A DNA stretch of 64,000 bases from Scytolyngbya sp. HA4215-MV1 (lineage in GTDB: Bacteria > Cyanobacteriota > Cyanobacteriia > Leptolyngbyales > Leptolyngbyaceae): the NCBI GenBank assembly GCA_019359045.1, contig JAHHIA010000007.1:248001-312000 (forward strand), read 5' to 3'. Under the pieces are notes generated by a model, which was given only the letters and a program-made list of their open reading frames with translations, did no database searches and was not told where the DNA came from. Below, one piece after another: positions 1 through 64,000 of the stretch. The position numbers and the translations under genes are program-made. The stretch's first letter is position 1. Each line of letters starts with the position of its first letter.

Positions 1-165
1 CAGTAAGCTGCGCGGTTGTGCCTGCGCCAGAGTAGAGGAAACAAGTCCTTTGGGCAACCGCGCCAGCCCACTCAGCTTCAGGTGCTGGTGCTGCTGGAGT
101 TTGCTCAAGAGTTCGCTGGTCAGGGGCGATCGTCCCAGGGCGCGAGTAATGGCAGAGAAGGTCAT
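1..165 (-). CDS. mfd: Transcription-repair coupling factor Mfd, N-terminal fragment (runs off the window)
   Basis: Reading the minus strand from the ATG at 163-165 gives 55 uninterrupted codons to the window edge. The peptide starts MTFSAITRALGRSPLTSELL and continues with GLARLPKGLVSSTLAQAQ, which matches the typical start of cyanobacterial Mfd proteins (ALGRSPLT...LPKGLVAS.LAQ) as I recall them. Mfd is a large cytoplasmic ATPase that removes stalled RNA polymerase and recruits UvrA to lesions. The helicase, RNAP-interaction and translocase domains lie outside the window, so only the N-terminal UvrB-like start is visible. The frame is intact and no frameshift is seen. Confidence 0.8.
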   Translation of the reverse strand, partial: MTFSAITRALGRSPLTSELLSKLQQHQHLKLSGLARLPKGLVSSTLAQAQPRSLL

Positions 166-641
166 GGATGCAAAGAGGCAAGAACAGAGTTAGAAGAATA
201 GGTAGCTTTTACCTGTCTTCATATTTTAGGAGGTTGCCTCTGTTCTCTGTCGTGCGTAGAGAGCGATCGTAGCGGACGATTTTTCGTATCTCGTCGGAAT
301 CGCTTTAAGGCGAAGCGTTTGAAGGATGATGATTGGGGTGGATGAATGATTTGCAACCACTACTTCATGCTTACCAGGCAATACACTCAAGTCCATCAGG
401 TCTAGGGACAAAGCACTGTCACGGCGGGTCAAGAGCTTTAAGGTCAGAGATCGCCCATGCTCCAGCCCCTCTGGTCGTCCTTTCTGCTCCCCCCCTTGCA
501 AAATCTGCTGATAAGCCACAAGGAGCAGGTTCTCAAACAGAGCATGGTCACGCAGTATCTGAGGCTCTGTCTTCTAATCGAGAAGAGCGGTTGGCAGATC
601 TGCAATCGGGAGATTCCAAGCGGAGCATAGAACCTAGAACA
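166..641. other. 476-bp gap between mfd and the HAD gene; possible decayed gene on the minus strand
   Basis: No convincing intact gene is present. A minus-strand frame is open from an in-frame TAG near 570 down to a stop at 226-228. It has a GTG at 519 but no ATG. It contains a Glu/Gly/Gln-rich stretch followed by RSLTLKLLTRR, which loosely resembles the C-terminal tail of Rpn/DUF4351-type transposase-like proteins that are common in cyanobacteria. The similarity fades after about 15 residues. I treat this as a possible gene remnant, or chance. The mfd and HAD genes are transcribed in the same direction, so promoter elements for mfd should also lie here. Confidence 0.25.
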
Positions 642-1433
642 CTAACCTTTCTCTCCGATCGCCCCTAATAAGCACTCCGCCAGTTCACAAAAACCCTGCC
701 CTTCCGCTGCCGCCGTGACATAGGTGGGTTGGTACACCAGTTGATCGGCATAATTCAGCACATTGGCAACCCCCACTGAATGGGGAAACTTTGCCGGGTT
801 AAACAAACTCTCATCATTGCGACTATCGCCCACCGTCACCACCTGGTCAGGCGTATAGTCTGGGAAAAACTGACCGAGGATCTGCAACAGTCCAGCAGCT
901 TTCTCCTGGGTAGGCAATTTGATATGACATTGCACCGTACTGTAAGTAAAGCCCCAGCCCTCTGCCTGACAGGTCGCCGCCATCGTCTCCAAATCGCTGA
1001 GAGATAACCCTTTCACATCAAACGTCCAGTCGGTCAGGCGAAAACGGTTGTCGCTGGTTTCTTGGATTTGCGGAAAAGTAACCTGCAGTTGGCGAAACAT
1101 TTCGGCAAGCCTCTGGCGATGTTGCGTGATGTTAGCGATCGCAGACAAGAAAATCCCAGGATGGTCGGGATCGCTAAGATAAAAAGCACCCCCATTTTCC
1201 GCGATCGCGCCCCAAACGGGTAAATAACTGACAATGCCACTCACCCAGCCCGCTGATCGACCTGTTACAATCAAGACTTGAACTCCGGCAGCCGCGAGAT
1301 TCCCTAAAGCCTGTAACAGGTGAGGGGTAAATTTCTCCTGTTCGCTCAGTGTGCCATCCATATCCGTCGCGACCAAACAGATGTGAGCAAATTGCTGAGT
1401 CGCGGTTCCGGCAGAAAGCGGTATCAAAACCAT
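642..1433 (-). CDS. HAD-superfamily (Cof/IIB type) hydrolase
   Basis: A 263-residue soluble protein. Motif I is DMDGT at residues 24-28 (nucleophile Asp24, general acid Asp26). Motif II is VTGRS. The C-terminal motif IV is GDSRNDESLF. A cap-type segment between them places it in the HAD-IIB branch (Cof-like, sucrose-phosphatase or mannosyl-phosphoglycerate-phosphatase relatives). These enzymes remove phosphate from sugar or cofactor phosphates through an aspartyl-phosphate intermediate. The substrate cannot be read from sequence. The first 15 residues before the hydrophobic strand ICLVATD are not conserved family sequence, but the ATG at 1433 is the only upstream Met. It is separated from the divergent cphA by a long spacer. 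Confidence 0.85.
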   Translation of the reverse strand: MVLIPLSAGTATQQFAHICLVATDMDGTLSEQEKFTPHLLQALGNLAAAGVQVLIVTGRSAGWVSGIVSYLPVWGAIAENGGAFYLSDPDHPGIFLSAIANITQHRQRLAEMFRQLQVTFPQIQETSDNRFRLTDWTFDVKGLSLSDLETMAATCQAEGWGFTYSTVQCHIKLPTQEKAAGLLQILGQFFPDYTPDQVVTVGDSRNDESLFNPAKFPHSVGVANVLNYADQLVYQPTYVTAAAEGQGFCELAECLLGAIGEKG

Positions 1434-2066
1434 AAGAATACTTTTAGTCGATCTCTAAAATTTTCTGAGCCTTATTCAAATCCTTGATCTCCCTGCTTCA
1501 CCCTTGCAAAATCAGGCTTTGTCCCCCATTGGGACTGAATCAGGAACCCCATTTTTTTACTAGAATCTTGCCAAAGCGTAGAAAAGACACCCAAAATTCA
1601 CCTTGACTTAACTTTACATATGGTTAACTTTAAACGTTAGGGATTGGTCTGAGCTTGGTTCCACTAGCCGCTGATCTGACCTGAAAAAAGCTCGTCTCAC
1701 AGAAAAGCCTTATGGTTCAGATTCCAGAATTTTGATATTGACAAATTTTTGATATTGACATTGATAAAAACGGTTCCCTTCAAGTTTGAGGCTAGTCTGT
1801 GACTGCTCAAATGCTGACCTCTCTAAAAGCTATCCATCCGGAAAACATTGCTTGAAACTTTAAGACATCTGGTCGCCATAGCAAACTTTTACCACTGGTT
1901 TGCCAGTGATTTTGCAAACCGGACAGAAGAACTTTTTCTGAGAACCCATGAAATATCGCCCTAAACGGTATCACGATTAACAGTTTAAGGGCTTTTCCAG
2001 GTTTGAAACTGAGTCATTAGCTTGATCGTTGACTGAAATTTTCTAGACCCCTTCAAATTTTTTCCT
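1434..2066. promoter_or_regulatory. 633-bp divergent intergenic region between the HAD gene and cphA
   Basis: AT-rich and without an open frame of note; it must hold the promoters of both flanking genes. Three local structures can be seen. First, a 14-base direct repeat TTTTGATATTGACA occurs twice around 1729-1765. Second, there is an inverted repeat CACTGG (1893-1898) / CCAGTG (1903-1908) with a 4-base loop. Third, overlapping it is a second inverted repeat GGTTTGC (1897-1903) / GCAAACC (1914-1920). The second and third share bases and so cannot form together. No confident -35/-10 pair was assigned. Confidence 0.4.
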
Positions 2067-4841
2067 ATGAAAATCCTCAAGATCCAGACGTTACGTGGTC
2101 CCAACTATTGGAGCATCCGTCGCCAGAAGCTGATTGTGATGCGTCTGGACTTAGAGGAGCTAGCCGATAAGCCATCCAATGAAATTCCAGGCTTCTTTGA
2201 GGGATTGACCCGCACCCTACCCAGTCTGATCGAGCACTTTTGCTCACCGGGATGCCGGGGCGGGTTCCTCAGCCGAGTGCAAGAGGGCACCATGATGGGA
2301 CACATTGTGGAGCATGTGGCACTGGAGCTTCAGGAACTGGCAGGGATGCCGGTCGGGTTTGGTCGCACCCGTGAAACTTCGACACCGGGCACCTATCAAG
2401 TGGTGTTGGAGTATCTCGATGAGCAAGCCGGGCGTTACGCAGCTCGTGCCGCCGTGCGGCTGTGCCAGAGCATTATTGAGACTGGCACCTATCCCGAAGC
2501 AGAACTCAGCCAGGATTTGCAAGATCTAAAAGAATTTTGGGCAGATGCTTCACTGGGTCCCAGCACCGAAACGATCGTCAAAGAAGCCGAATTGAAGGGA
2601 ATTCCCTGGATGCCCCTGCCAGCGAGATCGATGATTCAGTTGGGATATGGTGTTCATCAAAAGCGAATTCAGGCAACGCTGAGCAACCGCAGCAGTGTCC
2701 TGGCGGTGGAACTTGCCTGTGACAAAGAGGGCACCAAGCGCATTTTGAAAGAAGCAGGTGTGCCAGTACCACGCGGCACCGTGATTAATTACTTAGATGA
2801 ACTGGAAACCGCGATTACCGATGTCGGTGGCTATCCGATCGTCATTAAACCTCTGGATGGCAACCACGGACGCGGGATCAGCATCAACCTAAACTCGTGG
2901 GAAGAGGCAGAAGCTGCTTACGATGCCGCCAAAGAGGTTTCTCGTGCTGCGATTGTAGAGCGGTTCTACCAGGGTCGGGATCATCGCATCCTGGTTATCA
3001 ACGGCAAGGTGGTGGCGGTAGCGGAGAGGGTGCCTGCCCATGTGATTGGCGATGGCAAATCGACGATAGAAGCCTTGATAGAGCAGACCAATCGCGATCC
3101 CCGCCGGGGCGATGGACATGATAACGTTCTGACCAAAATTGAAGTAGATCGCACCAGTGGACAACTGCTAGAGAAGCAGGGGTATGGATTGACATCGGTG
3201 CCTGCGCAGGGAGAAGTGTGCTACTTAAGGGCAACAGCGAATCTGAGTACAGGCGGAATTGCCGTCGATCGCACCGATGATATCCATCCCGAAAATGTCT
3301 GGCTTGCTCAGCGCATTGCCAAAATTATTGGGCTGGATATTGCCGGAATTGATGTCGTCACGCCTGATATTTCTCGTCCCTTGCATGAAGTCGATGGTGT
3401 CATCGTCGAAGTCAACGCGGCTCCGGGATTCCGAATGCATGTCTGCCCCAGTGAAGGCATCCCTCGCAATGTAGCAGAACCCGTTCTGGATATGTTGTTT
3501 CCCCAAGGATCGCCCAGCCGAGTACCCATCATTGCGATCACGGGCACTAACGGCAAGACCACCACAACCCGCTTGATCGCCCATATTTTCAAACAAACCG
3601 GACAGATAGTGGGCTACACCACCACCGATGGCACCTACATCGGCAATTATTTAGTCGAAAAAGGCGATAATACCGGACCTCAAAGTGCCCAGTTGATTTT
3701 GCAAGATCCCACAGTCGAAGTGGCGGTTTTGGAAAGTGCCAGAGGTGGCATTTTACGATCAGGCTTAGCCTTTGAAAGTTGCGATGTGGGCGTAGTGCTC
3801 AACGTCGCCGCTGATCACCTCGGTTTAGGCGACATTAATACGATCGATGAAATGGCAAGAGTGAAAAGTGTGGTTGCCGAAACTGCCATGCCTAATGGCT
3901 ACGCCGTCCTCAATGCCGATGATCCCCTCGTTGCAGCAATGGCAAATAAAGTCAATGCCCAAGTAGCATACTTTAGCCTCAACCCCAACAACGAATTGAT
4001 TCGTGCCCATACCCAACGTGGTGGCTTAGCAGCCGTCTACGAAAATGGCTTTCTCTCTATTCTCAAAGGCGACTGGACCTTACGCATTGAGCAGGCAGTT
4101 AACGTCCCCGTTACTTTGGGCGGCAAAGCTCCCTTCATGATTGCCAATGCGCTGGCAGCGAGTCTGGCGGCGTTTGCCCAAGGCGTTCGGATCGAGGACA
4201 TCCGTGCCGCCCTCGATACCTTTGTGGCATCCGCCAGCCAAACGCCTGGACGAATGAATTTATTTAATTTGGGTCAATATCATGTGCTGGTAGACTACGC
4301 TCACAACGCTGCCAGTTACGAAGCCCTGGGGGGCTTTGTCCGAAATTGGGATGGCGAACGAATTGGCGTGATTGGTGGTCCGGGTGATCGTCGCGATGAA
4401 GACTTCGTGACCCTGGGAGAACTTGCTGCAGGCATGTTCGATCGCATCATTATTAAAGAAGATGACGACACCCGGGGTCGTCCCCGCGGCGATGCAGCGG
4501 AATGGATCGGTCTGGGCATCGAACAAGTCAGTGCTGCACACACGCATGAAACCATCCTGGATGAAGTCACCGCGATTGAAACCGCACTCAACAATGCGTC
4601 TCCTGGAAGCTTAGTCGTGATCTTGCCGGAAGTGGTGAGCCGGGCGATCGATTTAATCGAAGCCCGTCAGCCTATTCATACATCAGAATCTGTCAATCCA
4701 TCACCTGAACGCAACGGAACTGCTCCAACCGGCATTGTTACCAATGGTAATTCGAGTAGTCACAAGACATTGGCAGCCCCCCCCGCTAGTTCAGCGGAAT
4801 CCGCTCAGAAGGAATCTACAGAATATGCAAATTTGCGTTAA
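2067..4841 (+). CDS. cphA: Cyanophycin synthetase
   Basis: A 924-residue protein that builds cyanophycin (multi-L-arginyl-poly-L-aspartate), the cyanobacterial nitrogen reserve, in the cytoplasm. The start MKILKIQTLRGPNYWSI is diagnostic for CphA. An N-terminal domain (about 1-160) is followed by an ATP-grasp domain (about 210-480, with VIKPLDGNHGRGI) that adds Asp, then a Mur-ligase domain with the P-loop GTNGKTT at 493-499 that adds Arg. Typical CphA proteins are about 870-900 residues. This one carries an extra Ser/Pro/Asn-rich tail of roughly 55 residues that looks disordered. The usual partner cphB (cyanophycinase) is not adjacent. The ATG at 2067 has only a weak ribosome site. Confidence 0.97.
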   Translation: MKILKIQTLRGPNYWSIRRQKLIVMRLDLEELADKPSNEIPGFFEGLTRTLPSLIEHFCSPGCRGGFLSRVQEGTMMGHIVEHVALELQELAGMPVGFGRTRETSTPGTYQVVLEYLDEQAGRYAARAAVRLCQSIIETGTYPEAELSQDLQDLKEFWADASLGPSTETIVKEAELKGIPWMPLPARSMIQLGYGVHQKRIQATLSNRSSVLAVELACDKEGTKRILKEAGVPVPRGTVINYLDELETAITDVGGYPIVIKPLDGNHGRGISINLNSWEEAEAAYDAAKEVSRAAIVERFYQGRDHRILVINGKVVAVAERVPAHVIGDGKSTIEALIEQTNRDPRRGDGHDNVLTKIEVDRTSGQLLEKQGYGLTSVPAQGEVCYLRATANLSTGGIAVDRTDDIHPENVWLAQRIAKIIGLDIAGIDVVTPDISRPLHEVDGVIVEVNAAPGFRMHVCPSEGIPRNVAEPVLDMLFPQGSPSRVPIIAITGTNGKTTTTRLIAHIFKQTGQIVGYTTTDGTYIGNYLVEKGDNTGPQSAQLILQDPTVEVAVLESARGGILRSGLAFESCDVGVVLNVAADHLGLGDINTIDEMARVKSVVAETAMPNGYAVLNADDPLVAAMANKVNAQVAYFSLNPNNELIRAHTQRGGLAAVYENGFLSILKGDWTLRIEQAVNVPVTLGGKAPFMIANALAASLAAFAQGVRIEDIRAALDTFVASASQTPGRMNLFNLGQYHVLVDYAHNAASYEALGGFVRNWDGERIGVIGGPGDRRDEDFVTLGELAAGMFDRIIIKEDDDTRGRPRGDAAEWIGLGIEQVSAAHTHETILDEVTAIETALNNASPGSLVVILPEVVSRAIDLIEARQPIHTSESVNPSPERNGTAPTGIVTNGNSSSHKTLAAPPASSAESAQKESTEYANLR

Positions 4842-4972
4842 AAACTTTGAATCAGCGGATACCGACCCTCTCGAGCACAACACATTAAGCTCTGTATGGA
4901 TATGCCTCAGTATCCCAAGTGCTTGACATAAAATGATCCCAGGAGACCTGAAGGGTTCTGGAGGTGGTTTGA

Positions 4973-5170
4973 ATGCTCGTGATTCTAACGGATAATCAGA
5001 TGCTTTCACCTCAACAAGTGTGCCAGACTTGTTTAATGGCTGATCAAAGTGGGCAGCCTCGTTGGCAGCAGGGAAGACTGCGGTGTGGACAAGCGATCCG
5101 CAAACTCACCGAAGCCCAGCCTGATCAATTTGAGTGTCAAATGGGGTTTCGGATTGCCAATATTGAATAA
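4973..5170 (+). CDS. Small conserved cyanobacterial protein with several cysteines
   Basis: A 65-residue product, not named by me. The core reads VCQTCLMADQSGQPRWQQG, then RLRCGQ and FECQMGFRI, giving a CxxC pair plus two more cysteines that could bind zinc. It resembles short cyanobacterial hypothetical proteins that I have seen without a function. A good Shine-Dalgarno GGAGG lies 8 bases before the ATG at 4973, which decides this start over the in-frame ATG at 5000. It lies in the gap between cphA and the Tic20-like gene on the same strand. Calling it a real gene rests on the ribosome site and the cysteine pattern. Confidence 0.6.
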   Translation: MLVILTDNQMLSPQQVCQTCLMADQSGQPRWQQGRLRCGQAIRKLTEAQPDQFECQMGFRIANIE

Positions 5171-5315
5171 AAATTGGTTCGGGAACCTCGGTAGGGACGA
5201 TCGCCCAGTAGGCGCTACACCCACTATCATGGATGTGCAACCTATGAGTTTGATGATTTTGGATCACTATTTGGGTTGAAACTATCCATCCTTATACCGT
5301 CCGGGAGCAGAAGTC

Positions 5316-5849
5316 ATGACTTGGCGCGGAAGCAATACTGTTCAAGATCGAATCTTTAGCTGTCTTGTTTATATTTTTCCTCTAGTCGAAGTTGTTGGGT
5401 TTGGTATGTTTTTGTTTGGCCAAATCCCTGGGCTAGCTTGGATTTATGCGCCTCTACTCCCTTTCATGTTGGTTTATGCCACACTGAATCGCCTCTTATT
5501 CGGATATGGCAGTTTTTTGATCTTCATGGTGTTGTATTTAGCCATTGTCCGAAATGAAAACTTACGGCATTTTCTCCGCTTCAACACAATGCAATGTCTG
5601 ATGTTGGCAATTTTTGCTTACCTATGCCAGGCGGTTTTGAGCCTGTTGGGCATCCTGAGAATCCCAGACCTAATTTCTCCCCTCTCCCCCGTCAGTACGG
5701 GATCTGCACCACTGCCGCTGATTGTGCTATCTGATGTAATTTTTCTAGCTGTTTGGGCAGGCTCTGTTTATTCCATTGCTCAAGCAGCACGTGGGCTGTA
5801 TAGCGAATTACCTGTGATTTCTGAAGCCTCTTATGCCCAAACTCGTTAG
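5316..5849 (+). CDS. Tic20-like membrane protein (Ycf60 family)
   Basis: A 177-residue integral membrane protein with about four hydrophobic segments and the family signature ENLRHFLRFNTMQ, typical of cyanobacterial Tic20 homologues. In plastids Tic20 belongs to the inner-envelope import channel; in cyanobacteria the role is unsettled. The N-terminus MTWRGSNTVQDRIFSCLVYI is also typical, which supports the ATG at 5316. It is followed by a convergent FAA hydrolase gene. The gap (5850-5980) contains a 7-bp inverted repeat GACTGCT (5937-5943) / AGCAGTC (5961-5967) that could serve as a terminator. Confidence 0.88.
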   Translation: MTWRGSNTVQDRIFSCLVYIFPLVEVVGFGMFLFGQIPGLAWIYAPLLPFMLVYATLNRLLFGYGSFLIFMVLYLAIVRNENLRHFLRFNTMQCLMLAIFAYLCQAVLSLLGILRIPDLISPLSPVSTGSAPLPLIVLSDVIFLAVWAGSVYSIAQAARGLYSELPVISEASYAQTR

Positions 5850-5980
5850 CTTGAGCTAATAGACAGAAATAAAGTTAGGGGTAGGCATCCAGGCATTAGA
5901 ATAGGCAGCCAATCCCATTTCTGACTTCCAGTTCTTGACTGCTCGCTTGCCCCATTGGCTAGCAGTCAGCGGCAATTGAA

Positions 5981-6757
5981 CTACTTCCGAACGTTCACTG
6001 AGTTTTCTAAATAACCGATCCCCTCAATTTCAACTCGAATTCGATCGCCTATCTGAACCGCCCCCACCCCCTCTGGGGTACCCGTGAGAATAATATCGCC
6101 TGGTAGTAAAGTCATTACCTGGCTGATATAGGAAACCAAAAAATCTGGAGCAAACACCATCTGGTCGATCGTGGCAGACTGAACGGGCGGTTGCCGATCG
6201 TTGACAAACGTTTGTAATCTCGCACCTGGACTCAGTTCGCGGACAATCCACGGTCCCAATGGACAAAAGGTATCGAAGCCTTTGGCACGGGTCCATTGAC
6301 CATCCTGCGCCTGCAAATCACGCGCTGTGACATCGTTGGCGATTGTGTATCCCCAGATTTTACTCTGCGCTTCTTCGGGCGTACACTCCACACACCGTTC
6401 CCCGATCACCAGTGCCAACTCTCCTTCATAATCCACTCGCTGAGACAACAGTGGATAAAAAATATCTGACTCAGTTGCAATGACAGTGGTCGAAGGCTTG
6501 AGGAATAAAAGGGGTTCTTTGGGCACAGGTGTCCCCATTTCAGCCGCATGATTGGCGTAGTTCTTGCCCACTGCCACAATTTTGGACGGTGAACAGGGGG
6601 CTAAAAGCTGATACTGATCTGGGGCTAGCTCCAAATCAGTCGATTGGCCCTTCAACCAGGGAGGCGCATCCAAAATCTGTACGGCTCGGTTTAGCTGCAA
6701 CAAACCATAGTAGATTTGTCCCTCCCCTGTTTGAATCCGAACATAGCGCTGCGCCAT
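5981..6757 (-). CDS. Fumarylacetoacetate hydrolase family protein
   Basis: A 258-residue soluble enzyme. The FAH-family signatures are clear: VGKNYANHAAEMG, LFLKPSTT, VDYEGELALVIG (the acidic residues bind the divalent metal), TIANDVTARDLQ and GDIILTGTPEGVG near the C-terminus. Relatives hydrolyse acylpyruvates or decarboxylate oxaloacetate; the exact substrate cannot be decided here. The N-terminal 60 residues form the usual short leader domain. The ATG at 6757 precedes RYVRIQTGEGQIYYG, a normal family start. It is divergent from rpsF. Confidence 0.93.
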   Translation of the reverse strand: MAQRYVRIQTGEGQIYYGLLQLNRAVQILDAPPWLKGQSTDLELAPDQYQLLAPCSPSKIVAVGKNYANHAAEMGTPVPKEPLLFLKPSTTVIATESDIFYPLLSQRVDYEGELALVIGERCVECTPEEAQSKIWGYTIANDVTARDLQAQDGQWTRAKGFDTFCPLGPWIVRELSPGARLQTFVNDRQPPVQSATIDQMVFAPDFLVSYISQVMTLLPGDIILTGTPEGVGAVQIGDRIRVEIEGIGYLENSVNVRK

Positions 6758-6930
6758 GAGTCAATGATTTCCTAATACGGGTAATGAAAGTACGGCCTCA
6801 TCTCTGGGACAGGCAAGCCTATCTCAAAGTATTCGTGAATTCTCAAATGGTGAGCAAATTTTGAGTAAGCATTTCCGAAACTGCGATAAAATTGTATTCC
6901 CTTGCTTCTAAAAAGTTAGACAAACCTGGG

Positions 6931-6971
6931 CACGATCGCCCAAATTACCCTAAACAGGGTTTGCGATCGTG
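6931..6971 (+). promoter_or_regulatory. Structured leader upstream of rpsF
   Basis: A two-part inverted repeat. The outer arms CACGATCGC (6931-6939) and GCGATCGTG (6963-6971) pair perfectly. Inside them ACCCT (6947-6951) pairs with AGGGT (6956-6960) around an AAAC loop. It ends about 50 bases before the rpsF start. Many bacteria control rpsF through an mRNA structure bound by S6:S18, so this is a candidate leader, but I cannot confirm the defining loop of that motif. The outer arms overlap a HIP1-like core, so chance pairing of HIP1 half sites is an alternative. Confidence 0.35.
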
Positions 6972-7023
6972 ATGGTTGCTGAACTATGGAAGAAGCCATT
7001 TTGTCCAAAAGGAGACTGTTCGA

Positions 7024-7344
7024 GTGAGCCACTTTTACGAAACCATGTACATTTTGCGCCCTGACCTGGGCGATGAGTCAGTTGATCAAGCAATTGCAAA
7101 GTATCAAAATATCCTACGCGAAGGTGGCGTCACTGTACTGGAAACCCAACATCGAGGCAAGCGCCGTTTAGCCTACGAAATTAATCGGCACCGGGAAGGC
7201 ATTTATATCCAGATGAACTATACCGGAGACGGCAGCCAGGTCGCCGTTATGGAGCGGGCAATGCGTCTGAGTGATGAAGTGATCCGCTATCTCACCGTGA
7301 AGCAAGAAGTCCCCAAACCCGAGGCTGAGGCAGTCGAAGCATAA
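7024..7344 (+). CDS. rpsF: 30S ribosomal protein S6
   Basis: S6 binds the central domain of 16S rRNA together with S18. The product from the GTG at 7024 starts [15 protein letters not shown], which aligns with the usual S6 start, and it has the family motifs [15 protein letters not shown] and IYIQMNY. The total is 106 residues with a short acidic tail (PEAEAVEA). The frame is open upstream to an ATG at 6976, but that extension would add 16 non-conserved residues. The AAGGAG site 9 bases before the GTG decides the start. The S18 and SSB genes that often neighbour rpsF in other bacteria are not here. Confidence 0.95.
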
Positions 7345-7460
7345 CCCATTCAACAGGTTTGCTGACGGGAGTGTTTCCAGAGGTTGATGATCGGTTTGAG
7401 AATTTTCCAGATTCAGGATTTCAAACCTATCATCAACATATTGAGAACATTACCCACTTT

Positions 7461-8459
7461 ATGACGACCGACCCAAACTTATCTTTCATCAATACCAATA
7501 TTCTCATTACTGGCGGGCTGGGATTTATCGGTTCCGCCCTAGCACATCGTCTGGTAAATCTCCAGGCAAACGTTACCTTAGTCGATAGCTTGATTCCTCA
7601 ATATGGTGGCAATCTCTTCAACATCGCAACCATCAAAGAGCGTGTCAAGGTCAACATTACCGATGTACGCGATCCCTACGCCATGGCGTATTTAATCCAG
7701 GGGCAAGATTACTTATTTAATCTGGCAGGGCAAACCAGCCATCTGGACTCCATGAAAGATCCGCAAACGGATCTAGCAATCAATGCCTCTGCCCAACTCT
7801 CCATTTTGGAAGCCTGTCGTCTGCATAATCCCAGCATCAAGGTAATTTTTGCCAGCACACGCCAGCTTTACGGCAAACCCGATTACTTACCGGTCGATGA
7901 GGCTCACCCCATCCGCCCAGTCGATGTCAACGGGATTAACAAATTGGCGGGGGAATGGTATCACCTGCTTTACAACAATGTGTACCACATTCGTGCTTGT
8001 GCACTGCGGTTGACCAATACCTATGGTCCTGGAATGCGAGTCAAAGATGCGCGGCAGACTTTCTTGGGGATCTGGATTCGCAATTTGATTGAAGGTAAAC
8101 CGATTCTGGTCTATGGAGACGGCACCCAATTGCGCGATTTCAATTACGTCGATGACGCAGTGGATGCCCTATTGCTAGCAGCAGTCTCTCCCCAAGCCGA
8201 TGGAGAAGTGTTTAACCTGGGCAGTCAAGAATCCATCAATCTAAAAGATTTGGCAGCGATGATGGTGGCGCAATATCCCGGTGGGCATTATGAGATGGTG
8301 CCCTTTCCTGACGATCTCAAGGCGATCGATATTGGTGATTACTACAGCGACTACACCAAAGCCCAACAAGTCTTGGGCTGGTCGCCCCAGATTTCACTGA
8401 AGGAAGGCATCCAGCGCAGTCTAGACTACTACGCTAAGCACCACACCCACTATTGGTGA
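7461..8459 (+). CDS. NAD-dependent epimerase/dehydratase (extended SDR), nucleotide-sugar type
   Basis: From the ATG at 7461 the product has 332 residues. It has the extended-SDR NAD-binding motif GGLGFIG at 18-24, then FNLAGQTSH, the Ser/Thr strand IFASTRQLYG and RLTNTYGPGMR. The catalytic YxxxK is altered: the residues read N157-G-I-N-K161, so Lys is kept and Tyr is replaced by Asn. I believe a branch of annotated sugar epimerases shares this NGINK form, so it may not be inactive. It begins a plus-strand polysaccharide cluster and overlaps nothing (the DegT gene starts 7 bases later). The open frame extends to a TTG at 7359, but the extra residues are not family-like. Confidence 0.85.
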   Translation: MTTDPNLSFINTNILITGGLGFIGSALAHRLVNLQANVTLVDSLIPQYGGNLFNIATIKERVKVNITDVRDPYAMAYLIQGQDYLFNLAGQTSHLDSMKDPQTDLAINASAQLSILEACRLHNPSIKVIFASTRQLYGKPDYLPVDEAHPIRPVDVNGINKLAGEWYHLLYNNVYHIRACALRLTNTYGPGMRVKDARQTFLGIWIRNLIEGKPILVYGDGTQLRDFNYVDDAVDALLLAAVSPQADGEVFNLGSQESINLKDLAAMMVAQYPGGHYEMVPFPDDLKAIDIGDYYSDYTKAQQVLGWSPQISLKEGIQRSLDYYAKHHTHYW

Positions 8460-8466
8460 ACCCACC

Positions 8467-9564
8467 ATGATTTTGATGAATGACTTCAAGGCAGAGCCAG
8501 AAGCCTTGTTGCAGCAAGAGTTAGCAGCCGTTGAGCGGGTATTGCGCTCCGGCTGGTATGTGTTGGGGCATGAAGTCAAACAATTTGAAGCTCGCTGGGC
8601 AGAACAGTGTGGCGTCAGCTTTGCTGTGGGGGTTGGCAATGGTATGGATGCCCTGGAGATTGGCTTACGCACCCTCCAAATTGGTGTAGGGGATGAGGTG
8701 ATTACTACCCCGATGACTGCGTTTGCGACCGTTTTAGCAGTGTTGCGGGCGGGTGCAACTCCGGTATTGGCAGACATTGACCCAGAAACAGCTTTACTTG
8801 ATCTCCACAGCGTGGAACGGTGTCTTTCGCCACGCACCAAAGCCGTGTTACTGGTGCATCTCTACGGACAAGTGCGACAGGTGGATCGATGGATTGACTT
8901 CTGTGCTGGAACAGGGGTGCATTTGCTGGAAGATTGTGCGCAGGCGCACCTAGCACGATGGCAAGGCAAAACTGCCGGGAGTTTAGGCACCTGGGGAGCC
9001 TACAGTTTCTATCCCACCAAAAATTTGGGCGCGATCGGAGATGGTGGCGCGATCGTCACCCAGAACGCAGCCATCGACCAGCAGGCACGGATTCTCCGCA
9101 ACTACGGACAAAGCCAGCGTTACCACCATCCGCAAGCAGGACTGAATAGCCGTCTGGATGAATTGCAGGCAGCCCTACTTTCTACCCGATTAGCATGGTT
9201 GGAGGCATTTACGCAGCGACGACAAACGATCGCGCAGGCTTATTTCGCGCACATCCACAATCCTCAAATTCGGCTCCTGGCAGAACCGCTGGCGTTGGAG
9301 AATCACGTCTATCATCTGTTTGTGCTTCAGTGTACTGAGCGAGATCGACTCAGTGCGTATTTAACAGAACAGGGCATTGCCAACCTTGCTCACTACCCAG
9401 TGCCCATCCATCAACACCCCCCCTGTCTGCATCTGCAACGCGATCCTCAAGGGTTGCTTGCCGCCGAAACCCACGCCGCCAATTGCCTGTCGATTCCCTG
9501 CCAACCACAAATGAGTGATCTGGACGTAACCCACGTGATCGAGGTGCTCAATGCCTATGCCTAA
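8467..9564 (+). CDS. DegT/DnrJ/EryC1/StrS-family aminotransferase
   Basis: A 365-residue PLP enzyme of fold type I that typically aminates keto-sugar nucleotides for surface glycans. Family landmarks are SGWYVLGHEVKQFE near the start, VGVGNGMDALEIGL, HLYGQ, EDCAQAHLA and the PLP-lysine segment SFYPTKNLGAIGDGGA. These are followed by NSRLDELQAALL and a C-terminal HYPVPIHQHP. It follows the SDR gene by 7 bases and overlaps the next glycosyltransferase gene by 14 bases, so the three are almost certainly co-transcribed. The SDR may supply its keto-sugar substrate. Confidence 0.95.
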   Translation: MILMNDFKAEPEALLQQELAAVERVLRSGWYVLGHEVKQFEARWAEQCGVSFAVGVGNGMDALEIGLRTLQIGVGDEVITTPMTAFATVLAVLRAGATPVLADIDPETALLDLHSVERCLSPRTKAVLLVHLYGQVRQVDRWIDFCAGTGVHLLEDCAQAHLARWQGKTAGSLGTWGAYSFYPTKNLGAIGDGGAIVTQNAAIDQQARILRNYGQSQRYHHPQAGLNSRLDELQAALLSTRLAWLEAFTQRRQTIAQAYFAHIHNPQIRLLAEPLALENHVYHLFVLQCTERDRLSAYLTEQGIANLAHYPVPIHQHPPCLHLQRDPQGLLAAETHAANCLSIPCQPQMSDLDVTHVIEVLNAYA

Positions 9565-10510
9565 TGCCACCTTGGTAGAACATTTTTGTACCCTGTTCGA
9601 CAGCAACTACCTACCCTTAGGGATGGCGTTGCATCAATCCTTAATGACCCATGCCCAACCCTTTCAACTCTGGGTTCTGTGCATGGATGAATTGGTAGAG
9701 CAACAACTCCAACAGCTTGCCTTACCTCAGGTTCATTTAATTCCCCTACATCAAATCGAGACCCCAGCATTACGAGCAATTAAACCGGGACGGAGTCGCG
9801 GGGAATATTGCTGGACACTCACCTCTTTTACCTTTCAAGCGGTTTTTGATCGAGCCCCGACTGCCCAACGAGTCACGTATTTGGATGCCGATCTGTTCTT
9901 TTTTGACAATCCGAGAGTCCTTTTGCAAGAATTGGCAGCAGATAAACATGTTTTATTTACAGAACATGCTTATGCTCCGGAATACGATCAGTCTCAAACA
10001 AGTGGACGGTTCTGTGTACAATTTTTGACCTTTAAACGTACAGAGCCTGCATTGACGGTCATGCAGTGGTGGCAAAACCGTTGCTTGGAATGGTGCTTTA
10101 ATCGAGTTGAAGATGGTAAATTTGGTGATCAAAAATATCTGGATGAATGGAGCAATTTGTTCTCCGAAGATGTACAGATCGTTCAACAAGTTGAAAAAAC
10201 GTTAGCCCCTTGGAATGTCAATTTCTTTGCTCAAAAAACTTTAGAAAATTTGCATCCTGTTTTCTATCATTTTCATGGTTTAAAGATAGTAAGTCCAAAG
10301 CGGGTGCAACTCTATTGTCAATACCGAATTGGTCAGCAAGGAATGCTTTTTTATCAAGCATATATCCAAGTTTTAGAAATGAATCTGCAACAGCTTCGGA
10401 AAATAGGTGCACCAGTACCATACTTCCCGCCCTCCAATGAAGTGAAGGAAGTGTTACGCCGTTTGAAGCGATCGCTGATGCATGAAACTCAATTCAAAAC
10501 AATCGCATAG
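9551..10510 (+). CDS. Glycosyltransferase with DxD motif (GT8-like fold)
   Basis: A 319-residue protein. The N-terminus FCTLFDSNYLPLGMALHQSL and the metal-binding DAD in VTYLDADLFFFDNP (near residue 112) place it in the GT-A nucleotide-diphospho-sugar transferase group similar to GT8. Later FGDQKYLDEW and HFHGLKI resemble the ligand-binding end of these enzymes. The sugar and acceptor are unknown. Its ATG lies inside the end of the aminotransferase gene, which suggests translational coupling. The base composition becomes more AT-rich in the second half of this gene and in the next two genes, a pattern often seen in exchanged glycan genes. Confidence 0.82.
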   Translation: MPMPNATLVEHFCTLFDSNYLPLGMALHQSLMTHAQPFQLWVLCMDELVEQQLQQLALPQVHLIPLHQIETPALRAIKPGRSRGEYCWTLTSFTFQAVFDRAPTAQRVTYLDADLFFFDNPRVLLQELAADKHVLFTEHAYAPEYDQSQTSGRFCVQFLTFKRTEPALTVMQWWQNRCLEWCFNRVEDGKFGDQKYLDEWSNLFSEDVQIVQQVEKTLAPWNVNFFAQKTLENLHPVFYHFHGLKIVSPKRVQLYCQYRIGQQGMLFYQAYIQVLEMNLQQLRKIGAPVPYFPPSNEVKEVLRRLKRSLMHETQFKTIA

Positions 10511-10534
10511 CCAAACCAGTGCAATGATTGCAAG

Positions 10535-11428
10535 ATGATGAGTGCTCTCAAAGAAAATATTTACATTTTGATTCCCGTTCACAATCGTAAATCGACAACG
10601 CTTGCCTGTTTGGCAAATCTCAAGCGAACAGGCGACTTACAACGCTACTGCGCGATTGTGATTGAGGATGGATCGACCGATGGCACTGGAGCAGCAATTC
10701 AAGCACTGTATCCGGAGGTTGTTATCCTCCCAGGTGACGGAAATTTATGGTGGACGGGTGCGATCGCCCAAGGGATGCAATATGCGAATGCTCAAGGAGC
10801 AGAGTTTTTCATCTGGCTGAATGATGACTGTGAAGTGACACCAGAAACGCTCTCAAAGCTGGTTAGTTTTTGCCGAGAAAATCCAGGTACGATCGCGGGA
10901 TGCCAGGGATTAGAATCCCCTCATTCTAGCCAAATTGCTTTTGGAGGGAAACGAAAAACCTGGCAGGGATATCGCTTCATTCATGCACCCGAAAATCAAT
11001 TGGTTCCCTGCGATTTGCTCAGTGGAAATGTAGTGTGTATTCCTCGCTGCGTGGTCGAAAAAATTGGCTATCCCAATCCCAATTTAGTACCCCATTATGG
11101 TGGAGATTCGTTATTTTTAATTCGGGCAAAGAAAGCAGGATTTTCACTTTTTATTGATACTCGCACACCGGTTTTCAGCCTCCCTGGAGAATCCAAACTC
11201 TATCCCAGTCGCTGGCTCTTTACTGAAGGAGAAGCATTAAAAATTTTGAAGCTCATTTTCATCCCTCAATCCGGGTTAAGCTGGCGAGTCTGGTTAAGAT
11301 TAAATTGGGAAGCTTATTCGGTTTGGGGCATCGTGATGTTTTTAAAGAAATATATTTCGATTGTCATCATTACTGGACTCCGCTTCTTGCCTCTTTCTTT
11401 ACGAACTCGGCTTTTTGCATTCCATTAA
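10535..11428 (+). CDS. Family 2 glycosyltransferase (rhamnosyltransferase-like)
   Basis: A 297-residue GT2 protein. The N-terminal strand IYILIPVHNRKSTTLACL and EDGSTDGT bind the nucleotide. NLWWTGAIAQGM and WLNDDCEVT (DxD equivalent) match the WbbL/rhamnosyltransferase-like branch. The last 60 residues are hydrophobic/basic and may associate with the membrane. It lies 24 bases after the previous glycosyltransferase and 4 bases before the next. The role is transfer of a sugar onto a lipid-linked glycan; donor and acceptor are not determined. Confidence 0.88.
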   Translation: MMSALKENIYILIPVHNRKSTTLACLANLKRTGDLQRYCAIVIEDGSTDGTGAAIQALYPEVVILPGDGNLWWTGAIAQGMQYANAQGAEFFIWLNDDCEVTPETLSKLVSFCRENPGTIAGCQGLESPHSSQIAFGGKRKTWQGYRFIHAPENQLVPCDLLSGNVVCIPRCVVEKIGYPNPNLVPHYGGDSLFLIRAKKAGFSLFIDTRTPVFSLPGESKLYPSRWLFTEGEALKILKLIFIPQSGLSWRVWLRLNWEAYSVWGIVMFLKKYISIVIITGLRFLPLSLRTRLFAFH

Positions 11429-11432
11429 ATTC

Positions 11433-12356
11433 ATGACTCCATCCAGTACTATTAGCGTCATCATTACTTGCTACTCAGAAGGGGAGTTGATTCTGGATGC
11501 AATTAGGAGTGTTCAGCAACAGACCTTACCAGCTCTTGAAATTATTGTGGTCAATGATGGTGCCACTGATCCACAAACGATCGCCACTTGTCAGACATTA
11601 GAGCGATCGTTCCCGATTAAAGTCCTCTGGCGGGAAGTGAATGGTGGCACGTCAGCTGCCAGAAATGATGGATTTCAAGTCGCCCAAGGTGATGTGATTG
11701 TACTCCTTGATGCCGATGATATTCTACCTGAAAATGCTCTGGAATTGATTCAAACTACATTTGATCAACATGCCGATGCAGGCTTTATTTATGGCAGTTA
11801 TATTCGACAAAATCAGCCTGATCAAGCAGGAATTCTAGTCCATCCGGGAGAAGTTTCTCTACGGCATATGTTACAGGCGAAAAGATGGTCGCTAAGTTCC
11901 GACTGGAAGTTGGTTGGTACTACGCCATTACGCAAGTCTTTATGGGAAAAAATTGGAGGTTATGATCTTGATTTCGGTATCGAAGATTTGCATGATGTGG
12001 AGTTTTGGATGCGAGCGATCGCAACCCATTGTAGTTACTACTCAATTCCTCAACCAATTTATATCTGGCGCAAATATTTAGGCAACAATAGCCGTCGAGT
12101 AACCCCCCTTGCCTGGTACCGAGTGGCTCAAAAGCACCTGGAAATCTACTGCCAACTAGGCTTAGCTTATCGAGCTTATGAATTGTTGTTACTGGGCAGT
12201 AAATGGTTAAATAATTCGCAGGAAATACATCTTTATTCTAGAAAATTAATCCAATGTATACAACAAGGAAAATTTCAATTTTCTTCATGGATTATCTTAG
12301 TAATGCCAGCCAGGTTGTTGCAATTTTTAGCAGCCAAAGCCAGTCAAAAACGTTGA
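11433..12356 (+). CDS. Family 2 glycosyltransferase
   Basis: A 307-residue GT2 protein starting MTPSSTISVIITCYSEG at the ATG 11433, 4 bases after the previous stop. The frame is open to 11361 inside the upstream gene, but those codons are not family-like. Motifs: VVNDGATDPQT, then NGGTSAARNDGF and VIVLLDADDI, the metal-binding acidic cluster. FGIEDLHDVEFWMRA carries the probable catalytic acidic residues. The rest is variable. It belongs to the same polysaccharide operon; sugar specificity is unknown. Confidence 0.9.
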   Translation: MTPSSTISVIITCYSEGELILDAIRSVQQQTLPALEIIVVNDGATDPQTIATCQTLERSFPIKVLWREVNGGTSAARNDGFQVAQGDVIVLLDADDILPENALELIQTTFDQHADAGFIYGSYIRQNQPDQAGILVHPGEVSLRHMLQAKRWSLSSDWKLVGTTPLRKSLWEKIGGYDLDFGIEDLHDVEFWMRAIATHCSYYSIPQPIYIWRKYLGNNSRRVTPLAWYRVAQKHLEIYCQLGLAYRAYELLLLGSKWLNNSQEIHLYSRKLIQCIQQGKFQFSSWIILVMPARLLQFLAAKASQKR

Positions 12357-12471
12357 GCATCCCTCCTTTTTTCTAGCTCCGATTGCTCTGATTGGGAAAG
12401 CTTTTAGGAGGTTCTGTTACCAGTTCCCCCACTATTTTTGATTAGAGCATTAGTATGAGAATGAAAAATCC

Positions 12472-13251
12472 ATGATGAGTCCGCTCTTAGCCATTCCTGT
12501 TCTTTCCATTCCGGTGCATACCACTAGTTACCAGGATGCTTGCTATCGTATCCAAACCTGGGCGATCGCAAGAAATTCCTGCTACATCGTTGCAGCGAAT
12601 GTGCATGTGGTCATGATGGCGCATTGGCAACCCGCTTTTGGCAAAATTCTTCAGAACGCAGTTCTCGTGACACCGGATGGGATGCCCCTGGTGTGGGCGC
12701 TACAGCTATTGGGGCAACCACAACAGACGCGCGTGTATGGACCCGATTTGATGCTTGCCTGGTGCGATCGAGCCGCCGCTCTGGGTCTTCCCATTTATCT
12801 GTATGGCGGGACAGAAGCCATGCTGGCAAAGCTAATCGCCAATCTGGAGCAGCAATTTCCAGGGCTGAAGATTGCCGGATGCCATGCGCCTCCCTTTCGT
12901 CCTCTCACACCCGAAGAAGAAGCGATGGATCGAGAACGCATTCATGCTTCAGGGGCGAGTGTGGTGTTTGTGGGTTTGGGATGTCCCAAACAAGAGGAAT
13001 GGATGGCTCGACAACAAGGTCAATTGCAGGCGGTGATGATTGGGGTAGGCGCTGCTTTCAGTTTTCACAGTGGCGTTGTATCGCAAGCTCCTCGCTGGAT
13101 GATGCGCTGGGGCTTGGAGTGGTTGTATCGACTAGCCACAGAACCTAGACGCCTATGGCAACGCTATCTGGTCAATAATCCGATGTTCGTTGCCTTGTTC
13201 AGCTTTCAGTTAGTTAAACACTGGCTATTTGTGTCGCGCCCAAAGCTTTGA
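12472..13251 (+). CDS. WecG/TagA/CpsF-family glycosyltransferase (GT26)
   Basis: A 259-residue protein with the GT26 signatures VAANVHVVMMAHW, NAVLVTPDGMPLVWA, RVYGPDLM, LYGGTEAMLAKL and VFVGLGCPKQEEWMA, then GVGAAFSFHSG and QAPRWMMRWGLEWLYRLATEP. Family members add N-acetylmannosamine-type sugars to undecaprenyl-linked glycans at the membrane surface. It is separated from the preceding GT2 by 115 bases. The ATG at 12472 is chosen because a slightly earlier ATG (12454) runs into a stop after six codons. Confidence 0.95.
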   Translation: MMSPLLAIPVLSIPVHTTSYQDACYRIQTWAIARNSCYIVAANVHVVMMAHWQPAFGKILQNAVLVTPDGMPLVWALQLLGQPQQTRVYGPDLMLAWCDRAAALGLPIYLYGGTEAMLAKLIANLEQQFPGLKIAGCHAPPFRPLTPEEEAMDRERIHASGASVVFVGLGCPKQEEWMARQQGQLQAVMIGVGAAFSFHSGVVSQAPRWMMRWGLEWLYRLATEPRRLWQRYLVNNPMFVALFSFQLVKHWLFVSRPKL

Positions 13252-13260
13252 CAGGTCATC

Positions 13261-13533
13261 TTAGGCAGCAATATCCAACAATAACCCCGATCGCCACAGC
13301 TCTGCCCGACAGATGAAGTGACAATATTGGCGAATCAGACGTTGTTGATTTTGGGGTGGCAGTCTTTTGGCTTTGTCGTAACGGGCGATCGCCCAGGCAA
13401 TCATTTGAGCCGCATCGATCGGAATACCGACTTCGATTAACCGCCGCCAATAAACCGGGACAATTTCTCGCGTCATTTTTTCTTGAATTTCTATTTGAGA
13501 AACGGGGGGCGGAAATAAGGTGGTTGAGGTCAT
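13261..13533 (-). CDS. Small conserved hypothetical protein
   Basis: A 90-residue protein that I do not recognise by name. It is Arg- and Ile-rich and largely helical: EKMTREIVPVYWRRLIEVG, then AAQMIAWAIARYDKAKRLP and a C-terminal QYCHFICRAELWRSGLL. It lies on the opposite strand to the polysaccharide genes, with its stop 9 bases from the end of the GT26 gene. An overlapping minus-strand frame (13256-13555) is less protein-like. The 274-bp gap between its start and the sugar transferase at 13808 shows nothing I can name. Confidence 0.6.
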   Translation of the reverse strand: MTSTTLFPPPVSQIEIQEKMTREIVPVYWRRLIEVGIPIDAAQMIAWAIARYDKAKRLPPQNQQRLIRQYCHFICRAELWRSGLLLDIAA

Positions 13534-13807
13534 GGTGGCGCAGTCCTGATTGCAATGAAATGTTTGATTGGCATGTTCTTAATATCTAGTTTTTTTGCGT
13601 AATTCATGGTGATGAGGCAGAGTTAACTCCGTGATATTCACAAGACCAACCCGTGACAGCACCAGAAACAATCGGTGACGATCAAGTAATTCTACGAGTG
13701 ATGTTTATCACAGGAAAATAGGAATTCGTCGAAATTCCTGAGCCTGGGAAAGATTTATGCACGGTTGCGGAATACTAAACTCATCGCTGCCGTGTTAGCC
13801 CTGTGCC

Positions 13808-15253
13808 ATGAACAAGCTCTCAGATGAAATTTCTCAGAATCCCGCGGTCGATCTGCGTGCGCCCAAAGGGCTGGATTGGCATCGGTTGCTGCGCTGGCAC
13901 TGGCATCGGGGGTTAGCGCTGTTGCTGAGCGACGCACTGGCACTGGGGCTTGCTTGGAGAATTGCGGCTCACTTAAATCGCTTTTATTCCCCGATTCCTG
14001 AGCAGTTGGTTTGGTGGGAATGGCTGGGTTTGCCCAGTCTCTTTTGGGTCTTTGTCACAGTCACACTGGCGTGGTTTGCTCAGAATGGCTTGTACAATGC
14101 CTCAACCCAATGGAAGAACTATGTACGCTGCGGCAAACTGATTAGCTTCGTATATTTACTGTCTCTAGTAGTAGCGTATTTCTATGACCCAAAACTAGAC
14201 GCGCCCCGATCGCTCTTTTTCACTGCCTGGTTCAGTAGCATCGCCCTAGTGATTGGCTTACGGTTGGGAACAACCCTCTTTCTGCGGCAAATTGAGCACA
14301 CTCAGCCCCCGATTCGCATCTTCCTCATCGCCAGTTCCGATCGTTTACCCGTTTTGGCAGCTACGCTAAAGCAGCGATCGCACGCCACTATCGTAGGAGC
14401 TGCTCTAGCATCCACAGCAAGTAACGCCTCGACGCTGCAAACCATTCTGGCAATGCGTCCGCAAGAAGTTCTGGCAGAAAGTCTGCCCCACACCGAACTG
14501 GCTTCGGCACTCTACTGGCAACTGCGCCGGGCTGGAATTCGGTTGCGACTATTGCCTTCCAGTGTGGAAATGCTGCACCGTCGAGGCACGCCGGAAGTCA
14601 TCGCTGGGTTACCGACCTTACGGTTAGAGTCGCCCCTTTTGAATGGATGGGATTATCACTTCAAGCGGTGGGTCGATTTTGTCGGGGCGGCTGTAGGGGT
14701 CGTGGTGCTCTCGCCCCTGCTTTTGGCAGTCGCGATCGCCATCAAGCTGACCTCCACTGGTCCTGTTTTTTTCTGTCAGGAGCGTATCGGCTTGCATGGG
14801 CGAGTCTTTCAGGTGTGGAAGTTTCGCACGATGACCGTGAATGCACCCGCATTACAGGCTGACTTGGAACCGCAAAACCAGTCTGGTGATGGTGTTTTGT
14901 TCAAAATTAAAAACGACCCCAGAATTACTCCTTTGGGGCATTTTCTCCGTCGCACCAGCATTGACGAGTTACCTCAGTTATTTAATGTGCTGTTGGGGCA
15001 AATGAGCCTGGTGGGACCTCGTCCTTTGCCCATTCGGGATGTAGAGCGGTTTGACCCATGGCATCATGTCCGGCATCAAGTGTTACCTGGAATTACCGGA
15101 CTCTGGCAAGTGTCTGGACGATCAGATCTAGATGATTTTGATGACGCTGCTCGATTGGATCTGTACTACATCGATAACTGGTCGCTGAACCTGGATCTGG
15201 ATATTTTGATTGAGACACTACGAATTGTGCTGTTTGCCAGAGGGGCATATTAG
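13808..15253 (+). CDS. Polyprenyl-phosphate sugar-1-phosphate transferase (WcaJ/RfbP type)
   Basis: A 481-residue membrane protein that starts glycan assembly by moving a sugar-1-phosphate to undecaprenyl phosphate. The N-terminal half has about four hydrophobic segments and a CoA-binding-like domain. The catalytic half (about 285-481) starts with KRWVDFVGAAVGVVVLSPLL. It carries the hallmark GPVFFCQERIG, VWKFRTM, FLRRTSIDELPQLFNVLLG, MSLVGPRPLP and PGITGLWQVSGRS. The chain runs to a normal end (VLFARGAY). Its last 4 bases overlap the convergent AAA+ gene. It completes the set needed to start and extend a surface polysaccharide; the polymerase and flippase are not in the window. Confidence 0.96.
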   Translation: MNKLSDEISQNPAVDLRAPKGLDWHRLLRWHWHRGLALLLSDALALGLAWRIAAHLNRFYSPIPEQLVWWEWLGLPSLFWVFVTVTLAWFAQNGLYNASTQWKNYVRCGKLISFVYLLSLVVAYFYDPKLDAPRSLFFTAWFSSIALVIGLRLGTTLFLRQIEHTQPPIRIFLIASSDRLPVLAATLKQRSHATIVGAALASTASNASTLQTILAMRPQEVLAESLPHTELASALYWQLRRAGIRLRLLPSSVEMLHRRGTPEVIAGLPTLRLESPLLNGWDYHFKRWVDFVGAAVGVVVLSPLLLAVAIAIKLTSTGPVFFCQERIGLHGRVFQVWKFRTMTVNAPALQADLEPQNQSGDGVLFKIKNDPRITPLGHFLRRTSIDELPQLFNVLLGQMSLVGPRPLPIRDVERFDPWHHVRHQVLPGITGLWQVSGRSDLDDFDDAARLDLYYIDNWSLNLDLDILIETLRIVLFARGAY

Positions 15254-16755
15254 TAGCCTTGACTACGTCGAGATTGTGTGAAAGCTTGCATCGCCTGCTG
15301 GAGATGTGCCATGGTCACTGTGGATGAAGCTGCCGCAACTGCATAGGAACTGGCTTGATAGGCGATCGTCCGAATGTCTCCTCCTGTCAGTCTCCATTGA
15401 GCCATTTTTGCCCAGTCAACGTTGGCATCTAGCACAACCTGAGCGGGGAAAGTTTGCTGCCAAAGCTTTAGGCGAGCAGCCTGGTTGGGGGCAGGGAATC
15501 GGATCACCTGTCCCAAGTGGGGCTGCCAATAAGGACGCACCGTTTGTAGAGAATGGACGCTAAATAAGGTGACGCAATGTTGGGTTTGCCGACTCTGTAA
15601 GAATTGATGCAGGACAGTTGGGGGCAGGGATGGATGGCGATTGAGCCATCGCTGAGCTGATTTCAACAACAGCACGGTGGGGGATTGATCGACAATTTCC
15701 TGCAACAAGCGCAGGCTATCCCGATCGTTCAGCAACGCTAGATCAGCCCAGGCAAGCGAAGATTCTAGACTTTGCGCGATCGTCTGGGCGGCGATCGTTT
15801 TGCCTGTACCCGCAGCCCCTACCATTAAGGCAATCGCACCAGTTGGGGCAAAACGATCCACATTGGCTGCTGCGTCCCATAGTTGATGGACTTGAGGAGA
15901 CCATTGCATCGAATGGCTCAACTGTTGTAGCGTCGCCAGCACGGGTTCGGGCAAGATCAGGTGAGACCATCCGTCCGCAGAAACCTTGGCTGGAGGCAAC
16001 TCATGCTTGAGCCAGTGGCTCGGAGATGAGACCGTAGCGATGGCAGGCAAGGAAACAGAGACCTGCAAAAGGGCTTCCAAACAAAGAGAATCGGGTTGGT
16101 CTGATAGCAAATAATTCACTAATGCATCAGGCAGCTTCAGCGATCGTGACAGCAGCGGTAGATCGGGAGTACCGACAATTTCTAGCAACTCATGCTGAAT
16201 TAACTGGGAAGACGTTGTCAGTCGTTGGCGGGCACTGCGCCACTCTAGATCATTGCGACACAGCAATCGTAAGATGAGATCGATTGTCGGTAGTCCAGCA
16301 GCGTCACCCGTTTCGTGCCCCTGTAAATAGCTATACAGCCGAGCATAGCGATGATTCACTTCCGGCGCCAGACTCATCAGCACCACATTCTTTTCAAACA
16401 CCGATAAATTTAACCGATCGCGGAGCAGAGGCAAGCCGAGATTATGACCGCATTCCAGGCTGGCACGCACCCGCAGTTCCAATTGTTTTTGATAGCCCAA
16501 TCCCGATGTTTTATCGGTTGTGGTAGGTCGGCTGGGCACACAGTCATCATAAGTGGCAGTGCCTTCGAGAGAAACTAACCCTTTCCACCAATGGCTGGTA
16601 ACTCGATCGGCTCGCGATTGTGAGAGGCGATCGATCAAGCGACTGTCTTTCCGTTGTCGCGCCACTGCCAGCATCAATAATCGATCCAGCCAGTTCAGTT
16701 CTGCTTTGAGATAAGCCCAATTATCGGGAAAGGGGTCTACACGATCGCTCTGCAT
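15250..16755 (-). CDS. AAA+ protein with intact P-loop but degenerate Walker B
   Basis: A 501-residue protein. The N-terminal part includes LNLSVFEKNVVLMSLAPEV and RYARLYSYLQ, then LPTIDLILRLLC. This arrangement matches the AAA+ ATPases encoded with extracellular contractile injection systems (Afp15-like), as far as I can recall. The P-loop GAAGTGKT lies near residue 311. The segment expected to be Walker B reads TVLLLKSAQRW, so the usual Asp-Glu is Lys-Ser, and the sensor-1 strand also lacks its Asn. ATP binding may survive while hydrolysis is doubtful. No sheath, tube or baseplate genes are nearby. A small lid domain follows (GGDIRTIAYQA). It converges with the sugar transferase gene, overlapping it by 4 bases. 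Confidence 0.8.
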   Translation of the reverse strand: MQSDRVDPFPDNWAYLKAELNWLDRLLMLAVARQRKDSRLIDRLSQSRADRVTSHWWKGLVSLEGTATYDDCVPSRPTTTDKTSGLGYQKQLELRVRASLECGHNLGLPLLRDRLNLSVFEKNVVLMSLAPEVNHRYARLYSYLQGHETGDAAGLPTIDLILRLLCRNDLEWRSARQRLTTSSQLIQHELLEIVGTPDLPLLSRSLKLPDALVNYLLSDQPDSLCLEALLQVSVSLPAIATVSSPSHWLKHELPPAKVSADGWSHLILPEPVLATLQQLSHSMQWSPQVHQLWDAAANVDRFAPTGAIALMVGAAGTGKTIAAQTIAQSLESSLAWADLALLNDRDSLRLLQEIVDQSPTVLLLKSAQRWLNRHPSLPPTVLHQFLQSRQTQHCVTLFSVHSLQTVRPYWQPHLGQVIRFPAPNQAARLKLWQQTFPAQVVLDANVDWAKMAQWRLTGGDIRTIAYQASSYAVAAASSTVTMAHLQQAMQAFTQSRRSQGY

Positions 16756-16848
16756 TGCCGCATCCTAGATGGCTATTTTTTGATAGCCGGGTTTACGATG
16801 TCTGGGGAATTCCACCCACTAACCCATGATCTGTCGATCGGTGGCTCA

Positions 16849-17295
16849 TCACATCCATTCTTTTTTAGACATTCGTCGAATAAACTCCAGCGGCAAACCA
16901 TCGGCATCGGCAATAAAGGTCACTTCATAGACCTGATTGCCAATCGTTTGCTGGCTGGGTTCGAGAAGAACCTTCAGGGGTGGGTGGGATTCAGACGTGC
17001 CGCTAGCTTTGGCAAATCGCAACTTGAGATCCGCTAGCCAGGTCGGGAGATCAGCGATCGCAGCGGTCAAGTCAAATGACAGATGGTAATAGCCAACATA
17101 GTGCTCGTCATGAAACGCATCAGGAGCAGGGCGAGGCTGGGGAATTTGGATCAGTTCGATTCGCCCGCCCAAGCCTTCCATCCAGCAAGCCAGTGTATAT
17201 CCAGTCGTAAAGCGCTCTTGAACAACAAAACCAAGCTGTTCATAGAAGGCAATCGCCCGATGAATATTCGCTGTCCGAATCGAAGCATGATGCAT
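16849..17295 (-). CDS. VOC-superfamily (glyoxalase/dioxygenase fold) protein
   Basis: A 148-residue protein. The start MHHASIRTANIHRAIAFYEQ is the classic first VOC repeat, with a metal-ligand-type His near the start. RIELIQIP, HLSFDL (second His) and the C-terminal ADADGLPLEFIRR complete the paired beta-alpha-beta-beta-beta modules. Family members include glyoxalase I, dioxygenases and resistance proteins; the reaction here is not known. It is followed downstream by the AAA+ gene's upstream region on the same strand (93-bp gap). Confidence 0.88.
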   Translation of the reverse strand: MHHASIRTANIHRAIAFYEQLGFVVQERFTTGYTLACWMEGLGGRIELIQIPQPRPAPDAFHDEHYVGYYHLSFDLTAAIADLPTWLADLKLRFAKASGTSESHPPLKVLLEPSQQTIGNQVYEVTFIADADGLPLEFIRRMSKKEWM

Positions 17296-17363
17296 AGCGG
17301 AACAAAAGTAATTAACCAGAGATGAGGAAGTCCAAACCGTGCTGCATGGCTCATCCCTTTTGC

Positions 17364-17873
17364 CTATTCAAATAGTCGAAAATAGGGATAACGAACCGGG
17401 GCACCTGGTTCTTTTTCGAGGTCAAAGTTGATCACATCCCAACAAGGTTCTTCTTGAGGGTCAGGGCTAAACTCGACGGGGAGTCCATACAACCGGGGTG
17501 TAGGAGCATCGGTTTGACCGCGCCAAGGGGTGCTGCGTTCTAAGTAGGTGCTGATCAGATCCTTATAACGTTGGGCGATGATCACACGAGTCGCTCGATA
17601 GCCCTGAGTATAAAGGCGATCGAGGGCTTCGTGAATTTCAAACCGGATACCATCTGGATGGGTGTGTTGTCGATACCACTCATTATCCCACTGCCGCCAA
17701 TGCCTACCAGATTGGAGGTGAATTAGTTCACCCGTTTTGGGATTTGCCTCAAAGGCTCCATGCCGCTGGCATAGATAAGTATCGGTTAGAGTCAGAGCCG
17801 GAATAATCTGACGACAGTGAGGGCACTGGATTTCCGCTCCAAAGATTGGGTACTGCAAACTTGTATTAATCAT
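17364..17873 (-). CDS. TIGR02652-like conserved cyanobacterial protein
   Basis: A 169-residue protein of unknown function. The start MINTSLQYPIFGAEIQCPHC is followed by IPALTLTDTYLCQRHGAFEA, a probable zinc site formed by CxxC and later Cys/His. Further on there are RHWRQWDNEWYRQHTHPDG and a C-terminal RYPYFRLFE. I recognise this pattern as the TIGR02652 cyanobacterial family. The frame is open 23 codons upstream to a TTG at 17942, but the conserved sequence starts near the ATG at 17873, which I chose. It is divergent from the gamma-carbonic-anhydrase-like gene. Confidence 0.88.
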   Translation of the reverse strand: MINTSLQYPIFGAEIQCPHCRQIIPALTLTDTYLCQRHGAFEANPKTGELIHLQSGRHWRQWDNEWYRQHTHPDGIRFEIHEALDRLYTQGYRATRVIIAQRYKDLISTYLERSTPWRGQTDAPTPRLYGLPVEFSPDPQEEPCWDVINFDLEKEPGAPVRYPYFRLFE

Positions 17874-17982
17874 GAAGCACGTATCGATAAGTTCTCTGTG
17901 AACCAGTGCCAGTGGCTTTATTATAGCTAGGGATAAACTCAACCCTTTACGCCTATTCTACGGGCATTCTATTCATATCCTG

Positions 17983-18540
17983 GTGATTCGTGTGAATAAT
18001 TTCAACTCGCCGATTCCCTCCATGCCTTCTTATTGGCAGGCTCCTGATTTATCTCGTGCGGCTTTTGTAGCAACTAACGCCACAGTTGTGGGACAGGTAG
18101 AGGTGGGCAATGGAGCCAGTATTTGGTATGGGGCAGTGGTTCGAGGGGATGTGGAGCGAATTGTCATCGGCGATCGCTCCAATGTTCAGGATGGTGCGAT
18201 TTTGCACATGGATCTGGGGAAACCCACAATTTTGGAAGACCATGTGACGATCGGGCATCGGGCAGTCATTCATAGCGCCCATATTGAGCAGGGGTGCTTG
18301 ATCGGAATTGGCGCGATCGTCATGGCAGTGCGAGTGGGAGCGGGTAGCATTATTGGGGCGGGTTCCGTGGTGACCAAAGATGTGCCACCGCGATCGCTCA
18401 TGGTGGGGGTGCCTGCCCGTCTCGCCAGGGAGCTTTCGGACGAAGAAGTTGCTGACCTGATTGAACATGCCCGCCGCTATGAGCAGCTTGCTCTAGTTCA
18501 CGCCGGCAAGGGAACGAACTTAGGGTTTGTGAAGGATTGA
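17983..18540 (+). CDS. Gamma-carbonic-anhydrase-like (YrdA/PaaY) left-handed beta-helix protein
   Basis: A 185-residue protein built of hexapeptide repeats. Motifs: GNGASIWYGAVVRGDVERI, GDRSNVQDGAILHMD, VTIGHRAVIHSAHI and LIGIGAIVM. The His residues in ILHMD and GHRAVIHSA fit the three metal-binding His of gamma carbonic anhydrases, so a zinc or iron site is likely; enzymatic activity is often low or absent in this branch. It is shorter than the CcmM shell protein and has no RbcS-like repeats. The start may be the GTG at 17983 or the ATG at 18022 (MPSYWQAPDLS); the sequence does not settle it. Confidence 0.9.
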   Translation: MIRVNNFNSPIPSMPSYWQAPDLSRAAFVATNATVVGQVEVGNGASIWYGAVVRGDVERIVIGDRSNVQDGAILHMDLGKPTILEDHVTIGHRAVIHSAHIEQGCLIGIGAIVMAVRVGAGSIIGAGSVVTKDVPPRSLMVGVPARLARELSDEEVADLIEHARRYEQLALVHAGKGTNLGFVKD

Positions 18541-18615
18541 AATTGAAATGGAGGAAGCAGCGCCTCCTGCTACTTCCCAAGAGCGCATGAACCCCAGAAA
18601 GATTAGGAGGTCGGC

Positions 18616-18912
18616 TCAAAGACCAACTTCAGCCAGAAGCGTTTCTGTCTCTTGCCAGGTAAGGTCTTGCTGGAGATAGCGCGGCGTTTGGGGATTGTAA
18701 GGACCTTCCAGCCGATCGACACTGATAATCTTCGCGTTCTCCGGCAAAATTGGGACATCCGGGTCAAACGCAGTTGGACGCATCAAAGAACTCGAAAAGC
18801 CTTTGAAGATGGCAACTTGATCCAGCTCACCCTCAATCTCAGCCTTCACCAGGAGCATTTCTCTAGGGCGCTTGAGGGTGTATTGTTCAAGTCGAAATCC
18901 GGCAGAGGTCAT
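18616..18912 (-). CDS. Conserved cyanobacterial protein of unknown function
   Basis: A 98-residue protein whose sequence resembles a small family shared by cyanobacteria and plants, which I cannot name with certainty. Typical stretches are FRLEQYTLKRPREMLLV, VAIFKGFSSSLMRPTAFDPD and PILPENAKIISVDRLEGPY. It lies 6 bases downstream of the ycf34-like gene on the same strand, so the two are probably one transcript. It is soluble, with no signal peptide or membrane segment. Confidence 0.8.
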   Translation of the reverse strand: MTSAGFRLEQYTLKRPREMLLVKAEIEGELDQVAIFKGFSSSLMRPTAFDPDVPILPENAKIISVDRLEGPYNPQTPRYLQQDLTWQETETLLAEVGL

Positions 18913-18918
18913 GGTTCA

Positions 18919-19167
18919 CTAAGTTGGCACCAATTCATCGGGGCGGAGGCGTGCCCACTTATTTTTTTCTTCCTTGAAACTCAGGCAGCCTACCACATCC
19001 CATTCCATTTCAATCATCTCACCCTGGTTGCGAATATTGACATTAATGGTGGGTTCGATCGCTTCAAACGTGGGGGACTCGGTCAGATGCGCCTGTTGGT
19101 GCTGGGTTTCCACTGCATGATAGGTGGTGCAGCGGTCTACATATTGGCAGTGAATGCAAATACACAT
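18919..19167 (-). CDS. ycf34: Ycf34 family protein
   Basis: An 82-residue protein. It starts MCICIHCQYVDRCTTYHAVE, with Cys at 2, 4, 7 and 13 in the Ycf34 pattern, followed by PTINVNIR and EWDVVGC. Ycf34 is encoded in red-algal plastids and cyanobacteria; the Synechocystis protein has been linked to iron-sulfur binding and photosynthetic performance. It is followed after 6 bases by a second small conserved protein. The 279-bp gap to the CCA-type gene (19168-19446) shows no feature I can name. Confidence 0.93.
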   Translation of the reverse strand: MCICIHCQYVDRCTTYHAVETQHQQAHLTESPTFEAIEPTINVNIRNQGEMIEMEWDVVGCLSFKEEKNKWARLRPDELVPT

Positions 19168-19446
19168 GGCTTGTGGTCTCCTGCTAGCCAGAGGGAACTC
19201 TGGTGAGAACCTGCTTTTCTGCTACTCTAACTCAGGCAGATGATTTATTCATTACCTGATCAGTTGATTTTTATAGCAATCCGATTGGAAGATGAGCAAG
19301 AATTCCTGGAGAATCCTTGCTTACCAAGTCTCTCAATCTCATCGATGAGTTAGGACTGCGATAGGACTGTGTGTCGTCAACAGACAGCAACGGTAGGCTG
19401 AGGATAGGATGGGTAAACGCTGCTGGTAGTTGCCCAAAAAGGCGGA

Positions 19447-21012
19447 ATGGCATTGACGAATACAAAGCTTTTGGATTGGATAGATTTGAATCAAGGACTA
19501 GACTGGCGACACCTGATCGGGACAAAATCTTCAGCATTGTCTGCCGAAACTTGGCCCTTTAGCCTAGACTGGTTGCCCAAGTCGGCTTGCCTCGTTGGCG
19601 GAACCGTGCGAGATGCTTTGTTGGGACGATCGTCAGACTATTTGGATCTGGATTTTGTGTTGCCAGAGCAAGCAGTGGATACTGCCAAGGCGATCGCCCG
19701 TCACCATGGGGCTGGTTTTGTGTTGCTGGATGCGGAACGGCAAATTGCGCGAGTTGTCTTTGAGCAGGGAACCGCTGATTTTGCCCAGCAGGTGGGCGAA
19801 AGTTTGGAAATTGACTTGCAGCGACGGGATTTTACGGTGAATGCGATCGCCTATAATCCGCATACCAACGAATTAATCGATCCTTTGCAGGGGTATCTCG
19901 ACCTGCAAAAAGGATTGCTCCGCATGGTCTCTGCTGCCAATCTTAGGGAAGATCCTCTGCGGCTACTGCGTGCCTATCGCCAGGCGGCACAGCTCGGATT
20001 TGAGCTGGATGCCGAAACCCGACTAACCATTCGCCAACTTGCTCCCCTACTCAAACAAATCGCCGCCGAGCGAGTGCAATCGGAACTGGGCTATCTGCTG
20101 AGTACTCCCAACGGCACCCCCTGGCTCACCGCAGCCTGGGCAGATCAGCTATTACAAGACTGGTTTCCCCATGCTACGGCAGCAGGATTGGCACAAGTGG
20201 CAGAGATCGATCGGGCAGCCCATCGGCTGCGAGAAATCTATCCGGTTTTAGAGGCAGAATTGTATCGGCATATCCGTAATCTGCCCAAGGGTGGGCGAAC
20301 CTCCACGAGTGCAAGTTTTTCAGCCATGTCTGCGACGCCAGGCAAACCGATCTCTAAGGCACAGAAACGAGAGAAGGCGGTCAAAAATGGAGGTGCTGTT
20401 TTTAGCAATGGCGCAATTGATGCCAATCGCACTTCTGACCAACGGCATCATGAGCCATGCACCCTCCCCACACACACAATGACAACAGTGAAAGTCGGTC
20501 AAGAACCGAAGGCATCCGGTTCGGCACGAACCTGGTTAACCACTGCCAAGCTGGCAAGCCTGGTGGCTCCAGACTCGCAACAGGCAGAAGCAGACTTATG
20601 GCGACTGAAATATAGCCGAGTTGAGATCCAGGCAGTGAGTTCATTACTCAAGTTTTTGCCAGAGGTACGATCGTTTCGCGGTCTGGATGAAATTGCGCTG
20701 AGAGAGCAATACTTCCTTTTTCAAGGGATTGGGGTAATTTTTCCAGCGCTAACGCTGCTGGCGTTGGCGATCGGGACGCCCTTGTCTGTCATGGCTCCGC
20801 TCATCGATCGCTTCCTGGCTCCTGGCGATCCGGTTGCCCATCCGACACCTTTAATCACCGGACAACACTTAATGGCAGCCCTTAACCTGACACCAGGACC
20901 GCAAATTGGACAACTGCTGGCAAGTGTGCAACTGGCACAGGCAGAAGGCAAAATTGCTACGGCGACCGAGGCACTAGAGTTTGCTGCTCAGCTTTTGAAC
21001 CGAACCAGTTAA
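19447..21012 (+). CDS. CCA tRNA nucleotidyltransferase / poly(A) polymerase family protein
   Basis: A 521-residue nucleotidyltransferase. The core GGTVRDALLG starts near residue 51 and is followed by the metal-binding DYLDLDF, RRDFTVNAIAYN, LREDPLRLLRAYR and the RNA-binding ERVQSEL region. These define class II CCA-adding enzymes and bacterial poly(A) polymerases. Cyanobacteria can split CCA addition between separate C- and A-adding enzymes, so specificity is uncertain. An unusual Ser/Ala/Lys/Thr-rich insert of about 80 residues (roughly 282-365) interrupts the C-terminal half. The remainder then resumes with LWRLKYSRVEIQAVSSLLKF. The ATG at 19447 is used; a longer upstream start is not supported. 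Confidence 0.9.
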   Translation: MALTNTKLLDWIDLNQGLDWRHLIGTKSSALSAETWPFSLDWLPKSACLVGGTVRDALLGRSSDYLDLDFVLPEQAVDTAKAIARHHGAGFVLLDAERQIARVVFEQGTADFAQQVGESLEIDLQRRDFTVNAIAYNPHTNELIDPLQGYLDLQKGLLRMVSAANLREDPLRLLRAYRQAAQLGFELDAETRLTIRQLAPLLKQIAAERVQSELGYLLSTPNGTPWLTAAWADQLLQDWFPHATAAGLAQVAEIDRAAHRLREIYPVLEAELYRHIRNLPKGGRTSTSASFSAMSATPGKPISKAQKREKAVKNGGAVFSNGAIDANRTSDQRHHEPCTLPTHTMTTVKVGQEPKASGSARTWLTTAKLASLVAPDSQQAEADLWRLKYSRVEIQAVSSLLKFLPEVRSFRGLDEIALREQYFLFQGIGVIFPALTLLALAIGTPLSVMAPLIDRFLAPGDPVAHPTPLITGQHLMAALNLTPGPQIGQLLASVQLAQAEGKIATATEALEFAAQLLNRTS

Positions 21013-21020
21013 GTGAAACG

Positions 21021-21050
21021 AGGGCACAGGGATTGTTATCCCTGTGCCCT
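21021..21050. terminator. Perfect hairpin between convergent genes
   Basis: AGGGCACAGGGAT (21021-21033) and ATCCCTGTGCCCT (21038-21050) pair over all 13 bases around a TGTT loop. It lies just after the stop of the CCA-type gene and about 60 bases before the end of the convergent VWA gene, so it could end transcripts from both sides. There is no long T run; the sequence after it repeats GTGCCC. Confidence 0.7.
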
Positions 21051-21107
21051 GTGCCCTTGCGCCAGATTTAGATGTGAGCTGTGCAGAGTCATCTGCCAGA
21101 TTTATAT

Positions 21108-23384
21108 TTACCGAGGTAAATCATTGCTGGCACTTTCGTTCCCAGGCTTTTGTGCCACCAGGGTCTTGCATTGCTCCACAAGCCGGATAAACTCAGTACG
21201 GTAGCCTTCGGGATCTTTGCCCTTTGCCTGAGTGGCAAGTTTCAATACAGCGTCAAAGGTAGACTGACCTTTGAGATCGGAATCCCGCAACAACATGCCA
21301 TACATGGCGATCGCAGACGAAAACTTGAGATTACTGGAAGCAGAATCGGCAGAGACATCGCGATCGCGCACAGTTTGCGTAATCAACTGACTGGTCGCAT
21401 CTTTGGGATACTTGTAGCGCAGCTTCACCTGCATCAGTTCGTCTTCACTGGAAGCGGTGCCCGGTTGAGTTGCCTGATATTTCAACGGATCAACATCGGG
21501 CAACTTGACATCACTGGTCATCCCCGTGGGAATGATTTCGTATAGAGCGGTGACAGTGTGTCCTGAGCCGATTTCACCCGCATCCTTCGTGTCATCGTTA
21601 AAATCTTGGTCGCGCAGCAGTCGGTTTTCGTAGCCGAGCAGGCGATAAGCCTGGACTTTTGCCGGATTGAACTCCACCTGAATTTTGACATCTTTGGCAA
21701 TGGTGAAAAGAGTAGCGCGCAGGTCTTTCACCAGTACTTTCTTTGCCTCCAGCAGGGTATCGATGTAGGCGTAGTTGCCGTTGCCCTTGTCTGCCAAGAG
21801 TTCCATTTTGGAGTCCTTAGTGTTACCCGTGCCAAAGCCCAACACAGTCAGGAAAATGCCCCGATCTCGCTTTTGCTCAATCAACCGCAACAGTTCGCCA
21901 TCACTAGACACCCCGACGTTGAAGTCGCCATCGGTTGCCAAAATAACGCGATTGTTGCCGTCTTTCAAAAAGTTTTGTTGCGCCATTTTATACGCCAGTT
22001 CAATCCCTTCGCCCCCAGCGGTTGAGCCACCCGATTCTAGTTGGTCGATCGCCTGGATGATTTTGGCTTTTTGGTTGCCTGGTGTCGGAGGTAACACTAA
22101 CCCCGCATTGCCCGCATACACCACCAGCGTCACCCGATCTTGCGCTGAAAGTTGGTTGACCAACATACAGAGGGATTGCTTCACCAGGGGCAGTTTGTTG
22201 GGGTAGCCCATGGAGCCGGAGACATCCACCAAAAACACCAAATTGCTGGGTTGCAGCGTTTGCAATTCTTTGCCCTTCAAGCCAATTTGCACCAGCTTGT
22301 GTTTGGGATTCCAGGCAGCAGCAGCCACTTCCGTGGTGACGGAGAATGGCTCATTGCCTTTGGGTTGAGGATAGTCGTAGGGAAAATAGTTGATCAGTTC
22401 TTCAATTCGCACTGCGTCTTTGGGAGGCAGTTGTCCCTGAGCGAGAAAGCGACGCACGTTGCTGTAGGATGCCGTGTCTACATCGATCGAAAAAGTAGAC
22501 AGCGGTGTGGACAACGGTCGCTGAAAGGGATTTTCGTCAATGGGGTTGTAGCCTTCCGTGTTGAAGGTGCCGGGGGGATTGATGCGCTCACTCGGAGAAA
22601 GTCCACCGGGATAAGGCTGGCTCACCGCAGGTGCAGTAATAGGCATGGCTGTGCGGGTGCCTGCTCCGCCGGTGCGACCATCCATACTCATGGGGCGTTT
22701 AACTGCACGGCTGGGAAGCTGGGAGGCAGGCAGAACATTCCCTGATGTCGGTGCGCCTATATTTGGATTAGTGATAGGAGAAGGTTGGTTGGACTGCTCA
22801 GTGCTAAGGGTGTCTAACGCATCAATTTCGGCTGGAAGAGTAGTCAGTTCACGAGTATAGAGACCACTTAAGGTTTGCAAAACAATCAAGTCAGCTCTGG
22901 CGATCGTCGTTTTCTGAGCGGTCACTTGTTGGTTGAGTTGTTCCAGGACACCACTCAGTGTCGTCGCAAATTCTGCTTCAGTCAGGGGACGATCGCTCCG
23001 AAGACTTTCAGGCATTGGCAGGCGATACCGCTGAATCACAGTCGTCAACGCCTGCACATGATTTTCTAATTTCTGTGCCGTAAGTTTCTGTTGCAGTTCT
23101 GCTAAAAGCTGCTCTTGGGCAGTCTCAAATTCGTAGCGAGTGATGGGACGATCGCCGAGCCCCTCAGGGTTGGCAATCCTATATTTTTGTAGCCAAAATC
23201 GGATCGCCTGAATGTCGCGATCGTTGGATTGCAACACTTCAGTGCCCCGGCAAACGGACGTAGCAGTAGGATCAGGACGATGCGCCTGCGCTGCAAGGGG
23301 TACCAGCGACCCGGAAGTCACCAGCAGGGTCATTACCAGATAGCCGAAACGCCGCAGGGAAAGCAATTGTAAAGAATAGGACAT
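21108..23384 (-). CDS. Exported von Willebrand factor A protein (YfbK-like)
   Basis: A 758-residue protein. A signal peptide (residues about 10-34, ending LAAQAHRP) is followed by two short repeats with RPITRYEFETA and RPLTEAEFATT, the pattern of degenerate SLH-type modules. A Pro/Ser/Gly linker comes next. Then the YfbK-type part appears: NPFQRPLSTPLSTFSIDVDTAS, then the VWA domain with the MIDAS motif DVSGSM near residue 389 and ATDGDFNVG, and a C-terminal DUF3520-like region. The VWA fold binds a metal ion and protein ligands. It is probably periplasmic or attached to the cell surface; its partner is unknown. It follows the repeat protein gene on the same strand but is separated from it by a terminator-like hairpin. 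Confidence 0.92.
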   Translation of the reverse strand: MSYSLQLLSLRRFGYLVMTLLVTSGSLVPLAAQAHRPDPTATSVCRGTEVLQSNDRDIQAIRFWLQKYRIANPEGLGDRPITRYEFETAQEQLLAELQQKLTAQKLENHVQALTTVIQRYRLPMPESLRSDRPLTEAEFATTLSGVLEQLNQQVTAQKTTIARADLIVLQTLSGLYTRELTTLPAEIDALDTLSTEQSNQPSPITNPNIGAPTSGNVLPASQLPSRAVKRPMSMDGRTGGAGTRTAMPITAPAVSQPYPGGLSPSERINPPGTFNTEGYNPIDENPFQRPLSTPLSTFSIDVDTASYSNVRRFLAQGQLPPKDAVRIEELINYFPYDYPQPKGNEPFSVTTEVAAAAWNPKHKLVQIGLKGKELQTLQPSNLVFLVDVSGSMGYPNKLPLVKQSLCMLVNQLSAQDRVTLVVYAGNAGLVLPPTPGNQKAKIIQAIDQLESGGSTAGGEGIELAYKMAQQNFLKDGNNRVILATDGDFNVGVSSDGELLRLIEQKRDRGIFLTVLGFGTGNTKDSKMELLADKGNGNYAYIDTLLEAKKVLVKDLRATLFTIAKDVKIQVEFNPAKVQAYRLLGYENRLLRDQDFNDDTKDAGEIGSGHTVTALYEIIPTGMTSDVKLPDVDPLKYQATQPGTASSEDELMQVKLRYKYPKDATSQLITQTVRDRDVSADSASSNLKFSSAIAMYGMLLRDSDLKGQSTFDAVLKLATQAKGKDPEGYRTEFIRLVEQCKTLVAQKPGNESASNDLPR

Positions 23385-23767
23385 GGACTCAACTCCCAGA
23401 CCGGATAGTGGGTCGATTCTAATCGGTTGTTGAGGGGATCGTCCTTATTTGTTGCAGAAAAGGTAACGGAGCAGGGAAGGGAAGGGGATGATTTTTTTAA
23501 CCGGAGAAAGGCGATCGTCGAACAAGAATTTGAATTCGACGATCTCGCCAAAATCTTATCTTGCGACTCTTAGATAATTGCCTATAGACTAGGAACCCCA
23601 AATATAGCAGTCCTAAATCATTTGTGAATGAGAAAGGCTGTGTGAAAAAGAGTTCCACAGGAACTCTTTTTCACAATCCAGATAGGATCGCTATATCACT
23701 GGTCGGATAGTTTTTCGTTCAAGTCGTACAAAATCTAAAGTCTCAAGTCTAAAATCTCCAAGTCAAA
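23385..23767. promoter_or_regulatory. 383-bp gap upstream of the VWA gene
   Basis: Contains the strong hairpin at 23641-23675 (listed separately) and, next to the upstream gene, short near-repeats of AAGTCTAAAATCT around 23725-23760. The VWA promoter should lie between the hairpin and 23385. No coding frame of note was seen. Confidence 0.4.
23641..23675 (-). terminator. 16-bp perfect hairpin, likely terminator of the repeat-protein gene
   Basis: TGTGAAAAAGAGTTCC (23641-23656) pairs completely with GGAACTCTTTTTCACA (23660-23675) around an ACA loop. It lies about 90 bases after the stop of the minus-strand gene at 23768. The T-rich part lies inside the stem, so it could act in either direction. 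It separates that gene from the VWA gene. Confidence 0.7.
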
Positions 23768-24937
23768 TTATTTGACAATACAGACTCCACCGAGGGAAAT
23801 GGTGCAATCGGGAGCAGGTTGTTTGGCGGGTTCCAGTTTTTGGGTCTGGTTATTGTAGGTGTACTCGCCTGCCACAATGACTCGGTTGGGGTTGGCGCAG
23901 TAGACATACTTTTGGGCGGATTGGGGATCGGTAAAAGAAACAACGACCAGGGAGCTACGGGCAGCCGGGCAACCATCCAGAACACGCAATCCATAATCGT
24001 CTTGTAGGAGTTGTCGGCGGGGATCGGGAGCTGTAGATGGGCTAGAAGTTGGGGTTGGCGTTGGCGTTGGTGTGGGGTTGGTGGCAGTAGTGGCATCGAT
24101 CGGCTTCAGTTCATCGGCAGCGATATCGTAACGATAAGCCCCCGCTTTGACAAAGCGAGTCGGATTGGCACAGTAAGTGTAGTCTTTCCCATCCTGAGGC
24201 TCCTTCACAGTGATTTGAACCGTGGCAGTGCCAGCAGGAGGACATTGATCCAGCAAGGTCAGTTGAAGGCGTTGTGCCAAAAGCTCTCGGCGATTATCTA
24301 CAGGTTTGATGCTAGAGGTTGCTGCATCGTAGATGTAAACACCTGCTTCGATATCTCGCGTGCAGCGTTCATCCGTACCGATTTTGATCTTTGCAACATT
24401 GGGCACACCGCAGCCTATGATGTTGAGTCGAAGTACGTCTTTCATCACCTGGTCTGCCTGGTTTGCTTGGGAGGGTGCAGAGCTTGTAGCGCTAGATAAG
24501 CCCACCAGGGAGATGCTGTATCTGCCACGGGTGTTGCTTTGTCCCAAGACCAGCAATTTATGGGTGCCAGTGAGGGCGGCGCGATATTTTAACAAACCAC
24601 GAGTGGCATCGTAAGCCACTTGCTTTCCTTTGGGATCAAATAAAACCAGGATAGGTTTGAGAGTACTGCCATCTTCCACATCAATGGCGATCGTCAGATT
24701 GTTACCAGCCTGAGCTGAAAAAAGGTATTCTTCGCCTCGAGCAGATTGGGTCGGAGCACCACTGAGCGACGGGTTCTTAAAGCGGTAGGTAGGCGAATTA
24801 GTTTGGACAAAACCATCGACGTTGTCACCATTTTTTAGGGTAACGGCTGTCCAAGCACCATTGGCGATCGTACCGACCATCATCCCTGCAATGGCGATCG
24901 TGGCTGTTAACCGCTTAAGAAACTGACGTTGGGTCAT
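23768..24937 (-). CDS. Exported protein with a PPC-like domain and three tandem repeats
   Basis: From the ATG at 24937 (GGAG site about 11 bases upstream) the product has 389 residues; the longer open frame to 25120 adds non-signal sequence and is rejected. A signal peptide (MTQRQFLKRLTATIAIAGMM) is followed by a PPC-like beta domain (EEYLFSAQAGNNLTIAIDVE ... GTHKLLVLGQSNTRGRYSISL). Three related modules of about 60 residues come next. The second and third contain YTYCANPTRFVKAGAYRYD and YVYCANPNRVIVAGEYTYN; the first has CTRDIEAGVYIYD. Each also has an earlier Cys (IGC, DQC, DGC), so one disulfide per module is plausible. A Thr-Pro repeat links modules two and three. Function unknown; periplasmic or extracellular. 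Confidence 0.8.
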   Translation of the reverse strand: MTQRQFLKRLTATIAIAGMMVGTIANGAWTAVTLKNGDNVDGFVQTNSPTYRFKNPSLSGAPTQSARGEEYLFSAQAGNNLTIAIDVEDGSTLKPILVLFDPKGKQVAYDATRGLLKYRAALTGTHKLLVLGQSNTRGRYSISLVGLSSATSSAPSQANQADQVMKDVLRLNIIGCGVPNVAKIKIGTDERCTRDIEAGVYIYDAATSSIKPVDNRRELLAQRLQLTLLDQCPPAGTATVQITVKEPQDGKDYTYCANPTRFVKAGAYRYDIAADELKPIDATTATNPTPTPTPTPTSSPSTAPDPRRQLLQDDYGLRVLDGCPAARSSLVVVSFTDPQSAQKYVYCANPNRVIVAGEYTYNNQTQKLEPAKQPAPDCTISLGGVCIVK

Positions 24938-25311
24938 AAATTCTATATCTCCTAGAGCACTTCTCGTACAACATTTGCCACGGGTTCCATCATGCTGATT
25001 CAGTCCACAAAATCGATCGGTGTAGACCATGAACCCGATAGAAACTCCCTTCAGGGACGCAAGAAATTTGTCTAAAGTTTCAGTTGACATCCCTCCGTAT
25101 TCAGGTTCCCATGTTCCCATGCCGTTTCATCCCTCTTCCGCTGCGGTCGTGGATAAAAGAAGGCAATGGGATTGTTCCTCAGAAGTCTTAAAATGAGTAG
25201 GAGCAAAAATTGGTGCAAGTTCAGCACAGGCAACTGGCTGCTTAAGTAGGGATACATCAATTCTGATAGCCAGATTTTGAAATAATGATTTCTGCGAGTT
25301 GATTTTAATTC
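24938..25311. promoter_or_regulatory. 374-bp divergent gap between the repeat protein and the bilin lyase gene
   Basis: Holds the promoters of two divergent genes. Minus-strand frames are open through part of it (to 25120 and 25389) but look unlike proteins. No clear promoter, operator or RNA was identified. Confidence 0.35.
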
Positions 25312-25863
25312 ATGGATATTGTCGAATTCTTTCAGTTGAGTGTGGGCAAGTGGTTTTCTCAACGAACCAGTCATCAATTTGCTCTGCAAAAGCAGGAAAA
25401 TGGGAAATCAGAGCTGGTGATTGAAGCGATCGACCGACTGAGTTCATCCGTAGTACAATCGTGCGAACAAGCACAAATAGACCCGCAACTTGCTCTTTGT
25501 GCCGTCAAGATTACCTGGACAGGGTCGGTTGAGCAAACCGCAAAGCAACAAACAGGGGGCACTCTGCTAGTGGCGATCGCCAACTCCAGCGATCCCCAAA
25601 CCGGAAAACTGTTGAAAAGCGCTGGAGCTGGACAGGCACCTGCTATTGGGCGCTACATCATGAGTCGTAATGATGAATTGACCCTAGTTATCGAAAACGA
25701 CACGCTTTACTCTGAAGAACGACTCTGGTTTGAAAGCCCGAACGTGCGTCTGCGCCACAGTATTTTGAAGCAAGCCAGCGGTTTCAGCACGGCAGCGTTT
25801 TGTTCTGAGATTCGGATGGGGGTGACCAAGTCTTCTCAGCCAAGCAGTCCTCCTACAATCTAG
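25312..25863 (+). CDS. cpcS: Phycobiliprotein lyase, CpcS/CpeS family
   Basis: A 183-residue protein. The start MDIVEFFQLSVGKWFSQRTS and the middle DELTLVIEND...YSEERLWFESPNVRLRHSI are characteristic of CpcS/CpeS lyases, which attach phycocyanobilin to Cys84-type sites of phycobiliprotein beta and allophycocyanin subunits. The fold is a lipocalin-like barrel. No bilin or phycobiliprotein genes are adjacent. Its end overlaps the convergent downstream gene by 4 bases. Whether it is CpcS, CpcU or another subtype cannot be settled here. Confidence 0.93.
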   Translation: MDIVEFFQLSVGKWFSQRTSHQFALQKQENGKSELVIEAIDRLSSSVVQSCEQAQIDPQLALCAVKITWTGSVEQTAKQQTGGTLLVAIANSSDPQTGKLLKSAGAGQAPAIGRYIMSRNDELTLVIENDTLYSEERLWFESPNVRLRHSILKQASGFSTAAFCSEIRMGVTKSSQPSSPPTI

Positions 25864-26825
25864 GACGGGTCCGATCGGGTTGCTTCAGTCTCGACTTCAA
25901 CCCCAGGTTTTCGTGGAGGAGAAAAATCTGCGATTTGAGCATCGGGCGTTGTTTGTAGATGAACAGAGCGATGGCTGACATTCAGCCAAAACCATTTTGC
26001 CAGATAAAATCGTGGATGAAGGCGTCGATCCTCGATGTCAAATTGAGGCACAAGGTCTTGATAGGTGAGGACAGTAATCCCCGTCAACGCTGCTTTTGGA
26101 TTGAAGGGAGCAGCCAAGGTGCCCAAACGGGGAGATGCTGCGGCTTCAACTGGAGGATGTGTAATGACATTCTCAGCATCTCTGGAAGCAAGGATCTGGC
26201 TTGATTCAGTTCTTGATGCTGCATGGGTTAGCAATGGGTCCGAAGCTGCAGGTTCGACGGCTATTAAACGAGCATTGGTCAATGCTCCCCGCAAATAGGA
26301 CGGCATATCGGGCAAAACCGGTAACTGAAGAACAGGATGCCGCGAGACTCTTGTTGTCTCGATCGGGGCAATGGCTGGAGGATCTGCTTTGTCACGCTCT
26401 GCCGTGGGAGTTGGAATCGGCAACTCATTGGTTGCAGGCACCAGACTAGCGATCGCGGGCGGCGGCGCATGAGGCGAAAGCGGTTCCGTCAGCAAGGGGG
26501 CAGAATGTGCATAACCACTCAAATTGCGGGGCAACTTGTGACATACCAATCGCTCAAAATCATGATTGTAGTGAGGGAATGACTTGCCTCGCCGCTGCCA
26601 TAACATCAAAATTTGCTCCACTGAAACCGCCTTATATCGTCCCTGATAGAGCGCTTCGATCGCAGCATTTCTAACCCATATGGTAGGGTAAGTCGTTAAC
26701 CATTGGATAACCAGACGATCAGCCGCATGACTCCCCAAATCAAAACTGTAGTGAGTCAACAGTGCGACTACTTCTGCGATCGTGGCTTTGACTTGTTCTG
26801 TCGCTTCTTTCGCCTGTTCTGTCAT
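25860..26825 (-). CDS. Conserved cyanobacterial hypothetical protein
   Basis: From the ATG at 26825 the product has 321 residues; the open frame continues 15 codons further to 26870. The N-terminal 100 residues are helical (KATIAEVVALLTHYSFDLG, then RLVIQWLTTYPTIWVRNAAIEALYQGRYKAVSVEQIL). The middle is Pro/Ala-rich and variable. The C-terminus has DIEDRRLHPRFYLAKWFWLN. No membrane segment or catalytic motif is seen. I do not recognise a named family. The HEAT-like start could be a scaffold; that is only a guess. Confidence 0.75.
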   Translation of the reverse strand: MTEQAKEATEQVKATIAEVVALLTHYSFDLGSHAADRLVIQWLTTYPTIWVRNAAIEALYQGRYKAVSVEQILMLWQRRGKSFPHYNHDFERLVCHKLPRNLSGYAHSAPLLTEPLSPHAPPPAIASLVPATNELPIPTPTAERDKADPPAIAPIETTRVSRHPVLQLPVLPDMPSYLRGALTNARLIAVEPAASDPLLTHAASRTESSQILASRDAENVITHPPVEAAASPRLGTLAAPFNPKAALTGITVLTYQDLVPQFDIEDRRLHPRFYLAKWFWLNVSHRSVHLQTTPDAQIADFSPPRKPGVEVETEATRSDPS

Positions 26826-26974
26826 AAGTCCCTGGTGCAGCTGACTTTCCAGCAGAATAACGCAGGACATCCATACGTAACTTCATCTTATGCTGATACT
26901 CAGTGAGTATTGTTGTGCTCTGGGATTAGGACAAATGACTTTAGACGGTTGAACCGTGACTCATTCAACGTTCA

Positions 26975-29692
26975 TCAATCATTCCGCTGCACGCCGCCTT
27001 CAACCGCATGAATCTCAGCCCCATCAAAAGGTTCTGTCCCACCATTCCAGTTAAAGTCATTAATTTTCAAAGAGAGAGAGCCAATTTGTAAGACGGGGTT
27101 AAACCGGAACACAACGCTGTAAGTCCGGCGACTATACTCCAGCAAAAAATCTGTACTAATGCGCTGACCATCATCCAGGTTGATCGAAGTTTGGACACCA
27201 AAACGAATAGGACCGTAGATTTGCTGAAGCACGCCGAAAGATAACACCTTGGTATCCACGACCCGATCGAATAAAAAGGGCGAAGACCCGTCCTGCAAAA
27301 GTTGGGCGTAGGTGACGTTAAACCCGGTGTAATCAAGAAAATTGCGGGAAAAGTGCCCAAATTGACCCGTAATGCCGATCGCACCCGCTAAAACGCTTTG
27401 CTCGTCCCCATTACTATAGGTACTAAACAGCGCGCTCACCCCCGTGTTCAGGCTAATAAAAGGCACCACCGGGTTCGGGGTAAATCGCAAGCCTTCGTTG
27501 GCGGTTGCTGGGAGAGGATTTCCCCTCCAGAGCAAAAAACCTCGATTGAGTGCCGCACTTGCCTGGAACCGAGTTAGGCTGACGCGATTATTAAATCGAA
27601 TTGGATTTAATAAATCAATACGATCAGTATCTGACCGAATGCGTTGCAAGTTTGCCTGATAGCTAAAGTTGATCCCACTCTTACCCAGCGGGATCACAGG
27701 CGACTGGAAAATAATGCCAAGACTTTCGCGCACCGTTTGAAAGCCAAGCGATCCATTGAAGATGCGATCGCGATAGCTATATTGCAACCGCAGGGAATGC
27801 GTCCCAAAAGAAGTGGGAATGAGTTGCTGCAAACCGACACTAGCACGCAGTTCTTCTTCAATTTCATCGGGATCGAGGCTGGTTAGTACCGCCGATGCCC
27901 GCAGTGACGTTAAAGCGGAGAAGGAAACGCTTAATCGACTTTTAACCCCCAAGTTGGACAAGCTGAAGAACTTGCCATCTTGCACTGCCTGCTGAATGAA
28001 AAACTGCGGCGAGATGCTAAAACTCACATTTTCAGTTGCGATCGGTTCAAAGGTCGTTTGGACAAACACCCCTCCCCGATCTTCGTCATCATAGCCAAAC
28101 CGGAAAAGCGCCGGGTCTCGCTCTCGGCGATCTAAAATCACCCGCGATCGCAACAGCGGTAACGAAAATCCTTGATCAAACACCAGGCGAGGATGTCTTG
28201 CTCGTATTTCGTCCCGTAAAGGAGAAAGCCGTGTCACTGTTGCAGAATCAGCACGGAGTTCGAGTTCAGGTGGAGAGAAGGGATCGTTGGTAATCCGAAC
28301 CCCAGTCGCGAACCACTGACGCGGGGTAAAGTCAATCCGATCGGCTTGAAACCGCAGCCGATTGACGCTGCCTCCCGGTTTCCCGATCGGGACATTAGAC
28401 ACGTTTCGACGAGAGCCAACTATTCCCGTAAATCCCCCCTGACTATTCACCCCTTGCGTGGGTTGCTGCGAGGTAATGCGATCGCTGACTGGGCGAGCAG
28501 GCACTGCCCCCGCAGTGATATCCGTTGGCAAAGTCGGGGTAAAGTCTGCACCAGCCGAGGGCAAGAACACCTCACCACTAGCATTGAATACAGTTCCCGT
28601 TTCTTGCACAAAGTTGTACTCAAACCGCTCACCCCGAATTACCTGTTCGCCACGGGTCAGCGCCACTCGCCCTTCTGCCACCGCAATCCGGTTAACCAGG
28701 TTGACTTGCAAGCGATCGGCATCCATAATCGCGCCCCGAAATCGCATCACCACATTGCCTTCTGCGGTAAAAACTTGGTGATTACTGTCATAATCCTGGC
28801 GATCGGCTGTCAACTCAATGACATCAGGCACGGGGCCTGTGGCAATGGGTTTCGCAGGCGTGGGCTTTTTAGCAGTTGGGGTCGCGGTGGACACTCCTTC
28901 TAGCCCCGGTAACTCATCCGAAGGAATCGTATGCGGTTCCCGCACAACTTCCGATCCGTCCGGAGGGGGCGGCGGGGTTTCATCAGTAGCCGCCGGATCA
29001 GAGATCGATCGGGTGCTGTCAGGCAAATCTTGCAGTGAGTCAGGCAGGGGAGGAAAGGGCGCAACCCCAGGCGGAGCGGGCGACCCTCCGACTTGCGTAA
29101 TCACCAATTGGGCATCAGTCGAGCGATCGGCTGAAGTGGATGGCGGTAGTAAACCCTGCACTTTGGATATCGAGACGGCAGTTTGCCCCGCCGTTTTTTG
29201 GGCATGAACCAGTTGCAGATTATACGATCGGCGACTTGCAACAGGCTCTGCGCGGGTTGCCGAATCTGTCAAGCGATGGACGAACTGAGAAACGAAGGCT
29301 CCATCTGAAAGATCGGGACTGACGCCAGAGTTTGACGACCGGGATGTTGTATCAGGGCTAAAAAAATCGGGAGAAACTGGGTTTGGCTCTGCATCGACTC
29401 CTAAAGTCACCGCTGGACCCAATAAAGCCGCATGCGGCTTTGCCGACTCTTTGACAAACGTTGTCAGGCGAGTTGGAGAAGCCTCCGGCGGGGAAGATTC
29501 TGGCTTAGCGGCAACCGATACGCGCTTGGCAACATGAGGTTGAGCGGGCGGCAATGGAGAGGCGGAAACCGCAGGATGAGCAGGGCTAGCAACATCCTGA
29601 GAGGGCCGTAGACTTGCAGAAAGATTGGGGCTAACGGAAAGTCGTGGACTAACAATAGCGGGGGGATCGGGCAGCGAAGCCGGGTAAGGCAT
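26975..29692 (-). CDS. DUF3769/OstA-like outer-membrane protein
   Basis: A 905-residue protein (from the ATG at 29692; a TTG at 29713 would add 7 residues). The first 280 residues are Pro/Ser/Thr-rich. Residues about 300-400 form an OstA/LptA-like beta repeat (LTADRQDYDSNHQVFTAEGN, then GEQVIRGERFEYNFVQETGT). The C-terminal half (DUF3769) has alternating strands typical of a beta barrel, for example RLQYSYRDRIFNGSLGFQTV and GIIFQSPVIPLGKSGINFSYQ, as in LptD-type proteins. A role in lipopolysaccharide export at the outer membrane is likely. There is no classic signal peptide in the first 40 residues. It lies downstream of psbI, separated by a terminator-like hairpin. Confidence 0.88.
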   Translation of the reverse strand: MPYPASLPDPPAIVSPRLSVSPNLSASLRPSQDVASPAHPAVSASPLPPAQPHVAKRVSVAAKPESSPPEASPTRLTTFVKESAKPHAALLGPAVTLGVDAEPNPVSPDFFSPDTTSRSSNSGVSPDLSDGAFVSQFVHRLTDSATRAEPVASRRSYNLQLVHAQKTAGQTAVSISKVQGLLPPSTSADRSTDAQLVITQVGGSPAPPGVAPFPPLPDSLQDLPDSTRSISDPAATDETPPPPPDGSEVVREPHTIPSDELPGLEGVSTATPTAKKPTPAKPIATGPVPDVIELTADRQDYDSNHQVFTAEGNVVMRFRGAIMDADRLQVNLVNRIAVAEGRVALTRGEQVIRGERFEYNFVQETGTVFNASGEVFLPSAGADFTPTLPTDITAGAVPARPVSDRITSQQPTQGVNSQGGFTGIVGSRRNVSNVPIGKPGGSVNRLRFQADRIDFTPRQWFATGVRITNDPFSPPELELRADSATVTRLSPLRDEIRARHPRLVFDQGFSLPLLRSRVILDRRERDPALFRFGYDDEDRGGVFVQTTFEPIATENVSFSISPQFFIQQAVQDGKFFSLSNLGVKSRLSVSFSALTSLRASAVLTSLDPDEIEEELRASVGLQQLIPTSFGTHSLRLQYSYRDRIFNGSLGFQTVRESLGIIFQSPVIPLGKSGINFSYQANLQRIRSDTDRIDLLNPIRFNNRVSLTRFQASAALNRGFLLWRGNPLPATANEGLRFTPNPVVPFISLNTGVSALFSTYSNGDEQSVLAGAIGITGQFGHFSRNFLDYTGFNVTYAQLLQDGSSPFLFDRVVDTKVLSFGVLQQIYGPIRFGVQTSINLDDGQRISTDFLLEYSRRTYSVVFRFNPVLQIGSLSLKINDFNWNGGTEPFDGAEIHAVEGGVQRND

Positions 29693-29719
29693 GGCGTGGA
29701 AATCAATAACCAAGGAAAT

Positions 29720-29742
29720 GGGGTAGACCCGAAGGCTACCCC
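29720..29742 (-). terminator. Hairpin after psbI
   Basis: GGGGTAG (29720-29726) pairs with CTACCCC (29736-29742) around a 9-base loop. On the minus strand it follows the psbI stop by about 35 bases and is followed by ATTTCC. It probably ends the short psbI transcript, and it argues against the TTG start of the next gene at 29713, which lies beside it. Confidence 0.55.
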
Positions 29743-29774
29743 TAAAATTCGTCTAAGACGTGGACAGCGTGCTG

Positions 29775-29891
29775 CTATTCCATATCCCGGCGCTTGGGGT
29801 TGCGAGCGGGGTCATTGGACAAAAAGCCAAAAACGAATAGGAGAACGAAAAAAGAAACAACGATATAAACGGCAATCTTAAGGGTTTCCAT
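29775..29891 (-). CDS. psbI: Photosystem II reaction-centre protein I
   Basis: Only 38 codons. The product reads [20 protein letters not shown], then [18 protein letters not shown], and matches PsbI, a one-helix PSII subunit beside PsbA and CP43. The hydrophobic stretch (about 6-24) is the single transmembrane helix, and SNDPARNP is the conserved stromal/cytoplasmic tail. A GGAG ribosome site precedes the ATG at 29891. It is followed by a hairpin and then the DUF3769 gene on the same strand. Confidence 0.97.
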
Positions 29892-30603
29892 GGCGATCGC
29901 TCCAAAGGATTTAACAGTACTCTGACCCACCGTAAAGGCGAGATAGCTTCCCTATAATATCCAAATGCAGCGCCTTTTTTGATCCCTGCGCAACGAAAGC
30001 GCAAGAGGATTACGAATGATTTTCAGGGGAACCGTTAATTGCTCAGGATCGTTTCCAAGATCAGACTCCAGTTTGATACAAGAGTTCCAACTGGAGAACT
30101 TGCTTTCAACCATAAACACCTCTAGCGCTTAAAGCAAAATATTTTCCTAATTAGCACTATATATAGAAAGCCACATCTGGTGCCATTTCGGGTTGCAATG
30201 GGATGAAACCGTTGTCAGGTAAGCCAGAACGACTTTTAGGATACGACTGGTGGCATCCTGCTGACCGGATGGACTGCTCCAAATTTCTATGAGATTGGCA
30301 AATTTTGGTTCAAATCGTCAAATTTCTGTGCCAGTTCAGGGTTTTGAGGTTATTCTGGCGCCAGAATCCAGACAAAAATGGCGCGTTAATTAGGAAATTT
30401 AGTCAAAAAACTGCTGAAATCCATATAACTTAAAGGTTCCATGGTTTCATTTCAGCTCTCACACCTTAGAATAAGGCATTGAAACTTCGAGCCAATAGGG
30501 GTTTCAACCGTTTTGGCAAAATCTTCCTCAAAACGCTCCCTTTTCGTCTCACATTTGATACCTCGAAATGAGGTAAGTCCGTTCAATCACAAGGAGATTA
30601 ATA
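29892..30603. promoter_or_regulatory. 712-bp divergent gap between psbI and the HU gene
   Basis: No coding frame of note. Structures seen: an inverted repeat CTCCAGTT (30066-30073) / AACTGGAG (30089-30096) and a 16-base perfect palindrome ATTCTGGCGCCAGAAT at 30352-30367, about 240 bases before the HU start, which could be an operator. The promoters of psbI (minus) and hup (plus) must lie here. The stretch near the HU gene is AT-rich, with a clear AAGGAG ribosome site just before 30604. Confidence 0.4.
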
Positions 30604-30885
30604 ATGAACAAAGGTGAACTCGTTGACGCGGTGGCTGAAAAAGCCAGTGTGACCAAGAAGCAGGCAGATGCCGTTTTAACTGCTGCGATCGAATCGATTA
30701 TGGAAGCAGTTTCTCAGGGTGACAAAGTAACCCTGGTCGGTTTCGGCTCATTTGAACCGCGTGAACGTAAAGCCCGTGAGGGTCGTAACCCTAAGACTGG
30801 CGACAAAATGGAAATTCCGGCGACCAAAGTCCCCGCTTTTTCAGCGGGCAAGCTTTTCCGGGAAAAAGTTGCACCCCCAAAATAA
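30604..30885 (+). CDS. hup: HU-family DNA-binding protein
   Basis: A 93-residue histone-like protein. MNKGELVDAVAEKASVTKKQ, then VTLVGFGSFEPRERKAREGR and NPKTGDKMEIPATKVPAFSAGK are the classic HU dimer helix and DNA-binding arm. HU bends and compacts DNA. The ribosome site AAGGAG is 8 bases before the ATG. The cobD-like gene starts 37 bases after its stop on the same strand, with a GC-rich hairpin between. Confidence 0.97.
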   Translation: MNKGELVDAVAEKASVTKKQADAVLTAAIESIMEAVSQGDKVTLVGFGSFEPRERKAREGRNPKTGDKMEIPATKVPAFSAGKLFREKVAPPK

Positions 30886-30896
30886 CGTTTTACCGG

Positions 30897-30913
30897 AGGG
30901 GGACGATCCCCCT
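30897..30913 (+). terminator. GC-rich hairpin between hup and cobD
   Basis: AGGGGGA (30897-30903) pairs with TCCCCCT (30907-30913) around CGA. There is no T run after it, so it may be a weak terminator or attenuator; it lies directly before the start of the next gene at 30923 and could also limit ribosome access to it. Confidence 0.45.
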
Positions 30914-30922
30914 GTCCGACCC

Positions 30923-32011
30923 ATGCATGGGGGGAATTTGGTCTGGGCAGCAAAGCTGGCAGGCTGTTCCCCCTCTGCAATTTTGGACTTTTCAGCCAGC
31001 ATTAACCCGTTGGGTCCCCCCGACTCTGCGATCGTCGCCATCCAGAATGCTTGGGAAGAACTGCGGGCATATCCTGATCCCAACTACACTGCATTGTGTG
31101 CTGCCCTCAGCCAGTTTCATCAGGTTCCGCCAGAGTGGGTGCTGCCTGGTAATGGCTCTGCTGAACTACTCACCTGGGCATGCCGAGATTTGGCTGAACT
31201 AACAGCCACTTATTTGATAACGCCTGCTTTTGGCGATTATCGGCGCGCACTCAAGGCTTTTGAGGCAAAAACGATCGAGCGTCCTTTGAAATTTGAACTC
31301 AACCCTCAACCCTCAAAGCTCACCCTTCAAAATGCCTTCCCTCTCGACTGCCTCGATCGTCCCATGCTCTCCTCCTGTGGACTGTTACTCAACAATCCTC
31401 ACAATCCCACGGGGGCCTTGTTTGACATAGATGAGATTTTGCCTTATCTAGAGCAGTTTAGGCTGGTGGTGGTGGATGAAGCGTTTATGGATTTTTTGTT
31501 GCCTGGACAGCAGCAAAGCCTGATCGATCGCGTTGCCACATTTCCCAATTTGGTGATTTTGCGATCGTTGACGAAATTCTACAGTTTGCCAGGGTTACGA
31601 TTGGGCTATGCGATCGCCCATCCCGATCGCCTCAACCGCTGGCAACAGTGGCGTGATCCCTGGACAGTGAATACGCTGGCAGCCATAGCAGCGATCGCCA
31701 TCATCCAGGACACCGCGTTCCAGCAGCGCACCTGGGATTGGTTGCAAGCAGCCCGTCTTCAGTTGTGGCAGGGTTTGGCAAACCTACCGGGACTCGATCC
31801 CTTACCGGGTGCAGCCAATTTCTTGCTGGTCAGGTCAGAGCAATCAACTCAACAGTTGCAACAGGCATTGCTCCAGCGGCACCGAATTCTGATTCGCGAT
31901 TGTTTGAGTTTTGCCGAATTGGGCGATCGCTACTTTCGGGTGGCAGTTCGCACAGAAGCGGAAAATCAGCGCCTCTTGGCAGGCTTGGCGGAGGTTCTCA
32001 GCCTGGACTGA
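30923..32011 (+). CDS. cobD: Threonine-phosphate decarboxylase-like aminotransferase (cobalamin route)
   Basis: From the ATG at 30923 the product has 362 residues. MHGGNLVWAAKLAGCSPSAI, then LDFSASINPLGPP and PGNGSAELLTWACRDL are typical of CobD-like PLP enzymes. NNPHNPTG, VVDEAFMDF and the PLP lysine in RSLTKFYSLPGLRLGYAI follow. CobD makes aminopropanol phosphate for the nucleotide loop of B12; histidinol-phosphate aminotransferase is the close alternative, but the N-terminal GGN/FSASINPLG signature favours CobD. The frame is open upstream into hup, which is not used. A CobO-like gene lies 2 kb away. Confidence 0.9.
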   Translation: MHGGNLVWAAKLAGCSPSAILDFSASINPLGPPDSAIVAIQNAWEELRAYPDPNYTALCAALSQFHQVPPEWVLPGNGSAELLTWACRDLAELTATYLITPAFGDYRRALKAFEAKTIERPLKFELNPQPSKLTLQNAFPLDCLDRPMLSSCGLLLNNPHNPTGALFDIDEILPYLEQFRLVVVDEAFMDFLLPGQQQSLIDRVATFPNLVILRSLTKFYSLPGLRLGYAIAHPDRLNRWQQWRDPWTVNTLAAIAAIAIIQDTAFQQRTWDWLQAARLQLWQGLANLPGLDPLPGAANFLLVRSEQSTQQLQQALLQRHRILIRDCLSFAELGDRYFRVAVRTEAENQRLLAGLAEVLSLD

Positions 32012-32081
32012 TGGATAATCCAATGCTTTGCCATCGAAGATCGAAGGTCGATAGTCTAAAGTCGAGTTGCAAGGATAGGAA

Positions 32082-33503
32082 ATGTCGGTTGACTACGACC
32101 TCATCATTATTGGCAGTACACCTGCTGGCATTGCAGCAGCGATCGCTGCTGTTTCACTCAAGGCACGGGTTGCTCTGGTCAGCGATCGCTGGCAAATCAA
32201 AGAGACTCTCGATGGGGCAGCGCTGAATCATTTTGGACGCATAACCCAGCAGGCACATCCAGTCTTGATGTCTGAAGAGCGTCTGGGCCAATCCGGGGAC
32301 GATCGTCCTTGGGGATCAAGGTATTGGCTCCAGTTGCTGGCATGGGTGGAGACGATCTCAGCCACCCTGGAAGAAGCCCATTCACCTGCGGTGTTGTCTG
32401 CCATGGGAATTGAGGTGATTGAAGCAGTGGGTACATTTTGCGATCGGGTGCCCCTGACATTTCGCGTCAACAATCGAATGCTGCGATCGCGAGCCTATCT
32501 GCTCGCGCCCTCCCATGCTCCGATCGTCCCAGCAATTCCTGGCCTTGCTGCCATCCACTATCTAACCCCAACGACCTTACACAAACAACCCACATTGCCG
32601 CAAACCTTGGTCGTCATTGGCAATGAACCCTCTGGCATCGTCTTGGCGCAAACGCTGGCGCGGTTCGGTAGTAAAGTTACGATTGTGACCCAACAGCCTC
32701 GTTTGATCGGGTGGGACGATCCGCAAGTGGCACGGCTGCTTCAGGCGCAGTTGGAGGCAGAAGGTGTTCGCATCTTTACCCAAACCTCAATCACCCAAGT
32801 TCGGCAAATTCAAGCTCAAAAATGGGTGCAGGCAGGAGATCGAGCGATCGAAACTGATGAGATTTTGTTAGCAGCGGGGCAGCAACCTGATGTTGCCGCA
32901 CTCAATCTGGAAGTGGCAGGTATTCGTCGCCTGACCCGCAATCAACACATGCAAACAGCCAATTCGCACATTTACCTCTGTGGCTATTCGCCAATGGGTA
33001 ATTCGGCAATTCATGTTGCCCAGGCTGAAGCCCGCATTGCGGTAAAGAATGCATTATTCTTTCCACGGTTCACGCTGGACGATCACATCTTACCCAGAAC
33101 AATCTTCACTGATCCGGAAATCGCAAGTGTGGGACTGACGGAACCAGAGGCCCTCGATCGTTACCGTAATCGATGTCTGGTTTTGCAAGTTCCCTTAAAA
33201 TCTCTGGTCAGAGCCCAGATGCAGGACGAGTCCACAGGTTTTTGTAAGCTGATCATCCACAAAAATGGCAAGATTCTTGGAGCTCATTTGGTAGGAAATG
33301 GAGCCAGTGAAGCGATTGGGACGATCGCCCTTGCGCTGCAACAAAACCTGAAAATTGGTCAATTGGCACACCTCACTTTTCCATCCCCCACCCTGACAGA
33401 AATTCTCAGTCAAATCGTGGCGGAGTGGCAACGATACCAGCATCACCAAAAGCGCGACTGGCTCGAAACCTATTTCAAGCTGCGTCGCGCCTGGTCACAT
33501 TAA
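32082..33503 (+). CDS. Flavoprotein of the dihydrolipoamide-dehydrogenase fold without the redox disulfide
   Basis: A 473-residue protein. The FAD-binding start YDLIIIGSTPAGIAAAIAA has Ser-Thr where GGG is usual. The NAD(P) motif VVIGNEPSGIVLAQTLARFG, the ILLAAGQQPD strand, a C-terminal dimer domain with TDPEIASVGLTEPEA and HKNGKILGAHLVGNGASE follow, as in LPD or mercuric reductase. However, the expected CxxxxC active-site segment near residue 46 reads ETLDGAALNHFGRI, with no Cys, and the C-terminal His-x-x-x-x-Glu region reads FPSPTLTE. A disulfide reductase mechanism is therefore excluded; the electron acceptor is unknown. It has a 70-bp gap after cobD. Confidence 0.9.
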   Translation: MSVDYDLIIIGSTPAGIAAAIAAVSLKARVALVSDRWQIKETLDGAALNHFGRITQQAHPVLMSEERLGQSGDDRPWGSRYWLQLLAWVETISATLEEAHSPAVLSAMGIEVIEAVGTFCDRVPLTFRVNNRMLRSRAYLLAPSHAPIVPAIPGLAAIHYLTPTTLHKQPTLPQTLVVIGNEPSGIVLAQTLARFGSKVTIVTQQPRLIGWDDPQVARLLQAQLEAEGVRIFTQTSITQVRQIQAQKWVQAGDRAIETDEILLAAGQQPDVAALNLEVAGIRRLTRNQHMQTANSHIYLCGYSPMGNSAIHVAQAEARIAVKNALFFPRFTLDDHILPRTIFTDPEIASVGLTEPEALDRYRNRCLVLQVPLKSLVRAQMQDESTGFCKLIIHKNGKILGAHLVGNGASEAIGTIALALQQNLKIGQLAHLTFPSPTLTEILSQIVAEWQRYQHHQKRDWLETYFKLRRAWSH

Positions 33504-33520
33504 TGCCATTCAGGATTTAC

Positions 33521-34102
33521 TCACACTCTCGCCAGCGTCACCATTTCTGGCTGATCCTGGTACTTACCACGTCGCGTCTCATAACTCACTTCACAGGGCG
33601 CACCTTCCAAAAAGAGCAACTGCACCACCCCTTCATTGGCATAAATCCGGCAATCGGCACTGGAAGAATTTGAGAATTCCAGCGTCAGGTGTCCGCGCCA
33701 GCCCGCTTCAGCGGGAGTCAGATTGGCAATCAATCCCGTCCGGGCATAAGTACTCTTACCAATGCAGATCACCGTGACATACTCCGGCACTTCTAACCGC
33801 TCCAGCGCCACCCCTAGACCATAGGAATGGGCAGGCAAGATAAAGTAGCTGCCATTAGCATCCGTATGCAACTGAGCTGGTTCCAGATTTGCCGGACTGA
33901 AGTTTTTGGGATCGACAACCGTACCCGGAATATGACGAAAAATCCGAAATTCAGAAGCCGACAAGCGCAAATCGTAGCCATAACTGCTCAAGCCATAGGA
34001 GATCACAGGCGTGCCATCGACGTGACGTATCAGCCTGGGTTCAAAGGGTGTGATCATCCCTTGGGCTGACATTTCAGTGATCCAGGTGTCGTTTTTAATC
34101 AT
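33521..34102 (-). CDS. dcd: dCTP deaminase
   Basis: A 193-residue enzyme that converts dCTP to dUTP (or a bifunctional form to dUMP). The conserved SYGLSSYGYDLRLS, FILPAHSYGLGVALE, CIGKSTYARTGLIANLTPAE and HLTLEFSNSS are complete, including the catalytic Glu in TPAEAGWRGHLTLE and the nucleotide-binding Ser/Arg. It forms trimers in the cytoplasm. It converges with the flavoprotein gene (17-bp gap). The CobO-like gene ends 6 bases upstream on the same strand, so the two are likely one transcript. Confidence 0.97.
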   Translation of the reverse strand: MIKNDTWITEMSAQGMITPFEPRLIRHVDGTPVISYGLSSYGYDLRLSASEFRIFRHIPGTVVDPKNFSPANLEPAQLHTDANGSYFILPAHSYGLGVALERLEVPEYVTVICIGKSTYARTGLIANLTPAEAGWRGHLTLEFSNSSSADCRIYANEGVVQLLFLEGAPCEVSYETRRGKYQDQPEMVTLARV

Positions 34103-34108
34103 GGGTTT

Positions 34109-34648
34109 CTAAGGTTGGTGACTACGACGGAGTTCGGTGATCTGGTCAGCGACATCTAGAATTGCCTGAGGCATATCGGGTCCGGTCAAAATGACGTCTA
34201 CATAGCGGGGACGTTTCGCCAGAAATGCCAGCACCTCAGCTTCCGGAATCAGATTAAAGTTAATTGCCAGACTCAATTCATCTAAAACTACCAGGTCATA
34301 CTTTCCGTGGTGAATAACCGCTTGGGTATATTGCCACAATTCTTTTAGCGCGTGGGCTTCTGCTTCATCCAGGTGAGGCGTATCGATACAGCGGGGCAGA
34401 TTGCACCGCATCCAGTCCAGGTTTTGTCCCAATTGCACAGGATGCTCGTAGCCCTGGCTAATCCCCCCTTTGAGAAACTGCACCACCAACACAGGGGTTC
34501 CTTGCCCAGCAATTCTTAAGGCTTGCGCCATGACATTTGTGAAAAAACTGCGATGAGAACAGGTAAACACCTGAACCAGCCCTTCGATCGCTTGGGGAAC
34601 TCGACGCTTGGCGTCAATAGCGGCAGGGGCTTCGATTTGGGAAACCAT
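34109..34648 (-). CDS. CobO/BtuR-like protein without a Walker A motif
   Basis: A 179-residue protein with the overall CobO (ATP:corrinoid adenosyltransferase) layout: VLVVQFLKGG near residue 53, YDLVVLDELSLAINF as Walker B, LTGPDMPQAIL and a C-terminal ADQITELR. The N-terminal segment that should hold the P-loop (GDGKGKTTAA) reads VFTCSHRSFFTNVMAQALR instead. So ATP binding through a classical P-loop is absent, yet the Walker B segment is preserved. I have the impression that this CSHRSFFT form is conserved in cyanobacterial homologues, which would make it a distinct subfamily rather than a damaged gene. It lies 6 bases upstream of dcd. Confidence 0.85.
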   Translation of the reverse strand: MVSQIEAPAAIDAKRRVPQAIEGLVQVFTCSHRSFFTNVMAQALRIAGQGTPVLVVQFLKGGISQGYEHPVQLGQNLDWMRCNLPRCIDTPHLDEAEAHALKELWQYTQAVIHHGKYDLVVLDELSLAINFNLIPEAEVLAFLAKRPRYVDVILTGPDMPQAILDVADQITELRRSHQP

Positions 34649-34976
34649 AGGAGAATGTATCCATTTGAATAACCTGAATCCACAACATTGTACTGATGGT
34701 ATTCAAAAACGAATAGCCAAAATCTAGTGTTTCAGGATTCTCTTTCCCCCTCATAAAACACTAGATATAATTTTGCGTCAATAGCTTCTGCCAGGTTGTA
34801 CTAGTTCTTAACGGGAGTATCTGATAGTTTGACAAATGAGGCTGAGGTGGAGACAAAGGGACATAAAGAGGGGGGGAATTTCATAAACCTTCTTGCGTCT
34901 CCGCGCCTCCCCTACTCCGCGTCAGTCTCGACAACGCGCCTAAACACAAACACTAGAGGTATCTGGTCAACGATCG
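34649..34976. promoter_or_regulatory. 328-bp gap with an 11-bp inverted repeat
   Basis: ATCTAGTGTTT (34722-34732) pairs with AAACACTAGAT (34756-34766) across a 23-base spacer; the flanks CAAA / TTTG extend the symmetry with a 4-base insertion. It lies after the DUF3172 gene and before the CobO-like gene, both transcribed on the minus strand. It could be a terminator, an operator or a trace of a small mobile element. Nothing else was recognised. Confidence 0.45.
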
Positions 34977-35549
34977 CTAAAACTTCTGATTTTCCGAGGG
35001 GGGTGCACCCGATCCTGGCTGCGTAATAAACAAGTTTTTAGCCGCATCATTCTGGTAAACACAATCAATTTGAGGTTGTTCTTCCAGTTTGCCAGTGAAG
35101 CCAAAGGTGTTCAGGCGGTTTTTGCATTCTCTCACCTGATCCGTCGTCACGAGTTTGCGTTGTTCTAAAATTGACCAGTTATTACTCCGCAGGATGCAGC
35201 CCGGTCGCATCGTGGGTTGGGTGACGTACACGTTGAAGGGGTTTAACGTCACAAACAAGCGGGTATCCATGGCGATCGCACTGGCACCAAACTGCACGCA
35301 AAGTTCCGGGTTAGGGGCATTGAGGTCGATCGACTCGCGCGAAAACACATTGGAACCCTGCCCAGTATTTGCCGCCGAACTAAAACCAATCCCCACACCG
35401 ATACCCAGGATAAAAACGCCACCCAACACCGCCAGAGAAGTGGCATTGAACAGGGACGTAGATTTGCTCGACTTTCGCCGGGGGCTTTCCTGAGTCCCGT
35501 AGTCGTCTCGATCGTAGTCGTAGGCAGAAGGTCTTGATTTACGTGCCAT
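34977..35549 (-). CDS. DUF3172-family membrane-anchored protein
   Basis: A 190-residue cyanobacterial protein. A basic, Tyr/Asp/Ser-rich start (about 1-33) precedes one transmembrane segment (SLAVLGGVFILGIGVGIGFS, about 37-57). The soluble remainder contains NPELCVQFGASAIAMDTRLF, then NPFNVYVTQPTMRPGCILR and VRECKNRLNTFGF. I recognise this combination as DUF3172. The four conserved Cys in the soluble part could form disulfides if it faces the periplasm or lumen. Function unknown. Confidence 0.9.
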   Translation of the reverse strand: MARKSRPSAYDYDRDDYGTQESPRRKSSKSTSLFNATSLAVLGGVFILGIGVGIGFSSAANTGQGSNVFSRESIDLNAPNPELCVQFGASAIAMDTRLFVTLNPFNVYVTQPTMRPGCILRSNNWSILEQRKLVTTDQVRECKNRLNTFGFTGKLEEQPQIDCVYQNDAAKNLFITQPGSGAPPSENQKF

Positions 35550-35674
35550 AGTCGCTTATGAGAGGATGACAACCAGCTAGAATCGCCTGTTCTCAGTATG
35601 CCGTGATTCTAGCAGAGGGTGGGGTGGGATTAGGTGAGAGATGGCAGGGACTAAAGATCCAGAGGGCTGGGGAA

Positions 35675-36346
35675 TTAAATTAAGCCCAATTGCTTAAGAG
35701 CGTCTCTGGCAGCATCTTTTTCGGCATCTTGCTTTCTGCGTCCCTTGCCAGTGCCATAGGGTTGACCCGCGACCTCAACAAATGCGATGAATTCTCGCGC
35801 GTGATCGGGACCCGATTGATTGACGATCGTGTACTTGGGATTTTGTCTGCCCTGCGCCAAAGCCCATTCTTGAAAGCGACTTTTGTAATTGATACTGGGG
35901 ACCGTAATCACTAATTGATCAACCACTTCTGAAAACATGGGCAGCACCCAAGCCTGCACTGGGGGAATGTCAGACCCCATATCCAGAAAATAGGCACCAA
36001 CCACCGCTTCAAAAGCACTGCTCAGCAGATTGGAGTTTTGGCGACCTCCCTCCAGTTCGGCCCCTCTGCCCAGTCGCAGTTGACGCCCCAAATCTAGCGC
36101 GATCGCAAATTTGGCTAATTGGACTTCATCCACCAAGGAAGAACGAAAGGGGGTCAATTCTCCTTCAGGCTTTTCTGAATAACGTTTATATAAAAACTCG
36201 CCACTCAGAAAATTAAGAACCGCATCACCCAAAAATTCTAATCGTTCATTATGTTCCTGTACTTCTGAATGCTCATTAACATAAGAACGATGCGTGAGGG
36301 CAAGTTTCAGCAGACTTGGATTGCGAAATTTTGGTAACTCAGCCAT
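35675..36346 (-). CDS. rnc: Ribonuclease III
   Basis: A 223-residue endonuclease cutting double-stranded RNA, including rRNA precursors. The signature ERLEFLGDAVL spans residues 34-44. FRSSLVDEVQLAKFA follows, with the second acidic site SSAFEAVVGAYFLD. The C-terminal dsRNA-binding domain (about 150-223) contains YKSRFQEWALAQG and GKGRRKQDAEKDAARDALKQ. Cyanobacteria often carry several RNase III genes; this is a full-length form. It is divergent from the small protein at 36461. Confidence 0.96.
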   Translation of the reverse strand: MAELPKFRNPSLLKLALTHRSYVNEHSEVQEHNERLEFLGDAVLNFLSGEFLYKRYSEKPEGELTPFRSSLVDEVQLAKFAIALDLGRQLRLGRGAELEGGRQNSNLLSSAFEAVVGAYFLDMGSDIPPVQAWVLPMFSEVVDQLVITVPSINYKSRFQEWALAQGRQNPKYTIVNQSGPDHAREFIAFVEVAGQPYGTGKGRRKQDAEKDAARDALKQLGLI

Positions 36347-36460
36347 GGCTAAATTTTGTTCATCCGATCGGGTTATCCCGGCTGGGGGAAGTTAGGAGTT
36401 GATAAATCCGCGAAACTACGGTTAATCGCAGCGATAACCCCGTCGTCACAGAATTGAGCC

Positions 36461-36670
36461 ATGCATACCGCAAGCATCTACTCTCGGTCAAGCACCAGCA
36501 TCAAGCAGGTGATTCGCCGCATTTTTGAGTCTGGGAAAATTACACGCTCTGACGAAAACTACTTTCTCAGAGTCATGACATCCGATCGTTCCCTCAACTC
36601 TGAAGAATTAAAACAGATCACTTGTGTATTTGATCGCCTGCAAATGGGACTTCTCAAAGTGATCGACTAA
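36461..36670 (+). CDS. Small conserved cyanobacterial protein
   Basis: A 69-residue protein of a type common in cyanobacteria and without known function: IKQVIRRIFESGKITRSDEN, then YFLRVMTSDRSLNSEELKQI and VFDRLQMGLLKVID. It is helical and charged, with no Cys. Its stop lies 30 bases from the end of the convergent fusion-protein gene. The start ATG at 36461 may be preceded by only a weak ribosome site. Confidence 0.8.
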   Translation: MHTASIYSRSSTSIKQVIRRIFESGKITRSDENYFLRVMTSDRSLNSEELKQITCVFDRLQMGLLKVID

Positions 36671-36700
36671 ATTCTCCCCTTTCCCTCTTCCTTCACCCTT

Positions 36701-39256
36701 TCACCACCCTACAATCACCTTCCAGTAAAGCGAACCGATTGCGAAACTTGCCCCATGCTGAGGCAGCAAAGTCCAGAAAGATTGACGCGCAATTTTTTGC
36801 GTTAAAACGATACTGCACCAAACTGAGAAAATCAGCGTCACCCCTTGCAAAAATGCCAATACTGCTGGATCGACGACGGCGATCGGCAAATTTGCCCCTC
36901 CCTGCCAGCCCAGGGTAGCAAAAGTGACGGGCAGAACTCGTCCTGCTTCAGTGAGTCCTAAGCGCAGATAGTGTGCCAGGTTGGCACCGAGCACTAAGGG
37001 TAGATATCCATATGCCAGATCAATAAACGCCCGCGGCTTGACGGCCGAAAGAGGTTGTTGCATTTTTTGGACAAGGCGAATGAGTGCATAAGTGGGTAGC
37101 GCGATCGCGATCGGAACCAACAATGCCAAGATCGCCGCCCCCGTATGGAACCCAAACTGGTCTAGATGCAGATGCCAACCAAACTGTTGCTCAATTTCGG
37201 GCAACCGATGCAGTAACACTACACCAAACAGCAAAAACAGGAGCGCTACTTCTGCACGGGTCGGTGTATGGGTCGTCCAGAGTTCAATGCCAGGAGGACG
37301 CAGGTTCAACTCCACCGATCGATGAGGACAGGCTTTGAGACAGGTCATACACAGAACACAATCTTTGTTCTCCTGTAATTGTGCTGGATGGGAATAGAGA
37401 GGACAGCCTCCCGTCTCCTGACCTTCGCCCTTTTGTGGTCCTCCCTTATAGCACTGATAGGTGGTGCAAGTGGCAGAACAAATGCCCTGTTGTGCTCGCA
37501 GCTCCGTTACAGCCAACTTGGCAAACAAACCATTCATCCCCCCGATCGGGCACAAATAGCGACACCAAAACCGCCGTTCAAACAGCAGCGAAAAAACGAT
37601 CGCGCCCGCTGTAATCAACAACAACAAACAGGCAGATAGGTAAGCGGTGTTCTCCAAATCCCAAAGTTCTTCCCACAGCAAAATGAGGGCAAACAGTCCA
37701 AACAAAAACCATCCGCCCCACTTTTCTGCCTGTTGACGGGGCCAGGGTCTCAGCTTACGCGGCAGCAGCCAGAGCGAAAGTTTCTGGGTGACTTCGCCAT
37801 AAATCATAAACGGACAGACAGCGCACCAGAGCCGCCCCACAAAGGGGAACGCAATCAGAATCAGGGGCCACCACCATGCCCAGAAAAAATTGAGGGCAAC
37901 GTTGCGATCGCGACTTTGCGGACCCCAGATCAAGACGGCAACCACTCCTGCAAAGACACTCAAGGTAAACCCGTAATTGATGCGATCGGGATACCAGGGA
38001 CTGCGTAAAAACTGCCGTAGTTTAGGATTCACATTCAGCAAATTCAACCGAAATCGCCGTAGTTTGGTACTCACTGACCAGAAAACCTCTTCCGTCAGTT
38101 CCGCTGCACCCTCTGCCTGGACCACTGCCCGCTCTATTAAACCTTCCAATTCGGTCAGATTGCCAGGAAAGTCGTAACCCTGCAACCGGCGCAATGCTTC
38201 GGGCGTTACCTTGGGCTTAGGCAACCCCCGCGATCGACAAAACAGCCCCAAATAGTACGCCACCTGCGCGGTAATGTCTGACTTTCGCACCCGCAAAGGA
38301 GGCACCTTAATCAGGTGCTTGACCCGATTCTTTTTCTCTAGATAGGGCAAGATTTTTTCCGAATTCATGACAATCCGAGCTTGGCAACGCCTGACCGCAG
38401 GCTCCGGATCTCCCTCCCGACTAATCGGGGTATAGTTGCCTGTTTCCAGCAGAACCACCAGTTTTTCTTTCAGTTCTGGCGGCAGATCTTGCACATTGTT
38501 TAACAGCAACGTACCTGTCCCCAACCATTCCAGCAAACCGGGCTTGCCCCCATCTCGCCCAAATAGCTCTGCCCCACTGACTTGTAAAGTTTCACAGTTG
38601 AGCTTGATCATTGGTTCCTGGCGGCAGCGAGAACCAAAGTGAATCAGGGCCGCAATATTGTCTTTACCCAACCCCGGTTCACCAAAAATCAAGACGGATT
38701 GATGATCCGCAGCCGCTTTTTTAATTTCCTGACGCAGTCGCACCGCATAACGACTAGAGCCAATAATGCCCCGTTTGACCTTAGGCACTAGATAGGGACG
38801 CAGTGCAATTTGTCGATCGCGCTCAAACGTGAGCTGAAAGGAAATCTGATTCAGCTCCGTTGCCAATTGGCGAGATAAGGTCTGAGAAATTTCGGGATGT
38901 GCCTGTGTAAGCACAATAAATTGCTCACGCGGGATGCTCCACAATTCCACATCAGTCAAGGTAATCACCGTCTGTTCAACGGGTTGATCGAGCAGCATTT
39001 CTTTCAGGTGAATCACCGCCCCCGGCAATAGCCCGATCGCGTTGGCAAGGCTCGTTTTTTGGGTGCGGTAGCTCTCCAACTGTCCTGATTTGAGGATATA
39101 GAGGGCTGTCGGTAAGGTATCTTCCCGCACCAGGCGACGGTTAGCTGGAATCGTTTCAACCTGGATTGCAGCCACGATCGCCTGTATCGTTTCTTCCGAC
39201 AGTGCACCCAGCGATGTCTGAGATCGCAACCACGCTATCCGCTCGACCTGATCCAT
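36701..39256 (-). CDS. Fusion of cyclic-nucleotide-binding, sigma-54-activator-like AAA+ and polyferredoxin membrane domains
   Basis: An 851-residue protein. Residues about 20-130 form a CRP-type cyclic-nucleotide-binding fold (SEETIQAIVAAIQVETIPAN, then LYILKSGQLESY). Residues about 165-400 are an NtrC-like AAA+ domain: Walker A GEPGLGKD at about 192-199, FPGNLTELEGLIERA at the end. Walker B reads GTLLLNNVQ, losing both acids, and the sigma-54 contact motif GAFTGA is replaced by GGKPGLLEW. From about 435 on there are several transmembrane segments with WCAVCPFM and WCRYLCPIGG, then a CSATCTTYQC cluster and CVLCMTCLKACP, typical of NapH/NosR-like polyferredoxins. Cyanobacteria are known to lack sigma-54, so this is probably a membrane redox sensor or electron carrier, not a classical activator. 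Confidence 0.88.
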   Translation of the reverse strand: MDQVERIAWLRSQTSLGALSEETIQAIVAAIQVETIPANRRLVREDTLPTALYILKSGQLESYRTQKTSLANAIGLLPGAVIHLKEMLLDQPVEQTVITLTDVELWSIPREQFIVLTQAHPEISQTLSRQLATELNQISFQLTFERDRQIALRPYLVPKVKRGIIGSSRYAVRLRQEIKKAAADHQSVLIFGEPGLGKDNIAALIHFGSRCRQEPMIKLNCETLQVSGAELFGRDGGKPGLLEWLGTGTLLLNNVQDLPPELKEKLVVLLETGNYTPISREGDPEPAVRRCQARIVMNSEKILPYLEKKNRVKHLIKVPPLRVRKSDITAQVAYYLGLFCRSRGLPKPKVTPEALRRLQGYDFPGNLTELEGLIERAVVQAEGAAELTEEVFWSVSTKLRRFRLNLLNVNPKLRQFLRSPWYPDRINYGFTLSVFAGVVAVLIWGPQSRDRNVALNFFWAWWWPLILIAFPFVGRLWCAVCPFMIYGEVTQKLSLWLLPRKLRPWPRQQAEKWGGWFLFGLFALILLWEELWDLENTAYLSACLLLLITAGAIVFSLLFERRFWCRYLCPIGGMNGLFAKLAVTELRAQQGICSATCTTYQCYKGGPQKGEGQETGGCPLYSHPAQLQENKDCVLCMTCLKACPHRSVELNLRPPGIELWTTHTPTRAEVALLFLLFGVVLLHRLPEIEQQFGWHLHLDQFGFHTGAAILALLVPIAIALPTYALIRLVQKMQQPLSAVKPRAFIDLAYGYLPLVLGANLAHYLRLGLTEAGRVLPVTFATLGWQGGANLPIAVVDPAVLAFLQGVTLIFSVWCSIVLTQKIARQSFWTLLPQHGASFAIGSLYWKVIVGW

Positions 39257-39457
39257 CCTGCACCTCTACAGAGCGACGTATTTTTTTAGATTGACGATCG
39301 CAATTTCAGCGTGTATTGAGATCCGCCTGTAAGGGTTTAGCATTTGGGCAAAAATGGCTACAACTGAGGCAAAATCTATCTCCCCAATACTAAGCCCCAA
39401 GAAATCTGGATCTTAATTTTGTTGTCGTCTCTCAGCGCGATCGTACCTGAATTCTGT

Positions 39458-39994
39458 TCAGTTCCCCCGATGGGTTGATCCATCAGGCATCGTTGCATTC
39501 TTCAGAATTGTTCCCGTGGTATTCGCCCCTCCAGTCTTTGCCCGAAATAAATTCGCCCCACTCAAATTTGCCCCACTCAGGTTTGCACCTCGCAAATCCG
39601 CTGACTCTAAAGACGCTCCGGACAAATTAGCAGCCGTCAAATCTGCCCCACTCAAATCAGCACGATACAAATTGGCTTTCGTTAAATCGGCCCCGGACAA
39701 ATTGGCTCCCGACAAATTCGCCAATGCCAAATTTGCTTCCAGCAAGATTGCACTCGATAAATTCGCAAAGCTCAAACTGGAACTTTGCAGCCCTGCAGCA
39801 CTCAAATTCGCACTGCTCAAATTAATTCCATCAAAATTAAAGTTATACAAGCTGGCACCCTTGAGATCACAGCCCATACACTCGCCAGTATCCAGCAACT
39901 TTTGGACATCCGCCGCGTTAGCAGCAAACGCAGCCGTTGCCCCCGTCAAAACGACCAAAAGGGCAAAGCCTAGAGAATTGTGGGGTTTAATCAT
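39458..39994 (-). CDS. Secreted pentapeptide-repeat protein
   Basis: A 178-residue protein. A signal peptide (about 8-26, FALLVVLTGATAAFA) is followed by a short CMGC-containing segment (LLDTGECMGCDLKGASL). About 20 pentapeptide repeats of the A(N/D)LSG type follow, for example ANLSGANLSGADLTKANLY, giving a right-handed four-sided helix. The ATG at 39994 overlaps the stop of the upstream glycosyltransferase gene as TGATG, a sign of translational coupling. The frame also opens upstream to TTG 40000, which is not preferred. CMGC could bind a metal or form a disulfide in the periplasm. Function unknown. Confidence 0.9.
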   Translation of the reverse strand: MIKPHNSLGFALLVVLTGATAAFAANAADVQKLLDTGECMGCDLKGASLYNFNFDGINLSSANLSAAGLQSSSLSFANLSSAILLEANLALANLSGANLSGADLTKANLYRADLSGADLTAANLSGASLESADLRGANLSGANLSGANLFRAKTGGANTTGTILKNATMPDGSTHRGN

Positions 39995-41181
39995 CACCAA
40001 TCTACCTCTGCCCGTTCATGCAAAACTCTGCCATAGACGGCATCCGTCTGCTGCGCCAACTTTACCCAATCAAAGCGCTTGTCGAGATCCGCGTAAGCAT
40101 TATCAACCAGCCACTGAGCATAATCTGGATTCTTCAAAACTTCCAGAATGCCCCAGGCAAGTGAATCAGCGCTATTCGTCCAGGTGACAATGCCCGTCTT
40201 AGAGTGGCGTACGACTTCTGGAAAACCGCCTGTATCTGAAACCACTACAGGCACACGAGCTGCGAAGCTTTCGAGCGCCACAATGCCGAAGGGTTCGTAA
40301 AGGCTGGGAAATACCGCACAATCGGCAACAGTTTGGAATTTGTCTAAGTCTGCATCAGACATAAATCCGGTAAAGTAGCATTTGTGCCAAATACCCAGAT
40401 CCCAGGCTTGGTGCTTTAGGTGGTTACTATTCCCTCCCCCAATCAGGACAAATTTGACCCGATCGTCTAGTTCCTGAAGAATTTTGGGAGCTGCACTCAG
40501 CAAAACGGTTACGCCCTTTTCATGCGTCATCCGACCGACATAGTAAACAATCTTTTCCCCATCTTCGGCAAACCGACGCCGAAAATGCCAATGGTCAAAG
40601 TCAGCCAGAATCCGCTTCTTTTCAGGGCGAATGCCGTTATAAACCACATCAATTTTGTTCCAGGGCGCTGTCAGTGCCCGCTCCACCTCTAACCGCATGT
40701 AATTGGTGCAAACAATAATCCGCCAGGCATTGAACGCCAAGTCTTTTTCTTTACCATTGATATAAAAGTGAGTGTCATGGTAAAGCCCGTTGTGGCGACC
40801 GTATTCAGTAGCATGAATCGTGGCAACTAGCGGGATTTTGAACAGATGCTTGAGGGCGATTGCGGCATCTCCAACCAACCAATCGTGGGCATGAATAATA
40901 TCAAAAGGACCATCTTCCTGGAGCAATTTGCCACCATGCCGCCCCATGCTCTCATTCATATTGGCGATCCAGTGAAAAAAGTCACGGCTGGCGCCAATCC
41001 CCACCCGATGCACCTTCACTCCATCTACGATTTCATAATGGGGCGCTTGCCCAAACTCAACTGTCACCAAGTGAATTTCATGCCCTAACTTCACCAACTC
41101 AGGATAAAGTTCTGCAACGTGGCGCGCAATGCCTCCCACAATTCGGGGTGGAAACTCCCAAGCTAATACTAAGATTTTCAT
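39994..41181 (-). CDS. Family 4 glycosyltransferase
   Basis: A 395-residue GT-B enzyme. The N-terminal WEFPPRIVGGIARHVAELYP and IIHAHDWLVGDAAIALKH resemble glycogen-synthase-type and sucrose-type GT4 enzymes. The donor-binding half has YVGRMTHEKGVTVLL, VLIGGGN and the signature PSLYEPFGIVALESFAARVPVV, including the E-x7-E pair. Family members transfer a sugar from a nucleotide donor with retention of configuration; the donor here is not known. It starts MKILVLAWEFPPR and is translationally coupled to the pentapeptide-repeat gene. Confidence 0.94.
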   Translation of the reverse strand: MKILVLAWEFPPRIVGGIARHVAELYPELVKLGHEIHLVTVEFGQAPHYEIVDGVKVHRVGIGASRDFFHWIANMNESMGRHGGKLLQEDGPFDIIHAHDWLVGDAAIALKHLFKIPLVATIHATEYGRHNGLYHDTHFYINGKEKDLAFNAWRIIVCTNYMRLEVERALTAPWNKIDVVYNGIRPEKKRILADFDHWHFRRRFAEDGEKIVYYVGRMTHEKGVTVLLSAAPKILQELDDRVKFVLIGGGNSNHLKHQAWDLGIWHKCYFTGFMSDADLDKFQTVADCAVFPSLYEPFGIVALESFAARVPVVVSDTGGFPEVVRHSKTGIVTWTNSADSLAWGILEVLKNPDYAQWLVDNAYADLDKRFDWVKLAQQTDAVYGRVLHERAEVDW

Positions 41182-42014
41182 CAGCCACCACCCACAAATT
41201 CACATGACTTCATTCTTGCTTACAGACCTCAGTATCATGCAAGAGCCTTAAAAAAGAAGGGTTAACAAGCCCCTACTTTTCAATTGAGATCCCAATTATA
41301 TGCCTGTATATACTTTGTACTATCTGAGTAGCTTTCGGTAGAAATCCCTACTGAATCTTCCAGCTAATTTGATTACGCACTGCCCGCCTTTGAAGTGAGA
41401 GCAGGTAGAAGAAAGTAGGTAATAGATCTGTAATCAAGCGCTCTCGGTCGGCACACGTTGCTTTCTACAAAAGCGTCTAGAATCTCTAGCTTCTCCCAAG
41501 GGTCTACTTTTTTTGGACATTAAGGCGTCGATCGCTGCCACTGGAGAAACAATTCGCATCACTGCGGTAGGGGTGATGAGAGCGCAGCCGATACCGGGCG
41601 ATCGGTTCTTCCCCCCACTGGGAAAGAGATCGAGCCTGTCCAGGTCGTGTCGTATCTATAAGTGCAAATCTTCACAATCGAGGACACTAATCATTTTCTG
41701 TGGAAAAATCTGCCTTTAGAGTTCTCCTGAAGAGATACTTTTTAAAATACCCTCCTAAAGAACATCACTTAGCCATTCGGGGGAATGGGACTCATTCAAA
41801 GGTAAGGCATCATAAGCTATCTTCACGACGATTCTATGGGACCTGTCTCGTGTTTCTCCAAGACTCTCGCATGAGTTTGACATTTTCGTCACAATTATTC
41901 GGATACTCTATAGATAGAGCGAAAGCGAACTTAAACTGAAAATCTATCAATTTCATCCCCAGCGTGCTCTACAAATTCCCTTCCCGATCGTCGCGAATGT
42001 GCTAGAGGAAATGC
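41182..42014. promoter_or_regulatory. 833-bp gap between the GT4 gene and sasA
   Basis: A divergent spacer. Plus-strand frames at 41513-41719 and 41700-41939 are open but not protein-like. There is a GAGTTTGACATTTTC box near 41875 that could be a -35 element for sasA; no convincing -10 at standard spacing was seen. A GAGGAA ribosome site lies just before the start of sasA. Nothing else was recognised. Confidence 0.35.
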
Positions 42015-43259
42015 ATGCAGGCATCTCCTGAAGAGTCCAGTAAATTTGAAGTGCCCTTGCAACTGCTGTTGTTCGTCGATAAACGCCCGGGGTCAACCGA
42101 GCAAATTCGTCGAATTCGTGTCTACCTGAAAAATTTAAGAACCGAGTATCCCTTCGATCTCCAAGTGATTGATGTGGAAGAGCAACCCTATCTAGCCGAG
42201 CACTTTAAGCTGGTTGCTACGCCTGCGCTGGTCAAAATTCATCCAGAACCTCGGCAAACCCTGGCAGGCAGCAACCTGATTAATCAGTTGGGCATCTGGT
42301 GGCATCGCTGGCAGCGTTCTGTAGAAGATTATTTGAAAAGGCAGGCAGATACTCCTAACTTAACCGATGATGCGGTGGAAGAGGAGCAGAACGAAACCGG
42401 GAGTTCGACTGCACTTAAACGCCACGATTCTGAATCGGCGAGTTTAGTTATGCAGTCAATCCCGAGTACAATCGCCCGCTCTACTGAAATTCTCCGCCTT
42501 TCTGATGAAATCTTTCGGCTTAAACAAGAAGTTGAGCAGCTACAAGAGCAACTTCAGTTTAAGGATCACATCATCGCAATGCTGGCACATGACTTGCGTA
42601 ACCCGCTGACTGCAACCTCGATCGCATTAGAAACATTAGAACTAGGCTCATCCAAAGACGGACAACCCTCACGTCTGACACCTGCCCTCACAGCGCAACT
42701 CCTCAGACATGCCCGCACCCAAACCAAAGCGATCGATCGCATGATCACAGACATCCTCCAAGCAGCACGAGGCACGAATGCTGAACTCCCCATTCAACCC
42801 CAGCAACTTGATCTCGTGGGTCTTTGCAAAGATGTACTGGATCACCTTAAAGAACGCTTTCGGCAAAAAAACCAATACATTGAAACCGATATTCCCACTG
42901 ACCTCCCCCTTGTATACGCTGACAAAGAGCGTATTCGACAAGTGCTCACCAACTTATTAGATAACGCAGCAAAATATACCCCAGAAGGTGGAAAAATTCA
43001 GATTACGGTCCTGCATCGCACTACTCAAAAGGTACAAGTGAGCATTTGTGATAACGGACCAGGTATTCCTCTCGAAAATCAAGAACGAATTTTTGAGGAA
43101 CATTTCCGCTTGGAACGAGACACTGCACAAGATGGCTACGGGCTTGGGTTAGCACTCTGTCAGCGAGTGGTGCGAGCACATTATGGTCAGATTTGGGTAG
43201 ACGCCAACGCCAATCAGGGCAGTTGCTTCCACTTCACCTTGCCTGTTCATCGTTCCTAA
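42015..43259 (+). CDS. sasA: Clock-output histidine kinase SasA
   Basis: A 414-residue kinase. The N-terminal 100 residues are the KaiB-like thioredoxin-fold domain that binds Kai[21 protein letters not shown], then [20 protein letters not shown] and [15 protein letters not shown] linker coiled coil ([19 protein letters not shown]) leads to the phospho-acceptor His192 in [12 protein letters not shown]. The catalytic domain has the N box [14 protein letters not shown], the G1 box DNGPGIP and YGLGLALC. SasA autophosphorylates in response to KaiC and passes the phosphate to RpaA. KaiABC and rpaA are not in the window. The start ATG at 42015 has a GAGGAA site. Confidence 0.96.
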
Positions 43260-44361
43260 ATTCATGGTTTCTATCATTTTCTTTCATCAGCTCTTGGTGC
43301 GATCCAAAGGGCAGTGAATTCAGCCGGAAAGATGAGCGATCTATAAGGGTGCAAGTCCTTGTCCCCTTACCGAGGAACATCGAAGTGATTAAATTAACAA
43401 CTCCATTAAGTCTCAACCTTAGAAATCTTTCTATTGAAGGGCTTCTAGTATTCCCTGTAGGGATGGCAGGATGGCAGCCTTACCTGACCTCGTTACCAGT
43501 TTTTTGATCAAGCAAGAGCTTTTTACTTCTCCGTGTTCTTTCTGAAACTGCCAGTTAAAACACGAATCGAACCTGTAGTCGCACCGCAAATCCAACAGGA
43601 GGTCCTCACTTAGATCCGTCTATTAGCAACACAAATCTTGCCAAAAAATTCAGATGAGGATCATAAAAAACTTGGTTTTAACAGATACTAAACCCTTTGT
43701 CTCTTACAAAACTACAGAATGTTTATGAAACATAGAATTGATGGAAATTGAGTATACGGGTATGATTAATCACGATTTCTAGAAAAATTTCAGAGATATC
43801 TAAATGAGTAACTCTAGAATTCAAAGTGTTAATTCATACATCAATCCCTGATTATTTCTTGTTTATTAATCGACAGCTCTAATTTCCTGCAAGTCCCTGA
43901 GAACAGGCAAGTAGAGCCAATAAATACGATAAAGTAATTAAAGCTCTGATGAAGTCTACCCAGATTTCTTAAAGGTTCACTGTGGTCCCTAGATTTTGGC
44001 GAGGATTTAGGGCACACTCAATAACTACCCTGCAATCCTTTAAAAAGTCAGTTTTCAACTGAGAAGTACTCTCATTTATCAAGGAATGACAAAGTTAATT
44101 TCAAGGAATTGTTAGGAGCTGAATCGAAGACTTAAATTCAGCTATTTAGCGGATCTGCACTATTTTCTAGGGATGCTAGGGTGACAACAAATGGATGTAA
44201 TTATTTTCTTGACTATTTCTCGTCAAAAAAGTTGAAGACTTCTAAATCTCTCAATTGGAGACCTTAAAAAACTAATCAAGTCTTCAATAAATTTGTTCCA
44301 AAACCTTTTCTAGTTCTTTGATTTTTTCCTAGTTGCGTTGCAGTAATGGCTGCTTTTGTCA
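43260..44361. other. 1.1-kb AT-rich spacer with a possible group II intron remnant
   Basis: No gene could be supported in either strand. At 43297 the sequence starts GTGCGATCCAAAGGG and later contains AAGGGTGCAAGTCC and CCCCTTACCGAGGAAC (to about 43385). GTGCG starts and GGTGCAAGTCC-like segments are familiar from cyanobacterial group II introns, but I find no domain V hairpin or reverse-transcriptase frame, so at best this is a 5' relic. The rest, to 44361, is low-GC sequence in which I see nothing more. It must hold the promoter of the next gene. Confidence 0.3.
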
Positions 44362-44640
44362 ATGAAATACGATCCTGTAGAGTATCAGCCGAAGACCGTC
44401 GAAGTTGGTGTTTACGAATGCGAAATCCATCTCAAATTCAGACTCATCGAAGAAAAAAGCATTCTCAACGATCGTGAGCAACTGTTAGAGATGCTGATGG
44501 ATGCTTTTGCATGTGGCACAGATGAATATCTAGAAACCATCAATGTTCAGGTTCAAGCGCAAGAAGTGCCTGAAGTAGATGCTTCCCCACAGATGCGCCG
44601 TCAAATCATCCGCCTGAGAAATTCTAGAGATCTGGCTTAA
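44362..44640 (+). CDS. Small conserved cyanobacterial protein
   Basis: A 92-residue protein from the ATG at 44362 (a TTG two codons earlier is less likely). KYDPVEYQPKTVEVGVYECE, then IHLKFRLIEEKSILNDREQL and LMDAFACGTDEYLETINVQV give an alternating beta-alpha pattern. I have the impression that it belongs to a small conserved cyanobacterial family, but I cannot name a function. It is alone on the plus strand between AT-rich spacers. A minus-strand frame across its end (44530-44889) is unlike a protein and is rejected. Confidence 0.8.
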   Translation: MKYDPVEYQPKTVEVGVYECEIHLKFRLIEEKSILNDREQLLEMLMDAFACGTDEYLETINVQVQAQEVPEVDASPQMRRQIIRLRNSRDLA

Positions 44641-45074
44641 TAGACTGAGAATCGCCGTCTCGGTTCGGTTCTTAGCTTGTTTACTTGACTGAATCGGAGC
44701 ATTTTCAACAAGGAAATTTTGAGCAAGAACAAAATTCTGGAAAAGCTCCACCCAATCGAACCCAATCTCAGAATCAGCAAAGAATGTTCTAAATGTATTC
44801 CAAATATTTTTGAGAGTATTTCGCTCAGCCATGCTTTCAAATGCCATTGTTGCAGGAAATGGGACTGACCCAGACATTTTCCGCTTCACTTATACAGGCA
44901 AGGTTATCAAGGTTATGTTCTAGACATCTTGTTGGTATTTTTGAAAGCTTTGCTCAGCAAAGCTTTCAAAAATACCAACAGCACCTTTGAACACTACCCA
45001 CAGGCAGTACTGCAAATGACTTTTCTATTGCTCCAATCATTGGGTGTTTGAACTGCTGAGTCCTGTTACAACAC
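44641..45074. other. 434-bp gap between a small gene and the M16 pair
   Basis: Apart from the palindrome at 44930-44980, I see no feature. A minus-strand frame covers part of it (44530-44889) but lacks protein-like character. Confidence 0.4.
44930..44980. terminator. 51-bp almost perfect palindrome between convergent genes
   Basis: A 25-base arm at 44930-44954 (beginning TGTTGGTATTTTTG) is followed by a single C at 44955 and then its exact reverse complement at 44956-44980 (ending CAAAAATACCAACA). It lies after the plus-strand small gene and about 95 bases before the end of the minus-strand M16 gene, so it may act as a two-way terminator. The arms contain a run of five T or A. Its perfection is unusual for a simple terminator; a recent element or insertion is possible. 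Confidence 0.7.
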
Positions 45075-46397
45075 TTAAGCACCCAACGTTGCTGGCACTG
45101 CCGATTCACGCATCACCGCTGCTGGACCCACGAGCGAAACATACGGTTCGGTGAAGTATTTTTGAGCAACGGCTTGAGCGTTTTTGCAACTCACTTCGGT
45201 CACTTCTTGCTGAAAACGGGTATCAAACTCGACCCCTAAGCCTAAAGTTTCGTACCAACCTAAGATTTGAGCAATTTGAGCATTCGTTTGCTTGCCTAAA
45301 GCATACTGCCCCAGCAGCTTATTCTTTGTCGATTGCAGATCCTCTTCATCGATGCGAATGTGACGCAAGCGTTCAACTTCAGAGGTCAATCCCTCTAGTG
45401 CGATCGCAGTGTTGTCGGGTGCAGTTCCCATATACACTACAAACTGAGATTCATAGAGACGAGTTGGGAAAAACGCAGAAACTTCATAAGCCAAACCCCG
45501 TTTTTCTCGCAACTCAACAAACAACCGACTGGACAGCCCATTCCCTAGATAAGTATTCAATAGCTTAAGGGTGGTGTAATCCGAAACGTCGTCTACGGAC
45601 GCTCGATCCAACACAGAGGGGGTCAGATAACCCAACATAATAATGGATTGCTGCGTGTCCTGCTCCGTTACAGATTGGCAAGGGTTGGAGACCACGGGTG
45701 GAAGCAACAATGATGGAGGGGAGATCGAGAGGGCTTGCCAATCCCCAAAGACTTGCTCAATCAGATCGAGAGCTGATTGGGGCACAATTCGACCGACGAG
45801 GCTAATCACGATATTATCAGGACGAAAGTATGCCTGATGGTAAGCCTGCAAATCTTCCCGCGTAAGTTGTGTAACGGTTTCTTCTGTGCCTAGCCCAGGA
45901 AGCGCGTAAGGATGAGACTGGTACATGGCATGACGAAGCTGATCAAAAGCAACGGTGAAGGGTTGTTCTTGCTGAGAGCGAATCGCTTGCAAGGTGAGAT
46001 GACGCTCTAGATCAACCTCTTCTTTGGGAAACGTCGGCGATCGCAACAATTCCCCCACCAGTTCCAGCATCTCAGCAAAATCCGCAGAGACGGTTTTGAG
46101 GCTCAACAGAAAGTAATCAGAAGCGGCATCTGCCCCCAGACTTGCACCCACAGATTCTACTCGCTCCGCAATTTCCAACGAAGAAAGGCGCTCTGTTCCC
46201 TTGGTCAGCACAGCCGAAACTAACTGAGATAAGCCTGCTTGTTGTCTAGGCTCTGTATGACTCCCAGCACGAATAAAGACACGAGCAGCAATGATATCCG
46301 CAGCTGGATTTTCCACCATCAGCACCACCATGCCATTACTCAGCACAGTCCGGTGAACTGCACGGTTTTGCCCTAGCTCGATTAAACTTTGTCTCAC
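45075..46397 (-). CDS. M16-family peptidase subunit without the zinc motif
   Basis: A 440-residue protein of the M16 fold (two repeated halves). The start VHRTVLSNGMVVLMVENPAA is followed by IRAGSHTEPRQQAGLSQLVS, where the catalytic HxxEH should be; here the positions are Q-A-G-L-S, so the zinc site is absent. The C-terminal half keeps the substrate-grip motif YLGNGLSSRLFVELREKRGLAYEV. In two-subunit M16 peptidases one subunit is catalytic and the other only binds substrate; this is the non-catalytic partner of the next gene, 104 bases upstream on the same strand. Confidence 0.92.
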   Translation of the reverse strand: MRQSLIELGQNRAVHRTVLSNGMVVLMVENPAADIIAARVFIRAGSHTEPRQQAGLSQLVSAVLTKGTERLSSLEIAERVESVGASLGADAASDYFLLSLKTVSADFAEMLELVGELLRSPTFPKEEVDLERHLTLQAIRSQQEQPFTVAFDQLRHAMYQSHPYALPGLGTEETVTQLTREDLQAYHQAYFRPDNIVISLVGRIVPQSALDLIEQVFGDWQALSISPPSLLLPPVVSNPCQSVTEQDTQQSIIMLGYLTPSVLDRASVDDVSDYTTLKLLNTYLGNGLSSRLFVELREKRGLAYEVSAFFPTRLYESQFVVYMGTAPDNTAIALEGLTSEVERLRHIRIDEEDLQSTKNKLLGQYALGKQTNAQIAQILGWYETLGLGVEFDTRFQQEVTEVSCKNAQAVAQKYFTEPYVSLVGPAAVMRESAVPATLGA

Positions 46398-46501
46398 GAC
46401 GTATCCTTTCTGAATTGAATGGTTAGCTGACCTGGTTGTGACTTAGATGCACATCTCTTTTAAGAATTGATGGACCACCCGAAACCAGTTTGTATGTCGC
46501 C

Positions 46502-47794
46502 CTAGGCGGGTCTGAGCACGGTTGCAGCGTAGTGATAGGGGGAAAGATACTGACTTGCCAGTTTTTGGATATCTTCGGGCTGGAATGAGCGAATTCGCTT
46601 GGGATAAGACACAGCGAGCTCTGCTTGAGCGATGGTATTGTAGTAGCCATATAGCCCTGCCAGTTGGCTGGGGGTTTCGGTTGAAAATGCATAGTCATTG
46701 CACAATAACCGCTTACACCGGGCGAGTTCTACATGAGAAACAGGGTGAGAAACCAACTCGGTCAGTCGATCTCCAATCAGCGCCTCAACTCGCTCCAGGT
46801 TTTGAGGTTCCATCCAAGCAGTAATCGTAAACAGACCGGATTCGCGCTGCAATGAAAAACTACTGGTAATTGCCTGGACTAATTGCCGTTCTTCCCGCAG
46901 TTCACGTACGAGTCGCGAAGACCGTCCCTCTGTCAGTAAGGCAGCAATGAGATCTAACCCATAAGCGCTATGCAATTGCTCCACACCAGGTCCTACCCAT
47001 GCCATCATCAGTCGAGCTTGCTCTAACCGGGGCAGGCAAAGCTCTTGACGCCGAATTTCGGTGATTGGGGGTTCCGCTTCGGTGGCAACTAATGGGCATG
47101 AGCTGCGATCGTTAAACTGACTAAACGTCTGCTCCACCATCCCTAATGCCATCTCTTGGGGCACATTACCTGTCACCACCACCGTCATATTTTCGGGCTG
47201 ATAATGAGTCCGATGAAAAGCCCGCATTGCATCTGGAGAGTGCTGTAAAAGGGTATCTCTTGTCCCCAATACTGGGCGACCATAAGGATGCTGCTGATAA
47301 ATTGACTCCATGGTTGCCTGAAATCCCAACCAGTCTGGGTTATCGTAAGCCTGGTTGATCTCTTCCATCACCACATCTCGCTCACGCTCAAACTCATCGT
47401 CGGGAATTGCAGCATTGAGCAACAGTTCTGAAAGATAGGGCAGGGTATCGCCCAACTGATCGGAGGAGGTAACAATGAAGTAGTGGGCGTAGTCGTGGCT
47501 GGTCGCAGCATTGGTCACACCACCCCGGTTTTCGACCGCTTGATCAAATAATCCAGGTGGCAAAAGATCTGTGCCCTTAAAAATCATGTGCTCTAAAAAG
47601 TGAGCCATGCCTGACCAATCATTCGGCTCAGCGATCGCCCCCGCCCGTACCCAAACATCTACTACAGCAACCGGGGTGGCTGAGATTTCTTGGTGGATCA
47701 CTGTTAGCCCATTCTTCAACCGCAACAGGCTAGCGGGAAATTTTGAGGAGTTTAGAAGTTGAGACAAATTACCTGCGCTTAAACTCGGACTCAA
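46502..47794 (-). CDS. M16-family zinc peptidase, catalytic subunit
   Basis: A 430-residue protein. The inverted zinc motif HxxEH appears as MAHFLEHMIFKGT, with a downstream Glu in ERERDVVMEEINQ as third ligand; YRH/RY-type substrate residues follow at HPYGRPVLGT. The C-terminal half has LLTEGRSSRLVRELREERQL. It probably pairs with the non-catalytic subunit encoded next on the strand, and degrades peptides in the cytoplasm or processes precursors. The ORF has no ATG near its start: an in-frame stop lies just upstream of TTG 47794, so TTG is the likely start. Confidence 0.92.
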   Translation of the reverse strand: MSPSLSAGNLSQLLNSSKFPASLLRLKNGLTVIHQEISATPVAVVDVWVRAGAIAEPNDWSGMAHFLEHMIFKGTDLLPPGLFDQAVENRGGVTNAATSHDYAHYFIVTSSDQLGDTLPYLSELLLNAAIPDDEFERERDVVMEEINQAYDNPDWLGFQATMESIYQQHPYGRPVLGTRDTLLQHSPDAMRAFHRTHYQPENMTVVVTGNVPQEMALGMVEQTFSQFNDRSSCPLVATEAEPPITEIRRQELCLPRLEQARLMMAWVGPGVEQLHSAYGLDLIAALLTEGRSSRLVRELREERQLVQAITSSFSLQRESGLFTITAWMEPQNLERVEALIGDRLTELVSHPVSHVELARCKRLLCNDYAFSTETPSQLAGLYGYYNTIAQAELAVSYPKRIRSFQPEDIQKLASQYLSPYHYAATVLRPA

Positions 47795-48747
47795 TTTGGC
47801 TTAACTTATGTTAACGCTTGACGATCGCGAAAAAGTAAGACAAAGCATTAAAAACTACCAAAATAAAGCAGCAAAAACGACAAAAAATACCTGTTTGGGG
47901 CTAACTGTCTTCAATGGACTGATTCTGAATTGACTGGCCCTGAGTTGAAAGCTTTGCAGTCGCTGCAATTTGACAAAAGCTTCAAGAACATTTTTGATTA
48001 TTAGCTAGAACGAGGAAGCTAAAAGTTAAGAGATTCTTTTTCAAGAATATGGAGGTTTCTTGACATTTTTGATTGACTAGGTGGCTTATTGAGGGGCGTC
48101 TCGCGGGAAAACAAGTTCAGTAGTGTTGATAATTTCAAGTCTTATTGATCGCATCAACTGAGAAAAATGAGTGCTCCAGCCAAAAAATAACTTCTCCGTC
48201 CTTACAGACAGAGAAGCCATTCAATATTGAGTTCCCCACAACGCCGTCTTACCTCAGTTTTTGACCTGGTTAAAACCAGGTGGGAATCATTGATCGAGTT
48301 TAAAGTTTCCGAGTACATGCTCGGTCTACTGCTACTCGACCTGTAGGCTCCCGTGCTTCAAAAAGTATAGATCATAAAACATTGTTGGCAGTCACCAACG
48401 CCGCAGAAGAACCTGTCACCCATTCTAGCGGTTGATCAAGGTGAGTAGGGAGAACACAACCGAGAAATCTTCTGTCAATTTTGTGAGTCACCCTCACCAA
48501 GGACGGCTATACCCCTCTTAGAGGGTGTAAACACCGATCCCAGCAAGAACTTTCTATTCCCTACAATAGGCATATTCAGCAGCGATGCCTGAACGGAAGA
48601 TCTTTGGACTAAAGGCTATAGACGGGAAAAAGGGTAGCGTTTAAGCTGGAAACTTCAGATTTTGGAATCCCAGGTCTCTTGTCTATCGTTTGTGCTCCTG
48701 TTTTTCCATCCATTCCACTTACTGAGTAACTTATAGGGGGTCAGTCA
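47795..48747. promoter_or_regulatory. 953-bp spacer upstream of clpB, holding a probable IS200/IS605 scar
   Basis: A divergent spacer. The segment 48188-48367 (listed separately) resembles the 3' end of a tnpB gene plus its RNA scaffold. Other structures: ACCCCTC / GAGGGTGT around TTA (48510-48528). A minus-strand run of about 37 codons with GTG start (about 48380-48490, reading VTHKIDRRFLGCVLPTHLDQ...) looks protein-like but is short. The heat-shock promoter of clpB presumably lies in the last 150 bases; no CIRCE element was found. Confidence 0.4.
48188..48367 (-). mobile_element. Probable IS200/IS605-type remnant: tnpB tail plus omega-RNA-like right end
   Basis: On the minus strand a short frame reads EAREPTGRVAVDRACTRKL and stops (near 48300), like the tail of cyanobacterial TnpB proteins as I remember them. 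It is followed by ACCTGGTT-AA-AACCAGGT (48264-48281), the segment GTTGTGGGGAACTC and a final stem CTTCTCTGTC / GACGGAGAAG with a TGTAAG loop (48191-48216). This ordered series is what I recall from the right ends of cyanobacterial IS605 elements, whose RNA guides TnpB. No tnpB body, tnpA or left end was seen, so it is a scar. Identification is from memory and not verified. Confidence 0.55.
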
Positions 48748-51372
48748 ATGCAGCCAACCAACCCCAATCAATTTACAGAAAAAGCTTGGGAAGCGATCGT
48801 TCGCACTCCAGAGATTGTTAAGCAGTCCCAGCAACAGCAAATTGAAGCCGAACATCTGATGAAGGCACTGCTTGAACAAGAGGGTCTGGCAATCAGTGTC
48901 TTTAATAAACTGGGCATCAATGTGTCACGCCTGCGCGAGTACACGGAGGACTTCATCAAACGGCAGCCAAAAGTAACAGGCAGCAGCACTTCAGTCTTTT
49001 TAGGGCGCAGCCTGGACACTTTGCTTGATCGGGCAGAAGACTGGCGCAAGCAATTTGAAGATGAGTTCATCTCAGTCGAACATATGTTGCTGGCGTATTC
49101 CAAGGACGATCGCTTTGGTAAAAGTCTCTTTCAAGAGTTTCGGCTAGATGAGTCTAAGTTAAAGAATACGATCGCACAGATTCGAGGCAACCAAAAGGTG
49201 ACGGATCAGAACCCAGAAGGCAAGTACGAATCCCTAGAAAAGTATGGGCGAGATTTGACAGAATTTGCTCGCCAGGGCAAATTGGACCCGGTGATTGGGC
49301 GGGATGATGAGATCCGCCGCACCATCCAAATTCTTTCTCGTAGGACAAAAAATAATCCGGTGCTGATTGGGGAACCAGGGGTCGGTAAAACTGCGATCGC
49401 CGAAGGTCTGGCGCAGCGCATTATCAGTGGCGATGTGCCGCAATCACTGCGTGATCGTAAGTTAATTGCCCTCGATATGGGTGCCCTGATTGCGGGAGCC
49501 AAGTACCGGGGTGAGTTTGAAGAACGATTGAAAGCTGTTCTCAAAGAAGTCACCGATTCCAAGGGGCAGATCATTCTTTTCATCGACGAAATTCATACTG
49601 TCGTTGGAGCCGGGGCAACGCAAGGGGCAATGGATGCCGGAAATTTACTCAAGCCCATGCTGGCACGGGGCGAGTTGCGCTGTATTGGTGCCACAACGCT
49701 GGATGAGTACCGCAAGTACCTTGAGAAAGACGCAGCCCTGGAACGTCGCTTTCAGCAAGTCTATATCGATCAGCCTAGTGTAGAAGATACTATCTCCATT
49801 CTGCGGGGTCTGAAAGAACGCTATGAAGTCCACCATGGGGTCAAAATTTCTGACAGTTCTCTGGTGGCAGCGGCAACCCTTTCCACTCGTTACATCAGCG
49901 ATCGCTTCTTGCCTGACAAAGCCATTGACCTGGTAGACGAAGCCGCCGCCAAGCTCAAGATGGAAATCACCTCTAAACCCGAAGAATTGGATGAGGTCGA
50001 TCGCAAAATCTTGCAAATGGAGATGGAAAAGCTGTCGCTCCAAAAAGAGACGAATGCCGCTTCTCGCGATCGGTTAGAACGCCTTGAGCGCGAATTGTCC
50101 GATCTCAAAGAAGAGCAAAGCACGCTTAACGCCCAGTGGCAGGCAGAAAAGGATGTCATCAAAGATATTCAGACCTTGAAAGAAGAGATCGATCGGGTCA
50201 ATATTGAGGTTCAACAGTCTGAACGCAACTACGACCTGAACCGGGCAGCCGAGTTGAAGTACGGCAAACTGACTGATTTGCAGCGACAATTGCAGGCAGC
50301 AGAGGATCGACTGGCACAAACCCAAACCACAGGGAAGTCACTCTTACGAGAAGAAGTAACCGAGTCCGATATTGCCGAAATCATTTCCAAGTGGACGGGC
50401 ATTCCCATCAGCAAACTGGTGGAATCCGAGATGCAAAAACTGTTACACCTGGAAGATGAATTGCACAAGCGGGTGATTGGGCAGGATGAAGCCGTTACTG
50501 CGGTTGCCGATGCAATTCAGCGATCGCGCGCCGGACTGGCTGATCCCAACCGTCCCACTGCCAGCTTCATCTTCTTGGGACCCACGGGGGTCGGTAAAAC
50601 CGAGTTAGCAAAAGCCCTCGCCTCTTATCTATTCGATACCGAAGAGGCAATGGTGCGGATCGATATGTCCGAGTACATGGAGAAGCATGCCGTTTCTCGG
50701 CTCATTGGTGCCCCTCCAGGCTATGTCGGCTATGACGAAGGGGGACAATTGACCGAAGCCATCCGTCGCCGTCCCTATGCTGTCATTCTTTTTGATGAGA
50801 TTGAAAAGGCACATCCCGATGTTTTTAACGTCATGTTGCAGATTTTGGATGACGGTCGGGTCACCGATGCCCAGGGTCATACGGTGGACTTCAAAAACTC
50901 AGTCATTATCATGACCAGCAACATCGGCTCTCAGTACATCCTGGATGTGGCAGGTGATGACTCTCGCCACGAAGAAATGCGAAGTCGGGTGATGGAAGCC
51001 ATGCGGAACAGTTTCCGTCCAGAGTTTCTCAACCGGATCGACGAAATTATCTTCTTCCACAGTCTGCAAAAAAGCGAATTGCGGAATATCGTCAAACTTC
51101 AGGTACAACGGCTGGGACAGCGCTTGCAAGAACGTAAGATTGCCCTCAAGCTTTCCGATGCAGCACTCGATTTTCTCGCCGATGTGGGCTATGACCCAGT
51201 CTATGGTGCGCGTCCGCTGAAGCGGGCAATTCAACGCGAGTTGGAAACGGCGATCGCCAAGTGCATTCTGCGCGGCGACTTCAGCGATGGCGACACCATT
51301 TTTGTGGATGTCGGCGAAAACGAACGCCTGGAATTCAAGCGCTTGTCGTCAGAATTGTTGACGACACAGTAG
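48748..51372 (+). CDS. clpB: ClpB disaggregase
   Basis: An 874-residue Hsp100 protein that, with DnaK, pulls apart protein aggregates in the cytoplasm. The N-terminal domain ([17 protein letters not shown]) has two repeated helical motifs. AAA-1 has Walker A GEPGVGKT and Walker [11 protein letters not shown] long coiled-coil middle domain follows (about 410-530, [15 protein letters not shown] to [10 protein letters not shown]). AAA-2 has [14 protein letters not shown] and [11 protein letters not shown]. The C-terminal domain ends [19 protein letters not shown]. Length and order are typical. It has a hairpin after its stop. Confidence 0.98.
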
Positions 51373-51393
51373 ACAGAGCAAGAGAGAAATTTT

Positions 51394-51415
51394 GGGGTGG
51401 GCGATCGCTCACCCC
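51394..51415 (+). terminator. Hairpin after clpB, built around a HIP1 site
   Basis: GGGGTGGGCGATCGCTCACCCC is a near-palindrome (one wobble pair) centred on GCGATCGC and followed by ATTTTC. It lies 22 bases after the clpB stop and fits a factor-independent terminator. Confidence 0.7.
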
Positions 51416-51615
51416 ATTTTCTAAATCAAGAGTTTTGCTTAGGAGCAAACCATAGGCAAACTCAATAATCTAGTCAACTACTTTCTGCCAGAACCGCCTG
51501 AAGTTCGCTACACGGACGATCCCCACGTTCTGAAGTCATCCGGCTTTGCAGAAAAACATTGCAAAGATTTGAGGTGTAAGTCAAAGCCCGGTTCCTTCGA
51601 CAAGGAGACTTGGAT

Positions 51616-51759
51616 GTGCAAAACACTGCCACAATTCCCTATGCGAAGCTTCTACGCAAATTAGGAACTCCGACCTCTGAGCAAATGATGGAAGTGGGGG
51701 ATGTTCTAATCTTTTGCCTAGGGTTTAGGGAGAACAGTGCTGAAGAAGACAAAGATTAG
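51616..51759 (+). CDS. Candidate 47-residue small protein
   Basis: GTG at 51616 is preceded by AGGAG with 8 bases spacing. The frame reads VQNTATIPYAKLLRKLGTPT, then SEQMMEVGDVLIFCLGFREN and a short acidic end. The codons look used as protein, but no family is recognised and the gene is short. It lies 15 bases before the end of the convergent cheA-like gene. It could be a real small protein or the end of a decayed gene whose earlier part lies in another frame. Confidence 0.35.
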   Translation: MQNTATIPYAKLLRKLGTPTSEQMMEVGDVLIFCLGFRENSAEEDKD

Positions 51760-51774
51760 CTTGTGCTGATTGAC

Positions 51775-54700
51775 CTAAGGCGCATTGGTCAACAAAACTT
51801 CGCCTTTTAACATGCGTTGCGCTGCATCCAAAAGCGCTTCTTCCAGATAGGGCTTGGTAAAGTAGCCGCTGGCACCGAGTGAAGCTGCCATTTGGCGGTG
51901 CCGATCGGCACCCCGTGAGGTCAGCATGGCGATCGGGAGATGGCTGAGACTGGGATCTTTCTGAATGCGCGAAAGTAACTCCAAGCCATCCATCCGAGGC
52001 ATTTCAATATCGCAGAAGACAATATCGCAAGGTAATCCAGAACGCAACTTCTCCCATGCTTCCTGTCCATCACGAGCCTGCTCCACTCGATAACCCACTT
52101 TGTTGAAAGTCATCGACAGCAACTCACGTACTGTAATAGAGTCGTCCACAATCAACACCATAGGTTCTGACTTAGACACAGGTGGTTCTGGAATTCCCTG
52201 TTCTCCAGACTGATCCCACAGCGTACCGCTGACATCGCGACGGATACGACCCATCGACAAGTCAATTAATTCCAACACATCAGCGATCGGCATGATCCGC
52301 CCATCCCCTAGCACCGTTGCCCCTGCAACACCCACAGGTTTGGGAACCGGTCCTTCTAGTTGCTTAATTACAATCTCCTGTTCACCTAACACTTGATCAA
52401 CCTGGAGCGCTAGGAAATTGCCTGAACTCCGAAGCACCACCACAGAGATCATGTCTTCTTCTTGATTACCACCGTAAACATTCCCTCGACTGAGATGGCG
52501 ATTGTAAGTCAACAACTCATTGAGAGGACGTAGGGGGAGTAAAGTATCCCGCCAAGAAATACAGGGTTGTCCTTCCGCATTCGTTTGCACTCGATCTCTC
52601 GGGATATCGAGCATATCTTCTACCCCGTCCATTGGGAATGCCAGACGGGAACGATCGCTAATACAACAGAGCGCCTTAGAAATACTCAGAGTAAGTGGTA
52701 GGCGAATCGTAAAGGTTGTGCCTTTGCCCAAGCTGGAGTCAGTACTGATAGAACCTCGAATTTGACCGAGGCTACTGAGCACCACGTCCATTCCAACTCC
52801 CCGCCCTGCCAGGTCATCTGCCTGGTCTTTGGTACTGAAACCGGGATGAAATAGCAGCTCATACACATCCAGACGAGACATGGAACGCGACTCAGCAGGT
52901 GTGATCAGCCCTTTCTCAACCGCTTTAGCTTTTACGCGATCGATATCAACACCAGCCCCATCATCAGAAATCGAAATAACCGTTTGATTGCCTTGGTGGA
53001 AAGCACTCACTGTGATCTGACCTGCAGGAGGCTTACCCGCTGCTTGCCGAATTTCGGGCACTTCAATACCATGGGCGATCGCATTGTTAATCAAGTGATC
53101 GAGCGGACCACCAGGAGCGGTGAGTTGATCAAGAATCATCTTATCGATCAAGGTTTCTCGTCCCTCTACCCGTAGCGTCGCCTGTTTTTTGTACTTGATG
53201 GCATTATCCCGCACCGCCCGAGGAAGCCGATCTGCCATCTGAGCAAAAGGAATCATCCGAGAACGCGTTAACCCCTCTTGGAGTTGCGTCGTCACCTGCC
53301 GAAACATGCGAGTGACCTGATCCGTTTCATCTACAATAAACTCAATGTCTGACGCAGATTCTCGTACTCGCACAATGAGTTCAATCATTTCCTGCGACAA
53401 CGAATGGAAGCCAGTAAAGCGATCCATCTCTAACGGGTCGTACTCAACTCCTCCAGAGGAACTAGAGGGTTGTGAAGTGGTGCCCAAATCTCGACTAAAC
53501 AGCGATCGGTGTCCCTGACGACTTGCCAAAAGAGAGCTTTCTAGCAGCGAGCGTTCATATAAATCTTGCATCCGCTGTCCTACATCGCTGAGTTGTTGAA
53601 CCTGGTAGAGTAAGTTATCCAGCGATTGCCGTAGGCGCTCCTGATCTTGCTCCAGGCTATTGCGGTTGACAACTAATTCGCCCACTAAATTACTGAGGTT
53701 ATCCAGATGTTTCACTGGTACCCGCATCAGCTGCTCTAAGCCACGCGGACGAGTTTTGCGAACATTAACACGGGGGGAGGGTCCGCGAACGCTTTTAACA
53801 GCTGGAGATCCACCTAGTTTCTCATTTGCATCTTCTAAGAGCTTATCCAGGTCATCAAATTCACTACCAGGCTTATCGATCGCTTTCTCATCGACTGGCA
53901 CAGAAACCAGCCCTGAAGCTGTCCCAGAAGGAGAAATTTCTTCTTCTAGCAATGCTTCCAAATCAGCAAAATCATCAGTCGCTGAACTGATTTTTGAGGC
54001 TTCAACAACTTCTGGCAAGGTTGGCTCAGATACACCACTTGGCTCGGAGTCCAACAGTGCATCCAAGTCATCAAATTCGTTCCCCAGATCCCACTCTTGG
54101 GAAGAAGATCCCACCTCTAGAGGAGCAGGCGTCTCGATCCCAGCCATGAAGTCATCTGTTACATCGAGTGAATACCCATCCAATGCGTTTTCACGACCCA
54201 GTCCCAATGCCTCGATCTCACCCAGACCCAATAATTCATTCTCTAGACTGGAACTTTCTTCAGAATCAGTTTCAAAACCACTGACCTCAAAGTCCAAAGG
54301 CGCCTCTAATAGGTTATCTGTTAACTCAAACGAATCCGCAGAGTCGTTATCGAAGCGAAGTAACTCATCGAGATCGCCAGGATTATCCAGTGAATCAGCT
54401 GATGGAGCCATCCCCTCAGTCAGCAATTCATCCAGATCGGGTAAACCATTCAATTCCTCCAATCCATCGCTGGAAAGAAATTCTAAATCTGGTTCTATTT
54501 CAGATGAGAAAGGAGACCCTTCATCAGACGAGTGATCATCACCGAATTCCAAGTAATTCGTGGAACCCGGAGAGTCAAAAGAGGTCAATGGATTCAAATC
54601 ATCACTCAACAACTCATCCAAATCAGCAGAAGACTCAAAGAGATTATCAGTTGCGTCGTCCAAAGTCTCTGAATGAAGCTCTAAATCGAATAAATCCCCA

Positions 54701-57700
54701 GAAGTATCTATTGAATTGTCATCAAGACTGAGATCAAATCCTTCAAGCCCATTTTCCGCCGAGTGCAATTCGAGCAGTTCCATCTCTTCTGCACCCAGTG
54801 CCAAGCTCTCAAACGCCTCAGATGCCTGAGAAGCTTCATTCATCAGAACCTGTTCTTCACCAAACAAATCTCCCAAATCTTCTTCGGATGAGAAGTCCGA
54901 GATCCCAACTAAATTGCTGGAATCTAGCACCGAATCAGGTTGCATTGCCAGGGAAGGAGAATCCACTGAAGCGATCGCCTCTTCAGCAAAGAAATTATCT
55001 TCTAGGGAAGGAGAATCTGTTGAAGCGATCGCCTCCTCAGCAAAGAAATCATCTTCTAGGGAAGGAGAATCTACTAAAGCGATCGCCTCCTCAGCAAAGA
55101 AATTATCTTCTAGGGAAGGAGAATCCGTTGAAGCGATCGCCTCCTCAGCAAAGAAATCATCTTCTAGAGAAGGAGAATCTACTAAAGCGATCGCCTCCTC
55201 AGCAAAGAAATCATCTTCTAGAGAAGAAGAATCCATTGAAGCGATCGCCTCTTCAGCAAAGAAATTATCTTCTAGGGAAGGAGAATCCGTTGAAGCGATC
55301 GCCTCCTCAGCAAAGAAATCATCTTCTAGAGAAGGAGAATCTACTAAAGCGATCGCCTCCTCAGCAAAAAGATCATCAAGATCTCCCAAATCAGTTGATG
55401 AGCCATTAGTGATTTCCAAATAATCTTCAATTTCAGCGAATTCTGAAGAGTCTGACGTTACCATAGGAACTTCTGACGCAATCAAGTCACCTTCGGGAAA
55501 CAGAGCGTCTAGATCTTTTGCAAGAGCCTGGTCTGAAGAATCCATCGAATCGAAGGGCGGAGTCATCTCTGAGGAAAACGGATCCTGTGACAGATCGCCT
55601 GATTCAGCTGACAAGTTGGTTGAAAAGTCTAATGATTCCAACGCCTCCAATTCAGAATCTGCCATGGTAAACGACTCAAACTCTTCCATGTCTAATGACA
55701 GATTGTCATCCTCAACCGATGCGGAAGCAGGATCAAATAATGCATCCAGATTGTCGTCTTCCCCATCATTCAACGCCAAAGAACTTTCACTGACGTCCTC
55801 TTCATCCAAAACAAAATCCCCCATTGACTCTGACAGCCAATCGGAAGAAGCATCGCGATTTGATTGTTGAGTTTCATCTGGTTGATTCTCTTCAGACCAG
55901 AATTCTTGTGTCTCCGGTGTATTGGCTCGATCTCCTGCCTCATTCCAAGGATCAGGAACAGCACTCAATTTGGCATTTACGTGTTCATCTCCTAAGCCAA
56001 CGTCAGAGAGACCCAGCCCCTGAGTGCCTTCTTCCGATGCAAAAATATTATCCGAGACTAAATCAGTATCATTTAGGATCTCTGATGGAAATTCTGAAAA
56101 GCTGAGGGAATCACTCAAACCCAAATCTACTTCAGAACGACTGACATTTTCAGAGTTTTCTAGAAATTCCTCAAACAAGAGAGAATCGTCTAAGACTAAA
56201 TCAGCTTCTAAATCTGAAGTGTCCGCAGTAAGTTCTGAAACCACAAGAGAGTCATCTGAGTCCAAATCGGTCACAGAATCATTAATTTCGCCATTTAGCT
56301 CAAACACCAGGGAATCGTCTAAAGCATCGGCATCAGAAAGAGAAAGTTCTTCGATCGACGATTCATCAGAACTGGCTGAACCCAGAAGGTCTTCCATCTC
56401 CAGATCTGCGACTGCTTGATCCACCAGAGCATCAATCTCTGAATCTGTACTGGGTTCATCAATCAAGTTTTCGATGCCGATCTCATCAACCCGGGGATCG
56501 GCTGAAGCTTCAGAGTCCTCAAACAATTGGCTGTAATCTGTTTCATCTTCAGATAAGAGTTCGATGAGCGATTCATCGTCTTCCGGCATCGTAATTTCGG
56601 AAAAATCGAGGGACTGCCCTGACACGGTTTCACCAAATAGCTCACCGAAGCTAGAAGAATCCGCAGCACTAGACTCAACAAACTCATCTTCAGACAAATC
56701 AGGCGCATCCATTTCACTAGACAAGATGGCATCAGCCGATTCTATATCCCACGGATCGATAATCTCTCTCCCAATCTCAGAAGTTGAAGCAGTCAAGTCC
56801 ACTTCATCATCTGAAAACGATAAGTTTGATGGAATCAACGATTGATCGGATGAGTTGCTTGTAAGACTGACATCAGTCTCCGCCAAGTCATCATCGAACA
56901 ATTGACTCAAACCGCCCAACGCTTCTTCTTCAACGAGACTACTGACATCACCCAATCCGTCAAAGGAATCTATATCCTCTAAAACATTGGAAGCAATTTC
57001 CAAAGAGAATGCATCCATATCGGTCGTTGAAGAATCTATTTCTCCTGCCGTATCGTCATCCTGAAGACTATCGCCAAATAAATCAATTAAATCACCAGCA
57101 TCACTTCTAGTATCGCTTGCAGTTGGGTTATCCGCCTCAAACAAGAGATCCGCAAAATCGTTGCTGACATCGCCTAACTCAACAGGCGCATTGGCACTGG
57201 GAATTGACTCAGTTGCCATATCGGCAATAATTTCTTCTTCTTGCCAAGTACTTCCTAAATCAGGAACTTCTCCCTCAAACAAATCCGCTAGACTATTTAG
57301 CTCAGCCATTCCCACTTCAGGTCCGTTGTGGTCTAAAGCTTCTGGAACTTCTGCCAGAGGTTCCGAATTCAAGCCGTTGGGTAAACTGACCTCATTTACC
57401 GAAGGATCCAGGCTCCAGCTATCAAAGACTGAATCATCCCCTGCATCTGGGAGAGGTTCTTCCAAATGAAGTTCAAACAGATCATCTGCCGAACTCGTAA
57501 CGTCCTCATCAGCGAAGAGACTAGCAAGGTCAGCTTCGGCTGCGTCAATAATGGGAGATAACTGTGGAACCAGTTCTTGCAATTGCTCACATGCCAAAAT
57601 CTCGTCAAAGCGTCCCTCTAGGACAAGATCTTGGGCATGTTTAATATCTTTGATAATCAGAGGAGCCAGGGTGCGATAGTTGTTGTCTGGGTTAGAAATC

Positions 57701-58404
57701 GCTAGTCTTGCTATTTCTAGAAGTTGACACCATTGAGTCAGATTAAACTGATCTCCAATACTTTCCAGCCCACGGCAAATGTCTTGTAGCTGCTCACGAC
57801 ACCCAGGCTGATTCTCAGACTGTTTGAAGAGTTGGAGCATATCCCGTAATCGGGCTGGCACATCTCTTTGAAAGAGTAAAACCAACGCGCTTTCTTGTGG
57901 GGTTGCCTGAATATAGGTTGCATTCAGGTCTTCAGCAGCTTCAACAGCAGAGATCGGGACTGGCGCACTAGCTTCAACTTGGGCAACTAGGGATTGCAAA
58001 TGACGATCCAGTTCTCCAAACACTGGCTCAACATTTGCCATTTTCTGATTGGCAATGTCTTCAGTTAATCCAAAAGGTCCTTGAAGTTGCTCTAGGAGCT
58101 CTTGCAAAGCATCAAAGACGTTTAGAAATAAGGTTTCCAGCTTTTGGTCAACTTTAACAGTTGGATTTTCTTTGAGGATCTTAAAGTAATCTTCTAAACT
58201 ATGGGCAGTGCGCTGAATGCTATGGATGCCAAGCATCGCTGCCCCACCCTTAATCGAGTGTGCAGCTCGGAATACTTCATTTACCATTTCCGAGTCTGCG
58301 ATCGTACTTTGGAGACTCAGCAAACCTTGCTCGATAGTATTGAGGTGGTCTTTTGCCTCCTCAATGAAGTAGCCCATGATTCGCTGTTGTTGATCCGGCT
58401 GCAT
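51775..58404 (-). CDS. pilL: Giant hybrid CheA/PilL-type histidine kinase
   Basis: A 2209-residue kinase. An N-terminal Hpt domain has the phosphate-accepting His49 in AAHSIKGG. Residues about 300-1550 are acidic and Ser/Asp/Leu-rich, mostly without predicted fold, and include eight 18-residue tandem repeats at about 1010-1155. From about 1550 come the CheA dimer domain (RPRGLEQLMRVPVKHLDNLS), the ATP-binding domain (HLINNAIAHGIE, DDGAGVD, GRGVGMDVV), a CheW-like domain, and a receiver domain from about 2080 (VLIVDDSITVREL, phosphate-accepting Asp in VFCDIEMPRMDG). It is the last gene of a chemotaxis-type operon that probably drives type IV pili. Usual CheA/PilL proteins are far shorter. Confidence 0.93.
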   Translation of the reverse strand: MQPDQQQRIMGYFIEEAKDHLNTIEQGLLSLQSTIADSEMVNEVFRAAHSIKGGAAMLGIHSIQRTAHSLEDYFKILKENPTVKVDQKLETLFLNVFDALQELLEQLQGPFGLTEDIANQKMANVEPVFGELDRHLQSLVAQVEASAPVPISAVEAAEDLNATYIQATPQESALVLLFQRDVPARLRDMLQLFKQSENQPGCREQLQDICRGLESIGDQFNLTQWCQLLEIARLAISNPDNNYRTLAPLIIKDIKHAQDLVLEGRFDEILACEQLQELVPQLSPIIDAAEADLASLFADEDVTSSADDLFELHLEEPLPDAGDDSVFDSWSLDPSVNEVSLPNGLNSEPLAEVPEALDHNGPEVGMAELNSLADLFEGEVPDLGSTWQEEEIIADMATESIPSANAPVELGDVSNDFADLLFEADNPTASDTRSDAGDLIDLFGDSLQDDDTAGEIDSSTTDMDAFSLEIASNVLEDIDSFDGLGDVSSLVEEEALGGLSQLFDDDLAETDVSLTSNSSDQSLIPSNLSFSDDEVDLTASTSEIGREIIDPWDIESADAILSSEMDAPDLSEDEFVESSAADSSSFGELFGETVSGQSLDFSEITMPEDDESLIELLSEDETDYSQLFEDSEASADPRVDEIGIENLIDEPSTDSEIDALVDQAVADLEMEDLLGSASSDESSIEELSLSDADALDDSLVFELNGEINDSVTDLDSDDSLVVSELTADTSDLEADLVLDDSLLFEEFLENSENVSRSEVDLGLSDSLSFSEFPSEILNDTDLVSDNIFASEEGTQGLGLSDVGLGDEHVNAKLSAVPDPWNEAGDRANTPETQEFWSEENQPDETQQSNRDASSDWLSESMGDFVLDEEDVSESSLALNDGEDDNLDALFDPASASVEDDNLSLDMEEFESFTMADSELEALESLDFSTNLSAESGDLSQDPFSSEMTPPFDSMDSSDQALAKDLDALFPEGDLIASEVPMVTSDSSEFAEIEDYLEITNGSSTDLGDLDDLFAEEAIALVDSPSLEDDFFAEEAIASTDSPSLEDNFFAEEAIASMDSSSLEDDFFAEEAIALVDSPSLEDDFFAEEAIASTDSPSLEDNFFAEEAIALVDSPSLEDDFFAEEAIASTDSPSLEDNFFAEEAIASVDSPSLAMQPDSVLDSSNLVGISDFSSEEDLGDLFGEEQVLMNEASQASEAFESLALGAEEMELLELHSAENGLEGFDLSLDDNSIDTSGDLFDLELHSETLDDATDNLFESSADLDELLSDDLNPLTSFDSPGSTNYLEFGDDHSSDEGSPFSSEIEPDLEFLSSDGLEELNGLPDLDELLTEGMAPSADSLDNPGDLDELLRFDNDSADSFELTDNLLEAPLDFEVSGFETDSEESSSLENELLGLGEIEALGLGRENALDGYSLDVTDDFMAGIETPAPLEVGSSSQEWDLGNEFDDLDALLDSEPSGVSEPTLPEVVEASKISSATDDFADLEALLEEEISPSGTASGLVSVPVDEKAIDKPGSEFDDLDKLLEDANEKLGGSPAVKSVRGPSPRVNVRKTRPRGLEQLMRVPVKHLDNLSNLVGELVVNRNSLEQDQERLRQSLDNLLYQVQQLSDVGQRMQDLYERSLLESSLLASRQGHRSLFSRDLGTTSQPSSSSGGVEYDPLEMDRFTGFHSLSQEMIELIVRVRESASDIEFIVDETDQVTRMFRQVTTQLQEGLTRSRMIPFAQMADRLPRAVRDNAIKYKKQATLRVEGRETLIDKMILDQLTAPGGPLDHLINNAIAHGIEVPEIRQAAGKPPAGQITVSAFHQGNQTVISISDDGAGVDIDRVKAKAVEKGLITPAESRSMSRLDVYELLFHPGFSTKDQADDLAGRGVGMDVVLSSLGQIRGSISTDSSLGKGTTFTIRLPLTLSISKALCCISDRSRLAFPMDGVEDMLDIPRDRVQTNAEGQPCISWRDTLLPLRPLNELLTYNRHLSRGNVYGGNQEEDMISVVVLRSSGNFLALQVDQVLGEQEIVIKQLEGPVPKPVGVAGATVLGDGRIMPIADVLELIDLSMGRIRRDVSGTLWDQSGEQGIPEPPVSKSEPMVLIVDDSITVRELLSMTFNKVGYRVEQARDGQEAWEKLRSGLPCDIVFCDIEMPRMDGLELLSRIQKDPSLSHLPIAMLTSRGADRHRQMAASLGASGYFTKPYLEEALLDAAQRMLKGEVLLTNAP
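54950..55381. repeat. Eight 54-bp tandem repeats inside the cheA-like gene, each with one HIP1 site
   Basis: GCGATCGC occurs at 54971, 55025, 55079, 55133, 55187, 55241, 55295 and 55349, exactly 54 bases apart. On the coding (minus) strand each unit encodes the 18 residues FFAEEAIAx(V/T/M)DSPSLED(D/N); A-I-A covers the HIP1 site. The units differ slightly in two alternating types (LVDSPSLEDD and STDSPSLEDN), suggesting stepwise duplication. Because 54 is a multiple of 3, the other frames are open as well, which creates long false frames on the plus strand. Confidence 0.97.
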
Positions 58405-58530
58405 GGCAGTGTACCTGTCCTTTGCAAGTTACTCTGTTTTTTGGGGTGGGCTGAAAGAACTCATGCTGCAGATTGATTTAATCTAGCTGATTGCTGCACA
58501 ATTGACATCTCTGAATGATCGCCCCGATTT

Positions 58531-61392
58531 TTATGATTTGCCCCGATCAATTTGCTCGACACGGAATCGCTCGACAGAAGTCAACAAGTCCCGTGCAACA
58601 CCAACCAGATTTTGGAGGGAACCAGAGACTCGTTGAGCTTCTTGAGAGGTCTCCTGTGCGGTTAATTCAACCGACTGCATCACCTGAGCGACCGCTCGCG
58701 AGGTTTCAGTTTGTTCAACAGTATCCGCAGTAATAGAACGAACCAGAGTATCAATCCGGTTAGAGACCTGAATGATATCTTCAAGTGATCGTTTCGCTTG
58801 TTCCGCCAAGCGGGTTCCCTCAATCACCTGCTGCGTTCCTTCTTCCATGGCTGTCATTACAGAACCCGTCTCACTTTGAATTTGGAGTACGATCTGTTCA
58901 ATTTCTTTCGACGCTTTGGCTGCCCGATCGGCCAGCTGCCGCACCTCATCTGCAACGATAGCAAAGCCCCGTCCTGCCTCACCTGCCCTTGCTGCTTCAA
59001 TACTGGCATTCAACGCAAGCAAATTAGTCCGGGATGCAATTTGTGAAATCAACGCCACAATTTTGGAGATTTCTTGAGAGGATTCTGCCAAACGCTTTAC
59101 CTTACGGGTAGTTTCTGCCACAGTTTCTCGAATTTGCAGAATACCAGCCACTGTCCTTTCTACGGCCTCACCCCCCTTTAAAGCTGTACTGGATGCGGAA
59201 CGAGCAACCTCTTCCGCCTCACGGGCGCTTTCTGCTACCCGTTGAATCGAGTCAGTCATCACCTGTACAGAATTTAGGGTCACTGCTAACTCTTCGGCTT
59301 GTCGCAATGCGTCAGATGAGAGGCTGCGGGCAAACATTTCATTGTCCGTTGAGCCTTTACTGACCTGACGGGCAGCAACCTTAACCTGCTGTACAATTTC
59401 ACGCAGGTTCTGAATGGTTAGGTTGAAAGAATCGGCAACTGCACCCAGTACGTCAGCAGTTACTTCTGCTTGAACTGTCAAGTCACCTCTGGCTGCGCCT
59501 TCCACGTCGTCTAGCAAACGAATCACTTGGCGTTGCAAATCTTCTTTAGCCTGTTCTTGCTCTTCGGCTTTCCGTTGCGCCTCACTCGTGGTTGTTAGAA
59601 TGACCCGAGCCATTTGATTAAATCCTGTTGCCAGCCTGCCAAATTCATCTTCTGAGTAAACAGAAGCACGAGCGCTAAGATTGCCACGAGACACCGCATC
59701 AAACTGGGCTTGTAGATCGTCTGTAGTGCGCTTGATACGTTTAGCAGCAGTTTGCCCAACAGCGAGAGCAGTTAAGCCGCCTGCTGCACCAGCAACTAGT
59801 GCGGAAACTGCTCCGGTCAAACGAAGTTCTGACACTAATTCAGGCTTGTCCTGCTTACTAGCGTTGCCAGCAGCAAGAAACGTAACGACTGAAGCAGCGA
59901 TCGCCGCCACCACACCCGCTGAAATAGCAACATAAGTTGGTTTTGTGGTCAGAGGTGCGTTTTCTAGGGGTGCTAGCCAGTCTTGTTCAACCGTAGCAGT
60001 AGGTTCAATATTCGGACTATCAAGGGTTGCAAAAGTAGGGACTTGCTCAGAAGTGCTAGAGAGGCTAAAAACTTCATCATCTCGAAGCGTTGAGCGATCC
60101 CCTAAATCACTAAAATCATTCGCTGCCAGATCAGAGGGGAAGCCGTTGCTACCGCCAATCCCGCTATCCGACAGGCCAAACCCTGAGGTCACAGAAGGAC
60201 TGGTGAAGCCAGCAGAGCTCTCGGACAGATCAAAATCGGATAAGTTACCCAGATCGTCAAATTGTTCAAACTCGTCCTCGTCCAAAAAATCAACGCTACT
60301 GCGATCTCTAAATTCGCTCGACGAGCCTGAATTTTGACCAACTGCCCCACCGGAAGAAAAAGCATCTTGGTCAAAGGAATCCATATCAAAACTATCTTGG
60401 ATGCCATAACCTTGCTCTGGCTGAGAAACAAACGTATGCTCATCCTGCTCATACTGGCTTCCCCCAGCAAATTGTCCTAGATCGGGGTAGCGTCCCCCTA
60501 TAGATGGGTTTGAATCCTCTAACCCACCCCCTCCTCCCATAAAGAGCGTTTCATCTTCAGAAACGTAGCGACCAGCGTTATATCCAGAAGTAGGATAATG
60601 ATTTGCACCCTCTGCCGGTGAATTATTTGAAAAGGCATCTTCTGGCGCAAGAAAAGATTCGTAGTCCGAGGCAGCTTCGTCCGTCAAATCGGGCGATGCA
60701 AATACATCATTGAAATTATCTAAAGATGACGAAAAGTCATCTGTGGCAGGATTTTGGCTAGAAGTTGTGGGAAAGCCACCAGGGATAGTCTCGCCAAAAG
60801 CTTGATCGGAAAAACTGGAATCTTGAAATGCAAAAGGATCATCTGGTTGCCCAGAATTGGCAAAATCTATCGCGGAACCAGATTGAAGCGAATACTCATT
60901 ATTCTCAAATGGAGTGTCAAGCGATTGATAATCTTGAAATGAAGTTTGCTGCTCTCCAGAGAAATTATTAGCATTACCGAAATCCAGGTCTTCTGGAAAA
61001 TTTTCTGGAAAGTTTAAATTGTCGGCATTGTTTTCTGTAAAAGAACTAGACCTTTCATAATCTGGTTCATTTGCCAACCCTGCACTATGACTACCACCCG
61101 TAGAGATATCTGTCCCACTAAATTGTTTAGTGTAATCTAACCCTGTGTTGGCATAGTCAACAAAGTCGGGATCAGAGGTTAATTCCAGCACAGCTTCATA
61201 TTGCTCACGCGCGACATCATATTGCTGCAAACCATAGCAATAGATGTGCCCTCGCAATAACCGTGCACTGGGATCTTTGGAATATTCTTCAACTAAACGA
61301 TCAACGATCGCGGCAGCTTCCTCGTATCTGCCCTGCATATAGGCTTTTTCAGCCTGCTGATATTCCTGCGCGTAGTCAGTGCCTGATGCCAT
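58531..61392 (-). CDS. pilJ: PilJ-type methyl-accepting chemotaxis protein with a TPR-like start
   Basis: A 953-residue chemoreceptor. Residues 5-95 are TPR-like ([20 protein letters not shown], then [20 protein letters not shown]). Residues about 105-480 are acidic and rich in Ser/Asp/Phe/Gly, probably disordered. Two hydrophobic segments follow near 485-508 and 520-545, then HAMP-type sequence ([20 protein letters not shown]) and the signalling coiled coil with the tip [20 protein letters not shown]. There is no clear periplasmic ligand domain, so the sensory input may be cytoplasmic. An AGGAGG site lies 8 bases before the ATG. It is co-oriented with the CheW gene upstream and the CheA gene downstream (126-bp gap). 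Confidence 0.93.
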
Positions 61393-61627
61393 TTGCCTCC
61401 TCCTGGCCTTGCCTATATGCTGCTCTGCTAGAAGTCATCCTGTCTTTATACCCTGGTTTCTCTAAGGATGAACACAAAAACTTTTTACCAGACAGATTTG
61501 CAACCTTCCGGTTATTTAAGAAGTCCTGATCTGAGAAGTTCTCGTCATTGACCATTGATAAGATTGCCACTCGTGGTGCATCAGCCGTTTGACTGAAAAT
61601 CGGTTTAAATTTGTCGGTTGAGCTCAT
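61376..61627 (-). CDS. Candidate ATGA-coupled small ORF between pilI and pilJ
   Basis: The stop of the CheW gene (TGA) overlaps an ATG (61625-61627) as ATGA, and an 83-codon frame runs to 61376, overlapping the start of the MCP gene by 17 bases. The product begins [20 protein letters not shown] and has a Lys/Ser-rich end. I recognise no family. The region also contains the ribosome site of the MCP gene. It could be a true small coupled protein, or just the operon spacer. Confidence 0.3.
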
Positions 61628-62154
61628 GCGACCCACCGTGCTGATTGAAGAATCTTAATCTGATCGAGCAAAAGAAGAACTTTATCTGCCCTTTCATCCA
61701 TTGCCCATTCGCCCCGTAAAAAAGGTTCCATCACATCCGGCACGTTAGTCGGTCGCTGGATCTCGTCAATATCTAACCAATCCATGCCAACAATGCGATC
61801 AACTGCGAGTCCCAACATAGTGTCTTGATCTTCCACGGCAATGACTGGAATCTCAGGTCTGTCCGTGTTGAGTGGCGAAATATCGCCTAAAAATTGCCCC
61901 AAGTCTGCAACCCAGACCACTCGTCCCCGAACATTTAGCGTTCCTAGAAGCAACGGAGACACGTTAGGAACCGGAGTAATCCGATCCGGGGAGGGCGAAA
62001 TTACTTCACGGATACCTGTTGCAGGCAAAGCAAATTCATTCCCTGAAGCAATATAGAACCGAAGATGTAACTCACCTTCGGGACTTTCCAACTCCTGGAA
62101 TTCTGGAGCTTGATCTTGCCCTCTACCCGTTAAAAAATCCGGATTCCCTACCAT
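61624..62154 (-). CDS. pilI: CheW-type adaptor protein (PilI)
   Basis: A 176-residue adaptor that links the receptor to the kinase. LHLRFYIASGNEFALPATGI, then REVISPSPDRITPVPNVSPLL and the canonical LGTLNVRGRVVWVADLG are typical, with VIAVEDQDTMLGLAVDRIVG following. It starts 11 bases after the response-regulator stop and ends at a TGA that overlaps a possible small frame. Part of the pilG-H-I-J-L operon. Confidence 0.94.
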   Translation of the reverse strand: MVGNPDFLTGRGQDQAPEFQELESPEGELHLRFYIASGNEFALPATGIREVISPSPDRITPVPNVSPLLLGTLNVRGRVVWVADLGQFLGDISPLNTDRPEIPVIAVEDQDTMLGLAVDRIVGMDWLDIDEIQRPTNVPDVMEPFLRGEWAMDERADKVLLLLDQIKILQSARWVA

Positions 62155-62165
62155 TACACTTATCC

Positions 62166-62531
62166 CTAACCTCGCAATAGTTGTTTCACCGTTCCGACCA
62201 ATTCAGTTGGCTGAAATGGTTTGGCAATGTAGGCATCTGCACCCTGTTTCATTCCCCAATAACGATCAAACTCTTCGCCTTTAGAAGAGCACATCACCAC
62301 TGGGACATTTTGAGTTTTAGGATCAGCCTTAAGGCGACGACAGACCTCATAGCCATTCATCCGAGGCATCACAATATCTAGAACAACGAGATCGGGGCAA
62401 TGTCCTTGAATCTGCTCCAGTGCTTCCACACCATCACTGGCTACAGTGACATTCAAACCACTGCCCTTGAGCAGGTCAGTGATCATCTCCCTCTGGGTGA
62501 CACTGTCTTCCACAACCAGAACTGTACTCAT
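62166..62531 (-). CDS. pilH: CheY-type response regulator (PilH)
   Basis: A 121-residue stand-alone receiver. MSTVLVVEDSVTQREMITDL has the acidic pair, the phosphate-accepting Asp lies in LVVLDIVMPRMNGYEVCR, and the conserved Thr/Ser and Lys are in PVVMCSSKGEEFDR and YIAKPFQPTEL. There is no output domain. The AGGAGG site is only about 2 bases from the ATG, unusually close, so initiation may use an alternative pairing. It is the second gene of the operon. Confidence 0.95.
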   Translation of the reverse strand: MSTVLVVEDSVTQREMITDLLKGSGLNVTVASDGVEALEQIQGHCPDLVVLDIVMPRMNGYEVCRRLKADPKTQNVPVVMCSSKGEEFDRYWGMKQGADAYIAKPFQPTELVGTVKQLLRG

Positions 62532-62640
62532 ACCCTCCTACCTAACCACTGGTTTAGACATCAACGGGACAGGCTCACTTTCGCTTGTTTACCAAATACC
62601 GTAATTTCTTTATGTAACAACCAAAGCTCCCAATCATCAA

Positions 62641-63939
62641 CTAAGCCGATGGTGTAGAGGGTGATTTGGCAACCTTGACTCCTAGCTCATCTTCTAACAC
62701 ATCTGACAACAATGGATTGCTTTGAAAGCTCTCAGGATTTCCCGACCCAACATGTTTCTCAACTAGCATAAGCAGTTCACTCTCCCCAAATGGTTTGGTG
62801 AGGTAATCAGTCGCCCCAACCATCCGGGCTTTGAGGCGATCGATAAATCCATCTTTACCCGTCAACATCACAATTGGAGTTTGGCGAAATGCAGTTGATT
62901 TTCGTAGCATGGCACAAATTTCGTAACCGTCCAGTTCTGGCATTGCGATATCGCAAAGGATCAGATCGGGTTTTAATTGAAAAACCAAACTTAAGGCTCT
63001 TAAGGGATTGTCGATCGCACTCACCTCATAACCGTGCTGACTCAAAACATTTTCTACCGCTTTACCGATTGACACACTATCATCTACACAAACAACTCGG
63101 GGAACCTTAGCCTGCTGAAATTTCTCAAACTCTCGCCTATTGTTCCCAATTTCTCCTGCATCAGGCAGTGAAAGATGAATGAGGCCCTGCTGTACATAAG
63201 GATAGATTGCCCTGGCAACAGTGAGAATATCTCGATTCAGATAGCGAGCGATTTGGCGAATTGAAGTCTTGCCATCTGTCCAGTATTCCAGGGTATTAAA
63301 AGTATGCGTTGGTAATACCTGCCCCAACTGAACAGCATCTGCAATCACTGGGCATTGTTCAGGCGACTGGATGTGAGGATGAAAATGATTCCATTCTTGT
63401 ACCTGCTTCATCACTTTGGTCACCAGAGGATTTATCTCTAGCGTTGTTAGTTGGGGAGCCAGAGCTGAGCCAATCTCAAAAATGAATGATCCTTGAACCA
63501 GACTGAGCAAATCGAACAGGGTCTCATGCACCATGTTATGGATAATGCTACGTCCCTGTTCAGGGGTTAGGGTATGATTTTCCAAAAGTGCCCAAAGATA
63601 GCCATATTCTGGTGCATTAACGGCAGCGATCGAAGACACCTTGAGATGTTGTAAAGCAGTGTCTATTTTGTAACGTCTGAGATAATCGCGTAAGCGGCTG
63701 AGATGCGTATCCGTTGTGTCTGCGGCGTAAATTATTTGACCATTCAAGAAAAAAACAATCCAAAACTGTCCCGTCAAAGAGCCAGAGCTTTTAACCTCAC
63801 GAGCAGCTATTTTGCTAGGAGTACCAAAGCTTCCCATTTGTGGCGCATAAGCTTCCACAAAAAGCTCACCAGTCCGCTGCCCCAACTCAATGAGCTGAAG
63901 GATGCTACGAATGTCAATCTCGTTTAACTTCCCCTGCAT
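62641..63939 (-). CDS. pilG: PatA/PilG-like response regulator with DUF4388 start
   Basis: A 432-residue protein. The N-terminal part (MQGKLNEIDIRSILQLIELG, then QRTGELFVEAY and FWIVFFLNGQIIYAADTTDT) is the DUF4388/PatA-N domain. A middle helical domain follows, with DGKTSIRQIARYLNRDILTV. The C-terminal receiver starts VPRVVCVDDSVSIGKAVENV, with the phosphate-accepting Asp in LILCDIAMPELDGYEIC. PatA-type proteins are best known from heterocyst patterning and from the tax/hmp/pil operons of phototaxis and hormogonia; the latter fits here. It is the first gene of the operon; the promoter should lie in 63940-64000 or beyond. Confidence 0.92.
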   Translation of the reverse strand: MQGKLNEIDIRSILQLIELGQRTGELFVEAYAPQMGSFGTPSKIAAREVKSSGSLTGQFWIVFFLNGQIIYAADTTDTHLSRLRDYLRRYKIDTALQHLKVSSIAAVNAPEYGYLWALLENHTLTPEQGRSIIHNMVHETLFDLLSLVQGSFIFEIGSALAPQLTTLEINPLVTKVMKQVQEWNHFHPHIQSPEQCPVIADAVQLGQVLPTHTFNTLEYWTDGKTSIRQIARYLNRDILTVARAIYPYVQQGLIHLSLPDAGEIGNNRREFEKFQQAKVPRVVCVDDSVSIGKAVENVLSQHGYEVSAIDNPLRALSLVFQLKPDLILCDIAMPELDGYEICAMLRKSTAFRQTPIVMLTGKDGFIDRLKARMVGATDYLTKPFGESELLMLVEKHVGSGNPESFQSNPLLSDVLEDELGVKVAKSPSTPSA

Positions 63940-64000
63940 GCAGCTAAGACGATTTCCAAAATTTTTTAGAGCTAGGTTATCTTGCCCATTTTGTTGTGAG

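Follow-up and report, generated by a model that had tools for sequence, protein, structure and literature searches.

Among the closest described systems, VpsR of Vibrio cholerae is a soluble c-di-GMP-binding transcription factor with neither membrane nor Fe-S part, and NosR and CcoG bear what we take to be a general resemblance to the membrane part of the protein described here. A literature search for cyanobacterial polyferredoxins yielded nothing relevant. In Synechocystis, gene order identifies slr1529 as the orthologue, by way of a Synechocystis-like genome (locus L106) in which the neighbours are leuD-, pyrG-, desaturase-, pdxH-, scpA- and ffh-like genes; the assignment draws on the locus numbers of neighbouring genes. 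Another candidate, slr0593 ('cAMP binding membrane protein'), was dropped because gene order disagrees. The gene slr1529 is listed as 'ntrX', nitrogen assimilation regulatory protein (PMC4182526, PMC3516471), and its transcript level drops in high copper (ratio 0.29; PMC4182526) and under iron deprivation (PMC3516471). A strain deleted for it is viable, falls outside the four slow growers and has altered central metabolites at 72 h (PMC5318462). No biochemical study of slr1529 was found in the open literature searched.

In the 64,000-nucleotide stretch of Scytolyngbya sp. HA4215-MV1 DNA analysed here (the window), the gene is a single intact open reading frame of 851 residues on the minus strand (36701..39256), as are all of the features given below. 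The sequence-only reading had described a three-part protein joining a CRP-type domain, an NtrC-like AAA+ domain and a membrane polyferredoxin, and this is borne out by the intact frame and by Pfam matches above cut-off to cNMP_binding (residues 35-118), Sigma54_activat (PF00158, residues 164-301; 65.9 bits vs a cut-off of 20.2), AAA_lid_14 (residues 322-384) and, in the C-terminal half, Fer4_5 (PF12801; 35.2 bits vs a cut-off of 22), whose paired membrane-edge cysteines are invariant. Residues 1-150 (38807..39256) comprise the CRP-type cyclic-nucleotide-binding fold and the following helix, as indicated by cNMP_binding, a residue table and a fold match of Z 17 to cyclic-nucleotide-gated channels. 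Residues 160-395 (38072..38779) make up the NtrC-type AAA+ domain, assigned from Pfam and fold comparison, with the fold intact in prediction and the catalytic motifs lost. The remainder, residues 403-851 (36704..38050), is a NapH-like membrane polyferredoxin, assigned from Fer4_5, TIGR02163 and model m66b52766e572, with a predicted helix bundle and an Fe-S segment.

Long matches over both the AAA+ and membrane parts occurred in about 100 genomes (our own count from the match table of a search of 386 genomes sampled from the phylum), and this recurrence of the same fusion rules out an assembly artefact. The 74 loci from named genomes were nearly all cyanobacterial, and the AAA+ domain and Fer4_5 occurred together in 52/52 members scanned. 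Relatives formed three groups, comprising orthologues (group A, the window's own type, with roughly 55-80% identity), a paralogue (group B, ~40%) and picocyanobacterial sequences (group P). Groups A and B co-occur in some genomes (e.g. G076, G114 and G294) and are therefore paralogues; in a tree built from the membrane part, groups P and B sit on long, well-supported branches. Motif counts refer to 106 aligned relatives overall, with 76 sequences in group A and, for the P-loop count, ten in group P.

The motif features called from the letters, namely GEPGLGKD, LLLNN, the loss of GAFTGA and FPGNLTELEGLIERA (residues 363-377), were all confirmed in the sequence. At Walker B (residues 249-254; 38495..38512), alignments place TLLLNN, with Asn-Asn for Asp-Glu, where NtrC proteins have hhhhDE. 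Asn-Asn was found in 73 of the 76 group A sequences, and no relative of any group (106 aligned) has Glu at the second position. The segment ELFGRDGGKPG (residues 230-240; 38537..38569) occupies the site of the missing GAFTGA loop in alignments with PspF and with canonical activators (L118 and L119). Both GAFTGA and the arginine-finger segment FRxDLxxRL are missing in 106/106 aligned relatives; the controls in the alignment, canonical activators of non-photosynthetic members of the phylum, carry the motifs. Fusion and Asn-Asn are thus both common to the orthologues, and neither can be put down to chance or assembly error. The claim that Walker A survives stood for the window protein (GEPGLGKD, residues 192-199; 38660..38683), but failed for most orthologues, in which the Gly before the P-loop Lys (Gly197 here) is replaced: it is Glu, Asp or Asn in 59/76 group A sequences and Glu in 7/10 of group P, whereas the P-loop of paralogue group B is complete (GxxG(T/S)GKT). 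The P-loop lysine itself is invariant. In the sensor II region (FPGNLTEL, residues 363-370; 38147..38170), Thr replaces the Arg of the usual VREL, which the family does not conserve.

Structure prediction nevertheless returned a retained AAA+ fold despite the lost motifs (Z 24.8 to FleQ, rmsd 2.2 over 228 aligned residues). A decaying gene was ruled out by dN/dS, which showed all domains to be under purifying selection; across 19 close pairs, values for the AAA+ part were about 0.03-0.26, similar in many pairs to those of the membrane part, and the CRP-type part tended to be the least constrained. Such selection argues that the AAA+ part is, on sequence grounds, a conserved pseudo-ATPase, and the motif losses indicate that the head very probably no longer hydrolyses ATP.

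The proposal that the AAA+ domain had been reused assumed that cyanobacteria lack sigma-54. We found no Sigma54_DBD or Sigma54_CBD match in the protein's own genome, control genomes being positive, and among 242 genomes of the class there was one match above cut-off (38 residues, 23.7 bits), in a genome without the activator-interacting domain; rpoN was therefore not detected in this genome, nor credibly in the class. Together with conserved Asn-Asn, absent GAFTGA and purifying selection on the AAA+ part, this upholds reuse. No helix-turn-helix or other DNA-binding domain was found in the protein, in which the AAA+ lid reaches the first membrane helix within about 35 residues. Because the genome lacks detectable sigma-54 and the protein lacks a DNA-binding domain, its predicted features identify it as something other than a sigma-54 transcription activator, and it is unlikely to act directly as a transcription factor. 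The same evidence bears on the Synechocystis annotation, by which the protein would be a functioning nitrogen regulator, NtrX, an idea to which we give almost no credence. What speaks for it is the annotation itself (PMC4182526, PMC3516471), against which stand the lack of a helix-turn-helix, Walker B Glu, GAFTGA and rpoN, the absence of any Response_reg (receiver) match in the Pfam scan of the window protein, and a score of 96.5 bits to the NtrX equivalog model vs a cut-off of 600. The 'ntrX' label of slr1529 looks like a misannotation, and appears to have been drawn from the AAA+ domain alone, missing the polyferredoxin and the loss of catalytic motifs.

Gating by nucleotide binding had also been suggested, and here the evidence ran the other way for cyclic nucleotides. 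By alignment to CRP by eye, the equivalent of CRP E72 is Leu84 (Leu in 65/69) and that of R82 is residue 94, where Glu, Pro or Gln predominate; the corresponding pair in group B is Tyr and Gln. The domain is absent from group P, from Pseudanabaena and from one Synechocystis-like genome, and no separate upstream gene for it was found in relatives without it. With the cAMP-binding residues replaced, the domain gone from at least three lineages and the P-loop damaged in most orthologues, cyclic-nucleotide gating was not sustained, and the CRP-type domain, judged by its residues, does not look like a cAMP sensor. The core unit is the AAA+ domain plus the polyferredoxin, with the CRP-type fold presumably an accessory. 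A broader form of gating, in which the head acts as a switch and non-hydrolytic binding of ATP, ADP or a cyclic dinucleotide controls the electron carrier, would draw on the invariant P-loop lysine, on the full P-loop of group B and on the presence among the closest folds of FleQ, a c-di-GMP binder (entry title 5exx). The Gly replacements in groups A and P (59/76 and 7/10), the altered cAMP residues and the repeated loss of the CRP-type fold all count against such a switch, and we consider it unlikely, although it is compatible with an electron relay and would refine that explanation.

In the membrane part, the first membrane-edge CxxCP motif is WCAVCP (residues 477-482; 37811..37828; C478 and C481 invariant) and is paired with a CxxxCP motif at the membrane edge, WCRYLCP (residues 564-570; 37547..37567; C565 and C569 invariant). 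Residues 593-644 (37325..37480) hold eight further invariant cysteines (C593, C597, C602 and C618; C633, C636, C639 and C643), which likely bind two [4Fe-4S] clusters; the first of these motifs, CX3CX4CX15C, is non-standard, and model confidence in the Fe-S loop is low (about residues 591-635). All 12 cysteines are invariant in groups A, B and P and in a stand-alone protein from Deinococcus ficus. The nearest named family was TIGR02163 (napH_; E 3e-13), at 49.9 bits and so below its cut-off of 213, and a NosR model matched at only E 0.0087. Neither sequence nor fold revealed a solved structure resembling the membrane part, the fold search of the membrane model giving nothing with E < 0.001 and, at best, unrelated helix bundles (Z 5.7). 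No other Fer4_5 protein was found in this genome. Four histidines lying within or next to the C-terminal membrane helices (H683, H704, H762 and H834; codons near 37208, 37145, 36971 and 36755) are nearly invariant in group A, and group B shares H683 and mostly H762; haem or quinone sites are a possible meaning of these residues.

We therefore favour, with moderate confidence, a membrane Fe-S protein that faces the cytoplasm, transfers electrons and belongs broadly with NapH and other polyferredoxins, joined to an AAA+ domain derived from a sigma-54 activator. Electrons would be exchanged between the quinone pool and a partner in the cytoplasm, and the AAA+ head would either assemble the protein, as a ring or dimer, or dock that partner. 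The original wording, 'redox sensor or electron carrier', stays plausible from the sequence, with electron transfer favoured because the 12 cysteines are invariant and the paralogue sits in a sulphide/anoxia setting. A membrane-bound redox sensor, with an Fe-S part responsive to quinone or redox state and an AAA+ head that relays the signal by contacting other proteins, perhaps as far as sigma-54-independent transcription in the manner of VpsR-type proteins, would suit a head derived from a regulator, the LLLND Walker B and missing GAFTGA of VpsR in alignment, and the viable slr1529 deletion with altered central metabolites at 72 h (PMC5318462). However, no helix-turn-helix follows the AAA+ domain, the chain continuing instead to the first membrane helix, and no regulon is reported in the literature found; we judge a sensor unlikely.

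Gene context bears on the electron-transfer reading through the paralogue. Around group A genes no neighbour recurs except through local synteny, so the role of the window's own type is unreadable from context. For group B, 13/19 loci have cysK close to the gene, directly downstream in most, and several loci also carry nearby rhodanese, persulphide dioxygenase-like, ArsR, SQR, TauE, Rieske, HemN and cytochrome bd genes, the gene names in unannotated clusters being our own reading of the sequences. On two cyanobacterial plasmids (L126 and L127) the paralogue belongs to islands that also encode a Rieske protein and carry cysK and a copy of psbA (photosystem II D1), and L126 also has genes for an FAD oxidoreductase, an ArsR regulator, a rhodanese and DsrE nearby. 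On a Chlorohelix plasmid, a gene flanked by others for rhodanese, TusA, DsrE and metallo-beta-lactamase-fold proteins (L130:4434-5372) encodes a NapH-like 4Fe-4S protein with distant similarity to the membrane part. In Synechococcus PCC 7002, polysulphide raises pdo, rhod, tauE and cysK2, and the passages on this response do not mention the present protein (PMC12466478). The paralogue's context fits a sulphide or persulphide response island, and its probable place of action is under sulphide or at low oxygen.

More tentatively, the family may represent an electron-transfer complex common among cyanobacteria, built on a dead sigma-54-type AAA+ ring that would now be the platform on which a membrane Fe-S protein is assembled or switched; one copy would be specialised for life with sulphide and little oxygen. 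These results correct a regulator label in a model cyanobacterium, provide an example of a conserved AAA+ domain maintained by selection without its ATPase motifs, and point to an uncharacterised membrane electron-transfer protein in many cyanobacteria, picocyanobacteria included, for which the sulphide-island paralogue offers a concrete route to probing its role.

Set against known systems, the window protein has the AAA+ fold of the bacterial enhancer-binding proteins PspF, FleQ and NtrC1 and partly keeps their lid and sensor II region, but lacks their Walker B Glu, GAFTGA, arginine fingers and helix-turn-helix and belongs to a genome with no detected sigma-54. VpsR, the second-best PDB match, resembles it at both Walker B and the GAFTGA site. 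Separately, three genomes (G106, G321 and G325; 94-98% complete) in which neither Sigma54_DBD nor Sigma54_CBD was found encode proteins in which two sigma-54-activator AAA+ domains stand in tandem on one chain (L118:5249-7210, L119:1087-3111 and L120:5290-7590), the two that were aligned keeping GAFTGA-type loops and DE. On the membrane side, the 4Fe-4S binding protein of Deinococcus ficus (WP_027463891.1) is a stand-alone relative with 31.5% identity and all 12 cysteines but, unlike the window protein, without AAA+ and CRP-type domains. The NapH/MauN family (TIGR02163) likewise combines membrane helices, paired CxxCP/CxxxCP motifs and a cytoplasmic 4Fe-4S segment; compared with that family, the window protein has an altered first cluster motif, extra C-terminal membrane helices and an AAA+ head.
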